Shown in pieces: positions 1 through 64,000 of a DNA stretch of 64,000 nucleotides (position 1 is its first letter; every line of letters begins with the position of its first letter). The notes under the pieces were generated by a model. That model saw only the letters and a program-made list of their open reading frames with translations. It did not search any database and was not told where the DNA came from. Both the position numbers and the translations under genes were made by a program. This DNA is from Geobacteraceae bacterium. Its GTDB lineage: Bacteria > Desulfobacterota > Desulfuromonadia > Geobacterales > Geobacteraceae. Location of the stretch: positions 1 through 64,000 of the forward strand of contig WSYB01000023.1 in NCBI GenBank assembly GCA_009773645.1, written 5' to 3'.

Positions 1-42
1 CTCAAAGCCGGACTGCTGGCGAAACACGCCGAGCAGTCGTAA
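1..42 (+). CDS. possible C-terminal end of a gene entering from the left (partial)
   Basis: Frame 1 is open from the window edge to a TAA at 40-42 and would encode the last 13 residues of a protein. A hairpin follows directly, which fits the end of a plus-strand gene convergent with the kinase at 83. The piece is too short to assign to a family, and an open frame of this length can occur by chance. Confidence 0.25.
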   Translation, partial: LKAGLLAKHAEQS

Positions 43-54
43 CCAAGGGGGATA

Positions 55-84
55 CTTTTCGATTACCGAAAAGGGGTTCTTTTC
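55..84 (+). terminator. hairpin between convergent genes
   Basis: CTTTTCG (55-61) pairs with CGAAAAG (67-73) around a 5-base loop, followed by GGGTTCTTTT. This is a modest intrinsic-terminator shape after the TAA at 42. The CTTTTCGATTACCG at 55-68 also recurs with one change at 79-92, so part of the structure may simply be a short direct repeat. Confidence 0.35.
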
Positions 85-2395
85 AATTACCGTTGACAGC
101 GGAATCATGGCTTTCTTGATTTCCCAGGACCTGTCCGATTTTTTCCACAAGGGTTCCGTTAACAAAGGGTTTTGCGATAAATGAGTATCCTCTTTCCAGA
201 ATGTTCTGGAGTCCGACAGTATCGGCGGTATGTCCCGACATGAAGATGACCTTCAGGTTCGGTTTCATTTTCTGCAATGTCTCCGCCAGTTTCGGTCCGC
301 CCATAAATGGCATGACGACATCGGTCAATAACAAATCGATATCCTGCCCTTTTTGTTGGAATATCTCCAATGCTTCGGAAGGATTGACGGTATGCAGGAC
401 CGTGTAACCATGCTTGCTCAGTGTATGCACTATCAGGTTCAGTACCCCTATTTCATCTTCGGCCACAAGGATCGTTTGTTTGCCGGCCGGCTGCTCTTCC
501 TTGCCGGGCTTACTGATTTCGGTGCGCTCCTCGTATACGCGAGGCAAAAACACCTTGAATGATGACCCTTGTCCCGGTTCACTGGCAACGAGAATATACC
601 CCCCACTCTGTTTAACGATTCCGTAGACCGTTGCAAGGCCCAGGCCGGTACCTCTTCCCTGTTCCTTGGTGGTAAAGAACGGCTCGAATATGCGTCTCCT
701 GACTTCTTCAGACATACCGATACCGTTATCTTTGACCTCAAGCATGACATAACTCCCCGGGACCGAACCGGCATTCATCCGGACAAAGTTGTCGTCCAGT
801 TCCACATTGGCGGTGTTTATGGTTATTTCACCACCGTTTTCCAGCGCATCCCGGGCGTTTACCACCAGATTCATGATGATCTGATCAACCTGGCCGGGGT
901 CTGCTTTCACCAATCCCGCCCCCTCATCAAGTTTTGCATTGAGCTTGAACTGTTCACCCAGCAGGCGGCATAGCATCTTTTCCAAATTTTGTACCAGGGC
1001 ATTGATGTCCAGCACCTTCGGTTCCAGTATCTGCCGACGGCTGAATGTTAAAAGCTGGCGGGTCAGCTCTGCCGCACGCTCCCCTGCATGAAGAATGTGT
1101 TCCACCTCTTTTCGCAGAGGGTCTCTAATGTCAAGCGCACGAAGCAGTAAGGCGCTGTAACCGTTTATAATGGTCAACAGATTGTTGAAATCATGGGATA
1201 TTCCCCCGGCCAGCTGTCCGATGGCTTCCATCTTCTGGGCTTGGCGCATCTGGTCAATCGACTTTTTGCGCTCCGTAATATCTTCTTTAACCGCGACAAA
1301 GTGGGTGATTACCCCTTCCACGTTTTTGATTGCGGATATGGATGCACTTTCCCAAAAAAGATCTCCGTTCTTTTTTCTGTTGAGGAATTCACCGTGCCAT
1401 TCCTGACCCGCGGTAATTGTTTTCCACAACTGATTATACTCTCTGGGGTCCATTTCGCCTGACTTCAAAAGGCGTGGAGTTCGCCCCAGAACCTCTTCGG
1501 GGGCATAACCGGTTACGGAAGTAAACTTGGGGTTCACGTATTCGGTGTTGCCGTTAATGTCCGTTATTACTACCGAAACCGGGCTATGCTCCACAGCTCT
1601 CGACAGTTTGCGGAGTTCTTCTTCCGTGCGCTTGCGTTCGGTTATATCGAGAAGCGTTCCGATAACGGCCGGCTTTCCATTGAACTCCATCTTTGTGCCG
1701 TGGGCCTCAAGCTCAATCTGTTTTCCATCCTTCCGCACCCCCTGGAAAGAATAATGGATGCTTCCGGCCTTTGTATCCAGATGGTTGACCAGTTTTTCAT
1801 TAACTTCAGACTTGCAATCATCTGCAACCAGGTCCACGAGAAACTTTGAAGCAATGATCTCATTCTGTGAATATCCGAAAATCTCTGCAAACTTTGGGTT
1901 TACATACGCAAATTTTCCGTTTTGAAGGATGTAGATGCCTACAAGAGATTGCTCGACAAGACTTCGGAACATTGTCTGGGATGAATAGAGCGCATCCTCT
2001 GCCTGTCTCCGCTCCCATCGCACCGCGGCTTCTTTTATTTCCCGTCTGACGGCCGGAATGAGTCGCGTCAAATTGTTTTTTATCAGATAGTCGTGTGCGC
2101 CGGCCTTCATGGCTTCAACGGCAACGTCTTCGCCCACATTCCCCGACACTATCAGGAACGGCATGTCGGCTCTCTTCTCCTGCACGATTTTCAACGCAGC
2201 AAGACCGCTGAATTGCGGCATGATGAAGTCGGATATGACAATGTCCCATGATTCTTTTGCAAGTGCCGCCTGCAAGGCCGCTGCAGAGTCAACCCTCTCG
2301 AAGACCGGCTTGAATTCCTTTTTCAGCTCGTGAACTATGAGTGAGGCGTCGTCTGGGGAATCATCAACTATCAATATACGGAGAAGTGATTTCAT
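83..2395 (-). CDS. hybrid sensor histidine kinase (REC-PAS-PAS-HisKA-HATPase-REC)
   Basis: Cytoplasmic phosphorelay protein of about 770 residues with no membrane segment. Domains in order: receiver (about 5-122, phospho-Asp in VISDFIMP), PAS (about 135-255), PAS (about 262-380), HisKA with the phospho-His in GGISHDFNN near residue 401, HATPase_c with DNGIGM and GTGLGLATV, and a second receiver with LLLTDVVMP and the conserved Lys in IAKPF. The ATG at 2395 is preferred over an in-frame TTG 12 bases upstream because GGAAA lies just before it. The input is presumably another kinase acting on the N-terminal receiver, or a ligand bound by the PAS domains. No DNA-binding or enzymatic output domain is present. 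CheV lies immediately upstream on the same strand. Confidence 0.9.
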
Positions 2396-2519
2396 TCGAG
2401 TTTCCAAAACCGGGACTATTTACGAGCACGACAGAACAGGCGTTAATCGCTTCAGAATCACCCGGATAGGGTGGTGAATCCTGGAAAACAGGACGAATGT
2501 GGAAAGATAGGGCGGATAT

Positions 2520-3470
2520 TTAACAATTTACCAGCGTGTCCGCTGTATTGACGAGATTCGGCAGGTCAGGTTTTGTCAGGATGTCGTTGGCGCCAAGGTC
2601 CCTCCATTTCCTCTTATTGTCGTCGCTGGCCAAGGATGAAAATATGACCACCGGAAAATTCTTAAGCGCCCCTTCTTTCCTTATGCGTGAGGTCAAGTGA
2701 AGGCCGTCCATTTTCGGCATTTCCACATCTGTTATCAAGAGATCGAGTTCATTCGTAAAATCGGTATTGTTTTCCTTGGAGCGTTTTAGTTTTTCATTGA
2801 TCATATTCCAGGCTTCTTCGCCGTTTTCTGCTTCCTCCACCTGGTACCCGGCCATGCGAAGGGAAGAGCACATGGTATTCCTGATAAAGGGGGAATCGTC
2901 GGCTACCAGAATCTTTTTCAGGCTTCTGTCAAAGGTAGCGCCATGTTCTTCCAGATACTCTTCACTCGGCGCTTCCAGAGCGTACTCATGGCATAATTCT
3001 CCGACAATTTTTTCAAAATCAAGAACCAGTATCAACCGGTCGTCCATTTTAACCAGACCTGTTACTTGCGGAGAATTAGCCGCCTTGACCGGAGGTTCTA
3101 CCTGTTCCCAGGAAATCCGATAGATGCGGGACACGGAATGAACCAGAATGCCGACCACCAGTCTGTTGAATTCAAGTACGATCACCCGGTCCGGCTTAAG
3201 TCCGTCTATTCTCTTGTTGAGCAAATCAGCGAGATTAATAACGGTAATAACCTTGTCTCGCAGCTTGATCATCCCGGCAATTGCCGGTGGGCAGTTAAAG
3301 ACTTTCCATAAATGAGGCAAACGAATTATTTCACGGACCTTGGCGACATTCACCCCGTAATGGCACGGGATCATCTCGCCGTTTCCGTTAAGCTCATCAA
3401 TCCTGAATTCCACGATTTCCAGTTCATTGGTGTCGCTTTCCAGTAATACTGCGCTGCCGGCTTTCTCCAT
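2520..3470 (-). CDS. cheV: chemotaxis coupling protein CheV (CheW-REC)
   Basis: CheV links chemoreceptors to the CheA kinase and tunes signalling through its receiver domain. The 316-residue protein has an N-terminal CheW-like domain (about 15-165) and a C-terminal receiver (about 185-310) with acidic pocket VADDSPF, phospho-acceptor LLITDVEMPKMDG and a C-terminal Lys in LTKPD. The ATG at 3470 has GAGGAG about 9 bases upstream. There is a 124-bp gap to the kinase downstream, so joint transcription is possible. No receptor or CheA gene is visible nearby, so it probably serves receptors encoded elsewhere. Confidence 0.93.
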   Translation of the reverse strand: MEKAGSAVLLESDTNELEIVEFRIDELNGNGEMIPCHYGVNVAKVREIIRLPHLWKVFNCPPAIAGMIKLRDKVITVINLADLLNKRIDGLKPDRVIVLEFNRLVVGILVHSVSRIYRISWEQVEPPVKAANSPQVTGLVKMDDRLILVLDFEKIVGELCHEYALEAPSEEYLEEHGATFDRSLKKILVADDSPFIRNTMCSSLRMAGYQVEEAENGEEAWNMINEKLKRSKENNTDFTNELDLLITDVEMPKMDGLHLTSRIRKEGALKNFPVVIFSSLASDDNKRKWRDLGANDILTKPDLPNLVNTADTLVNC

Positions 3471-3573
3471 GACGTGGCTCTCCTCGTGTATTTAATAATT
3501 TGATGGCAATAAATCGATCTATCGCCGACCATATATTTATCGGTTACCGACGCCGAAGCTTAAGGAGTTTTTT

Positions 3574-3690
3574 ATGTTATTCCACCAGCGCTTGTCGTGT
3601 TCCGTAGACGTCACACGGGTAGACAATGCGGCATTTTACGTAATTATATGTACACAGAGTATTTTCTTGACAAAGGGGTATTTATATTAA
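3574..3690 (+). CDS. possible 38-residue small ORF upstream of the TetR gene
   Basis: An ATG at 3574 preceded by AAGGAG with a 6-base spacer opens a 38-codon frame ending in TAA at 3688. The ribosome-binding site is better than that of the TetR gene itself. The product contains two Cys and has no recognisable domain. Its 3' end overlaps the putative TetR promoter, so it would have to be transcribed from further upstream. It may be a chance ORF. Confidence 0.25.
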   Translation: MLFHQRLSCSVDVTRVDNAAFYVIICTQSIFLTKGYLY

Positions 3691-3723
3691 ACAATCGTTC
3701 ACATGAACAAGCGTTCAGGTGAA
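3667..3723 (+). promoter_or_regulatory. promoter and tandem inverted repeats at the start of the efflux operon
   Basis: TTGACA at 3667-3672 is a consensus -35 box, with weak -10 candidates around 3688-3695 (TAAACA or AACAAT). Two inverted repeats of the form TTCA-N2-TGAA follow at 3698-3707 and 3714-3723, offset by 16 bp, and the first covers the ATG of the TetR gene. This arrangement suits autorepression by the TetR protein. There is no Shine-Dalgarno before the ATG and the predicted transcript start lies within a few bases of it, so the mRNA may be leaderless. All of this is inference from motif positions. Confidence 0.5.
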
Positions 3724-4284
3724 GAATCAAAGCGGAACATCATTGCTGCGGCAATCCAGGTCTTTGCCGACTACGGTTATGATAACGCCAGCATGCGGAT
3801 GATCGCTCAGGCGGCCGGAGTGAGTGTCGGTACTCTCTATCTGCATTTTAAGAATAAGGACGACCTTTACCTTACCATAACGAAGGAATGGATTGACGAT
3901 CTCAATGAGCTGACCAATCGGGCCCTGGACAGAATTGACGACCCCCGGACAGCCATTACCGTCTTTATTACCATCTCCATTGACTACACCAGAGAACACC
4001 GGGAGATGATCCTTCTTCAGGGGCGTAAATTCGGGCGCTGCCTGGGACTGGAACAAAAGCAGCAGTTTTTCCGGAAACGGCGGCAGTTGCTGACAGACAT
4101 CGTTCAGCGGGGAGTTACAGAGGGAGTTTTTCGCAGCGACGATCCGGCGGAGACCGCCCGGATCATTTTCAACGTGCTGAGAGGCTTTATCTTCTCGATG
4201 CTCATTGATGAGGAAGCGTTATTCAGAGCTGAGGCGTGCGTCGACCTGGTGCTTAATGGTCTCAGAAGGAGGAACAACGGGTGA
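3703..4284 (+). CDS. TetR/AcrR family repressor of the adjacent efflux operon
   Basis: This 193-residue protein has the TetR N-terminal helix-turn-helix (about 10-57), including MRMIAQAAGVSVGTLYLHF, followed by an all-helical ligand-binding region. Members of the family repress transcription until a small hydrophobic ligand binds the C-terminal domain. It is the first gene of an operon: its TGA overlaps the GTG of the TolC gene by four bases. Two TTCA-N2-TGAA repeats over its own start codon are plausible operators. The position and overlap suggest that it senses a substrate of the RND pump and controls pump and regulator together. Confidence 0.92.
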   Translation: MNKRSGEESKRNIIAAAIQVFADYGYDNASMRMIAQAAGVSVGTLYLHFKNKDDLYLTITKEWIDDLNELTNRALDRIDDPRTAITVFITISIDYTREHREMILLQGRKFGRCLGLEQKQQFFRKRRQLLTDIVQRGVTEGVFRSDDPAETARIIFNVLRGFIFSMLIDEEALFRAEACVDLVLNGLRRRNNG

Positions 4285-5810
4285 GAAGTTTAAGTATATT
4301 TGTTGCGGCTATACTGCTGGCAACGTTTTCCGGTACAACAATGGCCCAGGAAGAGTCTCTCAATCTTACCCTTAAGGAAGCCCTCAGGATTGCAGTGGAG
4401 AAGAACCTGGATGTCAAGGCGGAGCTCTACAATCCGGCCGCCGCCGAGGCCGATATCCGTAAATTCCGCGGCATTTACGATCCGCTGCTGTCGTTACTGA
4501 CAAACTTCCAGAATTCGAATACCCTTCCTGCCAGTACCTTTCTCTCCGGCGCCCAGGTCAACAGGCAGAAAACCCTGAAATACAACGCCGAGGCCAGCCA
4601 ACTGATACCCTCAGGCGGCACCGTCGGGCTTTCTTTTGACAACACATGGATCAGCAACAACTCTGATCCGACCCGGTTCACGAGCAAATACTACCAGTCC
4701 GCCCTGACCTTGACCCTTTCCCAGCCCCTGCTGCAGAACTTCGGACGGGAGACCACCGAGCTGAACATCTCCGTGGCAAAATATGGCAAGGAAGGGGCGC
4801 TTGAGCAGTTCAGGAACAGGCTCATGGATATCATCTCCCAGGTCAGGACCCAGTACTTCCAGCTCCATACCCTGCGCGAAGACCTTGAGGTGAAAAAGAC
4901 CTCCCTTGCTCTGGCGGAAAAAATTCTGAACGATACCCAGGCCCAGGTCAAGGCCGGCGTGCTTCCTGCCATGGAGATCCTCAATGCGGAGTTCGGCGTG
5001 GCTACACGGCAGAAGGACCTGATCGACGCGGAACGCGCCCTCCGGGACCAGACCGATGTGCTGCGCCTGCTCCTCCAGTTGCCCGTGCAGGGGGAAATTG
5101 TTCCGGTCGATGCCCTTTCCAGGGAACGGTATCAGTTTGACGAAGCCGCCGAGATCCAACGCGCCATCGCTGCCCGGCCCGACCTGAAACAGCTCCAGGC
5201 TAACCTCAAGGCCGACGAACTGCAGGCAAGGGTGGCGCGTAACCAGACCCTTCCCAGCCTGAACCTCAACGCCTCAACCGCCCTTACCGGTCTGGCCGGC
5301 GATTATAACCGCGACCTGGAACGGGTCGCTTCCACTAACTTCCCGATCTGGGGAATAGGCCTGCAGCTAACGTACCCCATCGGCAACCACGCCGCCGAAA
5401 ACGACTATATCAAGAGCAATCTGAAGGTGGCTCAGACCCGGACACAGGTAAGGAGTCTGGAGGAGAGCATCGCCTATGACGTCAAGACCGCCGTAAGGGC
5501 GATCCAGTCGAGTTACAAGCAGCTGGAGGTGACGACGCGGGGAAGGGCCTATGCCGAGGAGCGGCTCAAGGCGTTCATCAAGCGGAATCAGGTCGGCCTT
5601 GCCACCACCAAGGACGTGCTCGACGTGGAAAACGACCTGGTGACAGCCAAAGGGAACGAAATAAAGGCCCTCTCCGATTACAGCAACGCCATCAACCAGC
5701 TCTGGAAGGCCACCGGCGAATTGCTGGAGCGGGAAGGGATAAGGGTGACCGAGAAAGAAGCGGATGCCCTGTACGAGCGACAGTCGAAGAATAACGGTCC
5801 CATGCCGTAA
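4281..5810 (+). CDS. TolC-family outer membrane efflux protein
   Basis: Outer-membrane channel component of a tripartite exporter. The 509-residue product begins with a signal peptide (cleavage likely after TTMAQ, about residue 23) and carries two repeats of the outer-membrane efflux protein fold with long heptad-rich helices. The GTG start at 4281 overlaps the TetR stop (GTGA), indicating translational coupling, with AGGAGG about 8 bases upstream. The length is usual for the family. It lies 23 bp before the membrane fusion protein gene, so all three exporter parts are encoded together. Confidence 0.93.
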   Translation: MRSLSIFVAAILLATFSGTTMAQEESLNLTLKEALRIAVEKNLDVKAELYNPAAAEADIRKFRGIYDPLLSLLTNFQNSNTLPASTFLSGAQVNRQKTLKYNAEASQLIPSGGTVGLSFDNTWISNNSDPTRFTSKYYQSALTLTLSQPLLQNFGRETTELNISVAKYGKEGALEQFRNRLMDIISQVRTQYFQLHTLREDLEVKKTSLALAEKILNDTQAQVKAGVLPAMEILNAEFGVATRQKDLIDAERALRDQTDVLRLLLQLPVQGEIVPVDALSRERYQFDEAAEIQRAIAARPDLKQLQANLKADELQARVARNQTLPSLNLNASTALTGLAGDYNRDLERVASTNFPIWGIGLQLTYPIGNHAAENDYIKSNLKVAQTRTQVRSLEESIAYDVKTAVRAIQSSYKQLEVTTRGRAYAEERLKAFIKRNQVGLATTKDVLDVENDLVTAKGNEIKALSDYSNAINQLWKATGELLEREGIRVTEKEADALYERQSKNNGPMP

Positions 5811-5833
5811 AGCAGATTCCTGGGGTACTAGCG

Positions 5834-7072
5834 ATGAGATTCTCCGGAAGGTTTTGTCGTGATAAGAAGCATGTTTGCCGCAGCGGGCGGCGGAGCGTGT
5901 CGGTTTCCCTGATTCTTATGCTGATGATGACTGCCGCGTGTTCCGGTGGCAAGAAGGAAGCGCCCAGACCGAAACCGCCCGTACCGGTGGCGGTGGCCAC
6001 TTCCGTACAGAAGACGGTGCCGGTACAGATTCGCGCTATCGGCAATGTGGAACCCTATAACACCGTTTCGATCAAGGCCCAGATCAACGGTCAGATAACC
6101 CGGGTCCTTTTCAAGGAAGGACAGGACGTGAGAAAGGGGGATCTGCTCTTCACCATCGACCCCCGCCCCTTTGAAGTGGCTCTCAAACAGGCCGAAGCTG
6201 CGCTGGCAAAGGACCTGGCTCAGGCGAAATATACCCGGGAGCAGGCACGCCGTTACGCCTCACTCCTTAAAGACGGGATCGTCACCCAGGATCAGTACGA
6301 CCAGCTGCTCGCCAACGCCGATGCTTTCGACGCAACGATTGCCGTGGACAGGGCCAGCATAGAAAATGCCAGGCTGCTGCTCGCGTACTGCTCCATCCGT
6401 TCCCCCATTGACGGACGCACGGGAAACCTGATGGTGCAAATGGGAAACCTGGTGAAAGCCAACGACAATCCGGTGCTCGTCACCATCAATCAGATCAATC
6501 CGGTGTATGTCACGTTTTCCGTGCCGGAGAAGGAGCTGCTTGAAATCAAGAAGTACCTGGCAGGCGGAAGTCTGCATGTGGAGGCGGTTATCCCCAACGA
6601 CCCGAAAGCGGCGGAGGAGGGGGTCATCAGCTTTCTCGACAACACGGTCGATACCGCGACGGGGACCATCAAGCTGAAGGGGACCTTCCCCAACAAAACG
6701 CGGCGGCTCTGGCCCGGGCAGTTTGTCAACGTCGTTCTGACCCTGGCAGCGAAGCCCAAGGCGGTGGTCGTCCCCACTCAGGCCATTCAGACCGGCCAGC
6801 AGGGGGCGTATCTGTTCGTGGTCAAGGCGGACCGGAGCGTGGATATCCGCCCGGTAACGGTCGGAACCGCTCTCAACGGAGAAACGGTTATCGAGAAAGG
6901 AGTGCAGCCGGGGGAGACGGTAGTGACCGACGGCCAGCTCCGTCTGACGCCGGGGGCGAAAGTTGAGTTCAGGCAAGGAGCGGGAAACGGGAACCGGGAA
7001 AAACGGGAAGCGGGAAGCGGGAAACGGGAACCGGGAAAAACGCCAAAACCCGTTCAGGGCAAAAAGCCGTGA
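5834..7072 (+). CDS. RND efflux periplasmic adaptor (membrane fusion) lipoprotein
   Basis: This protein bridges the RND pump and the TolC channel. The 412-residue product has a lipoprotein signal ending in the lipobox MTAAC (acylated Cys near residue 37), then a barrel-sandwich/lipoyl half (VSIKAQINGQI), a helical hairpin (about 120-190), the second lipoyl half (IRSPIDGRTGNLM) and a beta-barrel domain. It resembles MdtA/AcrA. The last 30 or so residues are unusual: rich in Gly, Arg, Lys and Glu, and encoded by a perfect 7-bp repeat tract (6982-7039), so the C-terminal tail appears to derive from repeat DNA. The TGA overlaps the GTG of the pump gene. Confidence 0.93.
   Translation: MRFSGRFCRDKKHVCRSGRRSVSVSLILMLMMTAACSGGKKEAPRPKPPVPVAVATSVQKTVPVQIRAIGNVEPYNTVSIKAQINGQITRVLFKEGQDVRKGDLLFTIDPRPFEVALKQAEAALAKDLAQAKYTREQARRYASLLKDGIVTQDQYDQLLANADAFDATIAVDRASIENARLLLAYCSIRSPIDGRTGNLMVQMGNLVKANDNPVLVTINQINPVYVTFSVPEKELLEIKKYLAGGSLHVEAVIPNDPKAAEEGVISFLDNTVDTATGTIKLKGTFPNKTRRLWPGQFVNVVLTLAAKPKAVVVPTQAIQTGQQGAYLFVVKADRSVDIRPVTVGTALNGETVIEKGVQPGETVVTDGQLRLTPGAKVEFRQGAGNGNREKREAGSGKREPGKTPKPVQGKKP
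6982..7039 (+). repeat. heptameric tandem repeat inside the adaptor gene
   Basis: Eight units of a degenerate 7-mer GGGAANN (GGGAAAC, GGGAACC, GGGAAAA, then a 2-base AC interruption, GGGAAGC, GGGAAGC, GGGAAAC, GGGAACC, GGGAAAA). The three-unit block is duplicated exactly, giving a 27-bp direct repeat at 6979-7005 and 7016-7042. The tract is translated as the C-terminal tail of the adaptor protein. Other 7-bp-period tracts occur in several intergenic gaps of this window. Confidence 0.9.
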
Positions 7073-10000
7073 ACATCGCAGAAATCTTCATCCGCCGGCC
7101 GATCATGACCACTCTGGTCATGGCCTCCATCCTCATCTTCGGCCTCTCCGCCTACCGACTTCTGCCGGTCAGCGATCTCCCCAACGTAGACTTTCCCACC
7201 ATCCAGGTGACCGCCAGTCTGCCGGGTGCCAATCCGGACACCATGGCGTCGGCAGTGGCGACCCCTCTGGAACGGCAGTTCTCCACCATCGCCGGGGTGG
7301 ATTCCATGACCTCCACTAACGGCACCGGCGCCACCAATATCACCATCCAGTTCAACCTCTCCCGCGACATCGATGCCGCTGCCCAGGACGTGCAGGCCGC
7401 AATCTCCCGAGCTTCACGGCAGCTGCCGCAGGATATGCCGGCGCCCCCTTCCTTCCAGAAGGTCAATCCGGCCGACCAGCCGGTGATCTACCTTGCCCTG
7501 AGCTCGCCGACCCTGCCGCTCTACACCGTCAACGAATACGCCGACACTTTCATCGCCCAGCGTATCTCCATGATCAGCGGTGTGGCCCAGGTACAGGTGT
7601 TCGGCTCGCAGAAGTTTGCCGTGCGCGCCCAGCTGAGCCCTTCGGCCCTCGCCACCCGCAAGATCGGCATCGACGAGGTGTCGAACGCCCTTTCCAGTGG
7701 CAACGTCAACCTCCCCACCGGCACCCTGGACGGGAAGCATCAGGCCTATACCATCCAGGCCACCGGCCAGCTTTACTCGGCCTCCGCCTATCGTCCCCTG
7801 ATCGTCGCCTACCGCAACGGCTCTCCGGTGCGTCTCCAGGAACTGGGGAAGGTTGTCGACGGTGTGGAAAACGACAAGGTGGCGAGCTGGTACAAGGACA
7901 CCCGTGCGGTGGTCCTCGCCATCCAGCGCCAGCCCGGCACCAACACCATCGAAGTGGTGGACAGCATCAAGAAGCTTCTCCCCGTGTTCCGCGCCCAGAT
8001 GCCCGTCTCGGTGAATCTGAATATCCTCTACGACCGCTCCGTCTCCATCCGTGAATCGGTGGCCGATGTCAAGTTCACCCTGTTCCTGACCGTCTGCCTT
8101 GTGGTGCTCGTGATCTTCCTCTTTCTCCGCAACATCTCCGCCACCGTGATACCGTCGCTGGCGCTCCCCTTTTCCATCATCGGCACCTTTGCCGCCATGT
8201 ACCTGATGGATTTTTCCGTGGACAACATCTCCCTCATGGCCCTGACCCTTTCGGTCGGCTTCGTGGTGGACGACGCCATCGTCATGCTGGAGAACATCGT
8301 CCGCCACATGGAGCACGGGGAAAAGCCCATGGAGGCTGCCCTCAAGGGGTCAAGGGAGATCGGCTTCACCATTCTCTCCATGACACTGTCCCTGGTGGCG
8401 GTCTTCATACCGGTCCTCTTCATGGGGGGGATCATGGGCAGGCTCCTCCACGAATTTGCCGTCACCATCAGCATGGCGATCCTCATCTCCGGCTTCGTCT
8501 CCCTTACCCTTACCCCCATGCTCTGCAGCCGCTTCCTGAGGCCGCCGGCCACGGAAAAGCACGGCCGCCTCTACCTGTTCATGGAACGCTTCTTTAGCAG
8601 CATGCTCAACACCTACGACCGGACACTGAAAAAAGTCCTCGAATACCGCCGCGCCACCATGGCGGTCATCATCGTCCTTACCCTGGTTACGGGGTGGCTC
8701 TTCACCAGGATACCCATGGGGTTCCTCCCCTCCGAGGACACCGGCCAGATATTCGCCTTCACCGAGGCGGCCCAGGGGATATCCTTCGAGGACATGAAGC
8801 GCCACCAGCAGCAACTTGCGGCCATCATCGCGCGGGATCCGAACATAGAGGGCTTCATGTCGTCCGTTGGAGCGGGGGGGGCGAGCGTGGCCAACAACAC
8901 CGGCCGCATCTTCATGCGTCTCAAGCCTAGGGACGAGCGGAAGCTCTCCGCTGACGAGATCATCCAGGAGCTGCGGCCGAAGGTGGCCAAAGTGCCCGGC
9001 ATCCAGATGTTCATGCAGAACCTCCCCGCCATCCGCATCGGCGGCCAGCTGACCAAGAGCCAGTACCAGTACACCCTGCAGAGTCCCGACACGGATGACC
9101 TTTACAAGTACGCCGCTGAGCTGGAAGGGAAGATGCGTGCGCTTGCCCAGTTGCAGGACGTGACGAGCGACCTGCAGATCAGGAACCCGCAGGTGAACGT
9201 AGAGATCGACCGCGACAAGGCTTCCGTCCTCGGGCTCTCGGCGCAGCAAATCCAGGACGCCCTTTACTTCGCCTACGGTTCCCGACAGGTCTCGACCATT
9301 TACTCTCCCAACAACCAGTACCGGGTCATCCTGGAGCTGGAGGATCAGTACCAGATGGACCCCTCCTCCCTGGCCATGCTCTACGTCCGTTCCACCAATG
9401 GCCAGCTCGTGCCGCTCAACACGGTGGCGAACCTGACCAAAAGCCTTGGGCCGCTAACCGTGAACCACCTGGGGCAGCTCCCGGCGGTGACCATCTCCTT
9501 CAACCTCAAGCCGGGCGTTGCTCTCGGTGATGCCATGCCGGTTGTGGACGGTCTGGCTCGCGAGACCCTGCCGCAGACCATCAGCACAAGCTTCCAGGGG
9601 ACCGCCCAGGCCTTCCAGGCCTCGCTGAAGGGGCTCTGGTTCCTCCTCTTCATGGCCATTCTCGTCATCTACATCGTGCTCGGAATCCTTTACGAGAGTT
9701 TCATCCACCCCCTGACCATCCTGTCAGGCCTTCCTGCGGCCGGCTTCGGGGCACTGGTGACCCTCATGCTCTTCCACAAGGATCTGAACATCTACGCCTT
9801 CGTCGGGGTCATCATGCTGATCGGGATAGTCAAGAAGAACGCCATCATGATGATCGACTTCGCCCTGGAGGCGGAGCGCAAGGAGGGGAAATCACCGCTC
9901 GACGCAATCTACGAAGGCGCGCTCATTCGTTTCCGTCCCATCATGATGACCACCATGGCGGCCCTCATGGGGACCATTCCCATTGCCATGGGATTCGGCG

Positions 10001-10161
10001 CCGGGGCCGAGTCCCGCCGCCCGTTGGGCCTTGCCGTGGTCGGGGGGCTCCTGGTTTCCCAGCTATTGACCCTCTACATCACGCCGGTCGTCTATTACTA
10101 CATGGACAGGTTCCAGGGGTGGGTGGGGAGACTGTTGAGCTCCAGCGCCCGGGTTCCATGA
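7069..10161 (+). CDS. RND multidrug efflux inner membrane transporter (MdtB/AcrB type)
   Basis: Proton-driven inner-membrane pump of 1030 residues, the normal length for the hydrophobe/amphiphile efflux family. Visible features: the N-terminal membrane helix after FIRRPIMTTL, the first porter domain, the TM2-TM6 block with the proton-relay acidic pair in VGFVVDDAIVMLEN, the second porter domain, and the C-terminal TM block ending with AGAESRRPLGLAVVGG. The sequence is nearer to MdtB/MdtC than to AcrB by general look, but substrates cannot be predicted. It is the last gene of the TetR-TolC-adaptor-pump operon and starts with GTG inside the adaptor stop codon. It converges with endonuclease V, 8 bp away. 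Confidence 0.95.
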   Translation: MNIAEIFIRRPIMTTLVMASILIFGLSAYRLLPVSDLPNVDFPTIQVTASLPGANPDTMASAVATPLERQFSTIAGVDSMTSTNGTGATNITIQFNLSRDIDAAAQDVQAAISRASRQLPQDMPAPPSFQKVNPADQPVIYLALSSPTLPLYTVNEYADTFIAQRISMISGVAQVQVFGSQKFAVRAQLSPSALATRKIGIDEVSNALSSGNVNLPTGTLDGKHQAYTIQATGQLYSASAYRPLIVAYRNGSPVRLQELGKVVDGVENDKVASWYKDTRAVVLAIQRQPGTNTIEVVDSIKKLLPVFRAQMPVSVNLNILYDRSVSIRESVADVKFTLFLTVCLVVLVIFLFLRNISATVIPSLALPFSIIGTFAAMYLMDFSVDNISLMALTLSVGFVVDDAIVMLENIVRHMEHGEKPMEAALKGSREIGFTILSMTLSLVAVFIPVLFMGGIMGRLLHEFAVTISMAILISGFVSLTLTPMLCSRFLRPPATEKHGRLYLFMERFFSSMLNTYDRTLKKVLEYRRATMAVIIVLTLVTGWLFTRIPMGFLPSEDTGQIFAFTEAAQGISFEDMKRHQQQLAAIIARDPNIEGFMSSVGAGGASVANNTGRIFMRLKPRDERKLSADEIIQELRPKVAKVPGIQMFMQNLPAIRIGGQLTKSQYQYTLQSPDTDDLYKYAAELEGKMRALAQLQDVTSDLQIRNPQVNVEIDRDKASVLGLSAQQIQDALYFAYGSRQVSTIYSPNNQYRVILELEDQYQMDPSSLAMLYVRSTNGQLVPLNTVANLTKSLGPLTVNHLGQLPAVTISFNLKPGVALGDAMPVVDGLARETLPQTISTSFQGTAQAFQASLKGLWFLLFMAILVIYIVLGILYESFIHPLTILSGLPAAGFGALVTLMLFHKDLNIYAFVGVIMLIGIVKKNAIMMIDFALEAERKEGKSPLDAIYEGALIRFRPIMMTTMAALMGTIPIAMGFGAGAESRRPLGLAVVGGLLVSQLLTLYITPVVYYYMDRFQGWVGRLLSSSARVP

Positions 10162-10169
10162 GGTGACCG

Positions 10170-10850
10170 TCAACCCGCTTCGCGTTTCACCCTCCCCGCG
10201 AGTGCGTCCGCGGCCCGTTGCGGTTCGGGGAGGCGGTACTTCGTTGCGCAATGGAGGATCACGTCGATGGCTTCGGGGAGGGTGATGAGGTGGCCGGGGG
10301 AAACGAACACCGGCCTGACCCGGTCCCGCGTACGGAGGACAGCCCCGACCGTCTCACCTTTGTCGATGAGGGGGCTCCATGACCCCTTTCCCGGCGCAGG
10401 TTCCTCGTATTTACCCACCAGTCTTGATTTAGCGCACCCGATGGTTGGCAGTTTCATAAGGACCCCCAGAAAGGAGGCGATCCCGATCCGTCTCGGATGG
10501 GCGATCCCCTGGCCGTCGACGATAAAGAGATCGGGGGGATGTGAAAGCTTTTCAATTGCGGAGAGAATGGCGGGCGCTTCACGGAAGGAGAGGTACCCGG
10601 GAATATAGGGGAAAGGGGTCTCCATAATGGCATGAGTTTCATCGAGTAACGAGAGGGTATTGAAATCGAAGAGCGAGACGGCAGCGATAATTAGCTCCCC
10701 TGAGAAGGCAGCATCAACGCCTGCAATGGTAGTTATTTCCTTTTCCAGCGGCGCAAGCCGCACCTCATGTGCCAGGCTTTCCTGGATAGGTTTTGCTTCT
10801 TCAACGTTTGTGGGCCAGTTAATTTTTGAGATCAGGCTCTTGGGTTTCAT
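10170..10850 (-). CDS. nfi: endonuclease V (deoxyinosine 3' endonuclease)
   Basis: Nicks DNA near deoxyinosine, the product of adenine deamination, for repair. From the ATG at 10850 the protein has 226 residues, close to the 223 of the E. coli enzyme. Family motifs with the catalytic acids are present: GVDAAFSG, the wedge-region YIPGYLSFREAP, and DGQGIAHPR. An in-frame TTG at 10883 would add 11 residues but has no Shine-Dalgarno, so the ATG is preferred. It stands alone, converging on the RND pump gene with only 8 bp between stop codons. Confidence 0.93.
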   Translation of the reverse strand: MKPKSLISKINWPTNVEEAKPIQESLAHEVRLAPLEKEITTIAGVDAAFSGELIIAAVSLFDFNTLSLLDETHAIMETPFPYIPGYLSFREAPAILSAIEKLSHPPDLFIVDGQGIAHPRRIGIASFLGVLMKLPTIGCAKSRLVGKYEEPAPGKGSWSPLIDKGETVGAVLRTRDRVRPVFVSPGHLITLPEAIDVILHCATKYRLPEPQRAADALAGRVKREAG

Positions 10851-10896
10851 TCTCGAATAATTACGTAAATTGACGAGGAACAATCAGTTAGATAAA

Positions 10897-11340
10897 TTAC
10901 CGTAAGCGCAATTTTTTCAGTACAATTCCCAGGTACTTGTTGAGAGAATGTTCTCTCCCCAGCGCAGGAATAGGAGGGAGGTCCCGCCAGCCGATCCGGT
11001 TCAACTCCTCCCTGATCAACTTGTTATCTTCAAATAGAAGGCCGTTACGGAACATTCGTATCGCTTCTTTCTTCTGACCGGAAACCACATATACCCTGCC
11101 AAGGTTCAGATAATGCATGGAGTCGGCCGGCTCTTCCACCATTGCTTCCTTGCAGAGAGAGATCGCCTCTTCGAACTGGCACCGTTCTTTGGCTATGCAG
11201 TAAGCAAGATAGGAGCAAATAATGGGGGCCTTGTAATGCATGGACGCCTTTTCCAAACAGACAAGGCCAAAGGCCGTATCTCCGTCTTCAACAGCCTCAA
11301 CCCCCTGGGAGATGAGATCGGCTAACTCTTTATCAGACAT
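10897..11340 (-). CDS. small TPR-repeat protein
   Basis: A 147-residue protein made mainly of tetratricopeptide-type helical pairs (for example the stretches around AISLCKEAMVEEPADSMHY and EAIRMFRNGLLFEDN), a fold used for protein-protein contacts. There is no signal peptide or membrane segment. The ATG at 11340 is chosen because GGAG lies 9 bases upstream; an in-frame TTG at 11400 lacks a ribosome-binding site. The function is not deducible. It is divergent from the sensor kinase operon at 11575 and could be coexpressed with nfi, which lies 46 bp downstream. Confidence 0.75.
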   Translation of the reverse strand: MSDKELADLISQGVEAVEDGDTAFGLVCLEKASMHYKAPIICSYLAYCIAKERCQFEEAISLCKEAMVEEPADSMHYLNLGRVYVVSGQKKEAIRMFRNGLLFEDNKLIREELNRIGWRDLPPIPALGREHSLNKYLGIVLKKLRLR

Positions 11341-11462
11341 TATCTGTGACTCCGACAGCAGGTATGTATCGATGGACAATAGTAGCCCCGTTTGAGCCAA
11401 TTTTCCAATAAAAAATTATTTTACAAAAATTAAGTAGAGAAAATATTAACCGATATGGAGAT

Positions 11463-11492
11463 AATGCACTAATATAATCCCTTCAGTGCATT
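11463..11492 (+). promoter_or_regulatory. inverted repeat bracketing a TATAAT box upstream of the signalling operon
   Basis: AATGCACT (11463-11470) and AGTGCATT (11485-11492) are perfect inverted arms, and a consensus -10 box TATAAT sits between them at 11473-11478. A weak -35 (TTAACC) lies upstream, at about 21 bp spacing. A regulator binding the arms would block or assist the promoter of the kinase gene at 11575. This is motif-based only. Confidence 0.35.
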
Positions 11493-11574
11493 TACTGTTT
11501 GCAGATTTGGTAATTTGGTAACGTTGCGGATATCCGTTTAAACTTGATATTTATTGGTGGGACCTGGAGAAAAG

Positions 11575-14349
11575 ATGAGGATACGTAGTCTGAAAAATGC
11601 CATCATTGTCAAGTTTATCTTGGCTACCTTGATTCCTGTTGTAATGATTGGAGGAACTGCTCAATACGTCTTGACAAAGCATGTGACGGAAGAGATCAAC
11701 GACAATAATACCGTTCTGGCAAAAATGGTTGCCGGTGAGGTCGAGATGTTCCTCAACGAACCGCTGGTGATACTGCGTTTTTTAAGTCAGCTAATTGAGG
11801 AAAACGGCTCTTACAACGACAAATATATCGATTCGCTTCTGGAGTCGGAGCTTCGCGAGTTCAAATATTGTGAGTCGCTCGCGATTCTGGATACAAAAAA
11901 CCGCATCAGAAACATTGCCTTTGCCGCCAAAGTGCGGGCATCCAAAGCGGATTACCTGGGAATGGACCTGTCCCGAATGAAGTTTTACAGGGAATCCCGG
12001 CAGGGTAACGGACAAAAGTGGTCCAATACCTTTCTTTCTCCGACGAGCGGTGAGCCGGCGATTATGATGAGCATCCCTTTCCGCGGGGGGATAATAGTCG
12101 GGAACTTCAACCTGAAGGCCCTTCACTCGATTATTGAACGGGTAAGCAGCAAAACCAAAAGTTACGCTTTCATAACCGACAGGGACGGGACGATAATCGC
12201 CCATCCCACGAAGTCTTTCGTCATGCAGCGGCTTAACTTCCGTCACTTAAACATTATCCAGGGAGGGCTGACCGGCAGGTATGGAAGTTACCGGTACCTG
12301 TTCTTCGGTAAAGAACGGATCGGCAGTGTCGTTCCCGTTCCCGGAGTCGGTTGGCTGGCGGGTGCATCCCAGGAAGTTGACGGGGCGTACGCCCCCTTAA
12401 GGAAGCTCAGAATAGTATTTCTTGTGGGTATGATTGGAGCCTTCTTACTTGCGGTGCTTGCGGCCGTCTTGAGTTCAGCTAATCTGTTGAAACCTCTCAT
12501 TACTTTGACTTCTGGCGCCAGAAAAATGACGGAGGGGGATTACGCCGTTTCCACGCCGCCGCTCGGTTACCTGGAACTTGATGAACTGGGGACCCATTTC
12601 TCTTCAATGGCCGAAGCCGTCAGAAACCGCGAAGATATGCTCAAGGAACAAAATGATGAACTGAGGGCGACCGAGGAGGAGCTAAGGCAGCAGTTGGATG
12701 AGTATCACAGGAGCCAGGACGATCTCCGCGAAAGCAACGAAGCCCTGCAGGCTCTCATTGGAAATGCTCCGGTTGCCATTATTGCCGTAGATCCAAAAGG
12801 CATGGTAACGATCTGGAACCCTGCGGCCGAAGAGATTTTCGGCTGGAGCCGCGAAGAAGTGCTCGGCCGTCCTTATCCGATTGTTCCTTCCGAATATCTG
12901 GACGAGTGCCGGGAATCCAGACGGCATGTGTTGAGCGGCGGAGTGATTTCGGGATCAGAACGGCGCCGCATGAGAAAGGACGGCTCCCTGATGGATGTCG
13001 GCGTATCGGCGTCTCCACTTCGTAACGCACGAGGTGAAATTGCGGGAACCATCTCCGTGTTCGTCGACATAAGTGAGCGAAAGCGGGCTGAGGAGGCACT
13101 GCAGGAAGCCTCGGAAAAAATGCAGCTGCTCATAGAGGCGATCCCCGACCCAATCTATTTCAAGAACGGCCAGGGACAATGGATGCTGGTCAACTTTGCG
13201 GGGCTGTGCCTGTTTGATCTGCAAAACATCCCCTATGAGGGTAAAACCGAGCGGGAATTGGTGGAATACAGCCCTTATTACCGTGATGCCCTCATTTTTT
13301 GCGCCGGTTCCGACGAAGATGCCTGGCAGAAGGGAAGGGCGGACATAAAAGAAGAGACCATTATAAAGCCGGACGGGAGGAGTTTCACCTTTGAGACCAT
13401 CAAGGTTCCGCTTTTTAATAATGACGGCAGCCGCAAGGGTTTGATCGTCGTGGGGCGTGAGATTACTGAACGGAAGCGTGCCGAGGAAGAGATCAGGAAA
13501 CTCAATGAGGATCTGGAACAGCGTGTCACCCAGCGCACTGCTCAGTTGGAGGCGGCCAACAGGGAGCTGGAGAGCGAAGTAAGACAACGGGAACAGGCGC
13601 AGGAAGAGATCAACTGGTTGAATGATAATCTGCAGCGCCGGGCGATGGCGCTTGAGGTCGCAAACCAGGAACTGGAATCGTTCAGCTATTCCGTTTCCCA
13701 TGACCTGCGCGCGCCACTCCGGCATATCGAAGGATTCAGCCAGATGCTCTTGGAGGAATGTAGCGACCAACTCAACCAACAGGGTAAACACTACCTTAGT
13801 CGGGTGCTTGCGGCTAACAAACGGATGGCGCTCTTGATAGACGCTCTTCTTAATTTATCCCATCTGTCGCAGAGCAAATTGAGGCCGAGAAAAGTCAGCC
13901 TTAGCCGGATCGCCCAGGAGATAGCCAAGGAACTCAAACAAGCCCATCCGGAACGGCAGGTGGCGTTCAAGATTACTGAGGGGGTAAACTGCAATGGTGA
14001 CCCGCAGCTTCTTAGGGTGGTTATGGGAAACCTCCTTGGCAACGCCTGGAAATACACGGGTAAGCAAGTGCCTGCAACCATTGAATTCGGCATCATTGAA
14101 GTTGAAGAAAACCCTGCGTATTTTGTGCGTGACGACGGCGCCGGATTCGACATGGAATACGCCGACAAATTATTCGGACCTTTCCAACGGTTGCACGGAG
14201 CGGATGAGTTCGAAGGGACAGGCATAGGTCTTGCAACTGTACAACGAATTATTCATCGACATGGAGGCCGGGTCTGGGCTGAGGGAGAAGTCGGCAAAGG
14301 GGCGGTGTTTTATTTTACCTTAGGGGAAGGGAAAAAGGAGGACCTTTGA
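11575..14349 (+). CDS. membrane sensor histidine kinase (Cache-like, HAMP, PAS, PAS, HisKA, HATPase)
   Basis: A 924-residue kinase with an N-terminal TM helix (about 8-28), a periplasmic sensory region of about 250 residues that looks like a Cache domain, a second TM (about 280-302), HAMP, two PAS modules (the first around APVAIIAVDPKG), a coiled coil, HisKA with SVSHDLRAPLRHIEG, and HATPase with DDGAGFD and GTGIGLATV. The HisKA/HATPase half resembles phytochrome-type kinases. The ATG at 11575 has GGAG 6 bases upstream. Its TGA overlaps the TTG of the receiver gene, so stimulus detected outside the cytoplasmic membrane is likely passed to that receiver and on to the HD-GYP protein. Confidence 0.92.
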   Translation: MRIRSLKNAIIVKFILATLIPVVMIGGTAQYVLTKHVTEEINDNNTVLAKMVAGEVEMFLNEPLVILRFLSQLIEENGSYNDKYIDSLLESELREFKYCESLAILDTKNRIRNIAFAAKVRASKADYLGMDLSRMKFYRESRQGNGQKWSNTFLSPTSGEPAIMMSIPFRGGIIVGNFNLKALHSIIERVSSKTKSYAFITDRDGTIIAHPTKSFVMQRLNFRHLNIIQGGLTGRYGSYRYLFFGKERIGSVVPVPGVGWLAGASQEVDGAYAPLRKLRIVFLVGMIGAFLLAVLAAVLSSANLLKPLITLTSGARKMTEGDYAVSTPPLGYLELDELGTHFSSMAEAVRNREDMLKEQNDELRATEEELRQQLDEYHRSQDDLRESNEALQALIGNAPVAIIAVDPKGMVTIWNPAAEEIFGWSREEVLGRPYPIVPSEYLDECRESRRHVLSGGVISGSERRRMRKDGSLMDVGVSASPLRNARGEIAGTISVFVDISERKRAEEALQEASEKMQLLIEAIPDPIYFKNGQGQWMLVNFAGLCLFDLQNIPYEGKTERELVEYSPYYRDALIFCAGSDEDAWQKGRADIKEETIIKPDGRSFTFETIKVPLFNNDGSRKGLIVVGREITERKRAEEEIRKLNEDLEQRVTQRTAQLEAANRELESEVRQREQAQEEINWLNDNLQRRAMALEVANQELESFSYSVSHDLRAPLRHIEGFSQMLLEECSDQLNQQGKHYLSRVLAANKRMALLIDALLNLSHLSQSKLRPRKVSLSRIAQEIAKELKQAHPERQVAFKITEGVNCNGDPQLLRVVMGNLLGNAWKYTGKQVPATIEFGIIEVEENPAYFVRDDGAGFDMEYADKLFGPFQRLHGADEFEGTGIGLATVQRIIHRHGGRVWAEGEVGKGAVFYFTLGEGKKEDL

Positions 14350-14792
14350 ACAATAGAACTATTTTACTGGTGGAAGACAACCCTGATGACGAGGTACTCA
14401 CCAGACGCGTGTTAAAAAAAAGTAAAATCCAGAACGATGTGGTGGTAGCCCATGACGGCGTGGAAGCGCTCGATTATCTGTTCGGCACAGGTGTGCATGC
14501 CGGAGTTGAGCGCTTGCCTTATATGGTCCTTCTGGATCTGAAATTACCAAGGATAGATGGTCACGAGGTATTGTGCCGTCTGCGTGCGGATCACAGGACC
14601 AGACTTCTGCCGGTGGTGGTGTTCACCTCATCTAACGAAGAGCAGGATATCTACAAGAGTTATTCGCTGGGAGCCAACAGCTACATCTGCAAACCTGTGG
14701 ACTACAATCGATTCAGCGAGGCGGTAAGTCAACTGGGACTGTATTGGCTTTCCCTTAATACAATCCCCCAAGGAGGCGCCGAACTTGGGTAA
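14346..14792 (+). CDS. single-domain response regulator (CheY/Rcp1-like)
   Basis: A 148-residue stand-alone receiver: acidic pair in LLVEDNPDDE, phospho-Asp in VLLDLKLPRIDG, the Thr/Ser switch in VVFTSSN and Lys in ICKPVD. This type is usually partnered with phytochrome-like kinases and acts as a phosphotransfer shuttle. The TTG start at 14346 follows AAGGAGG at 5 to 6 bases and overlaps the kinase stop. The HD-GYP gene starts inside the last codons of this gene, so the three products are probably made in fixed proportion. Confidence 0.92.
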   Translation: MNNRTILLVEDNPDDEVLTRRVLKKSKIQNDVVVAHDGVEALDYLFGTGVHAGVERLPYMVLLDLKLPRIDGHEVLCRLRADHRTRLLPVVVFTSSNEEQDIYKSYSLGANSYICKPVDYNRFSEAVSQLGLYWLSLNTIPQGGAELG

Positions 14793-16647
14793 AATGCTGC
14801 ATATTCTTGTTATTGAAGATTCAGATGACGATGCTGAACTACTCTTGGCCGAATTGCAGCGTGGAGGCTATGATGTCAACCATGAACGAGTCGAAACTGC
14901 GCCTGGAGTTGTAAATGCGCTGGAACGCCAATCATGGGATGTAGTCATCGCCGACTATGTAATGCCGCGATTCAGCGCTCCCGCTGCTTTGACGCTTATG
15001 AAGGAGCGGGAAATAGATATCCCCTTTATCATCGTGTCCGGCAAGATCGGCGAAGATATCGCAGTAGAATCTTTGAAAGCAGGCGCTCACGATTTTATTG
15101 TCAAGGGTAATCTGGCGCGTCTGATACCTGCCATTGAACGGGAGATGCGCGAGTCAGTGGTGCGAAAGGAACGCAAAAAGGCGGAAGAAGCGCTGAAAAA
15201 ACTATCTCGCGCGGTCGAACAAACGGCGGACTCAGTGGTCATTACCAGCAGGGAGGGGATCATAGAATATGTCAACTCCGCATTTGAGAAGCTGAACGGT
15301 TACAATGCCGCTGACGTCATCGGCAGTACCCCGCGTATACTAAGATCCGGCGAGCATTCTCAAGGCTTTTACGAGGAACTCTGGACAACGATCCTCTCGG
15401 GAAATGTGTTTCGAACTGAGTTCGTAAACATGAAAAAAAACGGGGAGTTGTATTTCCAGGAAGAGATTATTACTCCGATCCGGGATGGCAAGGGACATAT
15501 AGCCCATTTTGTTTCTACCGGCAGGGATGTGACCGGACGCAAACGGGCCGACGAAAAGATAGCCCGTCAGCTGCAGCGCCTGGCTGCACTGCGGGAAATT
15601 GACAAGGCTATTACTGCGAGCCTCGATCTGAGCGTTACGCTCAGGGTTATTTTAGCCAGGGTGACCGACCAGTTGCATGTGGACGCAGCCTCAGTGCTTC
15701 TCCTCAACCGGGATTCCCAGACCCTCGACTTCAGTGACGGACATGGCTTTCACACTAACCTCCTTAAGGGTGAAAGGCTGCGGCTCAATGAAGGATTTGC
15801 CGGCCAGGCGGCTTTGGAGCGGCGTATCATAAGCATCCCCAGATTATCCGATATCGAAGCGGCGGATTGCCGACGCAGGCGCCTTATGGAAGTCGAATCG
15901 TTTGCTGCCTATTATGCCGTACCGCTGATCAGCAAAGGAGAAGTTAAAGGCGTTATGGAGATATTCCATCGTGATGCGCTGGTTCCGGACTCCGAGTGGC
16001 TGCAATTTCTTGAAACGCTCGCTGAGCAAGCCGCCATCGCCATTGACAATGCCGCCCTGTTTGTTGATCTGCAGCGCTCCAACAGAGAACTGGCTCTGGC
16101 ATACGATACAACCCTGGAAGGGTGGTCCAGGGCTCTCGATCTGCGCGATCAGGAGACCGAAGGCCATTCCCATCGCGTCACAGAATTGACCCTGCGGCTG
16201 GCCGTTGCCCTCGGTCTGGAAGACGGTCAGCTAGTGCATATGCGCAGAGGGGCTTTGCTGCATGATATAGGCAAGATGGGAGTGCCCGACAGCATCCTTA
16301 TGAAGCCCGCTCCCCTCACTCCACAGGAATGGGAAATCATGCGAAAACACCCGGAATACGCCTATGAACTACTGGCGCCGATCTCCTTTCTGCAACCGGC
16401 GATAGCAATCCCATATTGTCATCATGAAAAATGGGACGGGTCTGGTTATCCGCGCGGCATTAAAGGAGAGGATATCCCGCTTGCCGCCCGTATTTTCGCA
16501 GTAGTTGATGTCTGGGATGCGCTCCGCTCCGACCGCCCGTACAGAAAAGGGTGGCCGGAAGAACGTGTACGGGAGTATCTCAAAGCCCAACGTGGCACTC
16601 ATTTTGATCCGTGTATAGACGATGTGTTTCTGGGAATGGAGCTGTGA
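14785..16647 (+). CDS. response regulator with PAS, GAF and HD-GYP c-di-GMP phosphodiesterase domains
   Basis: Predicted cyclic-di-GMP hydrolase of 620 residues. Order: receiver (about 5-122, phospho-Asp in VIADYVMP), PAS (about 140-255), GAF (about 265-425) and HD-GYP (about 435-620). The catalytic motifs are intact: HD in LLHDIGKMGVPD, HH in YCHHEKWDGSGYP and the GYP loop itself. The TTG at 14785 has AAGGAGG 8 bases upstream, whereas the ATG three codons later is too distant, so TTG is preferred. It is the output gene of the kinase-receiver-HD-GYP operon, which would couple an extracytoplasmic signal to lowering of c-di-GMP. Confidence 0.93.
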   Translation: MGKMLHILVIEDSDDDAELLLAELQRGGYDVNHERVETAPGVVNALERQSWDVVIADYVMPRFSAPAALTLMKEREIDIPFIIVSGKIGEDIAVESLKAGAHDFIVKGNLARLIPAIEREMRESVVRKERKKAEEALKKLSRAVEQTADSVVITSREGIIEYVNSAFEKLNGYNAADVIGSTPRILRSGEHSQGFYEELWTTILSGNVFRTEFVNMKKNGELYFQEEIITPIRDGKGHIAHFVSTGRDVTGRKRADEKIARQLQRLAALREIDKAITASLDLSVTLRVILARVTDQLHVDAASVLLLNRDSQTLDFSDGHGFHTNLLKGERLRLNEGFAGQAALERRIISIPRLSDIEAADCRRRRLMEVESFAAYYAVPLISKGEVKGVMEIFHRDALVPDSEWLQFLETLAEQAAIAIDNAALFVDLQRSNRELALAYDTTLEGWSRALDLRDQETEGHSHRVTELTLRLAVALGLEDGQLVHMRRGALLHDIGKMGVPDSILMKPAPLTPQEWEIMRKHPEYAYELLAPISFLQPAIAIPYCHHEKWDGSGYPRGIKGEDIPLAARIFAVVDVWDALRSDRPYRKGWPEERVREYLKAQRGTHFDPCIDDVFLGMEL

Positions 16648-16773
16648 TCTTTGCATCGGAACATCTCCCGATGTAAGCGGGCTTGGTCTGTCCGGTCCCT
16701 TTTCCTGGTTTTCGTGACGATTTCGTGCTACTATTCTTTGGAATGCATCATCAGAATATAAACCGGGATCAAC

Positions 16774-17142
16774 ATGTACAGACTGAAAATCCACTCTTAT
16801 TTTGCCGCTGCCCATTGTCTCACCCATTACCAGGGAGATTGCGAAAACCTGCACGGCCACAACTGGAAGGTAGAGGTCGCCGTAACCGCAAGGGAACTGG
16901 ATAAGGCTGGGCTGGGAATAGATTTCAAGACCCTCAAAGCGGAGACCAATGGTCTGCTGAAGACCCTCGACCACAAGTATCTGAACGAACTCCCCCCCTT
17001 TGCAGAGCATTCCCCGTCATCGGAAAACATCGCCCGCTACCTTTTCCTGGAACTGGGTAATAAGCTCAACAACGAAAATATCACGGTTGATATGGTGACG
17101 GTCTGGGAATCCGACTTTGCCAGCGCCAGCTATTATGAGTGA
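16774..17142 (+). CDS. queD: 6-carboxytetrahydropterin synthase QueD
   Basis: Converts 7,8-dihydroneopterin triphosphate to 6-carboxy-tetrahydropterin in queuosine biosynthesis. The 122-residue protein has the zinc-binding His set (AAHCL near residue 13 and LHGHNW near 30), the catalytic Cys region around CEN, and the C-terminal VWESDFASASY with the substrate Glu. The usual family length is about 120. It overlaps queE by 8 bases, so the two genes are translationally coupled. No preQ1 riboswitch was recognised in the 126-bp leader; a GCATCGG/CCGATGT hairpin at about 16655-16673 lacks a U-tract. Confidence 0.94.
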   Translation: MYRLKIHSYFAAAHCLTHYQGDCENLHGHNWKVEVAVTARELDKAGLGIDFKTLKAETNGLLKTLDHKYLNELPPFAEHSPSSENIARYLFLELGNKLNNENITVDMVTVWESDFASASYYE

Positions 17143-17887
17143 CAGACCGGCAGACCTTATGGAGCTTTTTTCCTCCATCCAGGGGGAAGGATTACTGGTA
17201 GGACTCCGGCAGATATTCCTTCGCTTTCATGGATGTAATCTCGCATGCGTCTACTGCGACACCGAGCGCGTATCTCCTCCGGCTCACTGCACGATGGAAG
17301 GGACACCGGGAAGACGTGATTTCCTCCATGTAGAAAACCCCGTCTCAATTGAGCGGGTCATGTCCCATGTCAGCGGGTGGCAGAGCGGCTGGCCCGGCAT
17401 CCATCACTCCATCAGCATAACCGGCGGCGAACCCCTTTTGAGCCACGAAATCCTGCTGGAATGGCTGCCGGAACTGAGAACCCTGCTCCCCATCTATCTC
17501 GAAACGAACGGCGTACTCTCCACCGAGCTTTCCAGGCTCATCGATCACATCGACCATATCAGCATGGATATAAAGCTCCCTTCCACATCGGGTTGCACCG
17601 ACCTGTGGACGCATCACCTGAATTTTCTGCGGATTGCGGTGCGGAAAAATACCTTTGTCAAAGCCGTCATCAACGATGAAACAGAGGACTGGGAGATTAT
17701 CAGGGCATGTGAAATAATCGGCGAGGTTGACGGAAAGATACCGCTCATTCTGCAACCGGTGACGCTCAGTGACGGAAAGGTAGGTGTAGCACCCCTTAAG
17801 GTGCTGGAGCTTCAGGAAATTGCCTGCGGCTACCTGGAAGATGTGCGCATTATACCCCAGACCCACAAATTTATGGGACAGCAATAA
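17135..17887 (+). CDS. queE: 7-carboxy-7-deazaguanine synthase QueE (radical SAM)
   Basis: Radical-SAM enzyme that makes 7-carboxy-7-deazaguanine from the QueD product. Visible are the substrate-binding SSIQGEG near the N-terminus, the CNLACVYCD cluster motif (CX3CX2C) and the SAM-binding GGEP in SITGGEPLL. The length of about 250 residues includes an insert after the Cys motif (ERVSPPAHC onward), as in longer QueE variants. The ATG at 17135 lies inside the end of queD; an upstream TTG at 17117 is less likely. QueC and QueF are not in the window. Confidence 0.93.
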   Translation: MSDRPADLMELFSSIQGEGLLVGLRQIFLRFHGCNLACVYCDTERVSPPAHCTMEGTPGRRDFLHVENPVSIERVMSHVSGWQSGWPGIHHSISITGGEPLLSHEILLEWLPELRTLLPIYLETNGVLSTELSRLIDHIDHISMDIKLPSTSGCTDLWTHHLNFLRIAVRKNTFVKAVINDETEDWEIIRACEIIGEVDGKIPLILQPVTLSDGKVGVAPLKVLELQEIACGYLEDVRIIPQTHKFMGQQ

Positions 17888-17920
17888 GGAGATTATTCAT
17901 CGACCTGAGAGGTTACCGGG

Positions 17921-18640
17921 ATGATCATTGAAGAGATGACCATGGGGGACTTCGAGGAAGGGCTCAAGGTCACCCGCACGGCATACATACCCTTCGGATC
18001 CGTGGAGGAGCATGGCTATCACCTGCCGCTTTCCACCGACACCATTCAGGCATATGAGGTGGGCAAAACAGCCGCACGCATCATCCCGCTCTTTGTTGCG
18101 CCTCCCATCCATTACGGCTCCTGCCGTTCCACCGCCTGCCACCCAGGCACTATCTCCATCACAACCCCCACCTTAAAGGGTTTGCTGAAGGATATCGTCC
18201 GCTCGTTTCATTCCCACGGATTGCGAAATTTCATCATACTCACCGGTCATGCCGGCGGCTCACACCGGATGGCCCTTCAGGACGCCGGGGAAGAGCTGAT
18301 AGCCGAGTTTACCGACATAAAAATGGCGGTCGTAACCGAATATGAGCTGGCCAGACGCGAGGGGAAAGGGATCATCGAAACGGAAGGAGATTCCCACGCC
18401 GGAGAGATCGAGACCTCCCGCATCATGCATACCCATCCGCATCTGGTCAAAGGGAAGGGAGAGAGGGAATTTCCCGATTTCCCCCAGGGGATCCTGGTGA
18501 GGAACAAGAGGAAGTTCTGGCCGAACGGTGTCTGGGGAGACCCGACGAAGGCGTCGGCGGAAAAAGGGAAACAGATCGAGGAACTCGTGGTCAGAAAGAT
18601 CGTAGAACTTGCAAAAATGATGGAGGATTTTCAAGAGTAG
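17921..18640 (+). CDS. creatininase-family amidohydrolase
   Basis: A 239-residue member of the creatininase fold, binuclear-metal amidohydrolases that include creatininase, the FAPy hydrolase ArfB and MftE-type peptidases. Metal-ligand motifs are present: GSVEEHGYHLPLSTD, GHAGGSH and DSHAGEIETS, with a C-terminal NGVWGDPTKAS typical of the family. It lies 33 bp after queE on the same strand, so co-transcription is likely, but a role in deazapurine or pterin metabolism is only suggested by that context. The substrate is unknown. Confidence 0.85.
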   Translation: MIIEEMTMGDFEEGLKVTRTAYIPFGSVEEHGYHLPLSTDTIQAYEVGKTAARIIPLFVAPPIHYGSCRSTACHPGTISITTPTLKGLLKDIVRSFHSHGLRNFIILTGHAGGSHRMALQDAGEELIAEFTDIKMAVVTEYELARREGKGIIETEGDSHAGEIETSRIMHTHPHLVKGKGEREFPDFPQGILVRNKRKFWPNGVWGDPTKASAEKGKQIEELVVRKIVELAKMMEDFQE

Positions 18641-18710
18641 ATATCCCAGAATCAGACTTCACCAAACCCATCCTCATATCACGCCACAAAGCAATCGCGT
18701 CACTACAAAC

Positions 18711-18736
18711 ACATTGAATATTAACATTGAATATTA
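18711..18736. repeat. 13-bp tandem direct repeat
   Basis: ACATTGAATATTA occurs twice head to tail at 18711-18723 and 18724-18736, running into the left arm of the inverted repeat that follows. It lies between the creatininase-like gene and the convergent kinase gene. Confidence 0.85.
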
Positions 18737-18772
18737 TGTCAACTTGCCGGAAACGGCAACTTGACATAATAT
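18731..18772. terminator. strong inverted repeat between convergent genes
   Basis: Two 19-base arms (18731-18749 and 18754-18772) pair with a single mismatch around a GAAA tetraloop closed by CCG/CGG. It sits between converging stop codons (18640 and 18806). The outer part is A/T rich rather than a clean U-tract, so bidirectional termination is likely but not certain. Confidence 0.6.
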
Positions 18773-18805
18773 ATCTTATGGGACTTAGTGAAGGAGAGAA
18801 CATAG

Positions 18806-20395
18806 TCAGACGTTACCAACATTATTCACAACTGGTAGCACAAAATAGAACGTAGCCCCTATGTCAGGCTCTGCTTCCGCCCAGACCCTGCCACCATGGC
18901 GCTGGACGATGTTTTGCACAATAGCCAAACCGACCCCCGTGCCCTCGAACTCGTCGGCTCGGTGCAACCTCTGGAAAACCCCGAAGAGCCTTTGGGCATA
19001 CTCATTATCAAAGCCGGCACCATTGTCTTTCACATAGTAGACCGTTTCTCTGTCACTTTGATACGAGCCGATTTCGACGCGGGCCACTTCCCGCTTCCTT
19101 GTATACTTGAGGGCATTCCCTAGAAGATTGAAGTAGACTTGGTGTAGTAAAGTTGGATCTGCCTCACAGGGGAGCATATTACCAATATCGAGTTCAATCT
19201 GTCTTTCTGAAAGCTCAGTTTCAAACTCAGTAAAAACCTCCCGCACCAAATGATTCGTCTCAACCGTCATCCTATTGATTGGCTGACGGCTATAACGGGA
19301 AAATTCAAGCATGGCTTCGATCAGTTTGTCCATTTTGTCGCATCCGTTAATGATCCGTTTTAAGTAGTCCTTTCCTTTTTCTTCAAGTTGTTGCCGGTAA
19401 TCTTCGGCGAGTATCCGGCTGAAGCCGCAGATATGCCGCAACGGGGCGCGCAGGTCGTGGGAGATGGAAAAGGCAAAGGATTCCAACTGGCGGTTAGCCT
19501 GTTCCAGTTCGGTGGTGCGGTCGGCAACGCGCTGTTCCAAGTCGGCATTGAGCGAACGGACTTTCTCTTCGGCCTCTTTCCGCTCCGTGATGTCAGTAAT
19601 GATCCCGTCGTAAGATACAAGAACGCCTTCGTTATCACGATGAGGGACAAGCGTGTTTCCTATCCAGCGAAGTAATCCATTTTTGTGGCAAAGTCGATGC
19701 TCAATAGCCAGCGGGCCCGGAGAATTCAGGATGCGCTCGGATATGGCGTTGACTACCGGCCGGTCTTCCTCGTAGACGATTTGCCACCAGAGGCCTGAAT
19801 TGACGGAGAACTCCTCCGGTGTAAAGCCTGTTAACGCTTCACAACCGGCAAAATGCACCGTGTTTACGGGCTGACCGTTGTTGATTGTCACCGTGTAGAC
19901 GTAGCTGGTCACTGAAGAAAGCAGGCGCCGGTAGCGCTCCTCACTCTGGCGGATTTCCAGAGTTTGCTCTTGCACCTGCTCCTCCAGCCGTTCGTAGTAG
20001 CGACGGTTCTCGGCCAGCAACCGGGCACCCTCCAGTGCTCGTTTAACTCGGACCTCCAGTTCTCCCGACTCCCGCACCGGTTTAGTTACATAGTCCCATG
20101 CCCCGATACGGACCGCCTCAATGGCAACCTTCAGCGTCCCGGCCCCCGAGATAGCTATGACTGGCGTATCGGGCCATTTTTCCCGCAGTGCCGCGATGAA
20201 TGCCAACCCGTCCATTACCGGCATCCGCAGATCAGTCAAAACGATGTCCGGATTCTCGCTGGAAACAACCTCCAACCCTTCCCGGCCATTGGCAGCCTCC
20301 ACCACCTGGTATCTCATGTCCTCAAAAAAGGCACGCAGATTTGCTCGGGCCAGCTTCTCGTCGTCAATGACCAGTACTTTCGCTGAATTGCTCAT
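18806..20395 (-). CDS. histidine kinase with N-terminal receiver (REC-PAS-HisKA-HATPase)
   Basis: A soluble protein of about 529 residues from the ATG at 20395, which has AGGTG upstream; longer in-frame starts to 20494 run back toward the preceding gene. Domains: receiver (about 5-120, phospho-Asp in VLTDLRMPVMDG), coiled coil, PAS (about 165-285), HisKA with SISHDLRAPLRHICG, and HATPase with DNGAGFD and GTGVGLAIV. The catalytic half is closely similar to that of the kinase at 11575. It lies 105 bp downstream of the haem-motif kinase on the same strand, and its N-terminal receiver could be that kinase's target. Confidence 0.9.
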   Translation of the reverse strand: MSNSAKVLVIDDEKLARANLRAFFEDMRYQVVEAANGREGLEVVSSENPDIVLTDLRMPVMDGLAFIAALREKWPDTPVIAISGAGTLKVAIEAVRIGAWDYVTKPVRESGELEVRVKRALEGARLLAENRRYYERLEEQVQEQTLEIRQSEERYRRLLSSVTSYVYTVTINNGQPVNTVHFAGCEALTGFTPEEFSVNSGLWWQIVYEEDRPVVNAISERILNSPGPLAIEHRLCHKNGLLRWIGNTLVPHRDNEGVLVSYDGIITDITERKEAEEKVRSLNADLEQRVADRTTELEQANRQLESFAFSISHDLRAPLRHICGFSRILAEDYRQQLEEKGKDYLKRIINGCDKMDKLIEAMLEFSRYSRQPINRMTVETNHLVREVFTEFETELSERQIELDIGNMLPCEADPTLLHQVYFNLLGNALKYTRKREVARVEIGSYQSDRETVYYVKDNGAGFDNEYAQRLFGVFQRLHRADEFEGTGVGLAIVQNIVQRHGGRVWAEAEPDIGATFYFVLPVVNNVGNV

Positions 20396-20500
20396 GGTTT
20401 CACCTGTTGTGACCGAAAGCTGAAATCGATGCCTCTCCATTTCTTCCGTAGCATGCTGCTGATGATCTGCCGGTACAACGCCAGGAATATCCATGGCTGG

Positions 20501-22660
20501 TCATTTTCTTTCTCTATGACGCAGCGGCAGCCGGATGATGAAGCGGGAGCCGGCGCCGGGCGATGAATCAACTGCTATGAACCCTTTGTGGTTACAGGTA
20601 ACGATCATGTAGGAAACAGAGAGTCCGAGCCCCGTCCCCACTCCCGGCTCCTTAGTAGTGAAGAACGGCTCGAAGACCCGTCGCCGTACGCTCTCTTCCA
20701 TTCCGGGACCGTTGTCTTCTACCCTCAGCAGCGCATATTTCTCTTCTTCCCTGAGGCACAGAGTGATCCGCGGCTTCCGCTCAGGCGGGTTGCCGGCCAT
20801 GGCCTGGGCAGCGTTTTTCAGCAGGTTCAGGACAACTTGCTCGATCTCCACCACTACAACGGGCACCATGGTCATGCCGGACTGATAATCCCGAACAATC
20901 TCGATGCCCCAGAAGTCGTACTTCTTCTTCAAGTTGTAGTCATTGGCGGCAAGTTCTACTGCCTGGTCCATGAGTTCGGCCAGGGAGACGGGCTGCATAA
21001 TGGACGGACTTTGTCGGCTGAACTGAAGCATGTTAGCGACGATCTTGGCTGCTCTTTGCGTTGCCTCGCGGATGTTGCTGATGAACCGTTTGATCTGGCG
21101 CTTCTCAAAGTAGCTATTCAGAAGTTCAAGATTGATTCCTAGTTCTCCGGCAGCTTTCCTGTTGCAGGAAATGTCAGCGGTCAGGCGCCGCTCGATATTT
21201 TGGACCGCCTGGTCGATGATTCCCAATGGATTGTTGATCTCATGGGCCATGCCTGCGGCGAGCCCTCCGACCGACATCATTTTCTCGGTCTGCACTATGA
21301 GCTCCTGGATGCGCGTCCGCTCGGTGACTTCCTCAATCCGAAGAACCGCCCCTTCTACGCAGTTGATGTTGAGCGGGTAGAGCATGAGGTCATAGAAATG
21401 CCGTTCTCCCTCCCTCTCGATGATGACCTTTTCCATGGATCCCGGGCGGTGCTGCACCAACTCGCTCCGCAGGGCGTCGATCCAGGGAGAAAAGTCAGGA
21501 AGCAAGATGTCTACTTGTTTGCCTAGGGCATCTTCAGTAGTGATGCCGGTGGCTCGTTCGGCTTCATTGTTCCACTGCATTACGGTTCCATCAGGCTCGA
21601 TTCCCACAAGGATGGATGGCATGGAGTTGATGATGTTCGAGAGGTAGCTCCGCATCCGCTGGAGTTCCGCTTCATACCGCTTGCGCTCGCTGATCTCGGT
21701 CTGTAACTCTTGGTTAACAGCCAAGAGTTCAACGGTGCGTTCCCTGACCCGTTCTTCCAGATGGTCCCTGCTCTGCCGCAGTTTGAGGGACATGGCGTTA
21801 AAGGCGTCTGCCATTTCCCGGAACTCCCAGCCGAAGCTAGCAGATATCTGCTCGCCGAGATGCTTTTCATCGCCGGCTACCTGTATAGCCTTGTCACGGA
21901 ACGTATCAATTGGTCGTAACAGGAGCCGCTTGGTTAACCAAATCTGCGTGATGAACAACAGCAAGAGCAGAGTGACCAGGAAGCCTGAAAGTTTCCAGGA
22001 AAATCGGTTGACGTCTTTGTAAGCCTCCGACAGGGGGATGCGGATGGAAATGGCGGAGACGACCTCTCCAGCCTTCCTGTGGAAGCCCTTCTCCCTGCCA
22101 TAGACACTGACGAGCCCAGCCGGTGATACTTCCGGGGAACTGTGGCAATGAAGGCATGGATTTCCCATGACCTCGCCCCGCCGCAGCACGACAAGGCAGG
22201 GTCTGCCGTTGAACTGATGAACGTCGGAATGCGATAACAGTCTCTTGTCTGCATTGAGCTTGCGGATGAAACCTTTTTCGTACTCATCGGCTTCGTTTTC
22301 AGGGCTTCGTGCATTGATGGCGCACTCTTTATAGTAGTAGTCTCCCTTGACGTAAGTTTTGAAGTAGCTATCAATTTTGTGTATGGCGTATTTCGAGGAC
22401 ATCCATATCGGGTTGGAACCTCCCCGTTGCATATACTGGTTGGAGAGTGTAAAGAGTTTTGGTTTGAGGTCTTCATTGAAATATTTATAAATTGCGAGGT
22501 TGTGATTGAGAATGAGGAGCGCCTTCTCTTCTGCCTCGCCAAGGGCCTCTTCCCGCTGGTGATGGCTTGTGATGATCACGAGAGCTATGGCGGTTGCGAT
22601 GAAGGAGATGCCTATAACGACATTTAAATACGTGCCTATTCTTATCGATGTGGGTTTCAT
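20501..22660 (-). CDS. membrane histidine kinase with periplasmic CXXCH haem motif (DUF3365-like, HAMP, PAS, HisKA, HATPase)
   Basis: A 719-residue sensor: TM1 (about 11-31), periplasmic domain (32-220) resembling the Tll0287/DUF3365 family, TM2 (about 222-243), HAMP, coiled coil, PAS (about 340-455), HisKA with MAHEINNPLG, and HATPase with DNGPGM and GTGLGLSVSY. The periplasmic domain contains C169-L-H-C-H173, a covalent haem c site, so redox or gas sensing is likely. Catalytic motifs are intact. Its likely partner is the receiver-kinase encoded next downstream. A short copy of its C-terminus lies just upstream (22716-22803). Confidence 0.9.
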   Translation of the reverse strand: MKPTSIRIGTYLNVVIGISFIATAIALVIITSHHQREEALGEAEEKALLILNHNLAIYKYFNEDLKPKLFTLSNQYMQRGGSNPIWMSSKYAIHKIDSYFKTYVKGDYYYKECAINARSPENEADEYEKGFIRKLNADKRLLSHSDVHQFNGRPCLVVLRRGEVMGNPCLHCHSSPEVSPAGLVSVYGREKGFHRKAGEVVSAISIRIPLSEAYKDVNRFSWKLSGFLVTLLLLLFITQIWLTKRLLLRPIDTFRDKAIQVAGDEKHLGEQISASFGWEFREMADAFNAMSLKLRQSRDHLEERVRERTVELLAVNQELQTEISERKRYEAELQRMRSYLSNIINSMPSILVGIEPDGTVMQWNNEAERATGITTEDALGKQVDILLPDFSPWIDALRSELVQHRPGSMEKVIIEREGERHFYDLMLYPLNINCVEGAVLRIEEVTERTRIQELIVQTEKMMSVGGLAAGMAHEINNPLGIIDQAVQNIERRLTADISCNRKAAGELGINLELLNSYFEKRQIKRFISNIREATQRAAKIVANMLQFSRQSPSIMQPVSLAELMDQAVELAANDYNLKKKYDFWGIEIVRDYQSGMTMVPVVVVEIEQVVLNLLKNAAQAMAGNPPERKPRITLCLREEEKYALLRVEDNGPGMEESVRRRVFEPFFTTKEPGVGTGLGLSVSYMIVTCNHKGFIAVDSSPGAGSRFIIRLPLRHRERK

Positions 22661-22715
22661 TTGCTGAACTCCCTACAGATTTGAATTCGGCGGCAAAGAA
22701 GAGAGCCTGCTTTTT

Positions 22716-22803
22716 CCCTAAGGGGATAGTGAAGTGTGCACCGGTTCCGCGCGATGAATCAACCGCTATGAGCCTCTTGTGGTTGTCGGTGACTACCATG
22801 TAA
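22716..22803 (-). pseudogene. remnant of a histidine kinase C-terminus
   Basis: Read on the minus strand from 22803, about 29 codons (YMVVTDNHKRLIAVDSS then GTGAHFTIPL) align with the last part of the ATPase domain of the adjacent intact kinase (YMIVTCNHKGFIAVDSS then GAGSRFIIRL). The N and G2 boxes and everything upstream are missing. This is best explained as the leftover of a tandem kinase copy deleted down to its end. The remaining 22804-23012 gap shows no gene. Confidence 0.65.
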
Positions 22804-23012
22804 AAATATTAATACATTTTAGCACTTTGTTCTTATTAGGCAAGTTGGTGTATATTTTTCAGTGTTTCATCTCGATTATGGGGGCATTAGACCAGATGGA
22901 GAGAGAATTAAAGGGCAGCAGGCCGTAAAGGTAATAGGAGATTTATTTCAAACTGGCGTGAAGCAAATGTATTCATATGTAATTTAGTTTACAGGCTCCG
23001 CCATCTGTTTAG

Positions 23013-24320
23013 TTATAGCTTCCGGTTGTCGATCACCCGTTGCGCCTTCCCTTCGTGCCGCGGGATGCTGTTCGGTTCCACCAGTTTGACCGTTGCCCCG
23101 ACGCCGAGTACCGATTCGATCCGCTTCTCGAATTTCTCCAGGAAGGCCCGCTGCATCTTCATTTCGTCAAAGAAGATATTCTCCGTGACTTCGATGCGAA
23201 CTTCAAGGGTATCCAGCGCCCCCTTGCGGTCTATAACCAGCTGGTAATGGGGTTCGCACCCCTCAATGGCAACGAGCACCTCTTCAATCTGCGACGGGAA
23301 TACATTTACCCCGCGGATGATCAGCATGTCGTCGGAGCGCCCCATGGTTTTCTTCATGCGCACGACGGTTCTGCCGCATTCACACTCGGTATAATCCAGA
23401 CTTGTAATGTCCCTCGTCCTGTAACGGATCATGGGGAAGGCCTCTTTGGTAAGAGTGGTGAGCACCAGTTCCCCTGTGCTTCCGGCGGGGAGAACCGTTC
23501 CGGTTTCCGGGTCGATGATCTCGGGGATGAATGCATCTTCAAATATGTGCATCCCTCTTTTACATTGGCATTCTCCTCCAACGCCGGGGCCGATGATCTC
23601 AGAGAGTCCGTAGTTGTCGGTGGCGCTTATACAGAGCCTCGTTTCGATCTCCCTGCGCATGGCCTCGGACCAGGGTTCTGCACCGAACAGACCGACCTTC
23701 AACGAGAGACTTTTCGGGTCAACCCCCATTTTCTCCATTCTGTCGACGAGAGTGATTGCGTAGCTGGGGGTACCGACAAGCACGGTCGACTTGTAATCCT
23801 GCATGATCATGATCTGCTTTTCGGTATTGCCTCCCCCCATGGGAATGACCGAGGCACCGATGAGCTCGGCCCCATAATGGAGGCCGAATGCGCCGGTAAA
23901 AAGCCCGTAGCCGAAGGCAATCTGCACCACATCGTCATGGGTCACCCCGGCTGCGGTCATGAAGCGAGCCACCAGGTTTGACCAGGTTTTGATGTCATGT
24001 TTTGTATAACCGACTACGGTCGGTTTTCCGGTGGTTCCCGATGAAGAATGGATGCGGACGACCTCACGCAGCGGCACGGCAAACATCCCGTAAGGGTAAT
24101 TGAGGCGCAGGTCTTCCTTGGTGGTAAAGGGAAGCTTGGTCAGGTCTGAAAGGGATTGGATATCCTCAGGATCAATCCCCAGCTCGTTGAATTTATTTCG
24201 ATAACAGGTAACGTTCTTATGGACCCGGTTGAGTGTGGCCTGCAGTCTTTCCAACTGCAGTTGCTCCAGCTCCTCCCGCGGCATGCATTCATATGCGGCG
24301 TCCCAAATTTGCTGCTGCAT
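23013..24320 (-). CDS. paaK: phenylacetate-CoA ligase (second copy)
   Basis: AMP-forming ligase that activates phenylacetate or related aryl acids to CoA thioesters. The 435-residue length is usual. The adenylate-forming motifs are clear: P-loop [26 protein letters not shown], and RYRTRDIT, with the C-terminal hinge and lid after [17 protein letters not shown]. It is a paralogue of the gene at 30853. It is the last gene of the long ior-liv operon, 102 bp after livF. It may recapture aryl acids released when aryl-CoA made by the ferredoxin oxidoreductase is hydrolysed, or run in reverse to make ATP. The direction is not shown by sequence. Confidence 0.93.
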
Positions 24321-24422
24321 AGCTCCCCTCCCAGTACACCAGGTTAAGGTTTGCGTTCGCTTTGCCCACAGGAAAGGTTAAGTTTTCTCAACTTCAACCT
24401 TAATCTGCTTTCTGCGAAAGCA

Positions 24423-25166
24423 TTATCTTTCCCAGATTTCCTTCTTCTCTTTGCCGAGATACGCCCGCTGAACCTCTTTGTTTTCCAACAATTCGGAGGC
24501 CAAACCTTCAAGTATCACTTTACCTGTTTCCAGCACGTAACCGCGATCTGCCATTTTCAAGGCTGCCTTGGCATTCTGCTCGACGAGAAGGATTGTCGTG
24601 CCCTTCTCGCTGCGCAGGTTCTTCAGGACGGTAAATATCTCCTGAACCACCAGCGGGGCCAGACCCATCGATGGTTCATCCAGAAGGAGCAACAACGGCT
24701 GGGCCATGAGTGCCCTGCCGATTGCAAGCATCTGCTGCTCCCCGCCCGACAGTGTGCCTGCCAGCTGTTTGCGCCGCTCCTTTAGGCGGGGAAACAGGGT
24801 GTATACCTCTTCCAGGCTTTGCCGGATCACTCCCCTCCCCTCCCGTTTGCGAATACGGAGATAGGCCCCCAACTCCAGGTTGTCCTCAACGGTAAGGGGT
24901 TTGAAGACCTGTCGCCCCTCGGGCACCTGAGATATTCCCATGCCAACGACGCGGTCGGGTGAAAGAGAATGAGCCGGTGAGGTGTTGAATAGTATTTCGC
25001 CGTTGCGAACCGGCGTCACGGCGGAGATGGAGTTCAAGACCGTAGTCTTGCCAGCGCCGTTGGCGCCGATTAGAGTGACGATCTCCCCCCTTGCCAGATG
25101 GATGGATACATTTTTCAGGGCATGAACCTGGCCGTAATAGGTGTTTATGTTCTTGATCTTCAGCAT
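24423..25166 (-). CDS. livF: branched-chain amino acid ABC transporter ATP-binding protein LivF
   Basis: ATPase subunit of the HAAT-type importer. The 247-residue protein has Walker A GANGAGKTT, Q-loop, signature LSGGEQQMLAIGRAL and Walker B LLLLDEPSMGL. It pairs with LivG beneath the LivHM permeases. The ATG at 25166 has only a weak GGA upstream, because the intergenic space is occupied by a 7-bp repeat tract. The substrate class (branched-chain or aromatic amino acids, or aryl acids) is set by the two binding proteins upstream. Confidence 0.95.
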   Translation of the reverse strand: MLKIKNINTYYGQVHALKNVSIHLARGEIVTLIGANGAGKTTVLNSISAVTPVRNGEILFNTSPAHSLSPDRVVGMGISQVPEGRQVFKPLTVEDNLELGAYLRIRKREGRGVIRQSLEEVYTLFPRLKERRKQLAGTLSGGEQQMLAIGRALMAQPLLLLLDEPSMGLAPLVVQEIFTVLKNLRSEKGTTILLVEQNAKAALKMADRGYVLETGKVILEGLASELLENKEVQRAYLGKEKKEIWER

Positions 25167-25173
25167 AAAATCC

Positions 25174-25248
25174 GTTCTACGTTCTATGTTCTAAGTTCTA
25201 CGTTCTGTTTTTTAACCTTGAACCTCGCACCCCGAACCTCGAACCTGC
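25174..25248. repeat. two heptameric repeat tracts between livG and livF
   Basis: Five units of GTTCTAN in exact 7-bp phase (25174-25208), then a short T-rich spacer, then five units of a second 7-mer near AACCTCG (25214-25248). They fill almost the whole gap between the livF start and the livG stop. There is no coding potential of note and no terminator shape. Confidence 0.9.
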
Positions 25249-25250
25249 TT

Positions 25251-26009
25251 TTATCCTTCGCCAAGATAGGCAGCAATGACCGCCGGGTTCTCCTGTATCT
25301 CCCTCGGCGTCCCTTCGGCCAGCTTCTTTCCCAGGTTGAGCACCAGGATACGGTCGCAGACGTCCATGACCAGCTCCATGTCATGCTCCACCAGGACCAC
25401 CGTTATTCCGCGGTCGCGGATCTTCCGGATCAGGTCGGCCAGTCCCATGGTCTCCCGGCTGTTGAGGCCGGCGGCAGGTTCGTCCATGAAAATGATCTGT
25501 GGCTCCAGGGCAAGGGCCCGGGCTATTTCCAGAAGCCTCCCCTTGCCGAACGGCAGGTTCGCTGCCGTGGTGTCCGCCAACTCGTCGATGCCGCAGAACC
25601 GGAGCCAGGTGTGGGCGGTTTCACGGATGCGGCGCTCTTCATGGAGGTGCCAGGGCATCTTGAAGGCGCAGGAGATGATGCCGCACCGGCTCTTGGTATG
25701 CAGACCTACCATCACGTTCTCGAGAACGGTCATCTGCCCGAAAAGCTCGATGTTCTGGAATGTCCGGACCATGCCGAAGGCGGCCAGCCTCTCGGGTGGA
25801 AACTTCGTGATGTTGCGGCCGTCCAGCGATATGGTTCCGGTAGTAGGTGTGTAAATGCCGCTGATGATGTTGAAAAGGGTGGTCTTGCCGGCGCCGTTCG
25901 GACCGATGACGCCGGTGATATCATTCCGGTTGATCGTGAAGGTGACATCGTCAAGGGCCGTAAGGCCTCCAAAGACCTGGGTTATACCCTGGATTGCGAG
26001 CATGTTCAC
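25251..26009 (-). CDS. livG: branched-chain amino acid ABC transporter ATP-binding protein LivG
   Basis: Second ATPase of the importer, 252 residues. Walker A is GPNGAGKTT; the signature region is the LivG-type FGKGRLLEIARAL in place of the usual LSGGQ, and Walker B is IIFMDEPAAGL. The family-specific insert with the C-terminal YLGEG ending is present. Its ATG overlaps the livM stop by four bases (26006-26009), showing tight coupling with the permease gene. Confidence 0.95.
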   Translation of the reverse strand: MNMLAIQGITQVFGGLTALDDVTFTINRNDITGVIGPNGAGKTTLFNIISGIYTPTTGTISLDGRNITKFPPERLAAFGMVRTFQNIELFGQMTVLENVMVGLHTKSRCGIISCAFKMPWHLHEERRIRETAHTWLRFCGIDELADTTAANLPFGKGRLLEIARALALEPQIIFMDEPAAGLNSRETMGLADLIRKIRDRGITVVLVEHDMELVMDVCDRILVLNLGKKLAEGTPREIQENPAVIAAYLGEG

Positions 26010-26962
26010 CCCCTCCCCTCTTTCTTCTTCGGCAGAAGGGCACCAAGGAGGGACGGAATCCCCTGGACGAGTCCACCAGGCATGAACATGGTAACCAGGA
26101 TCAGAATCAGCCCATAGATGATAATGTCGTAATCCTGAAAAGTACGGAGGAGTTCCGGAAGCAGGGTAAGTAGTGTCGCGCCGAACAGGGAACCGTAAAT
26201 GCTCCCCAGACCGCCGATGATCACCATGGTAACCAGTTCGACAGAGAAATGGAAGCCGAAGGAGGCCGGTGCAGCGAAGGTCATGACATGGGCATAGAGG
26301 CTGCCGGCCACGGCGGATATGAAGGCCGAAAGGGCAAATATCTGCACCTTGAGGAGCCGTACGTTGACCCCCATGACCCGGGCAGCCACCTCGGAGTCAT
26401 GAATGGCCCGAAGTGCCCGGCCGATGCGGGAATGGGCCAGGTTGACCGCCAGAAGAATGGTGACAATTGTAAAGGTCCAGACGAGGCAATAGTTCTTCAC
26501 GTCGTTGTCAAAAACCAGAGAGCCCAGGGCCAGGTTCGGGATCCCGGAAAGGCCGGAAGGCCCGCCGGTGATGTCGACTGCCTCGTTGAAGACGATATAG
26601 ATGATGATGCCAAGGCCTAAGGTCGCCATGGCCAGGTAATGGCCTTTCAGCTTCAGGATCGGGAAGCCGATGAGAAAGGCCAGAAACGACACAGCTATAG
26701 CGGCGATCAGCATGGCGAGCCACGGGTTGACCTGGTGGGTGGCTGTAAGGACGCCCGAGATGTAGGCTCCGAGGCCGAAGAACCCGGCATGGCCGAGGGA
26801 TATCTGGCCTGCAAACCCGAGAAGGAGATTAAGGGCGACGGCAAGCATGGTGTTGATGCCCACGAATACAAGGACGTTCATCATGTATCCGTCGGAGAAA
26901 AAGTATGGCATCGAAACCGCCGCCGCAACCAGAAGGAGGTATTTTACAAGTTCGCGCTTCAT
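26006..26962 (-). CDS. livM: branched-chain amino acid ABC transporter permease LivM
   Basis: Inner-membrane permease of 318 residues with about 9 to 10 hydrophobic helices and the LivM signature region around LLLGFAGQISLGHAGFFGLGAY (family hallmark GQxSLGHxxF). The cytoplasmic coupling loop AIHDSEVAARVMGV is present. It lies 4 bp after livH and overlaps livG. It forms the heterodimeric channel with LivH. Confidence 0.95.
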   Translation of the reverse strand: MKRELVKYLLLVAAAVSMPYFFSDGYMMNVLVFVGINTMLAVALNLLLGFAGQISLGHAGFFGLGAYISGVLTATHQVNPWLAMLIAAIAVSFLAFLIGFPILKLKGHYLAMATLGLGIIIYIVFNEAVDITGGPSGLSGIPNLALGSLVFDNDVKNYCLVWTFTIVTILLAVNLAHSRIGRALRAIHDSEVAARVMGVNVRLLKVQIFALSAFISAVAGSLYAHVMTFAAPASFGFHFSVELVTMVIIGGLGSIYGSLFGATLLTLLPELLRTFQDYDIIIYGLILILVTMFMPGGLVQGIPSLLGALLPKKKEGRG

Positions 26963-26966
26963 GTCA

Positions 26967-27851
26967 TCATACCCGCTCGGATTCTGCCCGCTTGAAGATC
27001 CCCTGAGGCCGGATGAAGAGGATCAGCAGAAGGATGATGAAGGCCACGGCGTCTTTGTAACCGGACGAGATGAGACCTGCACCCAGCGATTCCAGGACTC
27101 CGAGGATGATCCCCCCCAGGACGGTCCCGAGTCCGCTGCTCATACCGCCGATTATGGCGGCACAGAACCCTTTGAGACCGAGCATGATCCCCACATCGTA
27201 GGAGGTCATGGTGAGGGGGGCGATGATGAATCCTGCAACGGATCCCATGGCGGAGCTGATGACGAAGGAAAACAGGACCATCCGTTTTACGTCGATGCCG
27301 ATGAGGCTGGCGGCTCGTGGGTTGAAGGCGCACGCACGCATCGCCTTGCCGCTGATGGTGTAATTGAAAAAGACCTTGCTGGCGATGATTGCCAGCGTGG
27401 TCATGCCGAAAATCCAGAGGTGTTGCGGCAGAAGCGAGGCATTGCCGATCATGATGGGCTCCTCGCCGGAGAAACCGGGGATGGCATGGGTATCCTTCCC
27501 CCAAATGAGCATGGCCAGCCCGCGGATCAGGATGCTGCCGCCGATGGTGATGATGACGAGATTGATGGGGGTCGCCTTCCTGATGGGACGGATGGCGAGC
27601 CGCTCGAAAAGAAGTCCCACAAACGTGGTGATGGCTACGGCGCCGAGGATGGCGGCTGGAAGGGGGATGTGGAGCGATGTCAGGAAAAACACCGTCACCA
27701 TCCCCCCCAGCATGACGAATTCACCTTGGGCGAAATTGATTATGCCCGTTGCATTATAGATGATGGAAAAGCCGAGCCCGATGAGGGCATAAATGGATCC
27801 TGTCGCAAATCCGGACAGGAGGAATTGAATCAGTTGATCAGACAGGTTCAT
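26967..27851 (-). CDS. livH: branched-chain amino acid ABC transporter permease LivH
   Basis: Inner-membrane permease of 294 residues, with the family hallmark INFAQGEFVMLGG near residue 38 and the coupling loop FNPRAASLIGID. It has the expected 8 to 9 helices. It is separated from livK2 by 147 bp that hold a palindromic repeat element, the largest gap within the operon, so distal genes could be expressed at a different level from the binding proteins. Confidence 0.95.
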   Translation of the reverse strand: MNLSDQLIQFLLSGFATGSIYALIGLGFSIIYNATGIINFAQGEFVMLGGMVTVFFLTSLHIPLPAAILGAVAITTFVGLLFERLAIRPIRKATPINLVIITIGGSILIRGLAMLIWGKDTHAIPGFSGEEPIMIGNASLLPQHLWIFGMTTLAIIASKVFFNYTISGKAMRACAFNPRAASLIGIDVKRMVLFSFVISSAMGSVAGFIIAPLTMTSYDVGIMLGLKGFCAAIIGGMSSGLGTVLGGIILGVLESLGAGLISSGYKDAVAFIILLLILFIRPQGIFKRAESERV

Positions 27852-27875
27852 TAATTGGCCCAGCGCTCCCTATTT

Positions 27876-27999
27876 GATGGATTAGCAAAAAGCTCCAGAT
27901 GCAAGGCTTGCGAATCCCGAGGAGTGAGGCGCAGCAGCGCTGCGTCGCAGCGACGAGGGATAAGCGTAACACAGCAGATGGACTTTTTGCGAATCTATC
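27876..27999. repeat. palindromic MITE-like repeat element between livK and livH
   Basis: A 124-bp element with imperfect terminal inverted repeats: GATGGATTAGCAAAAAG at 27876-27892 and, reading inward from 27999 on the other strand, GATAGATTCGCAAAAAG. The centre holds CAGCGCTG and CGCAGCG inverted motifs around GAGGAGTGAGGCG. The pattern of CTTTTTGCGAAT ends enclosing a GC-rich core resembles non-coding repeats I recall from Desulfuromonadales genomes. The right end touches the stop codon of livK2. It carries no ORF. Confidence 0.7.
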
Positions 28000-29135
28000 T
28001 ATTTGACGAGGACCCAGTCCTTGTTCTTGATCTCCACCAGGACGAAGGCATCCTTGGTCAGGCCGGCATGGTCCTGTGGAGAGAAGGTGAAGGTTCCGCC
28101 GATGCCGGCGAAGTTCCTGGTTTTCTCAAGTTCGGCGGCGATGGCGGCCGGCGCCTCTCCACGCCGTCCGATGGCATGCTTGAGGAGCATGACCGCATCC
28201 CAGGCATGTCCCCCAAAATGGTCCCCTTCAGCCTTGAAGTGACTCTGGTAGTCCTTCACGAAGGAGATGAGGGACTGCTTCTGCTTGTCGTTCTTTGAAA
28301 GGAGGTCGGCCACGAGCACCTTGCCGGAGGGGAGAATGATGCCTTCTGCCGCATCGCCGGCGAGCTCGATGAACTTCTTGGAGGAAACCCCGTGACTCAT
28401 GAAAAGCGGCAGCTTGAGCCCCAATTGTTTGGCGTTCTTGGCGATCACGGCAGGACCGGGATTGGTCCCCCAGCAGATGACCGCCTGGGCCTGGGAACCG
28501 CGAATCTTGGTCAGCTGGGATGTCATGTCGGTGTCTTTTGGGGCGTAGGTGTCGTCCACTACGATTTGGATGCCGTAGTTTGCGACCTGGGCCTTGAGCT
28601 GCTCGCGGCCTGAGGAGCCGAATCCGTCGGAGACGGTCAGAATCGCCACCCTGGTCATGTTTTTCTTCTTTAGATACTCGTAGATCTTTGCCACTGCCAG
28701 GGAGTCATTCTGGGCGGTCTTGAAGACGAATTTTTTGACCGGGTCGGTTATCTTGCTGCCGGCAGCGCAGGAAATCAGGGGGATCCCCGCCTTCTCGACG
28801 TCATCTAAAATCGCCATGGTTTCGCCGGTGGTGCTGGGGCCGACGATGGCCGAAACCTTGTCGTTCTTGATCAGTTTGTTGACCAGTTGCTTTGCCTTAG
28901 TGGCGTCTCCCTGGGTGTCGTAGGCAATGAACTCCACCTTGCGCCCCTTGATGCCGCCTTTCTTGTTGATCTCATCAACCACCATCTGCGCGGTATTCCG
29001 CTCTGGCTCCCCCAGGAAAGAGGCCGGACCGGTTATGGCGAACAGAGCGCCGATCTTGATCGGCTGCGCGGCAAACGCGGGAATAACCCCTGTCAAAAGG
29101 AGGAGTGTAACGGAAAAAAGTGCGATACGTTTCAT
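27999..29135 (-). CDS. livK: branched-chain amino acid ABC transporter substrate-binding protein (second copy)
   Basis: Periplasmic binding protein of the Leu/Ile/Val type 1 fold, 378 residues with a signal peptide (cleavage after AFAA, about residue 22). Family landmarks are IKIGALFAITGPASFLGEP and VSAIVGPSTTGETMAI, the ligand-binding loop. It is highly similar to the next gene upstream, from which it lies 55 bp away, so the pair is a tandem duplication that has diverged. Two receptors with one permease suggest a broadened substrate range. Confidence 0.93.
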   Translation of the reverse strand: MKRIALFSVTLLLLTGVIPAFAAQPIKIGALFAITGPASFLGEPERNTAQMVVDEINKKGGIKGRKVEFIAYDTQGDATKAKQLVNKLIKNDKVSAIVGPSTTGETMAILDDVEKAGIPLISCAAGSKITDPVKKFVFKTAQNDSLAVAKIYEYLKKKNMTRVAILTVSDGFGSSGREQLKAQVANYGIQIVVDDTYAPKDTDMTSQLTKIRGSQAQAVICWGTNPGPAVIAKNAKQLGLKLPLFMSHGVSSKKFIELAGDAAEGIILPSGKVLVADLLSKNDKQKQSLISFVKDYQSHFKAEGDHFGGHAWDAVMLLKHAIGRRGEAPAAIAAELEKTRNFAGIGGTFTFSPQDHAGLTKDAFVLVEIKNKDWVLVK

Positions 29136-29190
29136 GGCTGACTCCGTAAATATTAGTTGTTAATGCCTTCGAAGTTTTACGAATTCGACA

Positions 29191-30327
29191 TTATTGAGCG
29201 ATTTCCCAGTCACCCTTGCTGACCCTCACCATGACGAAGGCAGAGAGATCGAGGCCGTTGTGATCTTTTTCCGACATGGTAAAGATACCTGAGACAGCCA
29301 CCAGCTTCTTGACTTGCTCAATACCGGTGCGGATCTTGTCCGGGGTGACGCCCCCCTTCCTGACAGCCTCGGCGATCAGCTGGAAGGCGTCATAGGCGTA
29401 GCCGCCAAAGGTGGAGGCTTCCACGCCGTATGCCTTCCTGTATGCCTTGTCGTATTCGCTCAGGAGCTTGTACTGGGGATCGTTCTTCTTCAGCTTGTCG
29501 TAGACGGCCAGCTTGCCGGCCGGGAGCGTGACCCCTTCGGACGCATCGGCGCCGGCAAGCTCGATGAACTTCTTGGATGCGACCCCATGGCTCTGGTAGA
29601 GGGGAATCTTGATGCCGAGCTGTTTCATGTTTTTCGTGACTACCGCCGGACCTGGGTTGGTCCCCCAGCAGATGATGGCGTCGGGCTTCGTTCCCTTGAT
29701 CTTGGTCAACTGGGGGGTCATATCGGTGTCCTTGGGCCCGTAAACCTCGTCGGCCACGATCTTGAAGCCCTTCTGGGCAGCCAGTGCCTTCAGCTGTTCC
29801 CGTCCCGAGGAGCCGAACCCGTCGGATACCGTCAGGAGGGCAATACTCTTCTGCTTTTGCTGAGCCATGTAATTGAGGATCTTCTCGCCGGCCACATGGT
29901 CGTTGGCCGGGGTCTTGAAGACCCACTTCTTCACGGGTTCGGTTATCTTGATGCCTGCAGCGCAGGAAACCAGCGGTATTCCCGCCTTCTCGACATCGTC
30001 GATAATCGCCATGGTTTCACCTGTTGTGCTGGGGCCTACGATAACCGCTACCTTATCGTTCTTGATCAATTTGTTTACCAGCTGTTTCGCCTTGGTGGCG
30101 TCCCCCTGGGTATCGTAGACAACCAGTTCGACCTTGTTCTTGTTGATGCCACCCTTGCTGTTGATTTCCTTCACCAGCATCTCGAGGGTGTTCTTCTCCG
30201 GTTCGCCGAGGAAGGAAGCAGGGCCGGTAACGGCAAAAAGGGCGCCGATCCTCAGCGTGTCGGCAAGTGCAGTGCCGGCTGTCGTCAAAAGCAGGCACAC
30301 AATCAGTGCGGCAACAGTGCGTTTCAT
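29191..30327 (-). CDS. livK: branched-chain amino acid ABC transporter substrate-binding protein (first copy)
   Basis: Same 378-residue length and fold as its neighbour. The signal peptide ends near TALA (about residue 22), followed by LRIGALFAVTGPASFLGEP and a ligand loop VAVIVGPSTTGETMAI. Both copies keep the GFGSSGREQLKA hinge segment. Differences are concentrated in the C-terminal lobe (residues about 250-378). The ATG at 30327 has AAGGAGGAG about 7 bases upstream, a strong ribosome-binding site consistent with high expression of a binding protein. Confidence 0.93.
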   Translation of the reverse strand: MKRTVAALIVCLLLTTAGTALADTLRIGALFAVTGPASFLGEPEKNTLEMLVKEINSKGGINKNKVELVVYDTQGDATKAKQLVNKLIKNDKVAVIVGPSTTGETMAIIDDVEKAGIPLVSCAAGIKITEPVKKWVFKTPANDHVAGEKILNYMAQQKQKSIALLTVSDGFGSSGREQLKALAAQKGFKIVADEVYGPKDTDMTPQLTKIKGTKPDAIICWGTNPGPAVVTKNMKQLGIKIPLYQSHGVASKKFIELAGADASEGVTLPAGKLAVYDKLKKNDPQYKLLSEYDKAYRKAYGVEASTFGGYAYDAFQLIAEAVRKGGVTPDKIRTGIEQVKKLVAVSGIFTMSEKDHNGLDLSAFVMVRVSKGDWEIAQ

Positions 30328-30356
30328 ACGTTACTCCTCCTTTTTAAATCGCATGG

Positions 30357-30788
30357 CTACATCCTATAGAGGCGTTCGCCGGCAAGCATACTGAAGCCGT
30401 TTGCCTGCAGGACACCAACGGCCTTGTCGGTTTCATCGAAACGGAAGATGATCACCGCATTCTCGCCACAGCGCTCGACAAATGCGTACATATATTCGAC
30501 ATTTATTGCTTCACTGTCCAGGGTCTGGAGAATCTGGGAGAGTCCGCCGGGCCTGTCGGGAACCTCCACCGCCACCACCTCTGTCTTGCTGACGGTAAAA
30601 CCCTTCTCCTTCAGTACCTGTTTGGCCTTTTCCCGATCGTTGACGATCAGTCTGAGGATGCCGAAGTCGGAAGTATCAGCCAGGGAAAGGGCGCGGATAT
30701 TGACGCCGGCCTCGCCAAGAATGCGCGTGACCTCCGCAAGACGGCCGGACTTGTTTTCAATGAATATGGAAATCTGCTCTACTTTCAT
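30357..30788 (-). CDS. tandem ACT-domain amino acid-binding protein
   Basis: A 143-residue protein consisting of two ACT modules (about 3-68 and 72-140), starting [20 protein letters not shown], with no catalytic domain. ACT modules bind amino acids and regulate partner enzymes. Stand-alone proteins of this type commonly accompany aryl-CoA ligases and indolepyruvate oxidoreductase genes. Its place between paaK1 and the binding proteins suggests an amino-acid-responsive regulator of this operon's enzymes; the partner is not known. Confidence 0.88.
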
Positions 30789-30799
30789 AAACGGCCTCC

Positions 30800-30856
30800 G
30801 TAGGGGCGATCCTTGTGATCGCCAATCATTTGGGCGAATACGAGATTCGCCCCTAC
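30800..30856. repeat. GTAGGGGCGA-type palindromic repeat at the 3' end of paaK1
   Basis: The 57-bp element has terminal inverted repeats GTAGGGGCGAT (30800-30810) and ATTCGCCCCTAC (30845-30856) and folds as two hairpins, GGCGAT/ATCGCC and GGGCGAAT/ATTCGCCC. Its right end supplies the TAG stop codon of paaK1 (30853-30855). It resembles REP-like sequences common in intergenic DNA. Confidence 0.75.
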
Positions 30857-32154
30857 ATTATTCTGTTGTCAATGACCCTCTTGGCCTTCCCCTCGCTGCG
30901 CATGATGGTTTTCGGCTCCACCAGCCTCACCTTGCAAGTGATCCCCAGCATCTCCTTGATCTGTTTTTCGATGGAGTTCGACAGCGCCTGGAGGTGCTTC
31001 ACCTCGTCGGAGAAGATGCGCTCGTCCACCTCCACCTGAATCTCAAGGGTGTCGAGGTTCTCCTTGCGATCCACGATAAGCAGGTAGTGGGGTTCGACCC
31101 CTTCAATTCCCATGAGAATGGATTCGATCTGGGACGGGAAGACATTGACCCCGCGGATGATCAGCATGTCATCGCTGCGGCCGCTCATGCGGGCGATCCT
31201 GGCGTGGGTCCGGCCGCAGACGCAAGGTTCATAAGTTATGCTGGTGATATCCCTGGTCCGATAACGGATGAGCGGAATCCCCTCCTTGGTAATGGTCGTG
31301 ATTACCAGTTCCCCTTTTTCTCCCGGAGGTAGCACTTCGCAGGTCACAGGGTTGATGATTTCCGGGATGAAATGGTCTTCCCAGATATGGAGCCCCTGTT
31401 TCGCCTCCCTGCATTCAATGGCCACCCCCGGGCCCATGATTTCCGAAAGGCCGTAGATGTCGATGGCGCAGAGATTGAGTTTCCCTTCGATCTCCGTCCG
31501 CATCGCCTCAGACCAGGGTTCGGCGCCGAAGATGCCGACGTGGAGTTTCAGCTTCCTGAAATCGATCCCTTCCTCGGCGGCAGCCTCAGCCAGGAAGAGC
31601 GAATAGGAAGGGGTGCAGGTCAGGACGGTTGAGCCGAAGTCCTGCATGATCATGATCTGTCTTTGGGTGTTGCCTCCGGACATGGGAATTACCGAAGCAC
31701 CCAGCCTTTCCGCTCCGTAGTGCGCTCCGAGACCTCCGGTGAAAAGGCCGTAGCCATATGCGTTGTGTATGATGTCACCCTTGTGGACGCCGGCGGCCAC
31801 AAAAGAGCGGGCCATGAGCTCAGACCAGACCTCGATGTCCTTACGGGTATATCCCACCACCGTCGGCTTGCCGGTGGTACCCGAAGAAGCGTGGATCCGG
31901 ACGATATCCTCCATGTGAGCTGCAAAAAGGGCATAGGGGTAGCTGTCGCGCATATCCTGTTTGCAGGTGAAGGGGAGGCATTTAAGGTCTTCAAGGGCCT
32001 TTATGTGGTCAGGATTTATGCCGGCCCTGTCGAGCGTAGCCCTGTAAAAGGGGACATGAGCATAGACACGGGTGACCATTGCCTGGAGACGCTTGAGCTG
32101 CAAGGCTTCCAGCGCCGGTCTGGGAAGGGTCTCGAATTCATCGTTAAAGAGCAT
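30853..32154 (-). CDS. paaK: phenylacetate-CoA ligase (first copy)
   Basis: AMP-forming aryl-acid CoA ligase of 433 residues, paralogous to the gene at 23013. Motifs: [15 protein letters not shown] (P-loop), [19 protein letters not shown] and [17 protein letters not shown]. It follows iorB by 34 bp. Ligases of this type are often encoded next to iorAB, where they are thought to recycle arylacetates formed from aromatic amino acids. The stop codon is provided by a repeat element. The cause of having two copies in one operon is unclear; different aryl substrates are possible. Confidence 0.93.
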
Positions 32155-32188
32155 ACATACCTCCTTACTCCTTACTCTTCACAGCATA

Positions 32189-32767
32189 TTAGAGAGTTCT
32201 GCCCAGTTGAAAGGCTTTTTTGTTCGCCTCCAGAGCCTTGGTGGGGACCATCTTTTCCAGAGCCGCCATCCAGTATTTCTCGTCAATATCTAGCTGTGTT
32301 GACACCGCTCCCAAAAGCACGGTATTGGCGGTCTTCGGGTTGCCGGCAGCGGTTGCAAGTCCAAGTCCGTCCACCAGGAGAAAATCGGGGAAAAGCGAAC
32401 GGATCTTCTCCGCCAGACCTTCTGGATAGCTCTCCTGGCCGATCAGAACCGACGGCGGCGCAATCTGCAGGTCATTTGCCACCACCTTCCCCCCTAGTTT
32501 CACCAGGGGGAGATAACGGTACGTTTCCAGTAGTTCGAAGCCGAAGAGGATGTCGGCCTCCCCTTCGCGGATGATGGGAGAGTTCACGCGCTTACCGAAA
32601 CGGACATGGGAAACGACACTGCCGCCGCGCTGGGACATGCCGTGAATTTCGCTCTTTTTCACATCAAAGCCCGCCAGTTTGAAGGTTTCGGAAAGTATTT
32701 CCGAAGCGAGCAGAATCCCCTGCCCGCCAACGCCAACCAGCAGAATGTTGGTGATCCTGTCACTCAT
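32189..32767 (-). CDS. iorB: indolepyruvate:ferredoxin oxidoreductase beta subunit
   Basis: Gamma-type 2-oxoacid oxidoreductase subunit, 192 residues, beginning at the ATG at 32767 (MSDRITNILLVGVGGQG, the family's N-terminal GVGGQG loop). It contains the characteristic HGMSQRGGSVVSHVRFG. The ATG lies inside the end of iorA (ATGAGTGA overlap). Together with IorA it oxidises aryl-pyruvates to aryl-CoA, CO2 and reduced ferredoxin. Confidence 0.95.
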   Translation of the reverse strand: MSDRITNILLVGVGGQGILLASEILSETFKLAGFDVKKSEIHGMSQRGGSVVSHVRFGKRVNSPIIREGEADILFGFELLETYRYLPLVKLGGKVVANDLQIAPPSVLIGQESYPEGLAEKIRSLFPDFLLVDGLGLATAAGNPKTANTVLLGAVSTQLDIDEKYWMAALEKMVPTKALEANKKAFQLGRTL

Positions 32768-34535
32768 GTTTTGCCCCGATCGCCGAGAATTTGCAGAGTT
32801 GCGCGCAGACGCCGCAGCCGGTACAGAGGAGCGGATCGATATATGCCCTCCCCTTCTTACCCTCAGCGGGTTGCCAGACAATTGCCGGGCAGCCGAGTTT
32901 CAGACAGGCCTTGCAGCCGATACAGAGCTCGATGCCCACCCCATGCGCGGTGCCCCGTTCGAACACACCGTCCCTTTTGATCAGGACACAGGCGCGCTGG
33001 GTTATGATGACCGACGGCTCTTCCCGTTCCATCTCCTCCTTCAGGACCAGCATGGTTTCTTCCAGGTCGTAGGGATCTATGGTGCGGACGTGTTTAATCC
33101 CAAGCGCCGCAATCAGCTGCGGGAAATCGACCTGGAAGGTCTCCTCCCCCATGAGGGTAAAGCCGGATGCCGGGTTTTCCTGGCGGCCGGTCATGGCGGT
33201 GATGCGGTTGTCCAGAAGCAGCACCGTGGCGGGCGCCTTGTTGTAGGCCATGTCCAGCAGTGCGGTTATGCCGGAATGGAGAAAGGTGGAATCGCCGATG
33301 ACCGCAACCACCTTTTTCCGTTCCTCCGGGGAAAGGACCTTGGTGATGCCGGTTGCGTTGCCGATGCTGGCCCCCATGCAAATGCAGGTGTCCATGGCCG
33401 ACAGTGGCGGCATGAATCCGAGGGTATAGCACCCTATATCGCCGGTGACAAAGGCCTTCTGTCGGTTCAGCGCATAAAACACGCCGCGGTGCGGGCAGCC
33501 GGGGCACATGTTTGGGGGTCGGCCCGGTAATTTGTCGATCTGAAGGGGGGATTCGTGAGTCGCCACTACCCCTGCCACGGATGCAAACGCCTTCCGCAGA
33601 ATACCGGGGGTGAGCTCGCCGCAGATGGGAATGATTTCCTTGCCGACCACCTCTATCCCCAGACCCCTCACCAGCTCTTCGATGAACGGGTCGAGCTCTT
33701 CGACCACATAGAGTTTTTTGACCTTTGCTGCAAACGTGCGGATCAACCCCTTCGGCAGCGGATAGACCATCCCGAGTTTGAGCACCGATGCGGCTGGCAG
33801 AACCTCCCGCACGTATTGATAGGAAACGCCCGCGGTAATGACCCCGATAGCCTCGTCCCGTATTTCCATCCGATTGATGGCGAGGGTTTCACCGAATTCG
33901 ATCAGCTTCTGCAGGCGTTCTTCCACAAAGTGGTGGCGAATACGGGCATTGCCCGGCAGCATGACGTACTTGGCGGGGTCCCTTGTAAGCCGGGGCTCGG
34001 CAAGTCCTTTGACCGGTTCCGCCAGGGTAACCACCGATTTACTATGGGAGATGCGGGTGGTGGTGCGGAGCATGACCGGGGTATCGAACTGCTCGGATAT
34101 TTCCAGGGCAAGCCTCGTGAACTCCTTGCACTCCTGTGAGTCGGAAGGTTCCAGCATCGGCACTTTCACGAACTTGGCGTAATTGCGGTTGTCCTGCTCG
34201 TTCTGGGAGGAATGAAGTTCCGGGTCATCGGCGGTCACCAGCACGAGCCCCCCTTTGACCCCCGTGTAGGAGAGGGTGAACAGCGGGTCCGCCGCCACAT
34301 TCACCCCCACATGCTTCATGGCGACAAGCGCCCTCGCGCCCCCGAAGGCCGCGCCGATCCCCACCTCAAGCGCCACCTTCTCGTTCGGCGCCCAGGACGC
34401 GTCGATCTCCCTGTATTGTATGATGTTCTCGAGAATTTCCGTGGAAGGGGTGCCGGGATAGGCGCTGGCGACCTTTACCCCTGCTTCAAAAGCCCCGCGG
34501 GCTACGGCTTCGTTGCCGGAAAGTATTTCCTTCAT
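32760..34535 (-). CDS. iorA: indolepyruvate:ferredoxin oxidoreductase alpha subunit
   Basis: Catalytic subunit of 591 residues. The order is pyrimidine-binding domain, transketolase C-terminal-like domain, thiamine diphosphate domain (GDSTFLHSGITALLDM and LDNRITAMTGRQENP) and a C-terminal ferredoxin domain with CIGCKACLKLGCP and CTGCGVCAQLC. MCPGCPHRGVFYA is also typical. The second cluster motif (CX2CX2CX3C) is intact, while the first reads CX2CX2CX4C, a common spacing in IorA. It is the first gene of an 11-gene operon and is preceded by a promoter and terminator-like hairpin (34552-34617). Confidence 0.96.
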   Translation of the reverse strand: MKEILSGNEAVARGAFEAGVKVASAYPGTPSTEILENIIQYREIDASWAPNEKVALEVGIGAAFGGARALVAMKHVGVNVAADPLFTLSYTGVKGGLVLVTADDPELHSSQNEQDNRNYAKFVKVPMLEPSDSQECKEFTRLALEISEQFDTPVMLRTTTRISHSKSVVTLAEPVKGLAEPRLTRDPAKYVMLPGNARIRHHFVEERLQKLIEFGETLAINRMEIRDEAIGVITAGVSYQYVREVLPAASVLKLGMVYPLPKGLIRTFAAKVKKLYVVEELDPFIEELVRGLGIEVVGKEIIPICGELTPGILRKAFASVAGVVATHESPLQIDKLPGRPPNMCPGCPHRGVFYALNRQKAFVTGDIGCYTLGFMPPLSAMDTCICMGASIGNATGITKVLSPEERKKVVAVIGDSTFLHSGITALLDMAYNKAPATVLLLDNRITAMTGRQENPASGFTLMGEETFQVDFPQLIAALGIKHVRTIDPYDLEETMLVLKEEMEREEPSVIITQRACVLIKRDGVFERGTAHGVGIELCIGCKACLKLGCPAIVWQPAEGKKGRAYIDPLLCTGCGVCAQLCKFSAIGAKHE

Positions 34536-34551
34536 TGACAGTTTTCCCTGG

Positions 34552-34578
34552 AAAAAAATAAGGGGGTTGTCCCCCTAA
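34552..34578 (-). terminator. terminator-like hairpin in the iorA leader (possible attenuator)
   Basis: On the minus strand AGGGGG-ACAA-CCCCCT (34576-34561) is followed by TTATTTTTTT, a textbook intrinsic terminator. It lies between a strong minus-strand promoter and the iorA ATG (34535), so it falls inside the leader of the operon's mRNA rather than after an upstream gene. Read-through would have to be permitted for expression. No competing antiterminator stem is evident in the short leader. Confidence 0.7.
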
Positions 34579-34588
34579 CAGCCCCGGA

Positions 34589-34617
34589 AATATACAAAAA
34601 ATGGCCGTTTAAGTCAA
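34589..34617 (-). promoter_or_regulatory. sigma-70-type promoter of the ior-liv operon
   Basis: On the minus strand TTGACT (34617-34612), a spacer of exactly 17 bp, and TATATT (34594-34589). Transcription would begin near 34582, about 47 bases before the iorA ATG. A G-rich start and the hairpin at 34561-34576 follow at once. Confidence 0.7.
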
Positions 34618-34663
34618 CTGCTTTGTAAAACGGGTTTTTACTGACGCTGACTGTTCTTCACCA

Positions 34664-34691
34664 TTGACATTGGACTGTATTCGGTTACTAT
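34664..34691 (+). promoter_or_regulatory. promoter of the cytochrome c gene
   Basis: TTGACA (34664-34669), a 16-bp spacer and TACTAT (34686-34691) precede the cytochrome ATG at 34720. It is divergent from the ior promoter, with the two -35 boxes about 46 bp apart. Confidence 0.65.
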
Positions 34692-34719
34692 TTCAAATAA
34701 AAAACCAAAGGGGGAAGAG

Positions 34720-35037
34720 ATGAAAAAAGCGATTTATGCGATATTACTGGTGACGGCTCTGGCGGTCCCTGCGGCTGCCTCTGAAGGACCTTCACTGGAA
34801 CGGGGCAAAGCCCTCTTTGAAGACGGCAAGTTGGGAACCAGCGGCAAGAGCTGCGCCACCTGCCACCAGGGGGGAAGGAAACTGGAATGGGCCGCAACTT
34901 ACGAAGAAGAAAAGCTGGCGGGGATCATAAACAATTGCGTAAAGCAGGCGCTAAAAGGAAAACCGCTTGACCCCGATTCCGACGATATGAAATCCATGGT
35001 CATGTATATAAAGACCTTTGCCGGACCGGGGAGATAG
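34720..35037 (+). CDS. small monohaem c-type cytochrome
   Basis: A 105-residue exported protein: signal peptide (cleavage after AAAS, about residue 21), one haem c site SCATCHQ near residue 46, and a C-terminal Met-rich helix (DDMKSMVMYIK) that could provide the axial Met. It belongs to the small class I cytochrome c group in the periplasm. The ATG has GGGGGAAGAG just upstream and its own promoter. No partner oxidoreductase is adjacent, so its electron donor and acceptor are unknown. Confidence 0.9.
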   Translation: MKKAIYAILLVTALAVPAAASEGPSLERGKALFEDGKLGTSGKSCATCHQGGRKLEWAATYEEEKLAGIINNCVKQALKGKPLDPDSDDMKSMVMYIKTFAGPGR

Positions 35038-35046
35038 GGGTAATAA

Positions 35047-35955
35047 TCACGCCTCCAGCAGCAGCCCTTCCAGCAGACCGAAGTCGCTCACCTTGAGACG
35101 TGTGAATTGGAATATCTCCATGGTCTTGATGGTAATCAGGATTCCGGCTATAATCAGGTCTTCCCGCCCTTTTTCCAGTCCCGGCACCAAAAGGCGACCG
35201 GCAGGGGTCATTGGCAGAAGGGCTGCAAATATTTCTTTTATCTCATCCAGTTGGATGATGTAGTTATTGACCCGTCGATAATCGTAGTCGGTCATCTTCA
35301 TGCTTATGGCCGCCAGGGTTGTAGCAGTTCCCGCCGTACCCACAAGGGTCGCCTGTTCAAGGAGGCTGATCAGCTGCTTCTCAGCCAATAATGATTTAAG
35401 GGAGTTAAGCTCCCGCACAATCTTATCCTCCATGGCTTCGCGGGTAACCTTCCCTTCAGTAAGCCTGACCACGCCGAGCGGCAGACTCATGGTAACGAGA
35501 GGCCTCTCTTCCTGGGTAAGGGTATATTCGGTGCTCCCCCCCCCCACATCAAAAACCATCAGGTTTTTCGGCCTCTCGTCCAATCCTGCGAGTACCCCGC
35601 GCAGAGTCAGGTGGCCCTCTTTCCGGCCATCAATAACGTCAAGCCTGATGCCGGTTTTCAGGAAGATTTCATGGCAGAATTCTTCCCCGTTTGTAGCATC
35701 CCTGACCGCGCTGGTGGCCACGGCCCGCACCCTGGTAATGCCGTGTCGTTTGATTTCTTCGGCAAAATCCCGCAAAGCGGCAACAGTCCTTTCCCGTGCT
35801 TCACGAGAAATCCCCCGTTCAACGGTAAAGCCCCCCCCGAGTCTCGTTATGTGTCTCTTCAACAGAAGCTGCTCGATGCTTCCAGACTCAATCCGGCCTA
35901 TCATCAGGCGTACGGTATTTGTCCCCAGGTCAATTGCTGCTGCCGGAAGTCCCAT
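35047..35955 (-). CDS. Ppx/GppA family exopolyphosphatase/pppGpp phosphohydrolase
   Basis: A 302-residue enzyme of the ASKHA fold with the nucleotide-phosphate loops AIDLGTNTVRLMIGR and VFDVGGGSTEYTL. It is the short, two-domain form lacking the C-terminal HD-like domain of longer Ppx. It probably cleaves polyphosphate or pppGpp. Its ATG overlaps the last base of the upstream Na/Pi cotransporter gene (TAATG), so the pair is translationally coupled and both concern phosphate. Confidence 0.92.
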   Translation of the reverse strand: MGLPAAAIDLGTNTVRLMIGRIESGSIEQLLLKRHITRLGGGFTVERGISREARERTVAALRDFAEEIKRHGITRVRAVATSAVRDATNGEEFCHEIFLKTGIRLDVIDGRKEGHLTLRGVLAGLDERPKNLMVFDVGGGSTEYTLTQEERPLVTMSLPLGVVRLTEGKVTREAMEDKIVRELNSLKSLLAEKQLISLLEQATLVGTAGTATTLAAISMKMTDYDYRRVNNYIIQLDEIKEIFAALLPMTPAGRLLVPGLEKGREDLIIAGILITIKTMEIFQFTRLKVSDFGLLEGLLLEA

Positions 35956-37628
35956 TAGAAAAGTTCCTTTTCTGTTTTCATTATATTAAATGCATACTCG
36001 GCAATTTTGTTAAAGGCAGAAATGATATCACCGTATACCAAGCCGGAAATGACCGTGCATTTGCCGCTGGTCATCCGTTTGATATGGTTATTGTTCATCC
36101 TTCCCTGCATGTTAATAATCTCGTCTTTCAGGGTTCTGGCAATATTCAGATTGTCGCCGGTCCTGTCATCGAGTGATTCTAACGACAGATGAACCAGTTC
36201 GGCAACTTTGGCGGCCAGAGCTTTGAGTTCCGACATGGCGGCATTGGAAAAGAGTATCCTCTCTTCCTTCTTGCGGCTGAGGCACTCAAGAATCGACTCG
36301 GTCTGGTCTCCCAGGTGTTCAAGATTATTGACAATGTGGAGCATAATGGGTATTTCCATGGAATTATCGGAATCCAGCGGCTGCCTTGAAATGAGAACCA
36401 GAAAACCCGATATGTCACGCTGAAGGATATCAAGGGCCTCTTCTTTCTGCTGAATTCGCGCACTCCTCTTTGCGTCGTATCTGTAAAACTGTTCCACCAT
36501 GTCATCAAACATGGAACGGGCGATTCCCGCCATTCTCTTCAATTCGTTCTTAGCCTGCAACAGGGCGATGGTGGGGGTATTGACGACCCTCCTGTCGATA
36601 TACTTGGTGCGGGGTTCCATATCGCTCCCCCCTTCTCTACCGGGGACAATAACGGTCGCCGACCTGGTGAAAAAACCGAGCAGGGGGAGAAAGACCATGG
36701 CGCTCAGAACACTGAATACCGTATGGGCGTTGGCTAAATGACGGGCGATATTGGGGCGCGTTCCCGGGGGAAAGTTTCCAGGGCTCACGTTAGTAATAGT
36801 AAATTCGGCTTCGCCGGGAGATATGAGATGAACAATTTTCAAAAATAACGGAAAAAATAGGAGTACCACAACCACGGCGAAGGTATTGATAATGAAATAG
36901 ACCAGCGCGGTCCGTTTTGCGGCCAGGGTCCCGTTGATGCTTGCAATGACGGCAATAAGTGAAGTGCCGAGGACTTCACCGACAACCATTGCGACGCCGA
37001 CCTCATAACCCAAGAGTCCGCTTCCTGCCAGCGCGATTATGACTCCGGTTGCTGCGCTGCTGGATTGGATAAGAAAGGTAATAACGGCACCGGACAGCAC
37101 CGCTGATATCCGCCAGGAGAAAAACCGGTTTTGGAATCCCTGGTAAAGGGCTGTCTGGGTCAGAGGGACAAAACCGGTTTCCATTATCTGCAGGCCGAGA
37201 AAGACCAGCCCGGCGCCGAGAAGGAGATCACCCACGTAGACCCATCTTCTTCTTCTGCCAAAGAACTTGAAAATAACACCAAAAAATATCACCGGCAGTG
37301 CGTAAAACGAGACCTTAAAGGCAATGAACTGGATTGCCAGGGTGGTGCCGATTCCAGTGCCGACGAGCACGCCCAGCGCTTGATAGAGGGAAATGAGTCC
37401 TGCGTTGACAAAGCCAACGACAAGGATGGATGCGGCACTGCTGGATTGAAGCAAAGAGGCGAGACAGCTCCCCATGAGAGCTGCGCTTAAGCGGTTGCCG
37501 GTGGTTTTCTCAAGGGACTGCCGGAGTCGCTCACCGGCCAGTTTCTGGAGTCCCTCCGACATGAACTTCATGCCGAGGATGAAAAGTCCGAGTCCCCCAA
37601 GCGCCTCCCAAAGGAATGATTGAGGCAT
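35955..37628 (-). CDS. Na/Pi cotransporter family protein with C-terminal PhoU-like domain
   Basis: A 557-residue membrane protein with two Na/Pi cotransporter repeats, each carrying the QSSSA signature (LLQSSSAASILVVGFV and LIQSSSAATGVIIALA), eight or so helices, and a cytoplasmic all-helical PhoU-like region (about 345-557). The likely role is sodium-dependent phosphate uptake or efflux. It forms an operon with the Ppx/GppA-type gene. No Pho box was identified upstream. Confidence 0.92.
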   Translation of the reverse strand: MPQSFLWEALGGLGLFILGMKFMSEGLQKLAGERLRQSLEKTTGNRLSAALMGSCLASLLQSSSAASILVVGFVNAGLISLYQALGVLVGTGIGTTLAIQFIAFKVSFYALPVIFFGVIFKFFGRRRRWVYVGDLLLGAGLVFLGLQIMETGFVPLTQTALYQGFQNRFFSWRISAVLSGAVITFLIQSSSAATGVIIALAGSGLLGYEVGVAMVVGEVLGTSLIAVIASINGTLAAKRTALVYFIINTFAVVVVLLFFPLFLKIVHLISPGEAEFTITNVSPGNFPPGTRPNIARHLANAHTVFSVLSAMVFLPLLGFFTRSATVIVPGREGGSDMEPRTKYIDRRVVNTPTIALLQAKNELKRMAGIARSMFDDMVEQFYRYDAKRSARIQQKEEALDILQRDISGFLVLISRQPLDSDNSMEIPIMLHIVNNLEHLGDQTESILECLSRKKEERILFSNAAMSELKALAAKVAELVHLSLESLDDRTGDNLNIARTLKDEIINMQGRMNNNHIKRMTSGKCTVISGLVYGDIISAFNKIAEYAFNIMKTEKELF

Positions 37629-37673
37629 AGGAGTTATTCTCCGTGACTAACTGGCGGTTTCGTAAAGAAGCCG

Positions 37674-38312
37674 TTATTTTTTGATTTTAAAGGGAAACAC
37701 GAAGTCAGGAGCGGCTGATTTCGAGGTGCGTTTTTTGTAAACCAACAGTTTAACTTCCTTCTTATCGTTCAAATCAATCCTGAAATAGACGAGACCGGCA
37801 ACCTTGGCCTTCGGGATAATCGACCCGCCGGTGATGGCTTTGGTATAGATATCCTGCGGATATATTTCGTAGAAATAAGGGATTTGAGAGTTGAAACTGT
37901 TATAAAACGAGGATTTTTCATAGTCTTCCAGATAATAGAAGCCCACATACGGATAGGGTATCAGATAATAGGAGTCTTTGGATACTATCTCCTTCACCTT
38001 TTCGGGAGTCAGGGGGGTGTATTGCCGGCTTTCGTTGTCGATGAGTAAAAAAGAGTCTGCGTCAAAAATGATTTCATCGTCGGTCTGGTTGTCGATCAAT
38101 ACGGAAAACGCAGAGACGGTTCCTTCAAGGTTATAGGAGTAAAGTTCCGTATCCGCGCCCCTAACCGTAATGGCTATGCCGCCTTTCGTAATGGTCTGGG
38201 AATTGTCCTTTGAATTTACGACCCCTGATTCAACCGGTTCGGGAATGACTTTTAAAGCGCATCCGTACGTACAGATGGCGGCGATTACAATAACAATGAA
38301 CGTTTTTTTCAT
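37674..38312 (-). CDS. hypothetical lipoprotein
   Basis: A 212-residue protein beginning at the ATG at 38312, which has GGGAGG about 10 bases upstream. The signal ends with the lipobox TYGC (Cys near residue 18), indicating membrane anchoring. The body is predicted to be mostly beta strand, with Tyr-rich segments (YYLIPYPYVGFYYLEDY). No family is recognised. It follows the OmpA-related pair on the same strand and may belong to the same envelope group. Confidence 0.7.
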   Translation of the reverse strand: MKKTFIVIVIAAICTYGCALKVIPEPVESGVVNSKDNSQTITKGGIAITVRGADTELYSYNLEGTVSAFSVLIDNQTDDEIIFDADSFLLIDNESRQYTPLTPEKVKEIVSKDSYYLIPYPYVGFYYLEDYEKSSFYNSFNSQIPYFYEIYPQDIYTKAITGGSIIPKAKVAGLVYFRIDLNDKKEVKLLVYKKRTSKSAAPDFVFPFKIKK

Positions 38313-38369
38313 ATGATGGTTACCTCCCCGATTATCATCACACCATCCTGCAACGGGCACGTATTCATA

Positions 38370-38837
38370 TCACGGTGCACCTGTATTTTGTCCGGCCATA
38401 TCTGATGTACTATCGATTATTTCTTCCGAAAGTTCATTTGGATAGAGAACAATCCGGACAACATGACGGTTGCCGGATAAAATTTTATCATCCATGGCGC
38501 CTATATACAAGTCGAGCCGCAGGTGGTGCTTCATTAAGAGATAGAGTCTGACCTCTTTTGCCAGATAAAAAGAATTGACGATATATTCTTCTCTGTTGTT
38601 ATCATAAGCCCATCGTCCTTCTATTTTTACAAGCTTCCTCTTCCCCAGTTTTTTCAGTTTGGGAACCAGCGCGTCAATCTCCCGCTTTGTGTGACCGACA
38701 ATCTTGTAATCATTTGTATAAAAATGGACCAGACCGATTATTTTGCAGCCGGTTGGGACCGAGCCCGCATCCTCTTTTGCAGCGGCAATCGAAGCGGAAA
38801 TCAGTGATAAAAGTATGGTCATGCACAACCGTTTCAT
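38370..38837 (-). CDS. exported protein with a degenerate OmpA-like domain
   Basis: A 155-residue product with a signal peptide (cleavage after IAAA, about residue 20). The mature part follows the strand-helix order of an OmpA peptidoglycan-binding domain (VHFYTNDYKIV, then LVPKLKKLGKRKLVKIEGR, then a C-terminal RHVVRIVLYP) but lacks the consensus Asp/Arg residues that bind diaminopimelate. It starts 3 bp after the stop of the true OmpA-family gene, so the two are co-transcribed. The function is unknown, and the fold assignment is inference. Confidence 0.65.
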   Translation of the reverse strand: MKRLCMTILLSLISASIAAAKEDAGSVPTGCKIIGLVHFYTNDYKIVGHTKREIDALVPKLKKLGKRKLVKIEGRWAYDNNREEYIVNSFYLAKEVRLYLLMKHHLRLDLYIGAMDDKILSGNRHVVRIVLYPNELSEEIIDSTSDMAGQNTGAP

Positions 38838-38840
38838 TGC

Positions 38841-40400
38841 CTATTCCCGAGGTACAAGAAAAAGGATTTCGAAACGGCGGTTAATTCTTCTCCCCTCTGT
38901 AGTCGCGTTATCGGCTAATAGTTTCGATTTTCCCATCCCTTTTACAAAGACGCGCCCAGGCTCGATCCCTTCCCTGGTAATGAGATATGCGGCAACGGCA
39001 ATGGCGCGTTTGAGCGACAGATCCACGTTGTACTTATCCGATCCTATACCATCGGAATGACCGTCGATTCTCAGATAGGCCCATGTTTTATCGTTACGGA
39101 TCTGTTCCGCCACCTCGGAAAGGGATTTTTTCACTTCGTCTGTGAGTTCCATCTGCCCATACTCAAACATTACATCAGGGAAACGGAATTTTCTGATAAC
39201 CTTCGTTTTTTGAGGCAACTGGGAAAGTTTTGCTGAAGCTACCTCCACCTTATCACCCTTGACGTCAATAGCGTAAAGCGGTGTCTCCCCCTCACCAATG
39301 ACATTCGTAACGGCAGCGTCAATGCGGGAAACGGGAAGTTCTTCCTTAAGGCGGTCCTTTGAAGGGACCTCCTGAGTCGGAACCGGCGGAACTGCAGAGG
39401 GTAACACGACAGGGGTCGCAGGAGGCTGAGGCGGGACTATGATCTGTCCGTATGGTCTTATTATGATCTCTTCCTGGTCCGGATCAACCGGCACTTCAAG
39501 TTTACTGGCAGGTACGGCCGGCGCAGACGACTTCACCATCAACGGCGTAAGGGGGATAATCTTTACCGGTTTTACAACTTCTTGCTTCTTTTCCTTCTTG
39601 TCAGCGGAACCTGCCAGAGTTGGCACCGGTTTTATATACGTGCCGATCCCCTGGCAGGTTGAAAAACCGACAATCGCTCGCCAGTCAGGAGCAGCCGAAG
39701 AAAAACCAACCCCGCCGGCAATGTTGAACGTGAGATGGGGTGAAAGGTAATACTGAAAACCGACTGAACCTTCAAGGGGGTCGTTCTGGGTTCTGTCACG
39801 ATTTCTGTTGCCGACTATTTCCAGCGTGAGCTTGGTCCTCGAAGTGGGTGAAATTTCCACCCCTCCACCATAGAGGGTTTCCTTTTCGAAGGCTTTACCC
39901 GGTGGGGTTCCTGGGGAAAGATAGCCACCATAGAGATGCATGCCGATCCTGTCGGTTTTCAGGGAGGCAATAAGACGCCCGCCGATATCAGTAACGCCGT
40001 CCAGGCCGGGATCATCGGAGATATGTCTCTGTACGAAAATATCCGCAGCGAGCTTTATGGCGGAATTTCTTTTCCCCCAGAATCTCAACTTCGTACCCAG
40101 ATCGGCGGTGCCCCTGCCGGAACGGTCTTCCTGCCCGTTTAACAGGAGGTTCGGATAGGTTCCATATGCTTCCCAGAATGAACCTATCCCGAGGGTCAAT
40201 GCAACAGGCATTATTATGGCGTGTTTGTCATTTTTCTTGTTGAGGTTGCCCCATAGGCCTACACAAATATTGCCTGAATCCAGAGTGTCGGCTGTAGGAA
40301 CGGATATAAGACCGGTAACGCCCGTCTGAGTAGGATTGGCGGAGGACAGCGCTGGCTGAAGGAGGATTAATGTAATAATAATGGCAAGAAATCGTTTCAT
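38841..40400 (-). CDS. OmpA-family outer membrane protein with N-terminal beta-barrel
   Basis: A 519-residue outer-membrane protein: signal peptide (cleavage after LSSANP, about residue 22), an N-terminal beta-rich region (about 25-255), a Pro-rich linker (about 265-365) and a C-terminal OmpA domain with MFEYGQMELTDEVKKSLSEVA, IDGHSDGIGSDKYNVDLSLKRA and EGRRINRRFEILF. The latter binds peptidoglycan. The ATG at 40400 is preferred over a TTG at 40421; neither has a strong ribosome-binding site. It heads a three-gene envelope cluster. Confidence 0.9.
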   Translation of the reverse strand: MKRFLAIIITLILLQPALSSANPTQTGVTGLISVPTADTLDSGNICVGLWGNLNKKNDKHAIIMPVALTLGIGSFWEAYGTYPNLLLNGQEDRSGRGTADLGTKLRFWGKRNSAIKLAADIFVQRHISDDPGLDGVTDIGGRLIASLKTDRIGMHLYGGYLSPGTPPGKAFEKETLYGGGVEISPTSRTKLTLEIVGNRNRDRTQNDPLEGSVGFQYYLSPHLTFNIAGGVGFSSAAPDWRAIVGFSTCQGIGTYIKPVPTLAGSADKKEKKQEVVKPVKIIPLTPLMVKSSAPAVPASKLEVPVDPDQEEIIIRPYGQIIVPPQPPATPVVLPSAVPPVPTQEVPSKDRLKEELPVSRIDAAVTNVIGEGETPLYAIDVKGDKVEVASAKLSQLPQKTKVIRKFRFPDVMFEYGQMELTDEVKKSLSEVAEQIRNDKTWAYLRIDGHSDGIGSDKYNVDLSLKRAIAVAAYLITREGIEPGRVFVKGMGKSKLLADNATTEGRRINRRFEILFLVPRE

Positions 40401-40522
40401 GGATAAATGTAATCGGTTCAATCAATCAAAACATAAATGCTCGCATGCAGCGTTACAGGCATTTATAGCAATAACAGATTGCTTCCTTAAAATGAATACC
40501 ATCTAAGATGCCGCAATAAAAT

Positions 40523-40798
40523 CTACTTGGCAACCCTTTCCTTTAATTCTTTCCCCACTTTAAAAAACGGAAGCTTTTTCGGTTTTACCTTAATGGACTC
40601 CCCTGTTTTCGGGTTTCTGCCGGTATAGGCCTTGTATTCATTGACGACAAAGCTGCCAAAACCCCGTATTTCAATGCGATCACCCGAAATCAAGGCATTC
40701 GTCATGGAATCGAAAATAGTATTAACTATTTCCTCCGCTTTTTTGTAAGAAAGACCTTTTTGGGCAGCGAGAGCTTCTATCAGTTCGGACTTATTCAT
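40523..40798 (-). CDS. ihfB: HU/IHF-family DNA-binding protein, IHF beta-like
   Basis: A 91-residue nucleoid protein with the family pattern MNKSELIEALAA, GFGSFVVNEYKAYTGRNPKTGE (DNA-bending arm with GRNP) and a basic C-terminus. Resemblance is nearer to the integration host factor beta subunit than to HU, though separating the two needs alignment. The ATG at 40798 has GGAGG 8 bases upstream. It has its own 100-bp upstream region. Confidence 0.88.
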   Translation of the reverse strand: MNKSELIEALAAQKGLSYKKAEEIVNTIFDSMTNALISGDRIEIRGFGSFVVNEYKAYTGRNPKTGESIKVKPKKLPFFKVGKELKERVAK

Positions 40799-40900
40799 AA
40801 AACCAGCCTCCACATTCAAAAATCAAAGAATTGGATTTAACGACATTTCCGACTATTGTTGGCAATGAAAGGTTAGATATATTTTAGAACCGCAAAGAAG

Positions 40901-41923
40901 TCAACAGCAACCCTTCAAAAATTGCTTAAAAAGATACGCGGCCTCTTCTGAACGGCCTTGCCTTTCCATTAAGGGAATCAGCTTTTCAGCAGCTGCCCTG
41001 GCAACCTTAGGTATGGCAAGGGCGATTGAGTAACTCTCGATAGCCATGTCGTCGGCACCCGACAACAGATAAACGTCGCCCCGCAGCACCACGGCCTGCT
41101 CCATCAGCAACCCCATATCTATCATATGATTGAGAAGGGGGATGGTTTCTGAAAAGCGCCCGGCGTCAATCAAAAGTTGCACAAGCCCCAAATAACAAAG
41201 CGCATTCTCCCCATTCAACTCGATCGCCCGGCGAAGAAGCCTTTCGCAGTCCGCCAACCTGCCGCTTCTGTAATTGATCGAGGCAATTTCATAGAGTAGT
41301 ATATCGTTCTCGCCCTCAGACAATAACTCGGTGAAAACCTTGAGACCGGCATCCTCTTCACCTTCATGGGTCAGCAGATATCCATATGCAAATTTCTTTC
41401 CCAACGCAGCATAACGGCCCGGCAGCAAATCCGGAAGCGTCTGGATAAGGAGTTCAAATCTGTCCTCAGCGGTCAGTTGACCGTCCTTAACATTGCCGGC
41501 CTCGGCGGCTTTGTCCGGACTGCTCACACAGGAGATACAGTTATGATTCATTTCCTTTGGGCTTGATGAAACGTCAGCCGGCGCAGCTGACCCCATGAGG
41601 TTTTCAGCCTTTTCCCTGATTGTTACGTCTTCTGCCAGCTCATTAACCAGATTGAGATGCTCTCTCGCCTTTGCAAAATCACGCCGGCTCAAGGCATGCT
41701 CGGCCTCAGCCAGATTTATCAGCCCCAGTCTGTTGCCCGTTTCGGTCAATTTATTTCGTACATAAGCCTCAGCTGAGCCGGCATCGTCAGGACAGCTTGC
41801 CAGCCTCTGCATGGCTTCGTAAAAAGCATTTCTGGCGTCGGCAAACCGTTCCTCCTCCAGAAATTTCTCACCTTTTCCAACATAGAAACGGTAATCCTTG
41901 TTAAATAGTTTCTTGAAGAACAT
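40901..41923 (-). CDS. TPR-repeat protein
   Basis: A 340-residue soluble protein of helical repeats with Ala/Leu/Tyr positions typical of tetratricopeptide units in both halves, separated by a low-complexity linker with two Cys (about 125-145). No signal sequence. The ATG has GGAGG 4 bases upstream. It lies 15 bp after the RlmD-like methyltransferase gene on the same strand, and probably shares its transcript. The role is unknown. Confidence 0.75.
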   Translation of the reverse strand: MFFKKLFNKDYRFYVGKGEKFLEEERFADARNAFYEAMQRLASCPDDAGSAEAYVRNKLTETGNRLGLINLAEAEHALSRRDFAKAREHLNLVNELAEDVTIREKAENLMGSAAPADVSSSPKEMNHNCISCVSSPDKAAEAGNVKDGQLTAEDRFELLIQTLPDLLPGRYAALGKKFAYGYLLTHEGEEDAGLKVFTELLSEGENDILLYEIASINYRSGRLADCERLLRRAIELNGENALCYLGLVQLLIDAGRFSETIPLLNHMIDMGLLMEQAVVLRGDVYLLSGADDMAIESYSIALAIPKVARAAAEKLIPLMERQGRSEEAAYLFKQFLKGCC

Positions 41924-41938
41924 GAACCCTCCAGGATT

Positions 41939-43282
41939 TCAGGTACTGACCTGCGCGTGTCTGTGTACCGGCTCCAGCATTGTCACGCTCTCAATGTGGT
42001 AGGTTTGCGGAAACATGTCCACCGGCCGGCTCTTGACCACTTCATAGCCTGACTTCTTCAATATGCCGATATCTCTTCCCAAGGTGGCAGGATCACATGA
42101 TACGTACAGGATCGTTCTCGGCCCAAAGGCATGGATGTGGCCGACCACTTCCGCCGCACCTGTTCTGGGTGGGTCGAGCAGCACAACGTCAAATTTCTCA
42201 CCGGCATCAGCCAGCTTTTTGACGCCTGCGGCCGCTTCAGAACAGAGGAATACGGCATTTTTCACTCCGTTTGTTTCACAGTTGCCAACGGCGTCCCTGA
42301 TGGAGGGTTCATACTCCTCCAGACCGACTGTTGTCGCCGCGTTTCGGGCAAGCGGAATGGAAAAGTTGCCGTTCCCGCAATAAAGGTCAAGAACCCTCTC
42401 TCTGCCGGTCAGCCCCGCCCAACTGCAGACGGTGTCAATAAGGGCCACGTTCTGCCGATAATTAACCTGGGAAAAACCTCCCCGGCTGAAGAAGAGTCTT
42501 GTTTCGGGAACACCGGAAAGGACATCTTCCGGAACCCCATAGGCGAGCCGCTCAATTCCGGCAACCTTTGTCAGAGTTGCCTTTCTTCCGCTCTGAAGAA
42601 ATATCCCGTCAGCCGAGGAGAGAGTAATCAGGTTTTGTTGAAGAAACTGCACTATCTCCAGACGTCGGACGCCTATGTAATGAATTATGACAATGACTTT
42701 CCTGTCATCGCCCATCGCCGCATCGATCTGCGGGATCTTGTCGGGTTCGGGGAATTGCGCCATTAACGTGCGGAGCTCACCGATTATCCGGTTGACCGCG
42801 GGATGGGCAATGGCGCATATGTGAGGAATATCAACCACAAAATGGGACCCTCCCCTGTAAAAACCCAGGTGGGGCTCTCCGGCATTTGAGCGCAGTTTTA
42901 ACTGGACCCTGGTCCGGTAACCGTAAGGTTCGGACGCAGGAATTATAGGCAGAATCCGGTCACTCTCCACCCGGCCGGATCGCCACAAAAGTTCCGAAAA
43001 AATTTCCTGCTTTGCGGCAAGCTGTCCTGAATATGACAGATGCTGCCAGTTACAACCACCGCATGTACCGAAAACCGGACAGGGCGGGGGTACCCGCAGG
43101 GATGATGGTTCCAGGAGTTCAAGCAGCTCTCCCTCAAGGTAAGAGCGCTTTTCCGAGCGAACCCGAATTTTAGCCATATCGCCGGGAGCGGTAAAAGGGA
43201 CAAAACAGGCCTTCCCCTCAATGCGACCAAAACCTGAGCCGCCAAAAGCCAGTTTTTCTATATTTACAGCGGCTTCACGCAT
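41939..43282 (-). CDS. rlmD: 23S rRNA uracil-C5 methyltransferase (RlmD/RumA type)
   Basis: SAM-dependent RNA m5U methyltransferase of 447 residues. The order is TRAM domain (about 1-60), Fe-S cluster Cys set CPVFGTCGGCNWQHL, central domain, and SAM domain with DLYCGNGNFSIPLA, LLDPPRTGA and the catalytic Cys in YVSCDPATLGRD. It could also be a TrmA/RlmC relative; the Fe-S motif favours RlmD. The ATG at 43282 overlaps the stop of the upstream gene by 8 bases and is chosen over a GTG at 43294. Confidence 0.92.
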   Translation of the reverse strand: MREAAVNIEKLAFGGSGFGRIEGKACFVPFTAPGDMAKIRVRSEKRSYLEGELLELLEPSSLRVPPPCPVFGTCGGCNWQHLSYSGQLAAKQEIFSELLWRSGRVESDRILPIIPASEPYGYRTRVQLKLRSNAGEPHLGFYRGGSHFVVDIPHICAIAHPAVNRIIGELRTLMAQFPEPDKIPQIDAAMGDDRKVIVIIHYIGVRRLEIVQFLQQNLITLSSADGIFLQSGRKATLTKVAGIERLAYGVPEDVLSGVPETRLFFSRGGFSQVNYRQNVALIDTVCSWAGLTGRERVLDLYCGNGNFSIPLARNAATTVGLEEYEPSIRDAVGNCETNGVKNAVFLCSEAAAGVKKLADAGEKFDVVLLDPPRTGAAEVVGHIHAFGPRTILYVSCDPATLGRDIGILKKSGYEVVKSRPVDMFPQTYHIESVTMLEPVHRHAQVST

Positions 43283-43673
43283 CAGAACCCGCACGACCGG
43301 CAGGAGACCCTCCCCGTTTTCGTTTGACCCTGGTTATTTCTGTGATCACCAGCTTCCGGGGAAATGCGGCAGCTGCAAAGTAGGGGAGGGAATGATCTTC
43401 AAAATCTGCCGTAAGCCTTTCCAGCACCCTCTCGATTTCCGTCGAAGGGACCCCCATCTTCTCCACAACGCGGCGATAGACCACCGAATCTCCGAGCATG
43501 GCTCTGGCTTCCGCCAAGGCTGCCTGATCCGAAAAATATTCTGCGCGGACCGGGATTTCACAAAGTATTTCCAGCTTCACCCGATAAATATCGCCGTAAT
43601 ACCGGCAAGTTTGATTGTAGAAGCGGAGAGTCAGGCCGTTTGCAAGGGTGATTTCCCGGATGAGGTTGTCCAT
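43275..43673 (-). CDS. conserved hypothetical protein upstream of rlmD
   Basis: A 132-residue protein of mixed alpha/beta composition ending in a basic tail (VKRKRGGSPAGR). No domain is recognised. It overlaps the start of rlmD by 8 bases, so the two are coupled, and the basic C-terminus is compatible with RNA contact. The start at 43673 has only a distant AAGGA, so the true start could differ. Confidence 0.65.
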   Translation of the reverse strand: MDNLIREITLANGLTLRFYNQTCRYYGDIYRVKLEILCEIPVRAEYFSDQAALAEARAMLGDSVVYRRVVEKMGVPSTEIERVLERLTADFEDHSLPYFAAAAFPRKLVITEITRVKRKRGGSPAGRAGSDA

Positions 43674-43816
43674 GTGGCGGTGCTATCCTTCCAGACCCGG
43701 TAATGAACCGGTTTTGCTCCCAAATGCCGGGGATTCGATACCCGTGCACAGGCGGGGTGATAGCTTGAAAATAATACGCTTTTCACCTTCTTGTAAAGGC
43801 TTTTCTGCAAGGAATA

Positions 43817-45145
43817 TTATTGACGGATGTCGGCAACAAATCCGGAGATGATCGCTCGTAAAGGCGCTTCCTTCTGTTCTGCAATATCGTAAAAAACCCG
43901 ATTGACCGGCTTGGTGAACGACATCAACCGTTCGATGTCGATGGGAGTGGCTGATAGCACCATGTCACAGGGGACAGCCTCTATGGTTCGCCGCAGTTCT
44001 TCGATCTGATCGTCACGATACCCCATGGCCGGGAGCACGGGGCCTATATGCGGGTAGGTGCGGAAGACTTCGGCTATGGAGCCTGCCGCATAGGGACGGG
44101 GATCGATAATCCTGCCGGCGCCGAATTTCCCGGCGGCGGCAAAACCCGCCCCGTTCGGCATCTTGCCGTGGGTTATGGTCGGTCCGTCTTCCACCACCAG
44201 GACAGACTTGCCTTTAATGGCCACAGGATCTGACACCGTTATTTCCGAGTCAGTCTTTACGAGGAGAGCAGAGGGGTTCAGGGCGGCGACCGTCTGTTCG
44301 AGCGCCTGAATGTTTGCAGCCAGAGCGGCGTTTGTCTTGTTTATGACGACAACCTGTGCCCTGCGCAGATTTACCTCGCCGGGGAAATATGCGGTTTCGT
44401 CGCCGATCCGGAGCGGGTCCACGACGGTTATTTCCATATCGGGACGAAAAAAGGAGAAGTCGTTGTTGCCGCCGTCCCAGATGATCACCTCCCCTTCCCG
44501 TTCGGCGCGGCGCAGAATTCTCTTGTAGTCGATCCCTGCATAGACCACCACGCCGTGGGAGAGGAGCGGTTCAAACTCTTCACGCTCCTCTATGGTGCAA
44601 TGGTAAAGGGTAAGGTCTTCCAGACTTTCGAAGCGTTCCACCGACTGGGCAGAGAGGTTGCCATAGGGCATCGGATGCCGCACCACAACCGGTTTTATCC
44701 CCATTTCAGACAGCATGTCGCAGAGATACCGCGTAATTTCACTCTTGCCGCAGCCGGTCCGAACGGCGCAGACAGAGATAACGGGCTTTCTGCTCTTCAA
44801 CATGGTGGCATCCGGTCCGAGCAGTCGGAAGTCCGCTCCCGCAGCCATAACCTGTGAAGCCTTGTGCATCAACTCGCTGTAAGCAACATCGCTGTAGGAA
44901 AAAACTACCTGGTTGATCCGCTGCCTTTTAATCAGCTCGTCGAGCTTTGATTCGTCATGAATGGGGATGCCCCGGGGGTAGAGCCTGCCGGCCAGTGAGG
45001 GGGGGTAGATGCGGTCGGCAATGTATGGAATCTGAGCGGCGGTAAAGGCGACCACCCGAAAGGCGGGATTATCGCGGAAGCAGACGTTGAAGTTGTGGAA
45101 GTCGCGTCCCGCTGCCCCCATGATGACAACCCGTTCCCGTTTCAT
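43817..45145 (-). CDS. COG2403-type GTPase / cyclic 2,3-diphosphoglycerate synthetase-like protein
   Basis: A 442-residue protein with an N-terminal Rossmann-like domain (VVIMGAAGRDFHNFN), a P-loop-like VCAVRTGCGKSEITRYL near residue 150, and motifs VIIWDGGNNDFSFF and VINKTNAA (NKxx-type guanine-specificity loop). Members are called predicted GTPases or archaeal cDPG synthetases. The function in bacteria is unsettled. The ATG at 45145 has GAGGAGG and overlaps the stop of the aminotransferase gene, so it belongs to the amine-degradation-like operon. Confidence 0.82.
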   Translation of the reverse strand: MKRERVVIMGAAGRDFHNFNVCFRDNPAFRVVAFTAAQIPYIADRIYPPSLAGRLYPRGIPIHDESKLDELIKRQRINQVVFSYSDVAYSELMHKASQVMAAGADFRLLGPDATMLKSRKPVISVCAVRTGCGKSEITRYLCDMLSEMGIKPVVVRHPMPYGNLSAQSVERFESLEDLTLYHCTIEEREEFEPLLSHGVVVYAGIDYKRILRRAEREGEVIIWDGGNNDFSFFRPDMEITVVDPLRIGDETAYFPGEVNLRRAQVVVINKTNAALAANIQALEQTVAALNPSALLVKTDSEITVSDPVAIKGKSVLVVEDGPTITHGKMPNGAGFAAAGKFGAGRIIDPRPYAAGSIAEVFRTYPHIGPVLPAMGYRDDQIEELRRTIEAVPCDMVLSATPIDIERLMSFTKPVNRVFYDIAEQKEAPLRAIISGFVADIRQ

Positions 45146-46428
45146 CGGAGCCTCCTCGCCCCCATCTCGAATATATCCAGCGCCAGCTCCATTTCCGCGT
45201 CGGTGGCTGTAAGGGGGGGGATAAATCGGATCACGTTTTTTTCCAGGCCGCAGTTGATGAGGACCAGTCCCTTTTGCAGGCAATGGTCGAGCATCTTCTT
45301 GCAGGCTTCGCTATCCGGCGCCCCCTTGTTGTCGATAAATTCGATCCCGATCATGTGGCCGTATCCCCTTACATCGCCGATGACCGGGCATCTGCCGGCA
45401 ATTTCCCGTAGCCTGGCCAAAGCCTTGTCGCCTGACGCGGACGACTTTGCGAGAAGCCCTTCTCCATTGATGACGTCGATGGTGGCTATGGATGCGGCGC
45501 AGGATACCGGATTGCCGCCGAAAGTAGTGCCGTGGGCGCCCGACGGCCATTTTTCCATCAGCTTTTTGCCGGCGATCACGGCGGAAAGGGGAAAGCCGGA
45601 GGCGATTCCTTTGGCCACCGCAAGAATATCCGGAGTGACAGCGGCGTGGTCGGCGGCAAACCAGCGTCCGGTCCGGCCCATCCCCGACTGCACCTCATCG
45701 AAAATCAGGAGGATGCCGTGTCTGTCACAGATTTCCCTCAGACCCTGGAGAAACTGAACGGGAGCAGGGTAATACCCACCCTCCCCCAGCACCGGTTCGA
45801 TGATCATGGCCGCCACCTCTTCCGGGGAAATCTGCCTGAGGAACGTTTCGTTCAGGTAGTGCAGGCAACAGAGCGAACAGGCGTCACTCTTCTGATGAAA
45901 GGGGCAGCGAAAGCAGCAGGGATAGGGTACCTGGTAAACTGAAGGAAGGAGGGGATGGTAATTTTTCCGGTATCTGGCAGAACTGGTGGTAACGGAGATC
46001 GCCCCCAGTGTCCTGCCGTGGAAACCTCCGGTGAAGGAGATGATTCCCTGGCGGCCGGTGACATAGCGCGCCAGTTTCAGGGCGCCTTCGACCGCTTCGG
46101 CGCCGGAGTTGCTGAAGAAAACCATGTCGAGACCCGACGGCGTTATGGAAACGAGCCGTTCAGCAGCAGCGACCGTGGTCTCATTATAGTAGACACCCCC
46201 CGTATGGACGAGGGAATCCAACTGCTTTCCGGCCGATTCCAGGACCCGCGGGTGGCTGTGCCCGACGTTGAGCACCGCCAGTCCCGAAGAAAAATCCATG
46301 TAACGTTTCCCGTCAACGGATTCGATGTAGATGCCGTTTCCCCTCGCTATGGTTATCGGGTAATAGAGGTGGAGGGCCGGAGTAAAGACGCCGGTGCTTC
46401 TTCGCACGGTTGATCCGTTTTTCTTCAT
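45142..46428 (-). CDS. class III PLP-dependent aminotransferase (GABA/acetylornithine type)
   Basis: A 428-residue aminotransferase with SNSGAEAVEGALKLAR, the cofactor motif IFDEVQSGMGRTG and the PLP Lys in LAVAKGIASGFPL. It contains a cysteine-rich insertion after YQVPYP (CCFRCPFHQ then CSLCCLHY), five or six Cys that could bind a metal and are absent from common GabT/ArgD enzymes. It lies 21 bp after the aldehyde dehydrogenase gene: transamination of an omega-amino acid or diamine followed by oxidation of the aldehyde is the natural reading. Confidence 0.9.
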   Translation of the reverse strand: MKKNGSTVRRSTGVFTPALHLYYPITIARGNGIYIESVDGKRYMDFSSGLAVLNVGHSHPRVLESAGKQLDSLVHTGGVYYNETTVAAAERLVSITPSGLDMVFFSNSGAEAVEGALKLARYVTGRQGIISFTGGFHGRTLGAISVTTSSARYRKNYHPLLPSVYQVPYPCCFRCPFHQKSDACSLCCLHYLNETFLRQISPEEVAAMIIEPVLGEGGYYPAPVQFLQGLREICDRHGILLIFDEVQSGMGRTGRWFAADHAAVTPDILAVAKGIASGFPLSAVIAGKKLMEKWPSGAHGTTFGGNPVSCAASIATIDVINGEGLLAKSSASGDKALARLREIAGRCPVIGDVRGYGHMIGIEFIDNKGAPDSEACKKMLDHCLQKGLVLINCGLEKNVIRFIPPLTATDAEMELALDIFEMGARRLR

Positions 46429-46449
46429 GTTTCTCCTCAGCATCGCTGG

Positions 46450-47940
46450 TTATTTGTCGATCTGCGCCCTCTGCAGCCGGCCGCTGAAATCGCGGTAGAT
46501 TACCTTTACCCGGCTGTAAAAATCGAGCGCCCCGCCCCGCCCGCCCGCCTCCGGGTGACCGGAGCCGGAATGCTTCCAGCCGCCGAAGGGGAGATGAACC
46601 TCCGCTCCGATGGTGGAAGCGTTTATGTAGACTATGCCGGTCTGCAAATCCCGCTCTGCCCTGGCGGTTAAGTTGACATTGCGGCTGTAGATGGAAGAAA
46701 CCAAACCGAAGGGTACGCCGTTGACGATCTCCAGGGCCTCATCGAGACTAGAACATTTGATGACGCTCACCACCGGTCCGAATATCTCCTCCCGTGCGAT
46801 GCGCATGGAGGAGGTTACATCAACAAACACCGTCGGAGCAATGAAGTATCCCCGGGCGCACTCCCCCGCTGTAACCTGCTGCCCGCCGGTCACCAGTTCA
46901 GCCCCTTCATCCCGGCCGGTCCTGATGTAACCGAGCACTTTGTTGAGTTGCTGCTCATTGACGACCGGACCCACATCCGTTTCCCTTTTCAGGCCGTCTC
47001 CCAGCCTGAGTCTTTTGGCCGCCTCAACCAGCATGACCACAAAACGGTCATGGACCTTTTCATGAACAACCACCCGGCTGGCGGCGGTGCACCGCTGGCC
47101 GCTGGTCCCAAACCCGCCCCAGAGAACCCCTTCCAGGGCGAGCTGCAGATCGGCGTCATCCATGATGATAATGGCGTTTTTCCCGCCCATCTCCGTGGCG
47201 AGCGGGCGATGCATTTTCCCTAAAAGGCCTTCCAGTCGTTCCCCAGCAGCAACTGAGCCGGTAAATGAGACGGCGTTGATATCGGGGTGGGTGGCAAGGT
47301 ATTCGCCCGCTTCTTCTCCAGCGCCGTGCACGAGGTTCACGACCCCGGCAGGAATCCCCGCCTGTCCCAGCACTTCCACCAGAACGGTTGCACACGCCGG
47401 AGTAGAGGAGGACGGCTTCAGGACCACCGTATTGCCGCAGATGAGGGAGGCAAATATCTTCCAAGCCGGAATAGCGATGGGGAAGTTCCAGGGAGTGATG
47501 AGGGCGACGGCGCCGAGCGGTTCCCTCACGCTCTTGCAGTCCTTATCGGGGAGTTCGGAAGGAACCGTCTCTCCTTGCAGTCTTCTCCCTTCACCGGCCA
47601 TGTAATAGGCTATGTCGATAGCCTCCTGGACGTCTCCCAGCCCCTCGGGCAAGACCTTTCCCATCTCCCTGGTTACCAGTTCGCCCAGACCTTCCTTTTG
47701 CCTGAGGAGCAGCTCAGCGGCCCGGTAAAGGATCTCTCCGCGTCGGGGGGCCGGCATACGGCGCCATAAGAGAAAAGACTCCCTGGCAGCCGCAACGGCG
47801 AGGTCCACGTCTTCCCGTCCGGAACGGGGAACTGTCGCCAGCAGTTCGTTGACATTGGCCGGGTTGAAGCTGTCAAAATGACCGCCACCCTTGGCGCTCT
47901 TCCACTCTCCACCGATAAAATTCCTTATTGTCATGGACAT
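46450..47940 (-). CDS. NAD(P)-dependent aldehyde dehydrogenase
   Basis: A 496-residue ALDH with the cofactor-binding ALITPWNFPIAIP, the catalytic Glu in ATEMGGKNAII and the catalytic Cys in GTSGQRCTAASR, all intact. By general look it is in the succinate-semialdehyde/aminoadipate-semialdehyde group; the substrate is not fixed. The ATG at 47940 has GGGAGG 5 bases upstream. It is the first gene of the operon with the aminotransferase and the COG2403-like gene and is divergent from infA. Confidence 0.92.
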   Translation of the reverse strand: MSMTIRNFIGGEWKSAKGGGHFDSFNPANVNELLATVPRSGREDVDLAVAAARESFLLWRRMPAPRRGEILYRAAELLLRQKEGLGELVTREMGKVLPEGLGDVQEAIDIAYYMAGEGRRLQGETVPSELPDKDCKSVREPLGAVALITPWNFPIAIPAWKIFASLICGNTVVLKPSSSTPACATVLVEVLGQAGIPAGVVNLVHGAGEEAGEYLATHPDINAVSFTGSVAAGERLEGLLGKMHRPLATEMGGKNAIIIMDDADLQLALEGVLWGGFGTSGQRCTAASRVVVHEKVHDRFVVMLVEAAKRLRLGDGLKRETDVGPVVNEQQLNKVLGYIRTGRDEGAELVTGGQQVTAGECARGYFIAPTVFVDVTSSMRIAREEIFGPVVSVIKCSSLDEALEIVNGVPFGLVSSIYSRNVNLTARAERDLQTGIVYINASTIGAEVHLPFGGWKHSGSGHPEAGGRGGALDFYSRVKVIYRDFSGRLQRAQIDK

Positions 47941-48102
47941 GGTCGCCTCCCTGCAAAAAGCTTTTTCCTTGCTGCAAAGCATACCAAAAACCTCAGTTTG
48001 TGCAACGATATGGCGTAGGGGAACCCTTCAAGCCAAATCTCTCTTGCTTTTTTGAATGAATATCGGTAAAGTTGCTTAGTTAAAGAGAACTTTTCAAAAC
48101 AG

Positions 48103-48117
48103 AAATAATAATTATCA
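48103..48117. promoter_or_regulatory. Fur-box-like sequence upstream of infA
   Basis: The 15-mer at 48103-48117 matches the 7-1-7 Fur consensus (TGATAATNATTATCA) at 13 of 15 positions. It lies 12 bases before the infA ATG, in A/T-rich DNA where chance matches are common. Confidence 0.25.
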
Positions 48118-48129
48118 ATAGGAGTAATT

Positions 48130-48348
48130 ATGAGTAAAGAAGAGGCAATTGAAGTCGAAGGGACGGTCGTAGAGCCGCTTCCCAACGCCATGTTCAGGGT
48201 CAAGCTGGACAACGACCATATGGTATTGGCCCACATTTCGGGCAAGATGCGGAAATATTTTATTAAAATACTCCCCGGTGACAAGGTGACCGTGGAGCTT
48301 TCCCCCTATGACCTGACCAGGGGACGTATTACCTACCGCGTAAAATAA
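48130..48348 (+). CDS. infA: translation initiation factor IF-1
   Basis: A 72-residue S1-fold protein that occupies the ribosomal A site during initiation. The family sequence is complete, from [19 protein letters not shown] to [16 protein letters not shown] lies 5 bases upstream of the ATG. The 202-bp gap downstream, to 48550, shows no gene or clear terminator. Confidence 0.97.
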
Positions 48349-48550
48349 TCCCGCCTGAGAAAATCATAAAGGCATCAACTTTCCCCGCAGTTTTCAAAGG
48401 AAAACATTTTATCTGCCGTGGCATCCCGGCCGGCTCAAGTTCATAACCCCTCCCTTGCTCCGATCCGTTTACGGCAGGGTTCTTCCTTGCCCACTGCATG
48501 CCTCTCAACCTGTGCTGAACGGAACAGCGAAAAGGAAAGCCGGTTCCTCC

Positions 48551-48883
48551 TCACTGATTCACCCGCTTCTGAATCTCCCGCACCTTGGGGTTGTTGAGCA
48601 GTTCCATGAAGCGGGGATTGCCGGTGAGGGCGTTGATGTCACCGGCGCTTACCGCATTCAGCACGGCCGGGTCGTTGAGGAGCGCCTGCATGTCCGGATC
48701 GTTCTGCAGGGAGAGGATCAGGGCCATGATCTCGTTATCGCCCATGAGCTTCTCCTGCACCCCTTGCACCTGGGCTTTGACGCTACCCTGCCCCGTCGTT
48801 TCACCGGCGGCGGGTGTTCCGGCGTGGGCGGTGCCGCAGAGGGATAACGCCAGCAGGAGCGGGACAAATCGCGTGCATCTCAT
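48551..48883 (-). CDS. small periplasmic protein of unknown function
   Basis: A 110-residue product with a signal peptide (cleavage after AHAG, about residue 22) and a helical body with repeating NDPDMQALLNDPAVLNAV-type segments, resembling the short STI1-like repeats of unknown exported proteins. The ATG at 48883 has a strong AAAAGGAGG upstream and overlaps the stop of the acyl-ACP thioesterase gene by four bases. Coupling suggests a linked function, but none can be named. Confidence 0.75.
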   Translation of the reverse strand: MRCTRFVPLLLALSLCGTAHAGTPAAGETTGQGSVKAQVQGVQEKLMGDNEIMALILSLQNDPDMQALLNDPAVLNAVSAGDINALTGNPRFMELLNNPKVREIQKRVNQ

Positions 48884-49686
48884 GATTTTTTCCTCCTTTT
48901 GCCCGTTGTGAGTATGTTTCCGGTTCTTTCGTCCTGTTTCGTGTACTCCCGCCAGCGGGTGACCAGACGGGTAAGCTCGGCGCCGTCCTCCCTCCGCACG
49001 AGCTGGTGGAGGAAGACCGGTTCTTTCCCGCCGGCCAGCTCTTGAGAACGGGCAAGCACAGTTTCGCCGTAAAACACCTCGGCCCGGTAGGCGATCTCCA
49101 GATCGGCGAGGAGGCATCCCTCCGCCACCGCCGCCGGCACCGTTTCGAGGGCCCAGTCAACGTAGACCACGTTATTCGCGTGGCGGTTGATGTCGAGATC
49201 TCCCCTCCCCACCCGGAAGGTGAGCTCCATTTCAGGCACGGAGAGGCGCGGCAGCGTTGCGAAATCATCGGCAAGCGCCCGGCTGGGCAGCAGCGGATAG
49301 GCCGGCAGGTGTTCGTCGATCGCCACCGGCCGTCGGATGGCGAGGTCGAGCACCGCAAACGAACTGGTGGCGAAGGCAATGGGCCGTCCGTCCGTGGCGG
49401 TCACCTCGAATTCCCGGCAGGAGAAGCGCCCCTCCCGGGTCGAGGGCCAGGTGCGCACCCGCATCTCCTCGCGGGAGTGGGCGGTGCCGAGGAGCTTGAG
49501 GTGCGTGCGGGAGAGGACCCAGGTGAGCCCCTGCGCCATCAGGTCGCGGACTGATATCCCGAGAAGCTTGGCGTGGTCGCCGGCCGCTTCCTGCAGGTAG
49601 TTGAGAACGGCCGTCGGCCGCACCAGCCCATGGGCGTCCACCTCGTACGACCGGATCGGGAAAATTTTCTCGTAGATCGGTTCCAT
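48880..49686 (-). CDS. acyl-ACP thioesterase (FatA/FatB-like, double hotdog)
   Basis: A 268-residue protein with two hotdog domains. The N-terminal region has SYEVDAHGLVRPTAVLNYLQEAA and the second domain has the catalytic-type DLDINRHANNVVYVDWALE. Such enzymes release free fatty acids from acyl carrier protein. The ATG at 49686 follows AGGAG by 4 bases; longer in-frame starts lack support. It is coupled to a small exported protein downstream. The basic tail (TTGKRRKKS) is unusual. Confidence 0.88.
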   Translation of the reverse strand: MEPIYEKIFPIRSYEVDAHGLVRPTAVLNYLQEAAGDHAKLLGISVRDLMAQGLTWVLSRTHLKLLGTAHSREEMRVRTWPSTREGRFSCREFEVTATDGRPIAFATSSFAVLDLAIRRPVAIDEHLPAYPLLPSRALADDFATLPRLSVPEMELTFRVGRGDLDINRHANNVVYVDWALETVPAAVAEGCLLADLEIAYRAEVFYGETVLARSQELAGGKEPVFLHQLVRREDGAELTRLVTRWREYTKQDERTGNILTTGKRRKKS

Positions 49687-49802
49687 CGGTCTCCTGTTAC
49701 GGTCCTGTTCCTCCCCTTCCCCCAGGGCTTGGACGTAAGCGTTTGCCGTGGCTTTCCTACTGTACTTGAAACCGGAGCGTGGGTCAATTTTTCTAATTTT
49801 TC

Positions 49803-49823
49803 GTGAATAGTGAATGGTGAAAC
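49803..49823. repeat. short heptameric repeat (GTGAANN x3)
   Basis: GTGAATA, GTGAATG, GTGAAAC in exact 7-bp phase, between the thioesterase gene and a divergent small gene. The same unit recurs at 59063. Confidence 0.75.
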
Positions 49824-49938
49824 GTTCATTCGGCAACCAGCAGGTCCTGTAGTTCTTCAACTCCCTCAACCATCTCTGGTGATATTGATTTTCAATTACC
49901 GATGCGCTATAATAATATTGAGGAAAGAGGTGAGATAT

Positions 49939-50157
49939 ATGAGATGCGAATACGGCGATGGGTTCAAGGTTGATTATTCAGGTTCACTGCGTATCACGAA
50001 AGGTGACGATGTTGACCTTTATGTGAAAGAAAGCTTCATACCTGCTAATGTTAAGAGTGGGTTGGAAGCAGCAGCCCTTCATAACAGCTGCGGTGAACTG
50101 AGACAGGCGGCCCAGGAAGCAACTGACACCATACAAGGTGCATGGAAGCATGAATAG
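49939..50157 (+). CDS. small hypothetical protein (72 residues)
   Basis: The ATG at 49939 has GAGGTGA upstream. The product has an N-terminal beta-rich half (GFKVDYSGSLRITKGDDVDLYV) and a helical C-terminal half with one central Cys. No family is recognised. It is followed by a hairpin at 50205-50233. Confidence 0.6.
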   Translation: MRCEYGDGFKVDYSGSLRITKGDDVDLYVKESFIPANVKSGLEAAALHNSCGELRQAAQEATDTIQGAWKHE

Positions 50158-50204
50158 CAAAACTGCATGTTTCCGAGACGCATCTATTAATCATGTTACA
50201 AAAG

Positions 50205-50236
50205 AAGCCGTTTCTCATCATTGAGAGCGGCTTTAT
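50205..50236 (+). terminator. intrinsic terminator after the small gene
   Basis: AAGCCG (50205-50210) and TCTCA pair with TGAGA and CGGCTT (50228-50233), giving a stem with a small internal loop around TCAT. The downstream U-tract is only TTTA, so efficiency may be modest. Confidence 0.55.
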
Positions 50237-50592
50237 GCGATAAGTGTGAGCTTGAGGTGGCGGCCCTTGACCCGGCGAGCATTTTATCAATTAACATTTT
50301 ACTATAGTTTCATTGACATTTATGGTAACTTGATGACACCTGAAGATCGAAATCCGCTGCCCTCTGGAGGTCAATAGATGCTGGGAAAATTCAGCTTTCC
50401 CCAGAAAGTTGAAGAGACGGACAATTGATCACCCCCCCTTCCGGATTTCCCGCATTTCGCCTCCTCTTTGTCTTTTACCAGCCTCAGGAAAGATACTCAC
50501 ATCACCATTCAGATCGGAAAATTCAGACGTTTTCCCAGCACTCCGGCTATACAGGACAACTTAGTGAGTTGTCACGTGAAAAGGAATTTATC
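50237..50592 (+). other. 356-bp leader region of lpxD with a possible short upstream ORF
   Basis: No full gene is present. A TTGACA lies at 50313-50318 without a convincing -10. A GGAGG-N7-ATG opens a 16-codon frame (50378-50428) that could be an upstream peptide, and a hairpin CTGGGAAA/TTTCCCCAG (50381-50404) overlaps it. The rest is unremarkable. Confidence 0.35.
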
Positions 50593-51675
50593 ATGATTAA
50601 AACATTGCAGGAGTTGGCTGATCATCTTGGCGGTCACATTATAGGCGATCCTTCTGTCAGTATTGGAGGGCTTGGAACGTTAGATACCGCTCAAGAGGGG
50701 CAGATTACATTTCTCGCCAATCCCAAATACGCATACAAGGTAAAGACAACCCGTGCAACGGCGGTTATCCTCCCACCTGAAGCCGATCCTTGTGGTCACA
50801 ATGCCATTGTAGTAGCAAGCCCTTCCCTTGCGTTCGCTAAGCTGCTTACACTGTTCTCGGCAAAGCCAAGAATTGCCAAGGGGATCATGGATGGGGCCTT
50901 TGTCGACAAAGGGGCTGTTATCGGGGAGGAGGCGACTGTCTACCCCGGCACCTTTGTTGCCGACGGGGTTCGGATTGGCAATCGGGTTACGCTGTACCCG
51001 AATGTCACCCTTTACGAGGGGGTCGTGTTGGGAGACGATGTGACTCTTCATGCCGGAGTATGTGTGCGGGAAGGGTGCCGGCTCGGGAACCGCGTCACCG
51101 TCCACAACGGCACAGTCATCGGCAGCGACGGTTTCGGTTACGCCCCTGATGGCCAGGCCTGGTTCAAGATTCCGCAGATCGGCATTGTTATCATTGATGA
51201 CGATGTGGAGATCGGAGCCAACACCACCGTCGACCGGGCTGCCATCGAGGCGACCCGCATCGGACGTGGCACCAAGATAGATAACCTGGTGCAGGTGGCT
51301 CATAATTGCGTGATCGGAGAGGATTGTATTATCGTGGCGCAAGCCGGTATTGCCGGAAGTGCCAGACTTGGAAATCATGTAACCCTTGGGGGGCAGGTTG
51401 CCATTGTCGACCACATCGTCATCGGTGACAACGCGATGATTTCCGGCCAATCCGGTGTTTTCGGCAGCGTGGCGCCAGGTGAGGTGTTAAGCGGCACTCC
51501 GGCCATTCCGCATCATGCGCGGCTCAAGTCCGCAGCGGTATTCCCCCATCTGCCGGAAATGCGCAGATCGATTGCCAGAATGGGAAATCGGCTGACAAAA
51601 ATAGAGGAAAAGCTGGAAACACCCATGGGAACTCCGTCACCAAACGCGGCCGCGCCGCATTACGTATCGGATTAA
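50593..51675 (+). CDS. lpxD: UDP-3-O-acylglucosamine N-acyltransferase LpxD
   Basis: Transfers a hydroxyacyl chain to UDP-3-O-acyl-glucosamine in lipid A synthesis. The 360-residue protein has the N-terminal uridine-binding domain (about 1-105) and a left-handed beta-helix of hexapeptide repeats (about 110-325), with catalytic His in VAHNCVIG and the [16 protein letters not shown] loop. The ATG at 50593 follows AAGGAA. It is not next to lpxA, lpxB, fabZ or bamA, which usually accompany it, so it may be a second copy. Confidence 0.93.
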
Positions 51676-51736
51676 CCGGGATTTTCCGTTTGGGGTTTGG
51701 CGATGGAGCATCGGGAAACAGTCGTCCGGTTCAAAT

Positions 51737-51769
51737 AAAAAAGGCTACATCTTTTGCAGATGCGGCCTT
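51737..51769 (-). terminator. intrinsic terminator of the CxxC protein gene
   Basis: AAGGC-TAC-ATCT (51741-51752) pairs with AGAT-GCG-GCCTT (51758-51769) around TTTGC. On the minus strand the stem is followed by TTTTTT, so it best serves the gene at 51824; it may also stop lpxD transcripts. Confidence 0.65.
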
Positions 51770-51823
51770 ATCTGTGCCGATTCTTCTCAGTCTGAAGGAC
51801 TGAACAAAACAAAAGCTGCGAAA

Positions 51824-52039
51824 CTATGCAGCTAAACTATAATCATCACCTTCAACACATTCATATTGTGCTCCCAGGAACGATTTTTCCTGGGGATCTT
51901 TGACGATTACCGTTAAACCGTGATTAACCGACCAAACAGCCCCACAGACGCTGCATGTCATAATGTCTTCAGCGAATCCACCTGAATGTAAATCAATTGC
52001 ATAATGTTTTTTGAGGGTTTTGCATACGAGACACTTCAT
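51824..52039 (-). CDS. small zinc-ribbon-like protein (71 residues)
   Basis: Two CXXC knuckles (CLVC near the N-terminus and CSVC near residue 30) suggest bound zinc. The ATG at 52039 has AAGGAG 7 bases upstream and a terminator follows, so it is a single-gene unit. No family name can be given. The A/T-rich composition upstream differs from the neighbourhood. Confidence 0.6.
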   Translation of the reverse strand: MKCLVCKTLKKHYAIDLHSGGFAEDIMTCSVCGAVWSVNHGLTVIVKDPQEKSFLGAQYECVEGDDYSLAA

Positions 52040-52108
52040 TAATCTTCTCCTTTTTCTATCTTTCCAGAAATTTAGTAAAACTATAAAGATGTTTTTCAAA
52101 GAACACAA

Positions 52109-52416
52109 GCTAAAAATTCAATAACTCAAAATAAAACAATATGTTACGCTTTGCGTGTATCACTGGATAGACCACTTGTTTGTATACGCCAAAGTACAAT
52201 ATTTATTATTACTTTAACATACTGAATTTTTTATAGAATTTTAAAACAAACAGCATTATGTTTTATGGCCCGACATGACTAAAGCCATTCCTACAAATGC
52301 GCACGATTACCTTTTGCTGAAGATCAACGCTATTTGGAGCTTTACATGGGCACCGAATAAATACTATGATGCATGAACTGTGCTGGTTGTGACAATTCGC
52401 CCTGTGGAAAGAACCG
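52109..52416 (+). promoter_or_regulatory. A/T-rich intergenic region with a candidate promoter for the RcoM-like gene
   Basis: No gene is seen in this 308-bp gap. TTTACA (52341-52346) and TACTAT (52362-52367), 15 bp apart, form a weak sigma-70-like promoter upstream of the regulator ATG at 52417. The rest is A/T rich without clear inverted repeats. Confidence 0.35.
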
Positions 52417-53121
52417 ATGGTCAGCCGTACCCTCCTTACTATTATCGAGAGTATCGAACCGGGAGTCATTATTCTCAATAACGACCTCTCCGTTTCCCAC
52501 TTCAACAGGATGTTCCTGCTCCTCTTCAAAAACTTCCCGAAGGCGCGCCTCTTTCAGGGGAATGTCCTCGACTTTCACCGTGAGGAACACCACCGGAAAG
52601 TTACGGATATGCTCCAGTTGACCTCCGAGGCAAAGCGACAGATACCGCTCTCCTTGAAGATCATCAGAAGCGACGGCCAGGAGCACTACCTGCTCATCAA
52701 GCTCGTCCCCCTGGAGGACCGGGAGATGGGGGATGAAAAGATCTGCGTGCTCTTTTACGACATCACCCCCTTCATCTCCACGGAACGGAAGCTGACCAGG
52801 GTGCCGGTCACTGCCAAGGGTGAAATCCACCTGCTCAAGCCGGAAGAGATCGTCTACCTGAAGGCGGACAACATCTATTGCCGCATCAGTACCGAAGCCC
52901 ATGAGTATCACTGCGACCTGTCTCTGGGGGCTATCGGGAAGCTCCTTTCCAGTGAGATGTTTTACCGTATTCACCGCAGCTATCTCGTCAATATCACCAA
53001 AGTCCGCAAGGTCCTGCGGGACTCCGCCGAATGCTCCGTCGATGTGGGAGGGACCGAGACCCGCCTTCCCATAAGCCGCGACAAGATGCAAAAGTTTCTG
53101 GTTGAACTCGGCCTGAAATAG
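52417..53121 (+). CDS. PAS-LytTR transcriptional regulator, candidate CO sensor (RcoM-like)
   Basis: A 234-residue one-component regulator: an N-terminal PAS domain (about 5-118) and a C-terminal LytTR DNA-binding domain (about 130-232, with IVYLKADNIYC and FYRIHRSYLVN). This architecture, placed just upstream of a CO dehydrogenase operon, is that of RcoM, a haem-PAS CO sensor. Candidate haem ligands are His54, His58 or His59 and Met104, but the match to the known His/Met pair cannot be confirmed without alignment. It could also sense another ligand. The ATG has GGAAAG 5 bases upstream. Confidence 0.75.
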   Translation: MVSRTLLTIIESIEPGVIILNNDLSVSHFNRMFLLLFKNFPKARLFQGNVLDFHREEHHRKVTDMLQLTSEAKRQIPLSLKIIRSDGQEHYLLIKLVPLEDREMGDEKICVLFYDITPFISTERKLTRVPVTAKGEIHLLKPEEIVYLKADNIYCRISTEAHEYHCDLSLGAIGKLLSSEMFYRIHRSYLVNITKVRKVLRDSAECSVDVGGTETRLPISRDKMQKFLVELGLK

Positions 53122-53123
53122 TT

Positions 53124-53144
53124 CCTCACTCCCTCACCCTTCAC
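53124..53144. repeat. short heptameric repeat between the regulator and cooS
   Basis: CCTCACT, CCCTCAC, CCTTCAC in 7-bp phase, just after the regulator stop codon. The 147-bp gap to cooS also contains the cooS ribosome-binding site (GGGGAGG at 53255-53261). Confidence 0.6.
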
Positions 53145-53268
53145 TCGGTTTTTCCCGCAGTTCACAAGTCCACTCTGCCGCCAGCAAGGTACTTCTACAT
53201 TTCATGCTCCACTCATGTGTATAGTCGATTCAAAACAGTACTCAAAACCCTTTTGGGGAGGAACGCGT

Positions 53269-55194
53269 ATGAGTGATGAGGCGTGTAAGAGAGAAGACAG
53301 GCGCAGTGTCGATCCCGCAGCCGTTGAGATGTTGCGGATCGCCGACCGGGAGGGGTATGCCACCATCTGGGAGCGCTATGAGAAGCAGCAACCGCAGTGC
53401 AGCTACGGGCAGCTCGGAACCTGCTGCCGGATCTGTTCCATGGGGCCGTGCCGGATCGACCCGTTCGGTGAAGGACCTTCCCACGGCGTATGCGGCGCCA
53501 CCGCTGATACCATCGTTGCCCGGAACCTGGCGCGCATGGCGGCGGTAGGCTCTTCGTCCCACTCCGACCACGGCCGCAAGGTGGCCCAACTCCTCAAGGC
53601 CGTCGCCGATGGCAGCAATACCGATTACCGCATCACCGATGGGGAGAAGCTGCTGGCTGTGGCTGCCCGGTTGGACATCGCGACCGACGGGCGTTCACTG
53701 CCGGAGATCGCGGCCGACGTTGCTGCTGTCGCCATCAACTGCTTCGGCAACCAGGATGAAGAGCCGCTCGTCTTCCTGGAGAAGTACATGCCCAAGAAAC
53801 GCTTCGAACGACTGAAAGGGCTCGAAGAGAGCCTCTATCAGGCAACCGGGGCCAAGATCGGCTTCCTGCCGCGCGGTATCGACCGCGAGGCGGTGGACAT
53901 CCTCCACCGCACCCACTTTGGCTGCGATCACGACCCTCTCTCCCTCGTGGCGCAGTCTGTGCGCTGCTCCCTTTCCGACGGCTGGGGGGGGTCAATGATC
54001 GCGACCGAGTTGCAGGATATCCTCCTGGGGACCCCCACCATCAAGGCGGTGAAGGCCAACCTGGGCGTGCTGGAAGAGGAGAGCGTCAACGTGGTCGTCC
54101 ATGGACATGAACCGATTCTGTCGGCAAAGATCGTGGAGATGGCCCAATCGCCGGAATGCCGACAGGCGGCCGAAGCGGTCGGCGCCAGGCGGGTCAACGT
54201 GGTGGGGCTCTGCTGCACGGGCAACGAGGTGCTGCTCCGCCAGGGGGTCGGCATGGCAGGAAACGAATCCCACAGCGAACTGGCCATAATGACCGGCGCG
54301 GTGGACGCCATGGTGGTGGATGTCCAGTGCATTTATCCGGCGCTGGCCGACCTCTCTTCCTGCTTCCACACCAGGTTCATCACCACCAGCGAACAGGCCA
54401 AGATCCCCGGCGCACTCCACATCCAGTTCGACGAGCACCATGCCGACGCCATTTCCAGCCGTATCATCAAGACCGCCATAGACGCCTTCCCCAACCGGAA
54501 CAAGGGGCGGGTCTATATCCCCCAACACACGGCCACCGCCGTTGTCGGCTTCACTGTGGAGGAGATCCTCAAGGCACTGGGGGGCACGCCGCAGCCGCTC
54601 GTCGATTTGATCGTCAACGGGACCATCAAGGGGATTGCCGGGATTGTAGGCTGCAACAACGTCAAGGTGCAGCAGGACTATTTCCACCGCGTGCTCACCA
54701 CCGAACTGATCAAGCGCGATATTCTCGTCATCGGTACCGGCTGCTGGGCAGTCGCGGCCGCCAAGGCCGGCCTGATGGACCTCCCGGCGCAGGAGCTTGC
54801 CGGTCCCGGACTGCAGGCAGTCTGCAAAAAGCTCGACATTCCACCGGTCCTGCACATGGGTTCGTGCGTTGACTGCTCACGCATGCTGAACCTGGCCGGC
54901 GCTATCGCCGATCATCTGGGGGTAGATATCTCCGATCTCCCTCTGGTCGGCTCGGCGCCGGAATGGACCACGGAAAAGGCGGTGGCCATCGGGGCCTACT
55001 TTGTCGGCTCCGGCATCCCCGTTCATCTCTGGCCGCTGCCGCCGATCCTCGGCGGGCCCGCCGTAACCAGGATACTCACCCAGGACGCCAAGGATGTGCT
55101 CGGCGGCTGGTTCTTCGTGGAAGAGGACCCGGTGGCCACCGCCGCACAAATGGAAGCCATCATCATGGAACGGCGCGCCGCGCTCGGCATCTGA
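53269..55194 (+). CDS. cooS: anaerobic Ni-Fe carbon monoxide dehydrogenase catalytic subunit
   Basis: Oxidises CO with water to CO2 plus two electrons. The 641-residue protein holds the D- and B-cluster Cys set near the N-terminus (C44, C52, C53, C56, C61, C75) and the C-cluster ligands: His280 in VHGHEP, the CCTGNE Cys (315/316), C354 in DVQCIYP, C462 in GCNN, C492 in GTGCW and C533 in GSCVDC, with the catalytic Lys570. All expected residues are present. The ATG at 53269 has GGAGG 7 bases upstream. It heads the cooS-cooC-cooF-oxidoreductase operon. No energy-converting hydrogenase genes are adjacent. Confidence 0.96.
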   Translation: MSDEACKREDRRSVDPAAVEMLRIADREGYATIWERYEKQQPQCSYGQLGTCCRICSMGPCRIDPFGEGPSHGVCGATADTIVARNLARMAAVGSSSHSDHGRKVAQLLKAVADGSNTDYRITDGEKLLAVAARLDIATDGRSLPEIAADVAAVAINCFGNQDEEPLVFLEKYMPKKRFERLKGLEESLYQATGAKIGFLPRGIDREAVDILHRTHFGCDHDPLSLVAQSVRCSLSDGWGGSMIATELQDILLGTPTIKAVKANLGVLEEESVNVVVHGHEPILSAKIVEMAQSPECRQAAEAVGARRVNVVGLCCTGNEVLLRQGVGMAGNESHSELAIMTGAVDAMVVDVQCIYPALADLSSCFHTRFITTSEQAKIPGALHIQFDEHHADAISSRIIKTAIDAFPNRNKGRVYIPQHTATAVVGFTVEEILKALGGTPQPLVDLIVNGTIKGIAGIVGCNNVKVQQDYFHRVLTTELIKRDILVIGTGCWAVAAAKAGLMDLPAQELAGPGLQAVCKKLDIPPVLHMGSCVDCSRMLNLAGAIADHLGVDISDLPLVGSAPEWTTEKAVAIGAYFVGSGIPVHLWPLPPILGGPAVTRILTQDAKDVLGGWFFVEEDPVATAAQMEAIIMERRAALGI

Positions 55195-55210
55195 CCGGAA
55201 GGAGTTATTC

Positions 55211-56071
55211 ATGTGCCAGCCACATACCGATGGATTTCGCGTAGTCATCACCGGCAAGGGAGGGGTCGGGAAAACGACCCTCACCTCCTGCCTTGCCACG
55301 GTCCTGGCGCAGAACGGCATTAACGTCCTGGCAGTGGACGAGGACCCGCAGATGAACCTGCCCCATGCCCTCGGCCTCGGTGTCGAAGGGGCCTCGCGCA
55401 TCGTGCCGCTTAACCGGCATGCCGACTATATCGAGGAAAAGACCGGCATCCGCCCCGGCAAGAGCGGCTGGGGAGCCATGTTCAAGCTGAACCCCGACGT
55501 GGATGACGTGGTGGAGCGATTCGGTCTGAAAGTGGGGGAGAACCTCAACCTGCTGGTTATGGGGACGGTCAAGCAGGCCGGTGGAGGGTGCCTCTGCGCG
55601 GAAAACGTGCTCCTCGACGCCACCATCAGGCACCTGGCCCTGCGCCGGGACGAGGCGATCCTCCTTGATACCCCGGCCGGGGTCGAACATTTCGGCCGTG
55701 CCCTCGCCAAGGGTTTCAACCAGTGCCTGGTGGTTGCGGACAGCACCTTCAACGCCCTGACCGTGGCCTGTCATTCAGCTGTTCTGGCCCGCCAGATCGG
55801 CATCCCGAGTGTATACCTGGTGGTAAACCGGGTCACTGAGGGGGGAGAAGACAAGCTTGCGCGATTTCAGGAGGAGACCAGGCTCGATCTGGCCGGGGTA
55901 TTCGACGGTATGCTCATGCTGCCGGTCGAGCCACAACTGGAAGCCCTCGATCCGGAAGTGACGAGGATCATGGGAAACCGCGAGAGCAGATTCGCCGGAG
56001 CGGTCACCACGCTCGCCCTGCGGCTGAGCGCGCCCGCCTGCAGCTGTTCGTCCGCCGATTCGACACACTAA
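55211..56071 (+). CDS. cooC: CO dehydrogenase nickel-insertion ATPase CooC
   Basis: MinD/ParA-type ATPase of 286 residues that matures CooS by delivering nickel. It has the deviant Walker A TGKGGVGKTT (14-23), a CLC motif at 127-129 that is the Ni-binding CXC of CooC, and LLDTPAGVEHF as Walker B. A second CXC near the C-terminus (ACSCSS) is unusual. AAGGAG lies 6 bases before the ATG, 16 bp after cooS. Confidence 0.94.
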   Translation: MCQPHTDGFRVVITGKGGVGKTTLTSCLATVLAQNGINVLAVDEDPQMNLPHALGLGVEGASRIVPLNRHADYIEEKTGIRPGKSGWGAMFKLNPDVDDVVERFGLKVGENLNLLVMGTVKQAGGGCLCAENVLLDATIRHLALRRDEAILLDTPAGVEHFGRALAKGFNQCLVVADSTFNALTVACHSAVLARQIGIPSVYLVVNRVTEGGEDKLARFQEETRLDLAGVFDGMLMLPVEPQLEALDPEVTRIMGNRESRFAGAVTTLALRLSAPACSCSSADSTH

Positions 56072-56087
56072 ACGGGGAGAATCAACC

Positions 56088-56681
56088 ATGAAAAGGATAT
56101 TCGTCGACTATAAAAAGTGTCTGGCCTGCAAGGCGTGTGAAACCGCCTGCGCATTGGAACATCATCCCGGCGGGAACCTTTTCGGCGCCCTCGGGGACCT
56201 TAAGACTCAGATCAATGTTCGGGTGCTGGGGATCGAACAGGAAGCATTTCCCCTTTCCTGCCGGCACTGCGAGCCGGCCGACTGCCTCAATGCCTGTCCG
56301 TCAGGTGCCATCAGCCGCGATCCCGAGAGTGGTGCGGTCCTCCTCGACCCGGCGCTGTGCAAGGCATGCGCCATGTGCGCCATGGTCTGTCCCTTTGACG
56401 CCATCTCGTTCAAGGTGACCCACCGCTCCTGCTACAACAGGGATGTGGCCTACAAGTGCGACCTGTGCAACGACCGCGTCAAGGAAGGGGGAGTGCCCGC
56501 CTGCGTTGGGGCCTGTCACTCGGGCGCGCTTGTGTTTGCCGAGTATGACGCGGCACGCGGCACGCGGGCGGCCAAGAGCCTCAGGACCTATCTGCTGGGA
56601 GCCGAAGGGGTTCCGCCCCATGTAGAGCTGTTCAGGGAGCTGCGCAAGAAGGAGTTTGCCAGGCGGCGGGGAGGTGAATGA
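56088..56681 (+). CDS. cooF: CooF-like 4Fe-4S electron-transfer protein
   Basis: A 197-residue ferredoxin-type subunit with four Cys-rich sites: CLACKACETAC, CRHCEPADCLNAC, CKACAMCAMVC, and CDLC with CVGAC. It would carry four [4Fe-4S] clusters and pass electrons from CooS onward. GGGGAG precedes the ATG, and the TGA overlaps the next gene's start. CooF homologues also occur in other dehydrogenases, but the position after cooSC makes this reading the likely one. Confidence 0.9.
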   Translation: MKRIFVDYKKCLACKACETACALEHHPGGNLFGALGDLKTQINVRVLGIEQEAFPLSCRHCEPADCLNACPSGAISRDPESGAVLLDPALCKACAMCAMVCPFDAISFKVTHRSCYNRDVAYKCDLCNDRVKEGGVPACVGACHSGALVFAEYDAARGTRAAKSLRTYLLGAEGVPPHVELFRELRKKEFARRRGGE

Positions 56682-57904
56682 TGAAGGTGGTGACGGCAGG
56701 GACCGGCATGGCTGCGGCGGAGTTCGTCCAGCGTCTCCGGCTGGAGGGGTTCGACGGCGAGATCGTCATGTGCAGCGATGAGGAGTTCGCCCCCTATTCC
56801 CCGTGCGTGATCCCCTTTTACCTGGCCGGAGAGCCGATGGATACGGTCTACTGGAAGGGAAAGGACTTCTATGGGCGTTACGGGGTAAGCGCCCGGCTCG
56901 CCGATCCGATTATCGAGGTAGATGCCGAGCGGCGTCTGGTCAGGACCGCCGCCGGGAGGAGCGAGACGTATGACCGGCTCTTTTACGCCACCGGCGCGCG
57001 GAGTTGGTATCCGCGCCCCGAATGGCTGAAAACCAGGGGTGTCTTCGGCTTCAAGACCCTGACCGACATGGTGGCCATTGACCGCTACATCAGGGAACAC
57101 GGCGTCAGGAAAGCGGTCGTCTTCGGCGGCGGCTTCATCGGCGTCGACGCCGCCCTGGCGCTCCGGCACCGTGGCCTTGAGATCACCCTGGTCCATCGCA
57201 ATACGCGCGTCCTTTCCCAAATGACCGATGGAGAGGGAGGAGAATTCGCCACCCGCAAGCTGGCGGAAAAGACCGGCATTGACATCCGCCTGAGGACGAC
57301 GGTGGACGGGATCGTCGAGAACGGCGGAGAGCTATCGGCGGTGCGTTTTTCCAACGGCGACGTTATGGAAACCCCGTTACTGATCGTCTCCATCGGGGTT
57401 TCCCCCAATTCCGAGCCTCTGCGGGGAGACGACAAAGGAGTGCACGGCAATGAACAGATGCTGGCGGACCCGTGCATCTACACGGCGGGGGACGTGGCCG
57501 TAACCCGGCATGCTGTCACCAGGGCAAAGGGGGTCTATGCCACCTATCCCAACGCCATGATGCAGGCACGTACCGCCGCGCGGCATCTGTTCCGCGGCGA
57601 CGGGGCGTATGCAGGCTCCATCAATACCAACGTGCTCAAGAAGCATATCGATTTCCCCATCGTTTCGGCCGGAAGCTTTACCGGCGAGACCGTTACCTGG
57701 CACCGGGGCGACATCTGGCGCAGGGTCTACCTGCTGGACGGCATGATCAACGGCTATCTCATCATCGGCGATACCCGCATCTCCGGCTATATCTATCATC
57801 TCTACCTGTCCCGGAAGCGGGTCGACAAGACCATCAGGGCAATACTGGCCGAGCCGCGGCACGACAGCTACTATCGCAGCATGCTCGGCATGGTACCGGT
57901 TTAG
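56678..57904 (+). CDS. FAD/NAD-dependent oxidoreductase of the CO dehydrogenase operon
   Basis: A 408-residue class I pyridine-nucleotide disulfide-type flavoprotein (NADH oxidase/rubredoxin reductase family) with AGTGMAAAEFV (FAD loop), VVFGGGFIGVDAALAL (NAD loop) and IYTAGDVA. Such genes accompany cooS/cooF in several bacteria and could reduce NAD(P)+ with electrons from CO. The first ATG overlaps the cooF stop; a second ATG follows immediately. It is the last gene of the operon. Confidence 0.87.
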   Translation: MMKVVTAGTGMAAAEFVQRLRLEGFDGEIVMCSDEEFAPYSPCVIPFYLAGEPMDTVYWKGKDFYGRYGVSARLADPIIEVDAERRLVRTAAGRSETYDRLFYATGARSWYPRPEWLKTRGVFGFKTLTDMVAIDRYIREHGVRKAVVFGGGFIGVDAALALRHRGLEITLVHRNTRVLSQMTDGEGGEFATRKLAEKTGIDIRLRTTVDGIVENGGELSAVRFSNGDVMETPLLIVSIGVSPNSEPLRGDDKGVHGNEQMLADPCIYTAGDVAVTRHAVTRAKGVYATYPNAMMQARTAARHLFRGDGAYAGSINTNVLKKHIDFPIVSAGSFTGETVTWHRGDIWRRVYLLDGMINGYLIIGDTRISGYIYHLYLSRKRVDKTIRAILAEPRHDSYYRSMLGMVPV

Positions 57905-57937
57905 AACTCGTATTTCTCCGGTAGTACCTCTGAATCA

Positions 57938-57965
57938 GGGATTGGGGACCGGGGATCGGGAACGA
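57938..57965. repeat. heptameric repeat upstream of the bio operon
   Basis: GGGATTG, GGGACCG, GGGATCG, GGAACGA in 7-bp phase, between the oxidoreductase stop and the BirA operator. Confidence 0.8.
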
Positions 57966-57996
57966 AGCCCCCTGCTCAGTGTCAAAAAAGATTTAA

Positions 57997-58028
57997 TGGT
58001 TAACCATTAAACTGATTATGGTTGACAA
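57997..58028 (+). promoter_or_regulatory. BirA operator overlapping the bioB promoter
   Basis: TGGTTAACC (57997-58005), exactly 14 bases, then GGTTGACAA (58020-58028). Each half matches the BirA consensus (TTGTTAACC / GGTTWACAA) at 8 of 9 positions with the known 14-bp spacing. TTGACA at 58022-58027 would be the -35 box, with a -10 near TGCTAT (58043-58048). Bound BirA-biotinoyl-AMP would thus block RNA polymerase. A 20-bp perfect palindrome (57992-58011) overlaps the left half. Confidence 0.8.
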
Positions 58029-58070
58029 GCGTAGCTCCGTTATGCTATTTCCCATGGCGGAGGACGTATC

Positions 58071-59066
58071 GTGAGAAAAATTATCGACGCCATAGCCGAC
58101 CGGATCATTGACGGGGGCGCAATTACCGAGGCGGAAGCCCTGACGATCGCGGAAATTTCCGGCTCGGACATCTTTGCCCTCTTTACCGCGGCAAGCCGCA
58201 TCAAAGAACATTTCGTGGGGGACAAGGTATTCCTCTGCTCCATCATCAACGCCAAATCGGGACGTTGCCCGGAGAACTGCTCCTTCTGTGCCCAATCGGC
58301 CCACCATAAGACGAACGCCCCGGTCTACCCTCTCGTGGATGAGGAGCGGATGTTCTCCTGCGCCCATGAAGCGGAGAAGAACGGCTCCTCCTGCTACGGC
58401 ATCATCACGAGCGGCACGAGTATCCGCAAGGGAGAAGAGCTGGACCGTATCTGCCGGGCGGTACGGCGCATCAGGAGCGAGACGGAGATCACCCCCTCCT
58501 GCTCCCTGGGGATCATCGACCTGGAAACCGCTACGGTTCTCAAAGAGGCGGGGGTGGAGACCTACCACCACAATCTGGAGACTGCCCGGAGCTTCTTTTC
58601 CCATGTCTGCACCACCCATGACTACGAGGAGGACGTGGAAACGGTTCGGGTCACCAAACAAGCAGGGCTCAAGGTCTGCTGCGGCGGAATCTTCGGCCTG
58701 GGAGAGAGTGCGGGCCAGCGGGTGGAGATGGCCATGACCCTGCGGGAGCTGGATGTGGACTCGGTACCGCTCAACTTCCTCAACCCCATCGAGGGGACGC
58801 GGCTTGCCGGAACCAGCAACATCACCCCCATGGAGTGCCTCCGGACCATCGCCCTTTACCGCCTCATCCTCCCCGCCAAGAGGATCTCCATCTGCGGGGG
58901 GAGGGAGAAAAACCTGCGCGATCTCCAGTCGTGGATATTCTTTGCCGGCGCGAGCGGCACCATGATCGGAAACTATCTCACCACCACCGGCAGACCCCCG
59001 GAACAGGACTGGCAGATGTTGACGGACCTGGGGCTTACCGTGGCGAGCTGCTGCGAAAAACGGTGA
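58071..59066 (+). CDS. bioB: biotin synthase BioB (radical SAM)
   Basis: Inserts sulfur into dethiobiotin. The 331-residue protein has the radical-SAM Cys motif in GRCPENCSFCAQSAHH and the later conserved GLGES and NFLNPIEGT. The GTG start at 58071 has GGAGG 7 bases upstream. It is the first gene of the bioB-bioD-bioA cluster and is controlled by the BirA operator 43 bp upstream. Confidence 0.95.
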   Translation: MRKIIDAIADRIIDGGAITEAEALTIAEISGSDIFALFTAASRIKEHFVGDKVFLCSIINAKSGRCPENCSFCAQSAHHKTNAPVYPLVDEERMFSCAHEAEKNGSSCYGIITSGTSIRKGEELDRICRAVRRIRSETEITPSCSLGIIDLETATVLKEAGVETYHHNLETARSFFSHVCTTHDYEEDVETVRVTKQAGLKVCCGGIFGLGESAGQRVEMAMTLRELDVDSVPLNFLNPIEGTRLAGTSNITPMECLRTIALYRLILPAKRISICGGREKNLRDLQSWIFFAGASGTMIGNYLTTTGRPPEQDWQMLTDLGLTVASCCEKR

Positions 59067-59132
59067 ATAGTGAAGGGTGAACAGTGAACGGGAAAAATGT
59101 CTTTAATTCACCTTTAACCCTTCACCTTTCAC
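59063..59132. repeat. inverted pair of heptameric tracts between bioB and bioD
   Basis: GTGAATA, GTGAAGG, GTGAACA, GTGAACG (59063-59090), then opposite-orientation units TTCACCT, TTAACCC, TTCACCT, TTCAC (59107-59132). The outer parts (59063-59078 against 59117-59132) can pair at 14 of 16 positions. The left end overlaps the bioB stop codon. Confidence 0.85.
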
Positions 59133-59151
59133 AAATCCTTTATTCCGCTGA

Positions 59152-59922
<771 letters not shown>

Positions 59923-59931
59923 AACACGTTT

Positions 59932-59985
59932 CCCTCACCCGGCCTTTAGCCACCCTCTCCCTGAGGGAGGGGCTAGGGGTGAGGG
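59932..59985. repeat. long palindromic repeat between bioD and bioA
   Basis: Nested inverted segments: CCCTCACCC (59932-59940) with GGGTGAGGG (59977-59985), TAGCC (59947-59951) with GGCTA (59971-59975), and CTCCC-TGA-GGGAG (59957-59969). It resembles intergenic palindromic elements found in many proteobacteria. It lies just before the bioA ribosome-binding site. Confidence 0.75.
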
Positions 59986-60004
59986 GGGACTAAGGAGTGA
60001 AGCA

Positions 60005-61366
60005 TTGGATACTCTGGACACGAAGACCCTGCAGGAGTATGACCGCAGATACGTCTGGCACCCCTTTACCCAGATGAAGGAGTGGGAGAGTGAGGAGCCG
60101 ATCGTCATTACCCGTGGTGAGGGGTCATATCTGATCGATAGTGATGGGAACCGTTACCTTGACGGGGTCGGCTCCATCTGGACCAACGTCCACGGCCACT
60201 GCAAGAAAGAGATCAACGACGCGGTAAAGCGTCAGGTGGAAAAGCTGGAGCACTCCACCCTCCTGGGGCTTGCCAACGATAAGGCGGCCATTCTTGCCAA
60301 GCGCCTGGTGGATATCGCTCCCCCGGGGCTCTGCAAGGTCTTCTATTCAGACAACGGCTCCACGGCCGTGGAGATCGGGATCAAGATGGCCTTCCAGTAC
60401 CAGCAGCACCGGGGAAAGCCGGAGAAAACGCGGTTCATCTCCTTCAGGAACGCCTACCATGGTGATACCATCGGGGCGGTGAGCGTCGGCGGCATCGACA
60501 TATTCCACGGGGTATTCCGCCCTCTCCTCTTTCCCACAGTGCAAGCCCCTTCTCCCCACTGCTACCGCTGCGAGCTTTCCCCGGAAAGGAACAGTGAAAC
60601 ATGCGGCCGGCTCTGCCTCAAGGAACTGGAACGCCTCATGGAGCTTCATGGGCCGGAGACCGCCGGACTTGTGATCGAACCGCTGGTGCAGGGGGCGGGG
60701 GGGATGATCGTCCAGCCCGACGGGTTCGTCCGCCGGGTCCGGAAGCTGTGCGACAGGTACGACATCCTCATGATTGCCGACGAGGTGGCGGTCGGCTTCG
60801 GTCGTACCGGAACCATGTTCGCCTGTGAGAAGGAAGGGATTACCCCCGATATCATGGCCCTCTCCAAGGGGATCACCGCCGGCTACCTCCCGCTGGCCGC
60901 CACCCTGGCCACCCAGAAGATCTATGATGCATTTCTGGGCGAATACCGTGAACTTAGAACCTTCTTCCACGGTCATACCTTCACCGGCAACCCGATCGCC
61001 TGCGCCGCCGCCCTTGCCAGCCTCGACATCTTCGAGGAGGAACGGCTCCTTGACAATTTACCTCATAAAATCAGCTACCTGAAAGAGAGACTTAAGGCAT
61101 TACTTGATATCCCCCACGTGGGGGATGTCCGTCAGGCAGGGATGTGCGGCGGGATTGAACTGGTTAAGGACAAGGAAAGCCGGGAACCCTACCCCTGGGA
61201 AGAGCGAGTGGGGATAGAGGTGTGCCGGGAGGCCCGGAAGCACGGCCTGTTTCTCCGCCCCCTCGGCAATGTGATCGTGGTCTTCCCACCCCTTTCCATA
61301 TCCATTGAGGAGCTGAAACAGCTTTTGGACGGCATCGAAGACTCGATCAAGGCGGTAACCGGTTAA
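60005..61366 (+). CDS. bioA: adenosylmethionine-8-amino-7-oxononanoate aminotransferase BioA
   Basis: PLP enzyme that makes 7,8-diaminopelargonate. The 453-residue protein has the BioA hallmark WHPFTQMKEW, YSDNGSTAVEIGIKMA, the cofactor motif IADEVAVGFGRTG and PLP Lys in LSKGITAGYLP. The TTG at 60005 is chosen because AAGGAG lies 7 bases upstream; a longer in-frame ORF reaching 59840 would run through bioD and the repeat. BioF, BioC and BioH are not in the window. Confidence 0.94.
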   Translation: MDTLDTKTLQEYDRRYVWHPFTQMKEWESEEPIVITRGEGSYLIDSDGNRYLDGVGSIWTNVHGHCKKEINDAVKRQVEKLEHSTLLGLANDKAAILAKRLVDIAPPGLCKVFYSDNGSTAVEIGIKMAFQYQQHRGKPEKTRFISFRNAYHGDTIGAVSVGGIDIFHGVFRPLLFPTVQAPSPHCYRCELSPERNSETCGRLCLKELERLMELHGPETAGLVIEPLVQGAGGMIVQPDGFVRRVRKLCDRYDILMIADEVAVGFGRTGTMFACEKEGITPDIMALSKGITAGYLPLAATLATQKIYDAFLGEYRELRTFFHGHTFTGNPIACAAALASLDIFEEERLLDNLPHKISYLKERLKALLDIPHVGDVRQAGMCGGIELVKDKESREPYPWEERVGIEVCREARKHGLFLRPLGNVIVVFPPLSISIEELKQLLDGIEDSIKAVTG

Positions 61367-61379
61367 CAATCAAAAAAAA

Positions 61380-61410
61380 GGGTGCCCGTTTATGAGGCAC
61401 CCCCTCTTTT
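61380..61410. terminator. bidirectional terminator after bioA
   Basis: GGGTGCC (61380-61386) pairs with GGCACCC (61396-61402), flanked by AAAAAAAA on the left and CCTCTTTT on the right, so it can stop both bioA and the convergent gene at 61433. Confidence 0.85.
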
Positions 61411-61432
61411 GTGTCCTTTCTCTTCGTCGAAC

Positions 61433-61825
61433 CTAGAATTTCCCCCGGATCAGTTCGGCCGTAATCACCAGCGGTTTTTTCCCCCTGACGCTGTCATCGG
61501 GAAAATCGGGCATGATGGTCGGCATGGCAAATTTCACCTTGCCGTGATCCACCTCTGCCAGTGCCTTGCCGGTCTTGACCACACCGTAGGTTACACCGGC
61601 AAAAACACCGGTCGCAGCGCCGTAAGCCAGATAATCAAGATGATCGCCCGGTTTATGTGTAAAGGCAAGGATGGCCGCGCCGACCAGGGTACCGGTCAAG
61701 CCGCCGTAGAGAGCATCTTCAAATATTTCCTTAAAGGCACTATCGGCCGCGAAGCATGGGGCATTCCAGCAGGTGAGGAATAAAGCCGCCAAAACCCCCG
61801 CTAACGTCCGCCTGAAGATATTCAT
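61433..61825 (-). CDS. exported small glycine-rich protein of unknown function
   Basis: A 130-residue product with a signal peptide (cleavage after PCFAA, about residue 27) followed by a Gly/Ala-rich hydrophobic stretch (GGLTGTLVGAAILAF and YGAATGVFAGVTYGVV) reminiscent of glycine-zipper segments, and a soluble C-terminal tail. AAGGGGG lies 7 bases before the ATG. The function is unknown. The 283-bp gap beyond it (61826-62108) is A/T rich and shows no gene. Confidence 0.75.
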   Translation of the reverse strand: MNIFRRTLAGVLAALFLTCWNAPCFAADSAFKEIFEDALYGGLTGTLVGAAILAFTHKPGDHLDYLAYGAATGVFAGVTYGVVKTGKALAEVDHGKVKFAMPTIMPDFPDDSVRGKKPLVITAELIRGKF

Positions 61826-62108
61826 ATATAATCCCCCTTGTGAAGATCGGTTGCAAACCTGTTACAACTCATTTAAGCAAAAAAAGTGCCATAAAAAATA
61901 CTTTCTGCATCAAATCGTATCTATACGTTTTTAAATATCTTTTCAGCCGTAAATATAATTTTCCCAAAACAACAAAACCGTTACAGGAATCTTCTTCATT
62001 AAAAATGCCGTGTTTTCACCATCCCTGATAACGGCTCCCACTATTTTATATCGGCAAGTCAGGATGTTACTTAAGAAACCGCCATCCCACGGAAATGTAG
62101 CAAATCTG

Positions 62109-64000
62109 CTACACCTCATGCAGCGTTTTCTCCACCATGCGCAACTCGTCCTCCAAGCTCTGGACGAGATTATTCAGGCGTGCGGACAGAACCATGTCGA
62201 GAATTTTCTTGTAGGCGGGCCCTTCAGGGACTCCCAGTTTCTTAAGGTCCTCGCCGGTAATGAGGCACCGGACGTTCTGCAACTGGGTGAAATGGAGCGA
62301 AATAAACTTCTTCACCTCTTCGCTGCCGGTCTTTGCCATCATATAGAGAAGTATCTCCACCGGCAGTTCCTTCAGCCAGTGGTATATGTCACTGCGCGAT
62401 ACCTTTCCCTTCCGCTCCACTCGTTTCTGCATCTCTTCCAGAATCTCTCCGGCCTTTTTACGCATCTCGAAGAGCTTCTCCTTATAATGCTCATTGACAG
62501 CGAGCCTGGTGCAGGTTCCCCAGAACCGTTCGTTGTCGAGCGGGTCGCATAGCACCAGGAAATAGACCGCCCATTTCTCATAGCGCCGCTCCAGGAACAG
62601 GAGGTCAAACCAGGAAATGGTCTTCCATGCCTCCTCCAAAAGCCTGCGCGTCTCCGGCGCCAGCCGGAGGTCCGGATGGATGAAGCGCAACAGGCCCAGT
62701 GAGGCCATTCGTTCCACCGCCCGGAGCGGGTCCTTTTCCCGCAGGATATGGACGAGTTCGGCCAAAAGACGCTTCCCTCCCAACTTTTCCAGGAAATTCA
62801 TCTTTACCGCATTTTTGATCAGGTTTTCGGTATGTTTGGCGATGTGGAAATCTAGCCGCTGCTCAAAACGGATCGCCCTTAAGACCCTGGTAGGATCTTC
62901 CACAAAGGAAAGATTGTGGAGGACCCGCACCGTCTTCTCCTGCAGGTCGCGCTGGGCGCCGAAATAATCGATGAGCCGGCCGTATTCCTGCGGATTGAGC
63001 TTGATCGCCAGGGTATTGATGGTAAAATCGCGACGATAGAGGTCCATTTTTAGTGACGATCTCTCCACGGTCGGAAGGGCGCCGGGGGACTCGTAATATT
63101 CCAGGCGGGTGCTCGCAACGTCGATCTTGAAGTCGTCGGGGAGGACGATGACGGCAGTGCCGAATTTCCGGTGACTTTTGCACCGGCCGCCGAAATCCCT
63201 GGCAAAGGTTTCGGCAAAGAGGATGCCGTCACCCTCCACGGTAACGTCGATATCCAGGTTCTCGCTCCCCAGCAGAAGGTCGCGCACAAACCCGCCAACG
63301 GCATACACCGGCAGGCCCAGAAGCTCGCCGGTCATTCCCATATCCTTGAGGAGCTGCACTACCCGTGGGGAGAGATGCTTATTCATCAGACTCACCACTT
63401 CCTTGCTCCGCACCGGGATATTATTCCTTGCAAGGTCGTAAAGCGCTTCACCGGTGTACATGTAACGGAGCAGGTCGGTGCGGGTTACAACGCCGATCAG
63501 TTGTCTGTGCTCGAAGATCGGCACGAACCGGCGGTTCTGACCGATGAAGTATTCCTGGATCTCTGCTATGGGGGTCTCCGGAGTGGCCTTCATGTATTCG
63601 GTATGCATGTATTCACTTATAGGGAGATTGCCGAGACCGTGATACATGGCCTTCTCCACAATCCGTCGGGAAATGATGCCGACCATTTTCCCCTTCTCCA
63701 TGACCGGCATGGCGTTGACGTTGTAACGCGTGAGAAGCTCCCTGGCCTCCTCAAGGGTTGTAGTAGCTGGTAGGGTTTTTACCGGCGAGGACATGATATC
63801 CCCGGCGACCCGTAGCGGGTTTACCTTGATCTTCAGAATCTCTTCCAGCCTTTCCAGCACCTGGATGGAGGTGAGTTCCTTGACCGTGGCCGACGCGGCG
63901 GTGGCATGACCGCCGCCGCCGAACTCGCGCAGGATATCACCCACGTTTACTTCGGGGATGCGGCTTCGGGCGACGATATAGACCCTGTCCCCCATGCCGA
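62109..64000 (-). CDS. DHHA1-CBS-tRNA nucleotidyltransferase/poly(A) polymerase fusion (truncated at window edge)
   Basis: The coding frame stays open to the window edge, so the N-terminus lies beyond 64000. What is visible: a DHHA1 end with EFGGGGHATAAS, two CBS domains (about residues 55-180 of the visible part), the nucleotidyltransferase head VYAVGGFVRDLLLG with LDIDVTVEGDG, and a long helical RNA-binding tail. The whole resembles the DHH-CBS-PAP proteins of some bacteria that add A or CCA to tRNA. CBS domains suggest regulation by adenine nucleotides. Confidence 0.9.
   Translation of the reverse strand, partial: GMGDRVYIVARSRIPEVNVGDILREFGGGGHATAASATVKELTSIQVLERLEEILKIKVNPLRVAGDIMSSPVKTLPATTTLEEARELLTRYNVNAMPVMEKGKMVGIISRRIVEKAMYHGLGNLPISEYMHTEYMKATPETPIAEIQEYFIGQNRRFVPIFEHRQLIGVVTRTDLLRYMYTGEALYDLARNNIPVRSKEVVSLMNKHLSPRVVQLLKDMGMTGELLGLPVYAVGGFVRDLLLGSENLDIDVTVEGDGILFAETFARDFGGRCKSHRKFGTAVIVLPDDFKIDVASTRLEYYESPGALPTVERSSLKMDLYRRDFTINTLAIKLNPQEYGRLIDYFGAQRDLQEKTVRVLHNLSFVEDPTRVLRAIRFEQRLDFHIAKHTENLIKNAVKMNFLEKLGGKRLLAELVHILREKDPLRAVERMASLGLLRFIHPDLRLAPETRRLLEEAWKTISWFDLLFLERRYEKWAVYFLVLCDPLDNERFWGTCTRLAVNEHYKEKLFEMRKKAGEILEEMQKRVERKGKVSRSDIYHWLKELPVEILLYMMAKTGSEEVKKFISLHFTQLQNVRCLITGEDLKKLGVPEGPAYKKILDMVLSARLNNLVQSLEDELRMVEKTLHEV

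What the first reader, a model, noticed from the sequence alone, without database searches (positions are those of the whole stretch)
52417..57904. RcoM-like PAS-LytTR regulator beside a complete cooS-cooC-cooF-oxidoreductase operon
Seen: a PAS-LytTR protein lies 147 bp upstream of cooS in the same orientation, followed by a Ni-insertion ATPase, a four-cluster ferredoxin and a flavoprotein. Known: RcoM (PAS plus LytTR) is a haem-based CO sensor linked to CO-oxidation genes in other bacteria, and it contrasts with CooA, which is a CRP-type sensor. Inference: this organism uses a LytTR-type sensor to switch on anaerobic CO oxidation, with electrons going to NAD(P)+ through the flavoprotein. The absence of an adjacent hydrogenase suggests CO detoxification or use as an electron donor for respiration.
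Basis: partly seen in the sequence, partly recalled or inferred. Interest (0 to 1): 0.75.

Follow-up and report, generated by a model that had tools for sequence, protein, structure and literature searches.

The report
Regulator beside carbon-monoxide oxidation genes
This is a known kind of bacterial gene cluster for oxidising carbon monoxide without oxygen; its switch protein resembles the known sensor RcoM but lacks one of that sensor's two iron-gripping residues, and a likely DNA landing site for it can now be pointed to.

Summary
In detail: a PAS-LytTR regulator (52417-53121) lies 147 bp upstream of cooS-cooC-cooF-FNOR (53269-57904). The cluster is already published for Geobacter sulfurreducens (GSU2099-2095; growth on CO plus fumarate, NADP+ reduction with CO, no H2 from CO in extracts) and Deferribacter autotrophicus. 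Two points I found in no paper searched. The proximal His (H54) is present in 42 of 42 family members aligned. The column of the CO-replaceable Met is Met in 11 of 11 canonical-type RcoMs but in 1 of 31 members of the window's branch, which otherwise has Leu/Phe/Ile/Val. (2) A triple direct repeat (TTCACTCG/TTCACAAG/CCAGCAAG, 20-21 bp apart, 53140-53188) lies in the rcoM-cooS gap of 12 of 12 related loci, with a -10-like hexamer 29-31 bp downstream in 11 of 12. Its geometry matches the published RcoM operator; its sequence differs. Best reading: a CO-responsive activator of its own coo operon using a His-only, probably five-coordinate heme. Heme binding and CO as the signal are untested; no experimentally characterised RcoM sequence was itself in my set.

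The parts
52417..53121 (+). rcoM-like regulator, PAS (about 8-118) + LytTR (136-227); H54 aligns with the proximal His of canonical RcoM, L80 with the Met column
53140..53147 (+). predicted operator repeat 1, TTCACTCG
53161..53168 (+). predicted operator repeat 2, TTCACAAG
53181..53188 (+). predicted operator repeat 3, CCAGCAAG
53220..53225 (+). predicted -10 element TATAGT of the cooS promoter
53269..55194 (+). cooS, catalytic subunit of Ni-Fe CO dehydrogenase
55211..56071 (+). cooC, Ni-insertion ATPase, P-loop GKGGVGKT
56088..56681 (+). cooF, ferredoxin-like electron carrier, 17 Cys
56678..57904 (+). FNOR, FAD/NAD(P) oxidoreductase

Best explanation
The 234-aa protein is a one-component CO-responsive activator of the RcoM type. 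Its PAS domain holds a heme on H54. The distal side has no Met ligand, so the ferrous heme is probably five-coordinate and CO binds an open site instead of displacing Met. The CO-bound protein then binds three direct repeats at 53140-53188, just upstream of a promoter with its -10 at 53220-53225, and turns on cooS-cooC-cooF-FNOR. CooS oxidises CO, CooC loads its nickel, and electrons run CooS to CooF to FNOR to NAD(P)+, so that CO serves as a respiratory electron donor. Shown here: the genes, the linkage, the conserved His, the missing Met, the conserved repeats and -10. Inferred: heme binding, coordination number, CO as the signal, activation, electron path.
For: Linkage: of 58 genomes (own included) 12 have a full-length regulator at least 61% identical, and these 12 have a CooS at least 80% identical beside it; the other 15 of 27 genomes with a CooS match have only CooS of 61% or less. 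In the wider set 28 of 31 window-type regulators have CooS in the fetched flank. His: 42 of 42 family members, against 0 of 30 other PAS_9 domains of the same genome at that column (5 of the 30 have His one column later). A PAS survey calls His the only invariable residue that contacts heme in the structures it compared (PMC10468136, passage cut short). Operator: a search of 12 gaps with random starts, spacing preset to 20-21 bp, found the same triple repeat in 12 of 12 (score 401 from 60 starts; 12 shuffled sets, 15 starts each, gave 211-220). A matrix from the other 11 loci scores the window site 34.5 against 15.5 for the next distinct place in 64 kb. The strict pattern occurs once in the own genome. 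-10: TAnnnT 29-31 bp after repeat 3 in 11 of 12 loci; at most 6 of 12 in 2000 shuffles. Published RcoM operator: three 8-bp direct repeats, 12-13 bp spacers, upstream of -35 (PMC11347149, passages). Electron path: FNOR scores 145.7 bits with PadH of NADH-linked phenylglyoxylate dehydrogenase, beside 145.8 with CoA-disulfide reductase, both below cut-off. Published relative: growth on CO plus fumarate, NADP+ reduced with CO, no H2 from CO in extracts.
Against: The Met column is not Met in the window protein nor in 30 of 31 branch members. No heme measurement exists here. His in this part of PAS domains is not rare: 5 of 30 control domains have it one column later. The model is poor at residues 54-58 and 71-76 (pLDDT under 50), and fold matches of the PAS part mix flavin LOV and heme PAS domains. 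A relative's CODH proteins rise on H2 or formate. The 12 loci are relatives, some near-identical, so shared ancestry adds to the repeat and -10 scores. The spacing used was chosen after I saw the repeats by eye. The published motif TTCNNGCA, as a triple, did not pick out the site. FNOR's best solved relatives are CoA-disulfide reductases.
Confidence: 0.66

Rival explanations
1. Canonical RcoM: six-coordinate His/Met heme whose Met is displaced by CO, the Met coming from somewhere other than the aligned column.
For: One alignable family with the His constant; the window protein has a Met at its own residue 104; L011 has Met at the aligned column.
Against: No Met of the PAS part is constant in the branch; window M104 is replaced by A, E and S in L010, L012 and L013.
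Confidence: 0.12
2. Heme-less PAS: the domain senses another small molecule or redox state linked to H2, formate or CO2 metabolism and only keeps the RcoM scaffold and operator.
For: CODH proteins more abundant on H2 and formate in G. sulfurreducens; the Met column is hydrophobic; LOV domains among fold matches; 5 of 30 ordinary PAS domains have a His one column away.
Against: His constant in 42 of 42 while its neighbours vary; 0 of 30 at the very column; tight pairing with one CooS type.
Confidence: 0.17
3. The branch uses a different distal ligand, for example the basic residue at position 81, so it is six-coordinate but not His/Met.
For: Position 81 is K in 29 and R in 2 of 31 and never K/R in 11 canonical sequences; a one-residue strand shift would put it at the Met column.
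Against: Arg in two members is not a usual heme ligand; a residue next to the Met column in a strand should point the other way; 8 of 30 ordinary PAS domains of the genome carry R at this column. Y114 (27 of 31) is also Y in 7 of 11 canonical ones, and position 28 varies among H, Y, C and S.
Confidence: 0.1
4. The operon mainly detoxifies CO or reactive oxygen and does not serve respiration.
For: A Carboxydothermus cluster with FNOR and rubrerythrin was proposed for that (passage).
Against: No rubrerythrin among the neighbouring ORFs scanned; the relative grows on CO as electron donor.
Confidence: 0.15

Closest known systems
Geobacter sulfurreducens GSU2099-2095 (PMC4703632)
   Same: gene content, order and orientation; one CooS in the genome; PAS-LytTR regulator first
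   Different: another species; the paper reports 27% identity of its regulator to Burkholderia RcoM, and the passages I read give no test of the heme ligands or of an operator
RcoM of Paraburkholderia (Burkholderia) xenovorans
   Same: PAS + LytTR, His in the proximal position, three direct repeats about two helical turns apart (PMC11347149), link to CO genes
   Different: His/Met heme there (PMC9670170); here the Met column is Leu, the stretch after it is three residues longer and K follows; repeat sequence differs; known target there is the aerobic cox system. Its sequence itself was not obtained here; Caballeronia (L060) and other homologues stood in
Deferribacter autotrophicus CODH-I cluster (PMC6896113)
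   Same: rcoM-cooS-cooC-cooF-FNOR
   Different: another phylum; CO oxidised with nitrate
CooA of Rhodospirillum rubrum
   Same: heme-based one-component regulator of anaerobic CO oxidation (PMC11347149)
   Different: CRP/FNR-type DNA-binding fold; the window protein has LytTR

Membership tests
RcoM (strict) | PAS sensor followed by LytTR DNA-binding domain | tested here: met
RcoM (strict) | proximal heme ligand His (His74, number recalled) | tested here: met
   H54; 42 of 42 sequences. Control: 0 of 30 at the column, 5 of 30 one column later. That it binds heme is not shown
RcoM (strict) | CO-replaceable ligand Met104 | tested here: not met
   L80 in the window; Met in 11 of 11 canonical-type and 1 of 31 window-type sequences. 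The column was set from Caballeronia L060, where Met lies 30 residues after the His, as 74 to 104 in RcoM
RcoM (strict) | operator of three 8-bp direct repeats, 12-13 bp spacers, upstream of -35 | tested here: inconclusive
   geometry found in 12 of 12 loci; published sequence TTCNNGCA not matched as a triple; binding not tested
RcoM (strict) | heme bound and CO-dependent DNA binding | not testable with these tools
   needs purified protein
RcoM (strict) | same clade as characterised RcoM | tested here: inconclusive
   31 window-type and 11 canonical-type rows fall on two sides of one branch, support 100/99; root by midpoint only, long branches flagged, no characterised RcoM itself in the tree
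CooA | CRP-type fold | tested here: not met
   LytTR instead
Ni-Fe CO dehydrogenase CooS | TIGR01702 over cut-off; cluster ligands | tested here: met
   706.7 bits, cut-off 478; Cys and His positions judged by eye on the alignment with 6t7j_B, ligand identities recalled
CODH/ACS | acetyl-CoA synthase subunit in the genome | tested here: not met
   TIGR00316 (cdhC): 0 matches in own genome; its control rang only in two methanogens, so sensitivity for bacterial AcsB is not shown
Hydrogenogenic CODH/ECH | hydrogenase genes beside cooS | tested here: not met
   neighbours scanned: LpxD; radical SAM/BATS, AAA_26, aminotransferase III. Hydrogenases elsewhere in the genome were not searched

The most novel reading that the evidence does not exclude
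A whole branch of the RcoM family (31 sequences seen here, nearly all beside anaerobic CO dehydrogenase genes) senses CO with a His-only, five-coordinate heme PAS domain, lacking the Met gate while keeping the scaffold and a triple-repeat operator. If so, Met displacement is not the universal trigger of RcoM-type proteins.
Probability: 0.43. Interest if true: 0.55.

Novelty: new variant of a known kind. Interest (0 to 1): 0.42.

Why it matters
Geobacter-type regulators have been called RcoM on overall similarity. The residue that CO replaces in characterised RcoM is missing in them, so either CO sensing works differently in this branch or the signal is not CO. The sequence gives one protein, one predicted 49-bp operator and one predicted promoter, so the question can be tested directly in G. 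sulfurreducens.

Tried and rejected
Published RcoM triple TTCNNGCA in 15 rcoM-cooS gaps: best scores 9-13 of 18 on either strand, at scattered positions. One TTCCCGCA at 53152-53159 is a full match but stands alone, inside a spacer.

Solved structure of RcoM: phmmer with the window protein matched two chains, both over the LytTR part (E up to 10); the Caballeronia protein matched none at E 0.01.

More operator sites in the own genome: the looser two-repeat pattern gave two further places, C23 and C45 (the tool's backward-pattern control gave 0). By even base composition I would expect about 1.7 by chance; not followed, no regulon claimed.

Same-geometry repeats in other groups were picked by self-similarity, without a shuffle control. 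Clear to the eye in L033/L034, L040, L046, L047; weak in L048/L049; not clear in L036, L038/L062, L039. A lead only.

Rows left out of the 42: hits that match only the LytTR or only the PAS part; L016/L029 (split frames in G044); L017, L019, L020 and L028 (longer but weak, 23-27%). L021 and L052 are shorter matches in the same genes as L173 and L172, which are kept. Kept rows are not all independent: L014 = L061 and L038 = L062, and L033-L035/L037 and L005/L006 are very alike. In the PAS control, 30 of 91 matches (those with loci) were aligned.

Paper searches for the two new points: (eight). Kerby 2008, Kerby 2012, Dent 2022 and Dent 2023 are not held, so an earlier remark there on the missing Met cannot be excluded.

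The operator and clade rows of the membership table were set to inconclusive.
Full report
What is there. [quoted passage not shown] Pfam and NCBIfam support each class. CooS scores 706.7 bits on TIGR01702 (cut-off 478); its best solved relative is 6t7j_B (E 3.2e-226). The own genome (4.74 Mb, 78 contigs) has one LytTR match and one CooS match at E 0.001 and no cdhC match (whose control rang only in two methanogens). The closest named relative met here is Geotalea toluenoxydans, 61% in the regulator, so the organism probably lies in or near the Geobacteraceae.

It is a known cluster. Geelhoed, Henstra and Stams describe GSU2099-2095 of Geobacter sulfurreducens with the same genes in the same order, growth on CO with fumarate, NADP+ reduction with CO, no H2 from CO in cell extracts, and propose RcoM control and electron flow through FNOR to NAD(P)+ (PMC4703632; abstract and passages). 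They list similar clusters in G. uraniireducens, G. daltonii and Pelobacter carbinolicus. It is reported in Deferribacter autotrophicus too (PMC6896113, passages), and a Rubrivivax paper cites Kerby 2008 for RcoM in Geobacter and Pelobacter (PMC4257681, passage).

Linkage. Of 58 genomes searched, own included, 12 have a full-length regulator at least 61% identical. The same 12 have a CooS at least 80% identical (in G026 in pieces on two contigs, 82-87%), and in each the two are neighbours. Of the 27 genomes with a CooS match at E 1e-30, the other 15 have only CooS of 61% identity or less and no such regulator. Among 31 window-type regulators gathered, 28 have CooS in the fetched flank. The three without are L015 and L037 (16 kb each read) and L027 (on a 4.7 kb contig).

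Ligand test. I aligned 42 family members. The canonical-type set is 11 sequences: Caballeronia (L060, beside ORFs that read to me as coxM, coxS and coxL; no family search), L063-L065, L209-L211, and four from the window's phylum (L048, L049, L172, L173; the first two beside CooS). No experimentally characterised RcoM is among them. His at window position 54 is present in 42 of 42. In L060 the first Met of the MM pair lies 30 residues after the His, as 74 to 104 in RcoM (74 recalled). That column is Met in 11 of 11 canonical-type sequences. In the window-type set it is L, F, I or V in 30 of 31; only L011 has Met. The window-type stretch after it is three residues longer in most, and the next position is K (29) or R (2). 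A tree puts the two sets on either side of one branch with support 100/99; the tool flagged long branches and the root is a midpoint only.

Control for the His. Of 30 other PAS_9 domains of the same genome (of 91 matches), none has His at this column, but five (L225, L230, L234, L236, L239) have it one column later. So His in this part of PAS domains is not rare, and the strength of the argument is its constancy across 42 diverse members. No other PAS position holds one ligand-type residue throughout the branch except K/R81; Y114 is Y in 27 of 31. The simplest reading is a His-only heme, five-coordinate when ferrous. AlphaFold2 from six sequences gives PAS plus LytTR at mean pLDDT 78.5, with residues 54-58 and 71-76 under 50, so the model cannot show the pocket. 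Foldseek ranks LytTR domains first, then heme PAS (FixL, Aer2, SrrB, DosP) and flavin LOV domains mixed, which does not settle the cofactor.

Operator and promoter. By eye the gaps printed showed repeats. A search with random starts over 12 gaps, allowing three 8-mers 20 or 21 bp apart, then converged on one solution in 12 of 12: TTCACTCG, TTCACAAG, CCAGCAAG in the window (53140, 53161, 53181). The best of 60 starts scored 401; 12 shuffled sets with 15 starts each gave 211-220. Within the sequences the second repeat resembles the bases 21 upstream (4.1 of 8) and 20 downstream (5.1 of 8) more than at any other offset from 9 to 40 (next 3.25). A matrix built without the window scores its site 34.5, and 15.5 for the next distinct place in 64 kb. 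The strict pattern occurs once in the own genome and once in each of three of the other 57, by position in the rcoM-cooS gap each time; the other eight orthologous loci deviate from it. A TAnnnT hexamer lies 29-31 bp after the third repeat in 11 of 12 loci (L013 has TATACC); in 2000 shuffles no offset reached more than 6 of 12. In L006 and L013 a 165-166 bp element with inverted ends sits in the gap, downstream of the repeat/-10 block in one and upstream in the other, leaving the block whole. The loci are related, so ancestry adds to these numbers; the gaps vary from 145 to 321 bases as extracted. The geometry is that reported for RcoM, three 8-bp repeats with 12-13 bp spacers upstream of -35 (PMC11347149, passages); the sequence is not TTCNNGCA.

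How it probably works. CO binds heme held by H54, and the regulator activates the promoter whose -10 is at 53220. CooS, nickel-loaded by CooC, oxidises CO; CooF carries electrons to FNOR, which reduces NAD(P)+. FNOR's top NCBIfam scores are CoA-disulfide reductase (145.8 bits) and PadH, the FAD subunit of NADH-linked phenylglyoxylate dehydrogenase (145.7), both below cut-off. Its top solved relatives are CoA-disulfide reductases, with 8c0z chain E, a possible subunit of an aldehyde-oxidising complex, sixth. The weakest step is the signal. In G. sulfurreducens the four CODH-operon proteins, but not RcoM, were more abundant on H2 or formate than in acetate-containing conditions (PMC7894505, passages), which could mean CO made inside the cell or another cue.

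Verdict. Real, ordinary in gene content, already described in relatives. New, as far as eight searches of a partial library tell, is that this branch lacks the Met by which characterised RcoM works, and that a likely operator can be located.

Noticed in passing
L006 (G020) and L013 (G009), rcoM-cooS gap: A 165-166 bp element with 18-21 bp inverted ends (AGGAGTCTGTCGGACTTA...) sits on opposite sides of the repeat/-10 block, a MITE-like natural experiment.
   Followed up: partly
L045 (G320), 162-1304: cooS is split near residue 606 by about 1.1 kb of other DNA, with the rcoM-like gene intact beside it.
   Followed up: partly
L016/L029/L249 (G044 contig C146): A decayed copy: rcoM-like fragments in two frames next to an FNOR fragment; no CooS match in that genome.
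   Followed up: no
L015/L197 (G005) and L027/L198 (G031): Window-type regulators (38-39%) without coo genes in the fetched DNA, a pair of their own in the tree; G031 has one of each kind. Target unknown.
   Followed up: partly
L204 (G078): rcoM-cooS-cooF-FNOR without a cooC match in 18 kb, like the Deferrisoma cluster mentioned in PMC4703632.
   Followed up: no
51824-52108, - strand: Small 94-aa ORF with two CxxC pairs between lpxD and the regulator, no Pfam match.
   Followed up: no
L048/L049 (G267, G387): Canonical-type His/Met RcoM beside a 43% CooS in the same phylum, so both sensor types lie beside anaerobic CO dehydrogenases.
   Followed up: partly
window 83-22660: Several PAS/histidine-kinase, response-regulator, GAF/HD and RND efflux genes among nine ORFs scanned.
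   Followed up: no
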